IMG/VR virus record: IMGVR_UViG_3300021957_000387
Coordinates: 1-21,151 of that record
Length of the DNA: 21,151 nt
Source of the DNA: a virus
Strand: one strand, 5' to 3'
Part shown: in pieces, positions 1 through 21,151 of the stretch
How positions within the stretch are numbered: position 1 is the stretch's first letter
How the letters are laid out: every line of letters starts with the position of its first letter
Program-made: the position numbers and the translations under genes
The notes under the pieces: model-generated
The model's database searches: none
The model's input: only the letters and a program-made list of their open reading frames with translations
Told to the model about the DNA's origin: nothing

Positions 1-1
1 T

Positions 2-379
2 GGCGTACGTGGAGCTTCTAACAGCTTGTTCGCTGGTTCTTCTAGCCTGATGGTTGATGGCGTGATGATCCACGAGTTCCGCCATGTGTTTAACACTTCT
101 GGTGCTACTACTGGTGCTTCTGGCAACGCTGGCGCAGCTGGCTACAAGTGGGGCGCAGCAGCTAACGTAGTTGGCGGACGTGCTCTGTTCTGTGGTGCTC
201 AGGCTCTAGCCCTGGCTGACATCGGTCTGCCTGAAATGGTTGAAGATACTTTCGACTACGGCAACCAGTCTGGTATCTCGATCGGTAAGATCTTCGGAAT
301 GCGCAAGCCTAAGTACAACTCTGATATTGCAGGGTCTGTACAGGACTTCGGCGTTATCTGCTTAGATACTGCACAGTAA
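2..379 (+). CDS. Major capsid protein, N4-gp56 family (3' end only)
   Basis: This is the C-terminal part of a protein whose start lies before the window; the frame is open from base 2, so the TTG at 26 is not its real start. The visible 125 residues include a VMIHEFRHVF stretch, which resembles the conserved 'G...dGv.iHEhr.V' segment of N4-gp56-type major capsid proteins. A Gly/Ala-rich loop and a closing beta-rich segment (FDYGNQSGISIGKIFGMRKP) also fit that family. The protein forms the icosahedral shell. Its position just before adaptor-like genes and the strong terminator directly after its stop both fit a highly expressed capsid gene. The family call rests on recognition of the C-terminal third only; another HK97-fold coat family is the main alternative. 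Confidence 0.8.
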   Translation, partial: GVRGASNSLFAGSSSLMVDGVMIHEFRHVFNTSGATTGASGNAGAAGYKWGAAANVVGGRALFCGAQALALADIGLPEMVEDTFDYGNQSGISIGKIFGMRKPKYNSDIAGSVQDFGVICLDTAQ

Positions 380-386
380 GACTATC

Positions 387-412
387 GCCCCCTCTTCTGA
401 GGGGGCTTTTTT
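387..412 (+). terminator. Rho-independent terminator after the capsid gene
   Basis: A perfect 8-bp stem (GCCCCCTC paired with GAGGGGGC) closes a TTCT tetraloop and is followed at once by six T residues. It begins 8 bases after the capsid stop codon. No promoter is visible in the roughly 20 bases between it and the next start, so genes downstream probably depend on read-through or antitermination. Confidence 0.9.
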
Positions 413-431
413 ATTTATATAGGAATTAATC

Positions 432-806
432 ATGAAGATTATAAGTAGCGAGTCATTACGAGTGACCACGATGGGCGGCACCGCTGTCTTGTTTGAAGCA
501 GGTGTACCGCGAGAGATTGCAGACGAAGTTGGTCTGTTAGCAATACAGATGGGCGCAAGAGAATACAACGACAAGTATGTCGAAGAAGATAAAGCAGAAG
601 TGGCTGAGTTTGAAGAAGTTGTCATAGAGACAGCGCAGCCCAACGAAGACCTAGTTACCTGTCTTGAAAAAATGATGGATGAAGGTGACCCAAAGAATTT
701 TAAAGCCGATGGCTACCCTAAAGCTGCAGCAGTAAACAAAGTCATGGGTAAAACAATTGATTCCGATGCCCGAGAAGCAGCTTGGGAATCCATACTTAAC
801 TCATAG
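432..806 (+). CDS. Small conserved phage protein of unknown function (head region)
   Basis: A 124-residue acidic protein with an AGGAA ribosome binding site (421-425) 6 bases before its ATG. Residues 8-45 (RVTTMGGTAVLFEAGVPRE followed by MGAREY) form one probable small domain. The last 35 residues contain 'GYPKAAAVNKVMGKTIDSDAREAAWE'-type sequence. That ending resembles the C-terminal segment of small Mu-type phage proteins (gp35/FluMu-like), where a short helical module ends in 'D..eRD.aW'. A linker rich in Glu joins the two parts. It sits between capsid and adaptor genes, so a head-completion or accessory role is plausible, but no function can be read from the sequence. Confidence 0.6.
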   Translation: MKIISSESLRVTTMGGTAVLFEAGVPREIADEVGLLAIQMGAREYNDKYVEEDKAEVAEFEEVVIETAQPNEDLVTCLEKMMDEGDPKNFKADGYPKAAAVNKVMGKTIDSDAREAAWESILNS

Positions 807-815
807 GTAAACACG

Positions 816-1505
816 ATGTCAGTAACAGTTCAAAGCGTCATTGATAGAGCACAGACAGTACTACAAGACACTACTGGCGTTAGATGGCCAGTTGTTGGTG
901 AATTGGTTTTGTGGATTAACGACGCACAGCGTGAGATTGCTTTATTGAAGCCGGACGCTAGTGCGACTAACGAGACTATTACTCTAGCCACCGGCACGAA
1001 GCAGGCTATCCCTTCTGGTGGTAACCGCTTACTCAAGGTAATACGCAATATGTCTGCTGCCTCTAATGGCACAGGTAAGCGCGCAGTGCGGCTTGTAGAT
1101 GCAGAAGTTCTTAACGGACAAACCCCAGACTGGCACGACCCTACTGTTTCAGGTGATGCAGCGCACACTACTATTGTTAAGCACTACGTGTATGAAGAGC
1201 AAAACCCAAGAAACTTCTACGTGTACCCTGGTGTTGCTGGCAACGCTTTCTTAGAAATTGTTTATAGCTCCAACCCAACCACTGTTGCCCAGTCAGGTAA
1301 TTTATCGATCCCCGATATATTCGCAAACGCTGTTTTGAACTATGTGTTGTACATGGCTTACATGAAGGATGCTGAGTACGCGGGTAATCAACAGCGTGCT
1401 TCTAGCCACTTCCAGCTATTTACTGCCTCTGTTACTGGAAAAGGTCAGATTGATGCAGTGACTAATCCGAACATGGAACGAAGAGCACAACCGGCGGCGG
1501 TATAA
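816..1505 (+). CDS. Head-tail adaptor-like protein (DUF6682-like)
   Basis: A 229-residue protein that opens with a helical segment (VIDRAQTVLQD then RWPVVGELVLWINDAQREI). It continues with a beta region: 'G.KQAIPSGGNRLLKVIRN', a P-x-W motif (TPDWHD), and a 'NPRNFYVYPG' strand. A final helical bundle has the pattern AVLNYVLYMAYMKDAEYAGNQQRASSHF. This arrangement matches what I remember of the phage DUF6682/gp6-like adaptor group, which caps the portal and links head to tail. It is followed after 3 bases by a second adaptor-like gene, as expected for a neck-building operon. The family name is from memory and was not searched. Confidence 0.65.
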   Translation: MSVTVQSVIDRAQTVLQDTTGVRWPVVGELVLWINDAQREIALLKPDASATNETITLATGTKQAIPSGGNRLLKVIRNMSAASNGTGKRAVRLVDAEVLNGQTPDWHDPTVSGDAAHTTIVKHYVYEEQNPRNFYVYPGVAGNAFLEIVYSSNPTTVAQSGNLSIPDIFANAVLNYVLYMAYMKDAEYAGNQQRASSHFQLFTASVTGKGQIDAVTNPNMERRAQPAAV

Positions 1506-1508
1506 ACT

Positions 1509-2198
1509 ATGGCGATTTCTTATGAGGCGCTACTTCCCGAAGTGCTACCAATGGTCCCAGGCTGCCCTGATACGCTTATAGAAAGCAACATCAGATCAGC
1601 TGCCATTGAGTTCTGCGAGCGCACAGGCGCATATCAAGCTGAGCTAGACCCAGTTACTACCGTAGCTAACGTCTATGAGTACGATCTGGAAGCGCCTAAC
1701 GGAACCGCTGTTCACAAGATCATGTGGGCTACTTTCGATGGTAAAGACATTGAACCTATATCTACCCCTCTTCTCGAGCAGCGTAAACCTAACTGGAGAG
1801 ACGCTGATAACGCTGGTACGCCAGAGTATTACATACAGCAGAGTGCTTCTTTAGTTTGGCTAATTCCAACGCCTAACGTGACTATGGTCTCAAGCACCAT
1901 TATCCGTGCACAGCTGAAGCCTACACATACTTCTACTGCTTGCGACGAATCAATTATGAACGAGTACCGCGACGCTATTGTCAACGGAGCCTTGTTTAGA
2001 TTGCTGCGTATGCCTAGTCGTGATTGGTCTGACCTATCTGGTGCGCAGATCTATGGGTCTTTATTTGCAGAAACTATTACAAAAGCCGAACGTCGTGCAC
2101 GGCACGCTGACGAAGGTGTAGCTAGGAGAGTTAACTATGGCGGACTTAGCGGAGCTTGGAAAACAAGACGTAATCGATATGGCAGAGAGCGCGGATAA
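1509..2198 (+). CDS. Second head-tail connector / tail adaptor-like protein
   Basis: A 229-residue protein starting 3 bases after the previous gene. The N terminus is helical (LLPEVLPMVPGCPDTLIESNIRSAAIEFCERTG). A beta-sandwich-like middle holds 'EYDLEAPNGTAVHKI' and 'PEYYIQQSASLVWLIPTP'. A helical end (YRDAIVNGALFRLLRMPS, then LFAETITKAERRARHA) finishes in a basic tail (RRVNYGGLSGAWKTRRNRYGRERG). Helix-sandwich-helix is the usual plan of gp6- or P22 gp4-like adaptors and of short-tail tube subunits. Its last 62 bases overlap the start of the next gene in another frame, so the basic tail is encoded by doubly used DNA. The structural role is inferred from position and plan; the exact role (adaptor or nozzle) is unresolved. 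Confidence 0.6.
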   Translation: MAISYEALLPEVLPMVPGCPDTLIESNIRSAAIEFCERTGAYQAELDPVTTVANVYEYDLEAPNGTAVHKIMWATFDGKDIEPISTPLLEQRKPNWRDADNAGTPEYYIQQSASLVWLIPTPNVTMVSSTIIRAQLKPTHTSTACDESIMNEYRDAIVNGALFRLLRMPSRDWSDLSGAQIYGSLFAETITKAERRARHADEGVARRVNYGGLSGAWKTRRNRYGRERG

Positions 2199-2595
2199 CC
2201 CCGTCGAAGCTGATATTGATGAACACATAAATTGGGTTGCGCCCGCTATTGGCGAAATTTTAGAAGATAACCCAATGCTTACGTACACAGCAGCAGACGT
2301 GTACTTAGCGTGCAAGCAAGGAGCAGCAACACTGTGGGTAACTAAAGATGGAATGGTTGTCACCACAGGAGAAACGGATATTTATACGGGGCGAAGGACG
2401 ATGCTGGTATGGATTGCATGGGCCTGGAAACGAGGCATGAACTTGGTAGCAGTACACCAAGAATTCTTTAGGCAACAGGCAAGAGATTTAGGTTTTGTGA
2501 AGATGGAAGTTAGGTCAGCAGTACCTGAGCTGAAGGACTACATACTTTCACAAGGCTGGAAACTAGACACCATTGTTTATACGAGAGATGTGTAA
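2137..2595 (+). CDS. GNAT-fold-like virion-region protein
   Basis: A 152-residue protein whose start lies 62 bases inside the preceding gene. AGGAG (2124-2128), 8 bases before ATG 2137, supports this start. Residues about 55-150 read like a GNAT acetyltransferase fold: a strand pair (AATLWVTKDGMVVTT), then TGRRTMLVWIAWAWKRG, then a helix ending FFRQQARDLGF, then a last strand after SQGWKLDTIVYTRD. The usual acetyl-CoA loop (Q/R-x-x-G-x-G/A) is not clearly present, so catalysis is doubtful. GNAT-like proteins are known in the internal-protein region of T7-like phages, which suggests a packaged or assembly role here. It ends in a TAATG overlap with the next gene. Confidence 0.5.
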   Translation: MADLAELGKQDVIDMAESADNPVEADIDEHINWVAPAIGEILEDNPMLTYTAADVYLACKQGAATLWVTKDGMVVTTGETDIYTGRRTMLVWIAWAWKRGMNLVAVHQEFFRQQARDLGFVKMEVRSAVPELKDYILSQGWKLDTIVYTRDV

Positions 2596-3266
2596 TGGGT
2601 AGTAAACCAAAAAAACAAGATTATGAAGCATCAGATAGCGAGAAAGCGTCTGCTTCAGTAGCGATGGCTGAATATAAGTACTTTAAAGAAAAGTACGACC
2701 CATTGCTGCAAAAGATGCGCGACGAGTCCATGACTGACAAAGTTGATAAGACGCTGCGCGGGCGTGCAAACGCCGACACTATGCAGGCACTTACCAGCGG
2801 CCCTTCAGCACGGCAGGCGCTGACCGGTCAGGGTGCCGAAAATTTAGCCACTGGTTACCAAGGTCAGCTTGGGGCGGCAGATAAAACTGCTGAAGACATA
2901 CGAAACCAGAAGCAGATGAACGTACTGGGTATTGCAAGGAATCAGGCAGCGGACGCACAGTCTGGCATGGCACAAGCAGCCAACCTTGCAACCTCTGAAG
3001 CCTTAGAGCGAGCGAAAAATAATCAAACGGTTGCCAACGCAAAAATGACTGCTGCTGGCCAGATAGCAGGCGCTGCTCTTATGAAAGGTATGCAGAACAA
3101 AGCTACGTCAGGCACAAAAGAAGGCGCTATGCCAGAAGGACAAGCGGGACCAGGTGCCCCAGAGACAGTCAAGGGCTCTTTCTTCAGCCCCGTCGATGAT
3201 GCAGGTAACAAGGTAAGTGGTTTTGGTAACCGCCTTTCTTACTCCAACTTCTTCACGGGGGGTTAA
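2595..3266 (+). CDS. Putative small internal virion / DNA-ejection protein (copy 1)
   Basis: A 223-residue Ala/Gln/Lys-rich protein whose ATG shares one base with the upstream stop (TAATG). The N terminus is charged (MGSKPKKQDYEASDSEK). It continues as a long predicted helix from YKYFKEKYDPLLQKMRDE through the Ala/Gln-rich stretch to 'TAAGQIAGAALMKGM' at residues ~150-165. The last 55 residues are Gly/Pro-rich and probably disordered. Podovirus ejection proteins such as T7 gp14 and P22 gp7 have this Ala/Gln-rich helical character and a weakly hydrophobic end, and they lie between adaptor genes and larger internal proteins, as here. The next gene has the same plan. The role is inferred; there is no diagnostic motif. 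Confidence 0.5.
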   Translation: MGSKPKKQDYEASDSEKASASVAMAEYKYFKEKYDPLLQKMRDESMTDKVDKTLRGRANADTMQALTSGPSARQALTGQGAENLATGYQGQLGAADKTAEDIRNQKQMNVLGIARNQAADAQSGMAQAANLATSEALERAKNNQTVANAKMTAAGQIAGAALMKGMQNKATSGTKEGAMPEGQAGPGAPETVKGSFFSPVDDAGNKVSGFGNRLSYSNFFTGG

Positions 3267-3268
3267 AG

Positions 3269-3850
3269 ATGTATCAGATGCCAGACGGATATTCATACCG
3301 CGGTGGCTACGGCGGCGACTATGTAAATAATTTGCCCACCGTAAGTGACCCAGACAAAGCCTATGCGAACCTGACTCGTCAAGAATATTTAGATTACATT
3401 GCTAACTATCGTGATTTTGAAGAGCAGATGCTCGACGAAGCGCAAAATGATACTTCACTTATTGATTCTGCTCGAGAGAACGCAGGCATAGCATCTCAGT
3501 TAGCCGCTGGTATTTCTGGCCGTAATGCTAGTCGTTATGGCGCAGCACTTACTCCCGCCCAAATGCAGCAGCAGACCCGCGGTCTAGAACGAGCAAACAC
3601 CCTAGGTGCAATCCAGTCGGTGAACGACGCGACGATTGCACAGGACGAATTAAACCAGCGCAAACTTTCTGACCTTATCAACATTGGCCAAGGCGTGAAT
3701 CGTTCTTCACAAAGTCAATTAGGTTCGGCGGCTGCTAACGCAACACAGCGTAAAAATGCTTACGACTCAGCAAAGGCTGCATCAAAGGCTCAGACCTATA
3801 GCACCATAGGTAGTTTAGGCGCTATGGCAATTATGGCTTTTGCATTTTAA
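3269..3850 (+). CDS. Putative small internal virion / DNA-ejection protein (copy 2)
   Basis: A 193-residue protein preceded by a run of six G that can serve as a ribosome binding site. A Tyr/Gly-rich N terminus (YSYRGGYGGDYVNN) leads into a long Ala/Gln-rich helical region. That region holds EYLDYIANYRDFEEQMLDEA, GRNASRYGAALTPAQMQQQ and repeated Ala-Ser-Gln segments, and ends in a short hydrophobic tail (GSLGAMAIMAFAF). The hydrophobic end could touch or enter the host membrane, as proposed for T7 gp14-type ejection proteins. Its architecture parallels the preceding gene, which suggests duplication followed by strong divergence. An alternative is an assembly chaperone or scaffold-like helical protein. 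Confidence 0.55.
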   Translation: MYQMPDGYSYRGGYGGDYVNNLPTVSDPDKAYANLTRQEYLDYIANYRDFEEQMLDEAQNDTSLIDSARENAGIASQLAAGISGRNASRYGAALTPAQMQQQTRGLERANTLGAIQSVNDATIAQDELNQRKLSDLINIGQGVNRSSQSQLGSAAANATQRKNAYDSAKAASKAQTYSTIGSLGAMAIMAFAF

Positions 3851-3862
3851 AGAGAGAATTTT

Positions 3863-6046
3863 ATGGCACTTTTAGATGGTATTTTAGGTGGGGCGCAGTC
3901 AGTACAAGCCTATGGCCAGCAGCAATTCCAGAACAAACTAGCTCGAGATAAGTTCGACGAACAGAAGCGCCAGTACGATCAGTCGTATGCCCTGAATGTT
4001 GAGCAGTTCAACATCAATGACGTGTATAACAAAGACGCTAATAAACGCCTCAATGCAAAAGAAGCTCGGGACGCTAACAAAGCTGGAAAAGACGCTGTAA
4101 CAGCCACTAACGATAAGTACTACGAAACACTAGACATGGCTGGCTACATTTCACAAGACCGCATGAGCCTTAATTACAACAAGATAAATGAAGACATTGC
4201 CGCGGGAAGAAACAGCGATCGATTCGGTGCCGCAGAACAGATTATTTTAGGTTTTGCTACCCAATTTGGTAATTTGCCTGAAGGCTCAAAAGCAACCAGT
4301 GTAGAAGCACTTGATGGTGGTGGGTATGCCATCACCGTCACCAATGCTGATGGTTCAAAAGGTGTGGTGACCGAAGACGGGTCGAGTGGCCCAGAATCAA
4401 GCGTAGTACGCTTTCAACCTGGGCAACTGGGTAGACTTGCGAATACCCAGTTCCAACGCGAAGTTGCGACTAACACAAATAAGTTTGATCCCACTGTAAT
4501 GCGGACCAATCTAAATCTGATTGATGCGGATTCAAACAAACAAGCGGTTAATGATCAGGATCGCGATTTTTTAGCGGAGAAGCAATACGAGAAGCAGGTT
4601 GTTGATACTGCAAAACAAACAGGGAGCGTTCCACTAATCCGAGGCGTCGAGACCGCTATTGCTGATGGTGGTCCAGAAGTCACAAAAAAAATTGGCGATG
4701 ATCTCGGAGTTCCTAAGCCGCAGGCAACTGTAAAGACCTCTGCTGCTGAAGCTGATGATAGTGAAACTCCTGCAGATGATCCTATGAACACTTGGAGCCT
4801 CGACGACGTAGATCGCACCACGAGGGGTGGGCAGCTGATCGCATCTATAGAAGGTGTCTCCAAGCGGTCAGCCAACCCTAGAGGTGCAAGGGCTGTGACG
4901 CCCGAAAAGCAACGTGACAAGCTCATGGCGCGCAAAGCCGAACTGGAAAAGACAATTAGTAACGCGGAAGCTCTGCGTGCAAAGAGTCCCAACTTCAAGG
5001 TTGATCCTAAAAGAGACAATCTCCCCAAGAATAAAGCCGAGCTTGAGCAGATCAACGCGTACCTGGATAAAGACAAGCCAGCTCTCTTCGCAGCAGACCC
5101 TGCGACAGATACTGTAGCGGAACAAGCCGTAGGCAAAACAACTGAGCAGATTGAACAAGGTGTTAACGACGGAACTATTAAGGTTGATTCAGCCACAGTT
5201 CAGACAGTTGCCGAAAAACTTAAACGCGAAGGGATTAGAGAGTTACGGGATCTTAAACGTCTCGCAGCTAAAGATTCAGCTATAGCTCGTGCTGCCATTA
5301 TTGCCTCGTCTGAAGACATCAATATCCGGAAGCAGATGGCTACCGAAATGACGAACATTCTTGACACCCCATACAACAGCAAAAGTGTAAACAAAAAAGA
5401 CATGTTGTCGTTACAGGATAACGCCGCTGACCGTACTTATAAGTACCAAAAGCTCAACTATGAAATGGAGGTAAGGTTAGATGGGCAGCTAGAGGAAGCT
5501 AATGAAAACTGGCAAAAACTCACAGAAGCCGCTAACAAGTTTTATTTTGGAGAGGACGGCACAGATAAAAACTTCAATAGGGAAACCGCACAAGCTTTTG
5601 TTGCTTCTAGCGCACTAAGCAACATGATGATTTATCTAAAGCGCCCTGATCTACCGCAAGCTGTGAAAGATACCGCAATTGGCGGCGTAAACGACGCGGT
5701 CAGCAAAACGGTAGCTGCACTCGCTGGCGAGGAATCAGAAGGGATATTTTCGCGTGAGGCATTACTAGACTTTATGGGCCGTCGAGAAACAGGAGACTCT
5801 GTTGACCCTATGGATTTTGATTTATCTCGTGTTATCACCAACAACCCCGACCCTTCTAAGGCGACCAAGCTCTACTACACAGATGGAGACGGCAAGATCC
5901 TTGATGAAAACGCCGGTCTTCAGGAACTGAAGGATCTTTCTCCAGACCTCTATGCGCACGCTGTTTTAGCGGGCTCTATGAATCTTAGGAAGAACCCCCG
6001 TTACAAAAACGTCAACCCCCGAGTCTTCCGGTCGAGCGGGGAATAA
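3863..6046 (+). CDS. Putative large internal virion protein (727 residues)
   Basis: A mostly hydrophilic, helical protein with no signal peptide or clear membrane segment. The first 90 residues form a Gln/Asn/Lys-rich helix (QQQFQNKLARDKFDEQKRQY). Residues ~130-190 contain a small beta element (GGYAITVTNADGSKGVVTEDG). After an acidic low-complexity linker near residue 300 comes a coiled-coil block (DKLMARKAELEKTISNAEAL, then AELEQINAYLDK). The final third is helical and ends shortly after PDLYAHAVLAGSMNLRKNPRY. In size and position it resembles the middle ejection proteins of podoviruses (T7 gp15, P22 gp20), between the small and the giant ejection candidates. I recognise no enzyme motif. It ends 3 bases before the next start. 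Confidence 0.5.
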   Translation: MALLDGILGGAQSVQAYGQQQFQNKLARDKFDEQKRQYDQSYALNVEQFNINDVYNKDANKRLNAKEARDANKAGKDAVTATNDKYYETLDMAGYISQDRMSLNYNKINEDIAAGRNSDRFGAAEQIILGFATQFGNLPEGSKATSVEALDGGGYAITVTNADGSKGVVTEDGSSGPESSVVRFQPGQLGRLANTQFQREVATNTNKFDPTVMRTNLNLIDADSNKQAVNDQDRDFLAEKQYEKQVVDTAKQTGSVPLIRGVETAIADGGPEVTKKIGDDLGVPKPQATVKTSAAEADDSETPADDPMNTWSLDDVDRTTRGGQLIASIEGVSKRSANPRGARAVTPEKQRDKLMARKAELEKTISNAEALRAKSPNFKVDPKRDNLPKNKAELEQINAYLDKDKPALFAADPATDTVAEQAVGKTTEQIEQGVNDGTIKVDSATVQTVAEKLKREGIRELRDLKRLAAKDSAIARAAIIASSEDINIRKQMATEMTNILDTPYNSKSVNKKDMLSLQDNAADRTYKYQKLNYEMEVRLDGQLEEANENWQKLTEAANKFYFGEDGTDKNFNRETAQAFVASSALSNMMIYLKRPDLPQAVKDTAIGGVNDAVSKTVAALAGEESEGIFSREALLDFMGRRETGDSVDPMDFDLSRVITNNPDPSKATKLYYTDGDGKILDENAGLQELKDLSPDLYAHAVLAGSMNLRKNPRYKNVNPRVFRSSGE

Positions 6047-6049
6047 AGT

Positions 6050-9000
6050 GTGGCAGATGAAATCCTCCAAAACTTCTACGAGAATAATCTGTACGCTTTG
6101 CCCGATGACATGGGTGACGAAGGCGGTCCAAGTAATGCAGATATTGCAGCGGGCACTTTAGAAGACCCTATAGGCGTAATTGCACCAGATACGATTTCAG
6201 GCGCTTTTCGTGCGGGTATGGAGTCCGGTGCAGCGTCGTTAAATGCCGACATCGATTACTTCCAAGCCCTGTTCAACACAGCTATCGGTGATCAAGAGGC
6301 AGCAGAGGATGCTGTTAGCCGCGCTAGGTTTAACGAAGTCCAAGCTGCTATTCCCGTTTCCACAATGGAGACGTTCTCGGAATTTGTTGATGAGCCGACC
6401 ATTGAAGGCTTCTTCATGCAGATCGGCAAATCGACCGGCGAAATATTTCCCTCAGCTGTATCAAGTATCGCAAGCGGTGGTATTGGCGGTATCACAGCTG
6501 TCCTCGGTAAGACAGTACTCAGCAAAGGCGGTAAAGCTGTAGCTAACCGTATTGTAAAAGATGCATTAAAAAATACAGCTGAAGGTACAGCTGACGCCGC
6601 AGAAAAAGAACTCGCGCAGTCAGCGTGGGGCGTATTCAAAGCAGGCGCTTTTGTTGGCGCAGGTACATCAGAGTACGTACCACTAGCTGGTGGCAACTTG
6701 TCAGAAGCCCTTGAAGCTGGGCAAGACCTCAATGCAGATACAGCAGGTCGAGCAGCGCTGGTTGCAGCACCGCAAGCGCTACTTGGTGTTGGTGGCGAAG
6801 CAGCTATGTTGAAGTTGATCGGCAACGTCGCTAAGAAGCGCGCTGTCAGAGAAGGATCACTGTTTGGCAAGTTAGCCAAAGATATTAGTGGTACTGCTAT
6901 TAAAGGTGGCGTTATGGAAGGCGCTACTGAAGTTGCACAAGAAGGTATTGGTGTTCTTAACCGTATGGATATGGACGATACCTACACCGCCCAAGACGCG
7001 AAGATGCGTCTAGCACAGTCTGCATTTGCTGGTTTCTTTGGTGGTGGTGCGGCGGCTGGCGCTGGTGGAACCGTTGGTAGTATCTTCAGCCAAGCGAACA
7101 GCCTTGTAGAAAGAGGCCGTCAGGCAGAGGTCGATCAGCGAGTCAACGAAGAACAGTACGGTGACGAGGTATTCGGCGGGTACACGTCCCAAGAATCACA
7201 GAGTGATATTGCTGGGCAAATTGATGCAATGAATAACCCAACCAGCACCAAACAATCGGTCTGGATAGCGGGCCCCTCTCCTCAGTTCGGTGCCAAAGAA
7301 AACACAATTACTTCAGTAGAAACTGATTACAACGGGAGTCCTAAGAAAGCTTACTCGGCCTTTATCCCTGGACGAGGCACGGTCGTTTCTACCAGTGAAC
7401 AGATTGTCGCAGACGTAATTGCAGGCGAAGCATCAGATTCTATTCTTCAAGCAGCCCTTGGTTACAGCAGCGACAAGGTAGAGGGTGCAAATCTTGCCGT
7501 CGTAGTTACAGACAGCAGCGGCAGAGTAATTTCTGAAGAACTTACAACTGAACAGAATCAACCTGCAGCTATAGAATCTGCGAAGAAGCTAATGCCAGAA
7601 GGTGGTAGCTACGAAGTTATGTCAGCAGAAAAAGCGCTTGAAGGCCGTAAGAAGCGTGTCGAGAAAGAGCGCGGCCCAGTAGTTCGTCCGATGAATGACC
7701 AGGACTCTGAACAAGTCGATAAAGACATGGGCTTCGGTAGCAAGACTACTGGATTCGACGAAGGCGGCGGTATCTTTGAACCAGCGGTTACGAAGCTCAA
7801 AGAGTACGCCCCACGAAATACAGATAGAGAGTACGAGAACACCGACCCCACTCGTAAGGCTTTTGAAAAAGAGTTTGGCGATGAGATGAACATCGACTGG
7901 GACAGTGACTACTTCGGCGGCATGAGTGAAAGCTTGATGAAGGCGGCTGTTGCAGCTAAGAAGGCGAACCCTACTGCTCTGGTAACTATTGCTGAGGGCA
8001 AAGACGGCGCGTATGACTTAAACCTCGAGACCACCCCAGACACGGAAACTTTTGCGATTGGGGGTCAAGAGCAGAAGCTACCCATCGGCGAATTCTTATC
8101 GCAGTCAATAAAAGACGCAGACCGCGTTGCAAAGAACGATGACTTCAATAACAAAGACTCTGCTGAGGCTAAGGTCACAGTTGTTGATGAGACCGGTAAA
8201 GAGACGACAGCTATTCTGGCTGATCTAGTTAACGCTGGTCGGAGAATCCTACAGACACGCGAGGGTTCAAACTTTAATCAGGGCGGCCCCACTGAGTCTG
8301 CTGCCGCTGCATTCTCAGCAATAATGTCTGAGCTACAGCTCTCTAATTATGATGTTCGTGACCAAGCAACGGGTGAGTCCTTGTTGTCTATGGATCAGCA
8401 GCAGCTTAAAACTAGCACTGGTGGGTTACGCGCTGGTGGCACCAAACAGTCACCTCTCACCCTTGATCAAGTTCTGACTCAGACGCAGCCTACAGAAAAA
8501 ACACCAAAGTCATATACAGTCTCAGGGTATGATCAAGGCGGGCCGTTTGAATATGGCTTTGATACAAAAAAAGAAGCGAACGCAGCAAAAACCGATTTTG
8601 AAAATCGCGGCGCAAACGGCGTACGTATCACGGAAAACAACACCTACACTGATGGGACATTCACAGATCAAGAACAAGAAGCGGGCATAACCGCAGAAGA
8701 GGAAGTTCTTGAGAACGCCCGTCAGGAACTTGGAGATTTACCGCTCTCCGGTTTAAACATAGAAGCGGGCCCTGTTAAAAACAGGGGCTACTCATCCGCG
8801 AAGCCCAAGAGCAAAGGTGGTCGTAACCCAATGAACGCGACTTACCCAGCGGGCAACATTGGCCGCTTGGCCACGCAGGTCGCCTCCGCTCTGGTCAAAA
8901 AGCTCAGGCTACAAAAACCTGTCTCTATTCTTGGCGTAAAAGAACTGGCGCAAATGTCAGAGGCTAAGTTCAACGAGATGTTTACAGACCCCCGTGTAGC

Positions 9001-11575
9001 AGCAGCTGTGCGTGAGCAGATGAACGCCCTCCTAGACAACAACACCGCGTTAGGCCGATACATGGGCTTCAATGATGCGCATGTAATTCTTGTAGATAAC
9101 CGCTCGGACAATCAGCTTCAGACAGCCCTAACCACGGCTCACGAGCTGGGGCACGCGTTGATCCAAGAAGAGATGGCTGGATCGTTAGAAAACTCAGCAC
9201 TATATCGTCGACTAATTAACGACTTTGAAAAGGCGCGAGCCGCTAAAGATGCTCCTGCTGCATATCAAGATCCTAACAATGAGCTGGCTTTCGAAGAGTG
9301 GTATTCAGACCAAGTAGCAATCTACGCAAAGAACATATACCTGAAACAAACCCTACCAGCTAAGAACATGGCAGCTAGCCACTTTAAGAAAGTTGCAGAC
9401 AAGCTCGTGTCTATGTTCAAGAGTATGTCGCGAGAGATGCGCACTCGATTTGGTAAAGACGCACAGAGCCAACAGTTCACTGAGTATATGGACTCGCTCA
9501 CCGAGAACAAGCGCCGCTACTGGACTGCTGCGAAGAACAAGGTCGGTACGAAAGAAGCTACGTTCCAGCAGAAGGCTCTTGTCAGAGCTATTGAAGACGC
9601 AATGCCTAAGTCTAAGTTTGAGAAAGGTGTTGAGTCTCTAGCTCGATTAGTTAACGAAGTACTGAGTAATCCTACTGTGCGCAAAGCTACCCAGCTTGTT
9701 CGTACTGAGGACGGCGTACTGCGAACCATTAGCACCAAGATTGCAGACATGATGTATGTACCTGCTCAATCGGAAGGCAAAGGTTCAGACATGGGTTTCG
9801 TAAAGCGTAAAGCAGCGATTCGTAAGCGCATGATGAACGACGTGCGGAAGATTCTTGGGTCTGATTGGACTACGAAAGCAGCTACAGACACACTTGACCT
9901 CGCAAGAGATTCGGATATCTCGATCGAGCAACTAAGTGAATATGGTGAAGCTGGCGCTGATGCAATTAAGATACGAGAGTTCCTGAGCAAGCTGTATGAC
10001 AACTACATCTCGAAGACTCCAGGTAACACAATTGGTAAAAGAGATAACTATTTCCCAGTTGCCTTGGACCTCGCGAAGATTGCAGATGACCCAGAAGCCT
10101 TTGTGGGGTTGATGCTCAGCAAAGACTCTCAGATGACTGGAAGCCAGATACGTGACACCGTACACAAACTAGTCCAGCTGCAGAAACGCATAGTGGATGA
10201 AAACGAGATCAATGTTGATGCAACAGATCCATCAGCTGTGGCAGAAGCTGCTCGAGTATTTACAAACAACCTGAGTCCTACCGAACTAAAAGACTTCAGC
10301 TTACCTCCAGCGGAAGCTTTGCAGGAATATATACGCGACCAATCAACTCGTAACGAGTTCCTTCGTGCAACTCGAGCGCCTGACGGTACTGACCTTTTGC
10401 AGCAAGAACTCGACAAGTTGTCGCCTGTTGACAGAAAAGAAGTCGTCGCAATGCTAGAAAGACACATGGGCTATAGCCGCAAACCTATAGGCCCTAAGCT
10501 CCGAGCCGCGAACAGCTGGATGCAATTATTCCAGTGGGTCACGTTGCTTCCTCTCGCTACTGTGTCCTCAATTACGGAGTTGGGCGGAGCGGTACTAAAC
10601 GGCAAAGACTTTGACGCCTTTGGTATGGCGTGGAAGGCAATGAAGGACACGATCGAGAACCCCATAGAAGCCAAAGAACTAGGCGAAGATCTGGGCGTTA
10701 CCTCAGAGCGCACAATGGAAAACATGATGATGACCGACGCTGACCATGAGTACATGGACCCTAAAGCGCGCGAAATCGGCGATAAGTTCTTCCAAGTAAT
10801 TGGTCTTGATTGGTTTACCCGTTTCACACGAGAGTTCGCTTCTAACATGGGCGTACAGTTCATGTTGCGCCATGCAGTGAACGATAGTGGTAACCCACGA
10901 TCGGAGCGTTACCTAAGAGACCTGGGCGTGTCAGCGGCAGATATAAAAGCATGGGAAGCAGACGGCAGATCGTTTGACTCTGACGCAGGGCGTCGAGTTC
11001 AGGACGGCCTTACAAGATTCGTTGAAAGTTCAATGTTACGTCCGAACTCCGCAGAGCGCCCTTCATGGGCAAACGATCCCCGCTTCGCTTTGATCTGGCA
11101 GCTAAAAAGCTTCTTGTATTCATTCTCTAAGACTATTGGCGGCGGCATTATCCGCGAAGCCAAAGCGCGAGCGGCTGAACCAGGAATGACAGGCCTTGAA
11201 AAGCTAGGTGGTGTTGGACTTACTCTGGCGCTAGCTGGTGTCGCCTTCATGCCACTCGCCATGATCAGCCTCGAATTGCGCGAACTAGCTAAGTACCTGA
11301 TTGCAGGCGTACTCCCAGGCGTCAACCAGAGTGGTGGTAGATACTTCCGATCTGATCGTATGGACTGGAGTCAGTACATGACTGAGATATTTGATCGATC
11401 TGGTTTTAACGGCCCCATGTCAATTGCTACCAACATGATGAACGCCGACAAATGGGGAAGCACTCCACTCGCGCCATTACTAGGCCCAACTTACGACCTT
11501 GCAGAGTCAGCTGTATTGGATGGATTTGAAGTAATCCCCGATCGCATAATCCCTGGCTACAGCATCGTTTATTAA
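6050..11575 (+). CDS. Giant internal virion protein with HELGH zinc-metalloprotease domain
   Basis: A 1841-residue protein starting at GTG, with GGGGA (6038-6042) 7 bases upstream. The N-terminal 350 residues are rich in small and hydrophobic residues: about 121-157, and Gly/Ala-rich 319-346 around AFAGFFGGGAAAGAGG. This part also carries a 'GAT EVAQEG' motif often seen in large polyvalent phage proteins. Several small alpha/beta segments follow. Residues 1031-1035 are HELGH, the gluzincin zinc site, with 'AFEEWYSDQ' at 1080-1088 giving a likely third ligand, E1082 or E1083. The C terminus has hydrophobic stretches at ~1491-1516 and ~1719-1757 (starting LGGVGLTLALAGVAFMP). A 'RFVESSMLRP...WANDPRFALIWQLKSF' region between them looks conserved in marine podovirus giant proteins. 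A packaged protein ejected into the host, with protease activity, is the best reading; it occupies the position of T7 gp16 but carries no obvious transglycosylase motif. Confidence 0.7.
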   Translation: MADEILQNFYENNLYALPDDMGDEGGPSNADIAAGTLEDPIGVIAPDTISGAFRAGMESGAASLNADIDYFQALFNTAIGDQEAAEDAVSRARFNEVQAAIPVSTMETFSEFVDEPTIEGFFMQIGKSTGEIFPSAVSSIASGGIGGITAVLGKTVLSKGGKAVANRIVKDALKNTAEGTADAAEKELAQSAWGVFKAGAFVGAGTSEYVPLAGGNLSEALEAGQDLNADTAGRAALVAAPQALLGVGGEAAMLKLIGNVAKKRAVREGSLFGKLAKDISGTAIKGGVMEGATEVAQEGIGVLNRMDMDDTYTAQDAKMRLAQSAFAGFFGGGAAAGAGGTVGSIFSQANSLVERGRQAEVDQRVNEEQYGDEVFGGYTSQESQSDIAGQIDAMNNPTSTKQSVWIAGPSPQFGAKENTITSVETDYNGSPKKAYSAFIPGRGTVVSTSEQIVADVIAGEASDSILQAALGYSSDKVEGANLAVVVTDSSGRVISEELTTEQNQPAAIESAKKLMPEGGSYEVMSAEKALEGRKKRVEKERGPVVRPMNDQDSEQVDKDMGFGSKTTGFDEGGGIFEPAVTKLKEYAPRNTDREYENTDPTRKAFEKEFGDEMNIDWDSDYFGGMSESLMKAAVAAKKANPTALVTIAEGKDGAYDLNLETTPDTETFAIGGQEQKLPIGEFLSQSIKDADRVAKNDDFNNKDSAEAKVTVVDETGKETTAILADLVNAGRRILQTREGSNFNQGGPTESAAAAFSAIMSELQLSNYDVRDQATGESLLSMDQQQLKTSTGGLRAGGTKQSPLTLDQVLTQTQPTEKTPKSYTVSGYDQGGPFEYGFDTKKEANAAKTDFENRGANGVRITENNTYTDGTFTDQEQEAGITAEEEVLENARQELGDLPLSGLNIEAGPVKNRGYSSAKPKSKGGRNPMNATYPAGNIGRLATQVASALVKKLRLQKPVSILGVKELAQMSEAKFNEMFTDPRVAAAVREQMNALLDNNTALGRYMGFNDAHVILVDNRSDNQLQTALTTAHELGHALIQEEMAGSLENSALYRRLINDFEKARAAKDAPAAYQDPNNELAFEEWYSDQVAIYAKNIYLKQTLPAKNMAASHFKKVADKLVSMFKSMSREMRTRFGKDAQSQQFTEYMDSLTENKRRYWTAAKNKVGTKEATFQQKALVRAIEDAMPKSKFEKGVESLARLVNEVLSNPTVRKATQLVRTEDGVLRTISTKIADMMYVPAQSEGKGSDMGFVKRKAAIRKRMMNDVRKILGSDWTTKAATDTLDLARDSDISIEQLSEYGEAGADAIKIREFLSKLYDNYISKTPGNTIGKRDNYFPVALDLAKIADDPEAFVGLMLSKDSQMTGSQIRDTVHKLVQLQKRIVDENEINVDATDPSAVAEAARVFTNNLSPTELKDFSLPPAEALQEYIRDQSTRNEFLRATRAPDGTDLLQQELDKLSPVDRKEVVAMLERHMGYSRKPIGPKLRAANSWMQLFQWVTLLPLATVSSITELGGAVLNGKDFDAFGMAWKAMKDTIENPIEAKELGEDLGVTSERTMENMMMTDADHEYMDPKAREIGDKFFQVIGLDWFTRFTREFASNMGVQFMLRHAVNDSGNPRSERYLRDLGVSAADIKAWEADGRSFDSDAGRRVQDGLTRFVESSMLRPNSAERPSWANDPRFALIWQLKSFLYSFSKTIGGGIIREAKARAAEPGMTGLEKLGGVGLTLALAGVAFMPLAMISLELRELAKYLIAGVLPGVNQSGGRYFRSDRMDWSQYMTEIFDRSGFNGPMSIATNMMNADKWGSTPLAPLLGPTYDLAESAVLDGFEVIPDRIIPGYSIVY

Positions 11576-11587
11576 CAGGTAGTTACT

Positions 11588-11965
11588 ATGAGCATATTCA
11601 CAACATTACTTGGACCGGTTGCAGATTTAGGCAAAACATACTTGAGCAATCGCGCTGAAGAAAAGGCTGCCAAGCATCAGGCGAAAATTAAGGTCATTCA
11701 GAATGATGCCGACTGGGAAGCGAAGATGGCAGATGCTTCTAGTAACTCGTGGAAAGACGAGTTTTGGACTGTAATTTTAGCTGCACCAATATTTTTTGTA
11801 GGTTATGCAATAGCTGTAAATGATTTAACAGTTATCGATAGAGTAAAAGAAGCGTTTATCGCGCTAGATACATTACCGGAGTATTACCAATATTTATTGT
11901 TTATTGCCATCTCGAGTTCTTTCGGCATAAAAGGCGTAAGTAAAATTATGGAGTTGAAAAAATAA
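11588..11965 (+). CDS. Holin (3TM/GTA-holin-like family)
   Basis: A 125-residue protein with an amphipathic, charged N-terminal half, then 'NSWKDEFW' at 53-60 leading straight into a membrane helix (60-78, TVILAAPIFFVGYAIAV). A second helix follows at 99-117 (YYQYLLFIAISSSFGIKGV). The 'SWKDE...P' and 'P.YYQYLL......SFGI' patterns match the phage holin group annotated as 3TM holin for gene-transfer release. It would oligomerise in the inner membrane to let the endolysin out. The endolysin lies two genes downstream, and the intervening small membrane protein overlaps this gene's stop codon by one base (TAATG), indicating translational coupling. Confidence 0.75.
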   Translation: MSIFTTLLGPVADLGKTYLSNRAEEKAAKHQAKIKVIQNDADWEAKMADASSNSWKDEFWTVILAAPIFFVGYAIAVNDLTVIDRVKEAFIALDTLPEYYQYLLFIAISSSFGIKGVSKIMELKK

Positions 11966-12243
11966 TGGATGAGCAAGTTGCAAAACGCTTTGATAGGTTA
12001 GAAACCAAAATAGATAAACTTGTTGATGTTATGGCAAGTATGGCCCGTGTTGAAGAAAGGCTGGTAGGTCAGGATGCAAGACTAAAGAGGCACGAGTTTC
12101 GTCTCGACGCAAGCGAGAAAAAAATAGATGAAGTAGCCGAGGCGACGCAGACGAATAGCTTTGTCGCAAAAGTTGGAACAACGCTTGTTTCGACAATTTG
12201 GGCGGGGCTTATAGCCTACATTTTTTATCTTTTTAGGGATTAG
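11965..12243 (+). CDS. Tail-anchored coiled-coil lysis accessory protein (XhlA-like)
   Basis: A 92-residue protein with a heptad-rich N-terminal coiled coil (residues ~5-60, RFDRLETKIDKLVDVMASMA and further heptads) and one C-terminal membrane helix at 67-90. Only two residues follow the helix, so most of the protein would face the cytoplasm. XhlA-type lysis accessory proteins share this plan of coiled coil then membrane helix at about this size. It is translationally coupled to the holin and lies 2 bases before the endolysin. It may tune holin timing. An inner-membrane spanin subunit is less likely because the membrane segment is at the wrong end. Confidence 0.5.
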   Translation: MDEQVAKRFDRLETKIDKLVDVMASMARVEERLVGQDARLKRHEFRLDASEKKIDEVAEATQTNSFVAKVGTTLVSTIWAGLIAYIFYLFRD

Positions 12244-12245
12244 TA

Positions 12246-12596
12246 GTGAAAGAGTTTAAGTACTTTAAAAAAGAAGACTTTGATTGCCAACAGACTGGTA
12301 ATAACGAGATGCAAGAGGATTTTATCCACATTCTCGATCAGTTGAGAGCTGCCTGTGGCTTTCCATTTTATATAACTTCAGGCTATCGCTGCCCAAACGG
12401 CCACAGTCTTGAGTTGGCAAAAGCAAAACCAGGCACCCATACCCAAGGGATCGCCGCAGACATTGCTGTAACAGGTGGTGTACAAAGAAGAGCTATCGTA
12501 AATCATGCTCTAGCAATGGGTATGTCTGTCGGAGTAGCAAAAACTTTTGTTCACGTAGACATTAGAAAGACAACACCTGTACTTTGGTGTTATTAA
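12246..12596 (+). CDS. Endolysin: M15 family D,D/L,D-peptidase (Peptidase_M15_3-like)
   Basis: A 116-residue single-domain enzyme starting at GTG. The zinc site is clear: SGYRCP at 45-50, THTQGIAAD at 64-72 (ligands H65 and D72), and FVHVD at 101-105 (ligand H103). These are the marks of VanY/YcbK-type M15 peptidases, which cut peptide cross-links or stem peptides in peptidoglycan. There is no signal peptide or membrane segment, so export must depend on the holin encoded upstream. The length is normal for a compact phage M15 domain; there is no separate wall-binding domain. The gene ends with two stop codons in a row (TAA TAG) before the AT-rich gap. Confidence 0.85.
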   Translation: MKEFKYFKKEDFDCQQTGNNEMQEDFIHILDQLRAACGFPFYITSGYRCPNGHSLELAKAKPGTHTQGIAADIAVTGGVQRRAIVNHALAMGMSVGVAKTFVHVDIRKTTPVLWCY

Positions 12597-12652
12597 TAGC
12601 TGGTATATTAATACTAACACTAATATAATTGGATAATCTATAGGTAAAAAAG
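12597..12652 (+). promoter_or_regulatory. AT-rich intergenic gap with inverted repeat between lysis and fibre genes
   Basis: This 56-base gap is the largest after the capsid terminator and is markedly AT-rich. It contains a perfect 7-bp inverted repeat, TATATTA at 12604-12610 and TAATATA at 12621-12627. A TATAAT hexamer at 12624-12629 could act as a -10 element, but 17 bases upstream there is only a poor -35 match (TGGTAT). A weak AGG 8 bases before ATG 12653 may serve as the ribosome binding site. A promoter or operator for the fibre genes is possible but unproven. Confidence 0.25.
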
Positions 12653-13027
12653 ATGGCATATTCGGAGACTCTAAACCTGGTTACAGGTGATACGCTGCCC
12701 GAGCTGACCTTCACACTGAGGGACAGTAACACTGCAGCGTCTGGTCAAACGCTAGACCCAAACAACAGTAACACATGGGCTCCAATAGACGTCTCGGGCG
12801 CTACAGTTAAGTTGCGGTTACGTGCGTTGGGAAGCTCAACGGTCAAAAGTACACTGGTTTGCACCATTACAAACGGTACTGGTGGTGTTGTAGCCACTGA
12901 TTTCCCTGCTGGAACACTTGATACCTCTGGCACATTTGAGGGTGAGATAGAAATTACCTTTGCGACGGGCGGCATACAGACGGTTTACGACCTGATCAAG
13001 CTCAAGGTACGGAGCGACTTTGATTAA
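12653..13027 (+). CDS. BppU N-terminal-domain-like tail/baseplate protein
   Basis: A 124-residue all-beta protein. It opens with 'TGDTLPELTFTLRDSN' at ~11-26, has 'IDVSGATVKLRLR' in the middle and 'LDTSGTFEGEIEITFATGG' near the end, and finishes in a strand ending LKVRSDFD. These three blocks match the usual order of the BppU_N baseplate domain (G-D-x-x-P..., D-l-s-g-a-x-v-k..., tG-x-y-e-g-e-f-e-v-t), which attaches receptor-binding proteins to the tail tip in some phages. It shares one base (TAATG) with the next gene, so the two proteins are probably made together and may form one complex. The family call is by recognised motif order only. Confidence 0.6.
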   Translation: MAYSETLNLVTGDTLPELTFTLRDSNTAASGQTLDPNNSNTWAPIDVSGATVKLRLRALGSSTVKSTLVCTITNGTGGVVATDFPAGTLDTSGTFEGEIEITFATGGIQTVYDLIKLKVRSDFD

Positions 13028-14322
13028 TGGCTAAGTCTGACGCGAGTTATGTATACGTAACGGTCGAAACAGCTTACAAGCTGCTTCGTGCCAACGCGAG
13101 CATGGCGAACGTCGACGCTACCACCTCTTATCAAGAGCTTGTAGCGGCTGGGATCAAGCTTGATCCTGATACTAAGAACAGATACTTCCGTAACGAGCCT
13201 TTTTCATTTACGGATATAGCCAGGTTAGCGGTCCAGAAAGGCGCGTTAGATACACCAGTTGTCACTGACTCAATCGATAGTATTGGTGTCACGAAGGTAC
13301 TAGATGACTCATTTGGGTTTGTAGACCTAATTGAGATCGTTAGACACATAGTTCGTGGTCATACAGACAACTTCGCGTTCACAGACGCACTGTCCGCAGA
13401 GACTGGGCTGATAAAAGCCGATGCAGTAACTGTATCGGAGATCTTAGCTAAGAGCTTCAGTACAGGGCTAAGTGATTCGTCGGTAATCAGCGACGTACCA
13501 GTTTTAGGTTTTGGTGGTAGCTACGCTGATATAGCGACGCTGACAGATGTGTTTGCTAGAGCTGCTACGTTTAGTCGTACGTTTGCTGACACGATTACGC
13601 TCGATGACTTCACAGATGTCGACGCAATCACAAAGGACACTGCAGCTGCCAAAACAAACATTATTGGTTTCGGAGATGTTCATTTCTTCGGCACTAATAA
13701 ACCAGTATCAGAGACAGTCACTGTTTCTGAACTGGCTGCTTTAGGTTTTGACAAGCCAGCGACAGACAGCGTTGGCGTAAGTGAAGCGTTCCAGAAAGTA
13801 ACAACGTTCTCTCGCCAGATTGCGGAGACAGCGACGCTTGCTGACAGTACTGCTCTGAATATAGGCACGGTAGCGACTGACACAACCACAGTATCTGAGA
13901 GTTTTCAGAAAGAACTTGGTTACAACAGATCGCTTAACGAGGCTGTCAGCACAGCTGATGCGATGGCAACAGCCCTTGAAAAAGGTGTTAGTGACACAGC
14001 GGCTCTGAGTGAGGCGTTTGCACGAAATGTAGATTTTACAAGAGGTTTTGCGGAAACGACCTCCGTCAATGATCAGCTAGACACTGCTATTGGCAAATCA
14101 ATAGCAGATAGTTTTGGTGCTTCGGATGCCTTCGAAAGAGATGTTGCATTCCAGAGGACTTTGACAGACGCGGTTACATTTGCAGAACAGACGGTTGCAG
14201 CATTCGGTCAGGAGCTTACCGATACAGCTGGCCTTACAGATTCAATACAAATACAGGTGGCGTCCCTTGCATCATCTGTACTTAACGCTGGCGCTCTTAA
14301 CACAGTGCCATTTAATAACTAG
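13027..14322 (+). CDS. Repeat-built tail/adhesin protein with 18/20-residue units
   Basis: A 431-residue protein. The first ~110 residues form a globular head (SYVYVTVETAYKLLRANASM onward), with 'GIKLDPDTKNRYFRNEPFSF' at about 44-63. Residues 112-414 are then built almost wholly of short units of the form x-x-D-x-x-x-x-S/T-D/E-x-F/L. The last 17 residues are a short cap. The protein is rich in Thr, Ser, Asp and Ala and has no Cys in the repeats. It probably forms an elongated fibre or shaft, or a beta-solenoid, joined to the BppU-like protein encoded just upstream. No enzymatic motif is visible. Similar D-T-x-T-x-S-D repeats occur in environmental phage and bacterial surface proteins. Confidence 0.6.
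   Translation: MAKSDASYVYVTVETAYKLLRANASMANVDATTSYQELVAAGIKLDPDTKNRYFRNEPFSFTDIARLAVQKGALDTPVVTDSIDSIGVTKVLDDSFGFVDLIEIVRHIVRGHTDNFAFTDALSAETGLIKADAVTVSEILAKSFSTGLSDSSVISDVPVLGFGGSYADIATLTDVFARAATFSRTFADTITLDDFTDVDAITKDTAAAKTNIIGFGDVHFFGTNKPVSETVTVSELAALGFDKPATDSVGVSEAFQKVTTFSRQIAETATLADSTALNIGTVATDTTTVSESFQKELGYNRSLNEAVSTADAMATALEKGVSDTAALSEAFARNVDFTRGFAETTSVNDQLDTAIGKSIADSFGASDAFERDVAFQRTLTDAVTFAEQTVAAFGQELTDTAGLTDSIQIQVASLASSVLNAGALNTVPFNN
13360..14268 (+). repeat. Array of alternating 18- and 20-residue protein repeats
   Basis: Residues 112-414 of the encoded protein divide exactly into 16 units: 18, 18, 18, 20, 18, an irregular 23, 18, then four 20+18 pairs, then a final 18. The 20-residue units end in an aromatic turn (TFSRQ, GYNRS, DFTRG, AFQRT), whereas the 18-residue units do not. 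The strict 38-residue (114-base) alternation covers 13759-14214. Bases have diverged far more than the protein pattern, so the array is old rather than freshly expanded. Confidence 0.75.
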
Positions 14323-14331
14323 GAGCACACC

Positions 14332-14757
14332 ATGTTACAAGATGATTTTAAAATGACTGGACGTTTGTCGATTGCAATCAATGACGAAGTAGTCCAAGAG
14401 GTTAAGAACCTTGTTGTCACAAGCGGAAAAGGCTTTGTTGCCAGCCGTATGAAAGACGCCACTGCTGGAGCTATGAGTCATATGGCTGTTGGTACAGGTT
14501 CAAGCGCAGCTGCAGCAAGTAATGCTGCTCTAGGTTCTGAAGTTGACCGTAATGCGTTGGCCTCGACTACCGTATCAGGTGCCAACATTTCTTACGTGGC
14601 TACATTTGCCGCCGGTGAAGGCACAGGCGCATTGACTGAAGCAGGTTTATTCAATGCTGGTTCTTCGGGCACCATGCTTTGCCGCACTGTATTCGCAGTT
14701 GTGAACAAAGGCGTAGCAGACTCGATGACTATTACGTGGACAGTAACTGTTAGCTAA
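14332..14757 (+). CDS. Conserved small tail-fibre-region protein
   Basis: A 141-residue beta-rich protein with AGGAG (14322-14326) before its ATG. It contains 'NLVVTSGKGFVASRM' at 26-40, 'MAVGTGSSAA' at 51-60, 'TGALTEAGLFNAGSSGTMLCR' near 99-118, and a terminal strand (MTITWTVTVS). The 'G.G.....M', 'mavGtG' and 'gtltEaGlFna...G.ml.Rt.F' pattern is common in small proteins beside tail-fibre genes of marine and other phages; I know no agreed function. It lies between the repeat protein and the long fibre and is probably a virion tail component. Gaps of 9 and 14 bases place it in the same transcript. Confidence 0.55.
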   Translation: MLQDDFKMTGRLSIAINDEVVQEVKNLVVTSGKGFVASRMKDATAGAMSHMAVGTGSSAAAASNAALGSEVDRNALASTTVSGANISYVATFAAGEGTGALTEAGLFNAGSSGTMLCRTVFAVVNKGVADSMTITWTVTVS

Positions 14758-14771
14758 TCTGAGGTAAAGGT

Positions 14772-16649
14772 ATGGCGGTTGTTTTTAGTAACAATGCAGC
14801 GTCTACATTACAGTCGGGGATAAACTCTTCGGCGACGAGCATAACGCTACTTAGTGGCGCTAACTTCCCATCGCTCTCGGGTTCGGACTACACGTACGTA
14901 ACACTTGAGGATGTGAATGGCCACCGAGAAATCGTTAAGGCTACAGCTCGTAGTGGCAACACTCTCACGATTGTGCGTGCACAGGACGGTACGTCTGCGC
15001 GTGCATATATCGCGGGAGATAAATGTGAGCTGCGTCTAACTGCTGCGCTACTTAATGAAGTAGCACAACAAGCGGACACTGATACCAACACCACTTATAC
15101 AGCTGGTACTGGCCTGTCGCTGACTGGAACTCAGTTTGCAAACACAGCTCCTGACCAGACCGTCTCGCTGACAGGCGCGGGTGCTGCCACTATAACTGGT
15201 ACATATCCTAACTTTACGATTACCACTACTGATACCAATACAACTTACAGTATCCAAGACGGGCAGCTTTCGCAGAACAACTTTACAAATGCGGATCACA
15301 CTAAGCTAAATGCTATCGAGGCGAACGCTACTGCTGACCAGACTGATGCAGAGATAAAAACAGCTTACGAAAACAATACTGACACTAACGAGTTTAGTGA
15401 CGCAGAGAAAACTAAGCTGGCAGGCATCGAGGCGAACGCTACTGCTGACCAGACTGATGCAGAGATTAGAGCGGCCGTAGAAGCAGCTACTGACTCAAAT
15501 GTTTTTACTGATGCGGATCACACTAAGTTAAATAGTCTTGAGACAGGTGCTACTGCTGACCAGACTGATGCAGAGATTAGAGCAGCCGTAGAAGCAGCTA
15601 CTGACTCAAATGTTTTTACTGATGCGGACCACACTAAGTTAAATGGTATTGCTAATAATGCTAATAACTACGTGTTGCCATTTACCGATAACTCGTCGAA
15701 CTGGAACGTAGCGTTTGGCTGGGGTAATCACGGCGCAGCAGGCTATCTGACGTCGCACCAGTCACTTAGCGGCCTTGCTTCAGAAAGTTATGTTAATACA
15801 CAAGTTAGCAACCTTGTTGATTCAGCCCCAGGTACGCTGAATACGTTGAATGAGTTGGCCGCGGCTTTAGGGGATAATGCTAACTTTAGCACTACGGTGA
15901 CTAATAGCCTTGCTTCGAAGCTACCATTAGCTGGTGGTACATTGACGGGCGATTTAACAGTTAACTCTACAGGGTTTATTAAGTTACCTGTGGGTACGAC
16001 TGCACAGCGTTCTTCATCTCCTGCAAAAGGGATGATTCGTTTTAACTCTACGACGGGTAAGTTAGAACAGTACAGCACCGCATGGTCCGACGTAGGTAGT
16101 GCTGCTGACTTTAGGCTGAATACGTTTACTGGTAATGGCTCTACTACTGCTTACACCCTGACAACGAATCCTGTTGAAGACAATACGCTGGTCTATATAG
16201 ACGGCGTGTATCAGAACAAATCTAGCTACTCGATCGTAAATAACATTCTTACTTTTTCTGCCGCACCCCCAAATGGTACAGCGATCGAGATTACTGCGGC
16301 TACTGCAGCCCCAGTTGAAGCTAGCACTGAGTTTAAGCTAAGCCAGTTTTCTGGCAACGGCTCAGCAACTACGTTCACGCTCTCTGCACAAACTCCAGAG
16401 AACAACACGAACGTGTATATCGACGGAGTTTATCAGTCAAAAAGTAACTACTCAGTTAGTGGTACAACGCTAACGTTTACTACTGCTCCACCGGCTGGTA
16501 CATCGATAGAAGTCATGGCCGCTCACGCTGTAGTAGTTAGCGTAAGTGTTCCTGACGATGGGAGCGTGACCAACGCAAAACTTGACAGCGTCTTAGCACA
16601 AAGAATTGTAGATCTAGAAGACGAAATTTTACTTAATTTAGGAGTATAG
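14772..16649 (+). CDS. Long tail fibre protein
   Basis: A 625-residue modular fibre. Residues 1-98 are an N-terminal attachment-type domain (FSNNAASTLQSGINSSATSI; IVRAQDGTSARAY). After a short beta region, residues 171-293 hold three 37-residue repeats plus a partial fourth ('ATADQTDAEI' motif), typical of trimeric fibre shafts. Then come a 'WGNHGAAGYLTS' segment, an 'LNTLNELAAALGDNANF' helix-loop, and 'LPLAGGTLTGDLTV'. Two similar domains at 447-520 and 521-590 follow, each with YIDGVYQ. The final 25 residues are a heptad-like helix (LAQRIVDLEDEILLNLGV) that may drive trimer formation. No chaperone or endosialidase cleavage domain is visible. It probably carries or connects the smaller fibre proteins encoded after it. 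Confidence 0.75.
   Translation: MAVVFSNNAASTLQSGINSSATSITLLSGANFPSLSGSDYTYVTLEDVNGHREIVKATARSGNTLTIVRAQDGTSARAYIAGDKCELRLTAALLNEVAQQADTDTNTTYTAGTGLSLTGTQFANTAPDQTVSLTGAGAATITGTYPNFTITTTDTNTTYSIQDGQLSQNNFTNADHTKLNAIEANATADQTDAEIKTAYENNTDTNEFSDAEKTKLAGIEANATADQTDAEIRAAVEAATDSNVFTDADHTKLNSLETGATADQTDAEIRAAVEAATDSNVFTDADHTKLNGIANNANNYVLPFTDNSSNWNVAFGWGNHGAAGYLTSHQSLSGLASESYVNTQVSNLVDSAPGTLNTLNELAAALGDNANFSTTVTNSLASKLPLAGGTLTGDLTVNSTGFIKLPVGTTAQRSSSPAKGMIRFNSTTGKLEQYSTAWSDVGSAADFRLNTFTGNGSTTAYTLTTNPVEDNTLVYIDGVYQNKSSYSIVNNILTFSAAPPNGTAIEITAATAAPVEASTEFKLSQFSGNGSATTFTLSAQTPENNTNVYIDGVYQSKSNYSVSGTTLTFTTAPPAGTSIEVMAAHAVVVSVSVPDDGSVTNAKLDSVLAQRIVDLEDEILLNLGV
15282..15653 (+). repeat. 111-base tandem repeats in the long fibre gene
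   Basis: Full units lie at 15282-15392, 15393-15503 and 15504-15614, with a partial unit after 15615. Each encodes 37 residues starting F-T/S-D/N-A-D/E. Bases 15438-15533 and 15549-15644 differ at only two visible positions over 96 bases, so the last duplication is recent or kept uniform by recombination. Confidence 0.85.
16110..16532 (+). repeat. Duplicated ~70-residue YIDGVYQ domain in the long fibre
   Basis: Two consecutive domains start at residues 447 and 521 (F-R/K-L, then F-T/S-GNGS). Both carry YIDGVYQ, K-S-x-Y-S and 'AP P-x-GT-x-IE' at matching spacing, with more than half of aligned residues identical by eye. The two are probably small beta-sandwich domains that arose by duplication. 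Confidence 0.7.
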
Positions 16650-16653
16650 GCTC

Positions 16654-17238
16654 ATGGCCGTACAGAATAGCAACTTTAATACCCTGATAACGGCTATCGA
16701 CACCAAGGCTCAGTCTTTAGCCGCATCAACGTCAGACCCGAAAGACTTAGTTTTTCTTGGTAAAACTTTAGAAGCTCTTAACGTAACAGCGACTGTGTCC
16801 GACATTATTGCCGCGGGTGATACTAAGGTAACAGCGGTTAATACCGCAGGCACCACGCAGGTAGGCAATGTAAATACCGCGGGTACTACTCAAGTAGGTA
16901 ATGTCAATACAGCAGGTACTACTCAGGTAGCCGCAGTAAACGCTGCAGCGAGTAGCTTCAGCGTGCATCCGCAAGGCACTACCACCGCAGCGAACAAGAC
17001 GCTTGCAGCGAATGAGTTTGTGATGGTAACTGCATCAGGTAAGACAATGACATTACCCGCAGGAACGGCAGGACAATCTGTTGTTTATATCTCCGTTGGC
17101 AATTTTGAAAACACTGTTGTCGCGCCAAATGGTTCAGAGAAAATTATGGGATTGGCTCAGTCAATGACCATCGATAAAGCCAACACCACAATCACACTTA
17201 TGTACCACTCAGCCACTCATGGCTGGCGTGCATTTTAA
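16654..17238 (+). CDS. Small tail-fibre protein with 11-residue repeats and beta module
   Basis: A 194-residue protein with AGGAG (16640-16644) before the ATG. Residues 1-60 are helical or mixed (TLITAIDTKAQSLAASTSDP). Residues 62-94 are three copies of an 11-residue unit (VNTAGTTQVGN). The last ~90 residues form a beta module with 'FVMVTASGKTMTLPAGTAGQ', 'GSEKIMGLAQSMTID' and a final aromatic 'HGWRAF'. The same beta module pattern closes the protein encoded at 19144, which suggests shared ancestry. It is probably a fibre segment or capping adhesin; the partner is likely the long fibre immediately upstream. I know no specific family name. Confidence 0.55.
   Translation: MAVQNSNFNTLITAIDTKAQSLAASTSDPKDLVFLGKTLEALNVTATVSDIIAAGDTKVTAVNTAGTTQVGNVNTAGTTQVGNVNTAGTTQVAAVNAAASSFSVHPQGTTTAANKTLAANEFVMVTASGKTMTLPAGTAGQSVVYISVGNFENTVVAPNGSEKIMGLAQSMTIDKANTTITLMYHSATHGWRAF
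16837..16935 (+). repeat. 33-base tandem repeat, three units
   Basis: Units at 16837-16869, 16870-16902 and 16903-16935 encode V-N-T-A-G-T-T-Q-V followed by G-N, G-N and A-A. The protein repeat is nearly perfect, but third codon positions vary (ACC/ACT/ACA, CAG/CAA), so selection keeps the protein sequence rather than the DNA. Confidence 0.85.
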
Positions 17239-17251
17239 TTAGGAGACACAA

Positions 17252-18706
17252 ATGAGTAATTTAACAGATTTTTTTGGTAAAGGTCCGTCACCGCGAGTAG
17301 CAGGTACAATGCCTCACAATCAGCCTGCGTTTGCAATTTTAGGGGGTACTAGCTCCTCTTCAAAGTTTGCAGTGTACTCGCACGATTTAAACCTGATGTC
17401 GCATGGCCATATGAGCGTCAACTCCGACGACCAGATGGAAAGTTGGAATTACGTTGCTAACTGGAATTATCAAACCCAACCAGGCAGCCAAGGTCCTAGT
17501 AACAATGGACATGGGATAGCTAACAAGGGTTATTTAGGATGTGCTTCTTTGATGGCCTCAAGCCCTGAGTTCCTTTTAAACAAAAACAATACGGAAAGTC
17601 CCAACTGGGGTATGCAACACCACAGCCATTTTGGTTTATCTACTGCAATGGTGGGGACTAATCCTGGTATTAACCAGAAGTACGCTTTAGCTACCTCGCA
17701 CGACGCAGTTGGTTCTAGCGCATGGATTCGGGTTTGTGGTCGTAGTAGTAGTGCAGTGATGCGTGCTCAAGATAACAAGGGCGGTAACTTATCAGAAGAA
17801 CGCGCAATATGCCGTCCTCAAGATGCTGGTTGGTTGACTTCAGGTTATCGTCTAGCTTCTGGTGGCATTAGCTACAATCAGAACACAGGTAATGCCGTAA
17901 TCATTGAGCGTAACAATTCAGGAAGCGACCAAAATCCGTGGCGGCCTGTACTTCTTAAAAATTGCCCGAACCCCGCTGAATACATGTCAGATCAAGCAGG
18001 GTGGGAGGCCGCGATTACAGCAGCAGTAGCAGTTTCAGGAAACCGCATTGTAGGCCCAGATCAACAAGCTGCGGTCGGCACTAAGTCAGCTGCCGGTTAT
18101 ACGGCCGTAAAAGCTGTGCTGTGTGATGATAATTCTGTAGTTATTATGTACGGAATCAATGCTGGTGTAGAGATAGTCAGGTGGGTTTGGGACAACAGTG
18201 CCAACAGCTGGGCTGCTCAAACATCAGGTGACTTAAAAAACCGTGCATGGACCAGTGTTTATCACAATATTACAAATAGTTTCCCTAATTTTACAATGAG
18301 TCTTGATGGTAAAACGATTGTTTTAACGAGCCACTCATATCTAGGTTTTTGTGGTTATTACATAACTATGATTGATGTAGCAACCGCCAAAACAAAAAGT
18401 TACTACAAGGAAGCTAGCAACATCTCTTATAGCATCGTGCCTTTAGGCGCTAGTAAGTTTTTGTTTTCTGACTCACAAAACTCTGATGGTAATAGTCGAT
18501 TATATGCCACTGTGTTGTCCTGGGATGATTTGCACACTAATCCCGCGACAGATTATTGGAGCAGCGGGTTTGTCAATGCGGCCATTTCAACCCCTACCAG
18601 TCAGTTTCTTGACACCCCTGATCAAACGACTAATTACCCCGCCGTAATTCCTATTACCAATATTGATAACGAGGCTATTGTGAAGGCCGAAAAAGGAGAA
18701 ATTTAA
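17252..18706 (+). CDS. Putative receptor-binding tail adhesin, beta-propeller-like
   Basis: A 484-residue protein with AGGAG (17240-17244) before the ATG. I do not recognise a family. It starts with a short anchor-like segment (MSNLTDFFGKGPSPRVAG) and then is beta-rich, with many Asn, Ser, Gly, Trp and Tyr. Several stretches look like propeller blades: residues 27-48 (FAILGG...FAVYSHD), 289-313 (CDDNSVVIMYG...IVRWVWD), 347-381 (FTMSLDGKTIVLTS...MIDVATAKT) and 395-426 (GASKFLFSDSQNSDG). There is no signal peptide. A chaperone-like gene starts at the very next base after its stop, as is usual for the distal, receptor-binding fibre or spike gene. Base composition is slightly more AT-rich than its neighbours, which fits exchange of an adhesin gene. 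No depolymerase catalytic motif is evident. Confidence 0.5.
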   Translation: MSNLTDFFGKGPSPRVAGTMPHNQPAFAILGGTSSSSKFAVYSHDLNLMSHGHMSVNSDDQMESWNYVANWNYQTQPGSQGPSNNGHGIANKGYLGCASLMASSPEFLLNKNNTESPNWGMQHHSHFGLSTAMVGTNPGINQKYALATSHDAVGSSAWIRVCGRSSSAVMRAQDNKGGNLSEERAICRPQDAGWLTSGYRLASGGISYNQNTGNAVIIERNNSGSDQNPWRPVLLKNCPNPAEYMSDQAGWEAAITAAVAVSGNRIVGPDQQAAVGTKSAAGYTAVKAVLCDDNSVVIMYGINAGVEIVRWVWDNSANSWAAQTSGDLKNRAWTSVYHNITNSFPNFTMSLDGKTIVLTSHSYLGFCGYYITMIDVATAKTKSYYKEASNISYSIVPLGASKFLFSDSQNSDGNSRLYATVLSWDDLHTNPATDYWSSGFVNAAISTPTSQFLDTPDQTTNYPAVIPITNIDNEAIVKAEKGEI

Positions 18707-19141
18707 ATGAAACCGATGCTTAACAGTTTTGGATACGTCACAAGTGACTCAGGAGGTGACATAGCTGCACCAGACGGTGTTGAGGGAGCTGAAATATTCC
18801 GCTACAAGCGTGTAGATGGTGCGTGGGTAGATGCCTTCCCCGATGACGATGATGCAAGCTTCATGGATAGCTACAACGCTCTTGTTGACAGCTGGGCAGT
18901 TGCAGACATGAAGCCAGATATTATCTTAGCCATTAAGGCTGAAGCTGCTCGTCAAATTGAAGCCACCGCGTGGAAGGTTGAGAGAGCAACTGAGGTTGAT
19001 GCGACTGACGATAGCAACACGCTGGCCACTGTTTACGCAGAACGGGCCGCGATTCGCGCAGCAAGTAACGCGCACGAAGAAGCTCTAGACGACATTACTA
19101 CATTAGCTGATTTGAGCGCATTTAATCCTACAGGATTCTGA
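18707..19141 (+). CDS. Tail-fibre assembly chaperone-like protein
   Basis: A 144-residue acidic protein whose ATG follows the upstream stop with no gap; AAGGAG (18692-18697) lies inside the upstream gene. The N-terminal part has a short beta region (EIFRYKRVDGAWVDAF). The C-terminal half is helical: IILAIKAEAARQIEATAWKV, then ERATEVDA..., then 'RAAIRAASNAHEEALDDI'. Helical C termini of this type, with 'IKaEa.r.I.a.aW..eRA' and 'Re.IR.asN..E', recur in small phage proteins encoded directly after tail fibres (DUF4376-like), which help fold or trimerise them. The close coupling to the adhesin gene supports that role, but the assignment is by resemblance. Confidence 0.5.
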   Translation: MKPMLNSFGYVTSDSGGDIAAPDGVEGAEIFRYKRVDGAWVDAFPDDDDASFMDSYNALVDSWAVADMKPDIILAIKAEAARQIEATAWKVERATEVDATDDSNTLATVYAERAAIRAASNAHEEALDDITTLADLSAFNPTGF

Positions 19142-19143
19142 TC

Positions 19144-19617
19144 ATGGCTTTAACGAAAGTAACAACCAATATGCTGCAGGCCGATGTTATTGGGTCGGCA
19201 CAGATTGCAGATGACGCAATTGGTGCTGAACATATCGCAGACAATGCGGTAGATATTGCGCGCCTAAATGTAACTGACGGTACATCGGGTCAGAGTTTGA
19301 CTACCGACGGTAGCGGCGCACTAGCATTTGCAACCATTGGTGGTGCGTTCAACGACTTTGCTATTAAGACGGGATCTTACACAGCCGTCAGTAAAGATCA
19401 GTTAATTGTTAACTCGGGCAGCGCAGTGACTATTACATTACCTGCAAGTCCTAGTGCTGGTAGCGTGGTATTCATTAAAAACGCTGGCTCGGGTTTGGTG
19501 ACAGTAGCTCGTAATGGCTCAAAAATTAATTCAACAGCAGACGATGGTGAACTGGCTACAGATGCAGGCGCGACCTTGGTGTACGTTGATTCAACAATCG
19601 GATGGAAGGAGTTATAA
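19144..19617 (+). CDS. Short tail-fibre protein with beta module
   Basis: A 157-residue protein with only a weak ribosome binding site (AGGAT at 19132-19136). Residues 1-55 are built of short I-A-D-x-A-I/V steps (MLQADVIGSAQIADDAIGAE, then HIADNAVDIARLNV), a fibre-shaft style. A 'GTSGQSLTTDGSGALAFA' connector follows. The C-terminal ~85 residues form a beta module (SAVTITLPASPSAGSVVFIK; ending STIGWKEL) matching the end of the 16654-17238 product. It is followed with no gap by a glycine-rich adhesin gene, so it may be the shaft and that gene the tip of one fibre. Confidence 0.55.
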   Translation: MALTKVTTNMLQADVIGSAQIADDAIGAEHIADNAVDIARLNVTDGTSGQSLTTDGSGALAFATIGGAFNDFAIKTGSYTAVSKDQLIVNSGSAVTITLPASPSAGSVVFIKNAGSGLVTVARNGSKINSTADDGELATDAGATLVYVDSTIGWKEL

Positions 19618-20412
19618 ATGGCTATTATATTAGGTGGCGGTGGTGGCAGCACTTCATTCCCCACAATCTTTTTACACAAGTCTCAAACTTGGGTTCCACC
19701 TCAAGACGGCAACATAATGATTCACGTTATTGGGGCAGGTGGTAGTGGTTGTGCAAGTAGTGGAAATACCACACTTCAAAGCGGTGCGGCAGGAGGTTAT
19801 TGCAGAAAGAACTCTTTAGCAGTAACTACCTCTGGCTCATTTACTGTTGTTATTGGCGCAGGAGGCGCACCCACAGTGGGAGCCTTCGGTGCAGGAACCG
19901 CAGGAGGCACTACGACTGTTGCAGGCACAGGACTAAGCTCTACGTTGACGGCTACTGGTGGCGCGGCGGGAGCTGTATCTAACGGAACTTACACTACTGG
20001 GGGGGTTGGCTCAAATGGAGACTTAAACACCACAGGTGGACGCGGAGGTTTTAACAGAGGCGGTGGTGCTGTTGGATTAACAGGAACAGGCAATGACGGT
20101 ATAGTGGGAGATAAAGAATGGAATCTTTCAGGTAGTTGCGACATATTGGGTGATTTTTATTCATCTAGTTTTGGTCAACTGTCTGGCAGTAGCGGAGGAG
20201 GAAGTCACTATCCAGCATATCATAATGGTTATGGTACAGAGGTAGTAGGGCCATTGGCGGGTGGAGTAGCGGCATATAAAAGTCAGCTAGATATGTTTTC
20301 TGGTCATGCTTCTATAGGTGGTGGCGGTGGATATGCGTATTCTCCGTGGGCGGAAGGCGCGACTTCAGGCCGTGGTGGTGAAGGCTGTGTTGTTATTCAG
20401 TACATACCGTAA
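19618..20412 (+). CDS. Glycine-rich tail-tip adhesin
   Basis: A 264-residue protein with AAGGAG (19606-19611) before an ATG that abuts the upstream stop. Almost the whole length is Gly-rich: GGGGGS at the start, 'IHVIGAGGSGCASSG' near residue 38, a dense Gly/Thr region at ~80-160, and 'GGGGGYAYSPW' near 224-242. It closes in EGCVVIQYIP, the usual final strand ('G..G.V.i.y') of phage glycine-rich receptor-binding domains. Such proteins are thought to fold partly as polyglycine II sandwiches, as in S16-type gp38 tips. It lacks a shaft domain, so attachment probably depends on the preceding short fibre. Variable loops between Gly runs would contact the host receptor. Confidence 0.7.
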   Translation: MAIILGGGGGSTSFPTIFLHKSQTWVPPQDGNIMIHVIGAGGSGCASSGNTTLQSGAAGGYCRKNSLAVTTSGSFTVVIGAGGAPTVGAFGAGTAGGTTTVAGTGLSSTLTATGGAAGAVSNGTYTTGGVGSNGDLNTTGGRGGFNRGGGAVGLTGTGNDGIVGDKEWNLSGSCDILGDFYSSSFGQLSGSSGGGSHYPAYHNGYGTEVVGPLAGGVAAYKSQLDMFSGHASIGGGGGYAYSPWAEGATSGRGGEGCVVIQYIP

Positions 20413-20422
20413 GGAGAATTAA

Positions 20423-20719
20423 ATGAAATATAATATTAAAGATGCTGACGGTAACATCACAAATACCATCGTTGCTGACGCTGAGTTTGTTGAAGCTAAC
20501 TTTGAACACTATGAACTGTACGTTGCACCTACACCCCCAGAGCCTACAGCAGAAGAGACTGCTCGTCAGTGGCGTGACGCAGAACTGTCGTTTACAGACC
20601 AAGCAGCCCAAACTCCAGACTGGCCGAACCGCGACAACATCCTGATCTACAGGACTGCCTTACGTGACTGGCCAGCTACTGACGACTTCCCAGAAACTAA
20701 GCCAACTTTAGGTAGCTAA
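20423..20719 (+). CDS. Phage tail assembly chaperone (Phage_tail_APC-like)
   Basis: A 98-residue protein with a strong AAGGAG (20411-20416) before its ATG. The N-terminal third is a small beta domain (YNIKDADGNITNTIVADAEF). The C-terminal half carries 'TARQWRDAELSFTD...TPDWP' and 'YRTALRDWPA...FPETKP'. These match the 'R..RD..L..tD....dwp......yR.aLRdlp....fP...p' signature of the small tail assembly chaperones (Phage_tail_APC, PF16778-like) found after tail-fibre genes. It probably helps assemble the glycine-rich adhesin encoded 10 bases upstream. Confidence 0.75.
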   Translation: MKYNIKDADGNITNTIVADAEFVEANFEHYELYVAPTPPEPTAEETARQWRDAELSFTDQAAQTPDWPNRDNILIYRTALRDWPATDDFPETKPTLGS

Positions 20720-20721
20720 TT

Positions 20722-21151
20722 ATGTTAGCAGAGATCAGTTTATTAGTAGGTGGTTTAAAGGCCCTTAACGAGGGCATCGCTGTCGTTAAAGAGTCTGGTA
20801 GCAACCTGACTGGTCTCGCTAAAGTTTTCGGCACCCTGACGGAAAGCAAGCAAGCAGTCGAGAAGATTGAGGCTGCTGCTGAAGACGGCGATCACATTCT
20901 GACTCAGGAAGAAGCGCTTGAGCTGGCCTGGGCAAAGAACGAGATTCGCGAGAAAGAGAAAGAGTTAAAGAAGGTTACGCCACGGCAGGTGTGGCGCGAC
21001 ATGTTGGCCATCCAACACAAATCGCTGATGGAACACAAACATAAGCTTGAGAAAGAGCGCCTAGCGCGTAACCGAGCAATCACTAAGCGCGACGATCTGA
21101 TAAAGAATGCGGCAAGTTTTTGCCTACTTTTATGCGTTGGAGTTGGAGTAG
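20722..21151 (+). CDS. Coiled-coil protein with membrane segment (partial, runs off the end)
   Basis: The frame from ATG 20722 stays open for 143 codons to the window end with no stop. The N terminus is helical and slightly hydrophobic (MLAEISLLVGGLKALNEGIA). A long charged coiled coil follows: ALELAWAKNEIREKEKELKK, then HKSLMEHKHKLEKERLARNR. From about residue 130 a hydrophobic run begins (AASFCLLLCVGVGV) and continues past the window, probably a membrane helix. It follows the tail chaperone by 2 bases and has only a weak AGG ribosome site. I do not recognise a family. A membrane-linked lysis or packaging accessory protein are both possible. Confidence 0.55.
   Translation, partial: MLAEISLLVGGLKALNEGIAVVKESGSNLTGLAKVFGTLTESKQAVEKIEAAAEDGDHILTQEEALELAWAKNEIREKEKELKKVTPRQVWRDMLAIQHKSLMEHKHKLEKERLARNRAITKRDDLIKNAASFCLLLCVGVGV

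Follow-up and report, generated by a model that had tools for sequence, protein, structure and literature searches.

A giant phage protein that is very probably a gp16-type ejection protein with a zinc protease domain

The question raised by this locus is why a 1841-residue protein encoded among the late genes of a phage should carry an HExxH zinc-protease motif, and at what stage of infection such a site would be used. The window, the whole 21,151-base virus record that was analysed, is probably a fragment. The giant gene is present as the earlier note described it, a single ORF on the + strand at 6050..11575, which opens with GTG and is separated by 3 bases from the stop codon of the upstream gene. 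Gene annotation of the window places it in a phage late-gene neighbourhood. On its 5' side, also on the + strand, are the C-terminal part of a major capsid protein (2..379; PF13252, 1.8e-12; phrog_334, major head protein), an adaptor of the SU10 adaptor family (816..1505; PF24175, 1.7e-34) and a second adaptor-family protein (1509..2198; PF24175, 4.2e-11; phrog_437, 2.3e-34), followed by genes for proteins of 223, 193 and 727 residues. A 152-residue gene at 2137-2595, acetyltransferase-like by eye, shares 62 bases with the ORF of the second adaptor; annotated acyl- or acetyltransferases also occur near the virion genes of Microcystis phage Mae-Yong and BcepIL02. On the 3' side, an M15-type endolysin (12246..12596, + strand; PF08291, 6.6e-10; phrog_894) is adjoined by two small proteins with hydrophobic stretches (11588-11965 and 11965-12243), which together likely form a lysis cassette. 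Further downstream, a 625-residue protein at 14772-16649 is a probable tail-fibre, whose gene contains three repeats spaced 111 bases apart at 15282-15638 that are 72-74% alike.

The 193-, 727- and 1841-residue proteins form a small, medium and giant trio 3' of the capsid and adaptor genes, with the endolysin lying outside it, and the same order is kept in 26 of 27 loci. A gene for 515-1002 residues is found immediately 5' of the giant gene in all 27 loci tested, and one for 191-316 residues lies one position further upstream, in the gp14-like position, in 26 of them. This order matches that of genes 14-15-16 in T7 and of EP3-OEP-TEP in PhiM1 (204, 904 and 1263 residues). The 193-residue protein (3269..3850, + strand) would be the positional counterpart of T7 gp14, and the 727-residue protein (3863..6046, + strand) that of gp15, the octameric ejection protein. 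Since sequence similarity of these two proteins to T7 gp14 and gp15 and to PhiM1 EP3 and OEP is undetectable, their roles as partners are assigned from gene order and size. A tblastn search of the 727-residue protein against phages gave zero matches.

The identity of the giant protein itself is indicated by its C-terminal part, residues 1328-1841 (10031..11572), which is predicted to be an all-helical ejection-protein hub. A Foldseek search with the AlphaFold2 model of residues 946-1841 matches chain A of PDB entry 8VB2 with an E-value of 3.6e-6 and a probability of 1.00, the next match being at 0.3; this chain is the tetrameric ejection protein (TEP, gp48) of phage PhiM1 (PMC11440229). When the C-terminal part is compared, profile against profile, with 13 PhiM1-type ejection proteins, P is 2.3e-13 over 390 columns (residues 1414-1841), and 6.4e-10 over 480 columns in the opposite direction. 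For the controls, one reversed and eight with shuffled columns, P lies at 0.36-0.96. The hub profile is not significantly similar to the single T7 gp16 sequence when compared directly (P=0.19), whereas the PhiM1-type profile matches T7 gp16 at P=2e-7 over 322 columns, so by these profiles the connection of the hub to T7 gp16 runs through the PhiM1-type proteins. PDB sequences were searched with profiles of the zincin, of the hub and of both together, and nothing significant was returned. Among cultured phages, tblastn ties residues 1453-1841 to KPP25 ORF088, tf gp51, phiA008 (gp66) and the giant protein of Microcystis phage Mae-Yong1326-1, and a genome scan with the hub profile adds three bacterial contigs. 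The annotations of KPP25 ORF088 and tf gp51 list both among the structural proteins of the virion, and it is on such homology that we infer the 1841-residue protein to be a virion protein. The earlier comparison with the giant ejection proteins of T7-type phages is therefore borne out by the homology of the C-terminal half to gp16-type proteins.

The protein had also been described as hydrophobic at both ends. This holds at the C-terminal end for one segment, residues 1721-1739 (11210..11266), which is uncharged, has a hydropathy of 2.02 and is a plausible membrane helix; a similar peak is present in relatives, and a second peak in this protein, at residues 1497-1515, is marginal (1.38). It does not hold at the N-terminal end, where residues 46-400 have a GRAVY of -0.05 and no 19-residue window above 1.4. 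The description of this part as rich in Gly and Ala, which make up 30% of it, is correct. The conserved N-terminal region, residues 45-400 (6182..7249), has a mean identity of 34-43% in distant relatives over residues 61-360. It gave zero matches to T7 gp14, gp15 and gp16 and to the PhiM1 proteins, and its similarity to the N-terminal domain of N4 is not significant. A second conserved segment follows at residues 400-545 (7247..7684), and its counterpart was recovered separately at residues 649-835 of a 3275-residue relative encoded by ORF 2429-12253 of a Parendozoicomonas haliclonae contig (L053). That relative also has a weak NADAR-type match shortly before its zincin (PF08719, E=0.0014, below cut-off). 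Residues 546-940 (7685..8869) form a variable, indel-rich linker, with identities of 11-25% in distant relatives, about 150 additional residues in one relative (L006), and dN/dS of 0.12-0.35 (Nei-Gojobori, four close relatives), the top values being those of L003 and L006.

The putative zincin domain lies between the linker and the hub, at residues 946-1130 (8885..9439). The HELGH site of the earlier note is found at residues 1031-1035 (9140..9154), with H1031 and H1035 as predicted zinc ligands and E1032 as the predicted general base, and is followed by FEEWYSDQ at residues 1081-1088 (9290..9313). Relatives collected in three IMG/VR scans fall into close (66-90% identity) and distant (about 24-45%) groups. 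In the first alignment, each of the 24 relatives that cover the site has both HE[LIV][GA]H and FEEWY[SA]D, and in the alignment of 25 sequences the sole invariant columns are H1031, E1032, H1035, F1081, E1082, E1083, W1084, Y1085 and D1087. This alignment was extended to 29 sequences with Aeromonas phage phiA008 and three bacterial contigs (Motiliproteus coralliicola, an Acidobacteria MAG and Parendozoicomonas haliclonae), many of the relatives being only 22-45% identical over the zincin. Retention of HELGH in homologues had been set beforehand as a refutation test, and H1031, E1032, H1035 and E1083 are invariant in all 29, while E1082 is replaced by Asp or Ser in three and D1087 by Asn in one. 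Of the two glutamates named earlier as a possible ligand, E1083 is accordingly the predicted third zinc ligand, because it never varies and E1082 does; D1087 would be a second-shell residue. The E-x-x-[SA]-D pattern corresponds to ExxSD, the motif found in the glutamate helix of thermolysin and other gluzincins.

The same columns bear on whether this is a zinc site at all. A chance HELGH in a structural protein would agree with the lack of a significant Foldseek match to a solved fold. However, a protein with only eight His residues, as here, should contain 0.003 HExxH motifs at random, and the site and ExxSD are invariant among sequences that are 22-30% identical; conservation refutes such a coincidence, which has a negligible probability. 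A zinc-binding domain with a purely structural or docking role, and no proteolysis in infection, is a very unlikely explanation. The sections available of the N4 cryo-EM study (PMC12633501) describe an HExxH domain without reporting an activity for it, but a structural site would not need the general base, and E1032 is invariant in 29 of 29 together with all ligands. The zincin has a dN/dS of 0.018-0.070, close to the 0.028-0.042 of hub residues 1450-1841 (Nei-Gojobori, four close relatives in each case), and judged by these ratios purifying selection on it is strong. A strongly selected catalytic site of gluzincin type is thus supported at the sequence level.

The fold around this site is likely, though not proven, to be that of a zincin. 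The AlphaFold2 model of residues 946-1195, built from 17 sequences, has a mean pLDDT of 75, mostly 75-90 in the core, and a pTM of 0.70. Three strands come first in it (residues 958-962, 1002-1006 and 1011-1015), the HExxH helix follows at 1022-1043, and the glutamate helix comes last, at 1080-1097; the same order of elements is present in the model of residues 946-1841. Zincins of phages have been described with this succession of elements (PMC5512222). The gluzincin fold that had been expected around HELGH is therefore seen in the predicted order of elements, but it was not recovered by Foldseek among solved structures, where no zincin is significant (best zincin E about 0.8-1.3) and the matches to 4l7a, 7z5g and 7z5u are weak. 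In BFVD the top matches are uncharacterised phage proteins (1.5e-6 and 3e-4), and an entry named 'large polyvalent protein associated domain' ranks fourth (E=0.013). Peptidase_M78 (IrrE/ImmA type) is the commonest Pfam match, in 9 of 17 members; membership of that family was rejected, since the score is 17.3 bits against a curated cut-off of 22 (best E 0.0017). A genome scan with the zincin profile gave zero matches.

In PhiM1 TEP and T7 gp16, which share the homologous hub (T7 through the PhiM1-type profile) and the third place in the ejection trio, an enzymatic module likewise lies N-terminal to or inside the hub region. The corresponding place is taken by an endolysin-like domain in PhiM1, a lytic transglycosylase in T7 and the zincin in the present family, whose member here, at 1841 residues, is longer than PhiM1 TEP (1263) and T7 gp16 (1318). 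The proposal that the protease stands in for the transglycosylase nevertheless fails for the family as a whole, because some relatives add muralytic modules and keep the zincin. Two of them (L016 and L017) have an N-terminal phage lysozyme (PF00959) and the zincin in one chain, and a third (L022) has an N-terminal transglycosylase-type virion module (phrog_873, phrog_7182). In phiA008 and in L052 the zincin shares the chain with an SNase nuclease module. The zincin is thus retained whether the N-terminal module is absent or is of the lysozyme, transglycosylase or SNase type. HExxH also occurs in the giant proteins of KPP25, phiA008 and Mae-Yong, with FDEWFAD in phiA008 and EWAAE in Mae-Yong in place of FEEWYSDQ; the Mae-Yong1326-1 protein has two HExxH motifs, at residues 954 and 1329. 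Since the hub relative of phage tf has no HExxH, not every hub protein requires the zincin.

Two groups of known phage proteins resemble this arrangement. The polyvalent proteins of Iyer et al. 2017 (PMC5512222) are likewise giant products of late regions with an embedded HExxH and a downstream Glu, and zincins are the commonest domain of such proteins in phages and plasmids. They combine at least two unrelated domains with different activities in one chain, whereas the zincin is the sole enzymatic domain recognised in the 1841-residue copy, where LPD and the other listed polyvalent-protein domains were not found; relatives add lysozyme, nuclease or, in Mae-Yong1326-1, LPD1. The N4 virion RNA polymerase, gp50 (PMC12633501), is an ejected giant encoded last in a three-gene ejection set, as proposed here, and its HExxH domain, C1, precedes a large helical region at the C-terminal end, as in the 1841-residue protein. 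It differs in its RNA polymerase domain, no T7-type counterpart of which was found in the 1841-residue protein by Pfam, PHROGs and NCBIfam scans, and in lacking the E-x-x-[SA]-D motif. Against nine divergent N4-type sequences, neither the zincin with C1 (P=0.014) nor the hub with C2 (P=0.27) gave significant similarity, and both homologies were rejected. In one relative (L051, ORF 6227-11971), residues 275-673 of the N-terminal region weakly match phrog_2206, 'virion RNA polymerase', at 2.2e-6, which the family profile did not reproduce against N4. A separate comparison, run with no control, of PhiM1-type ejection proteins (L059-L080) with N4 C2 (L041, L081-L088) gives P=1.3e-5 over 96 columns; the match falls in the stretch before the hub, and a link of gp16-type proteins to N4 C2 is possible.

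The conserved site, the homology of the hub and the T7 14-15-16 gene order together make it very probable that the 1841-residue protein belongs to a gp16-type ejectosome and carries a zinc protease, and that a gp16-type ejection protein here has a real zincin site can be held with high confidence. From these comparisons we infer packaging, ejection, zinc binding and proteolysis. The protein would be the tetrameric, gp16-type member of a three-protein DNA ejectosome in a short-tailed phage, with its C-terminal third as the hub. It would be stored in the capsid above the portal, unfold through the tail together with the 193- and 727-residue partners, and refold in the envelope or at the inner membrane, where the zincin, with H1031, E1032, H1035 and E1083 and with D1087 in the second shell, would become active. 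The protease would probably enter the host cell along with the viral DNA, and its use in active form during or after ejection is somewhat favoured.

Cleavage by the zincin of its own chain or of the 193- and 727-residue partners, inside the capsid and before ejection, would agree with the position of the domain next to a long variable linker and has a parallel in P1 DdrB, which has a C-terminal zincin and is reportedly processed before packaging (PMC5512222). The N4 virion RNA polymerase, with its HExxH domain, is packaged uncleaved (Iyer et al., PMC5512222), so processing before packaging is not general, and maturation during assembly is an unlikely account here. The likeliest use is proteolytic processing of the ejected proteins, which we put at about an even chance; a cut in the linker may free the N-terminal modules from the hub, or the channel may be remodelled or dismantled. 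The slow evolution of the zincin, and its retention whatever cargo sits at the N-terminal end, favour an unchanging task in the processing of the ejected machinery. Both autoprocessing and attack on the host have been proposed for the zincins of polyvalent proteins (PMC5512222), and the SNase and LPD1 modules that relatives add to the chain would fit an ejected zincin that cleaves an envelope or defence factor of the host, in the periplasm, inner membrane or cytoplasm, at the onset of infection. The very low dN/dS and the constancy across N-terminal modules resemble a core function rather than an arms-race effector, and this host-directed use is only a tentative second to the processing of ejected proteins.

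Enzymes in gp16-type ejection proteins have so far been described as peptidoglycan hydrolases, and the terms 'protease', 'peptidase' and 'metallo' are absent from a 2022 review of ejection proteins. That ejected proteins of phages may contain HExxH domains has been proposed before, for polyvalent proteins and for the N4 virion RNA polymerase; what is new is a zincin on an ejection protein of the T7 gp16 lineage, conserved across a family. The combination of a gp16-lineage hub with a gluzincin was not found in the literature searched, whose coverage leaves out most subscription journals. It is doubtful, yet conceivable, that in a whole podophage lineage the gp16-type ejection protein delivers a zinc protease that attacks an envelope or defence protein of the host just as infection begins, while muralytic and nuclease modules are exchanged at the N-terminal end of that chain. 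With this family, the long-standing question of what HExxH domains do in ejected phage proteins becomes testable on a compact, non-polymerase protein.
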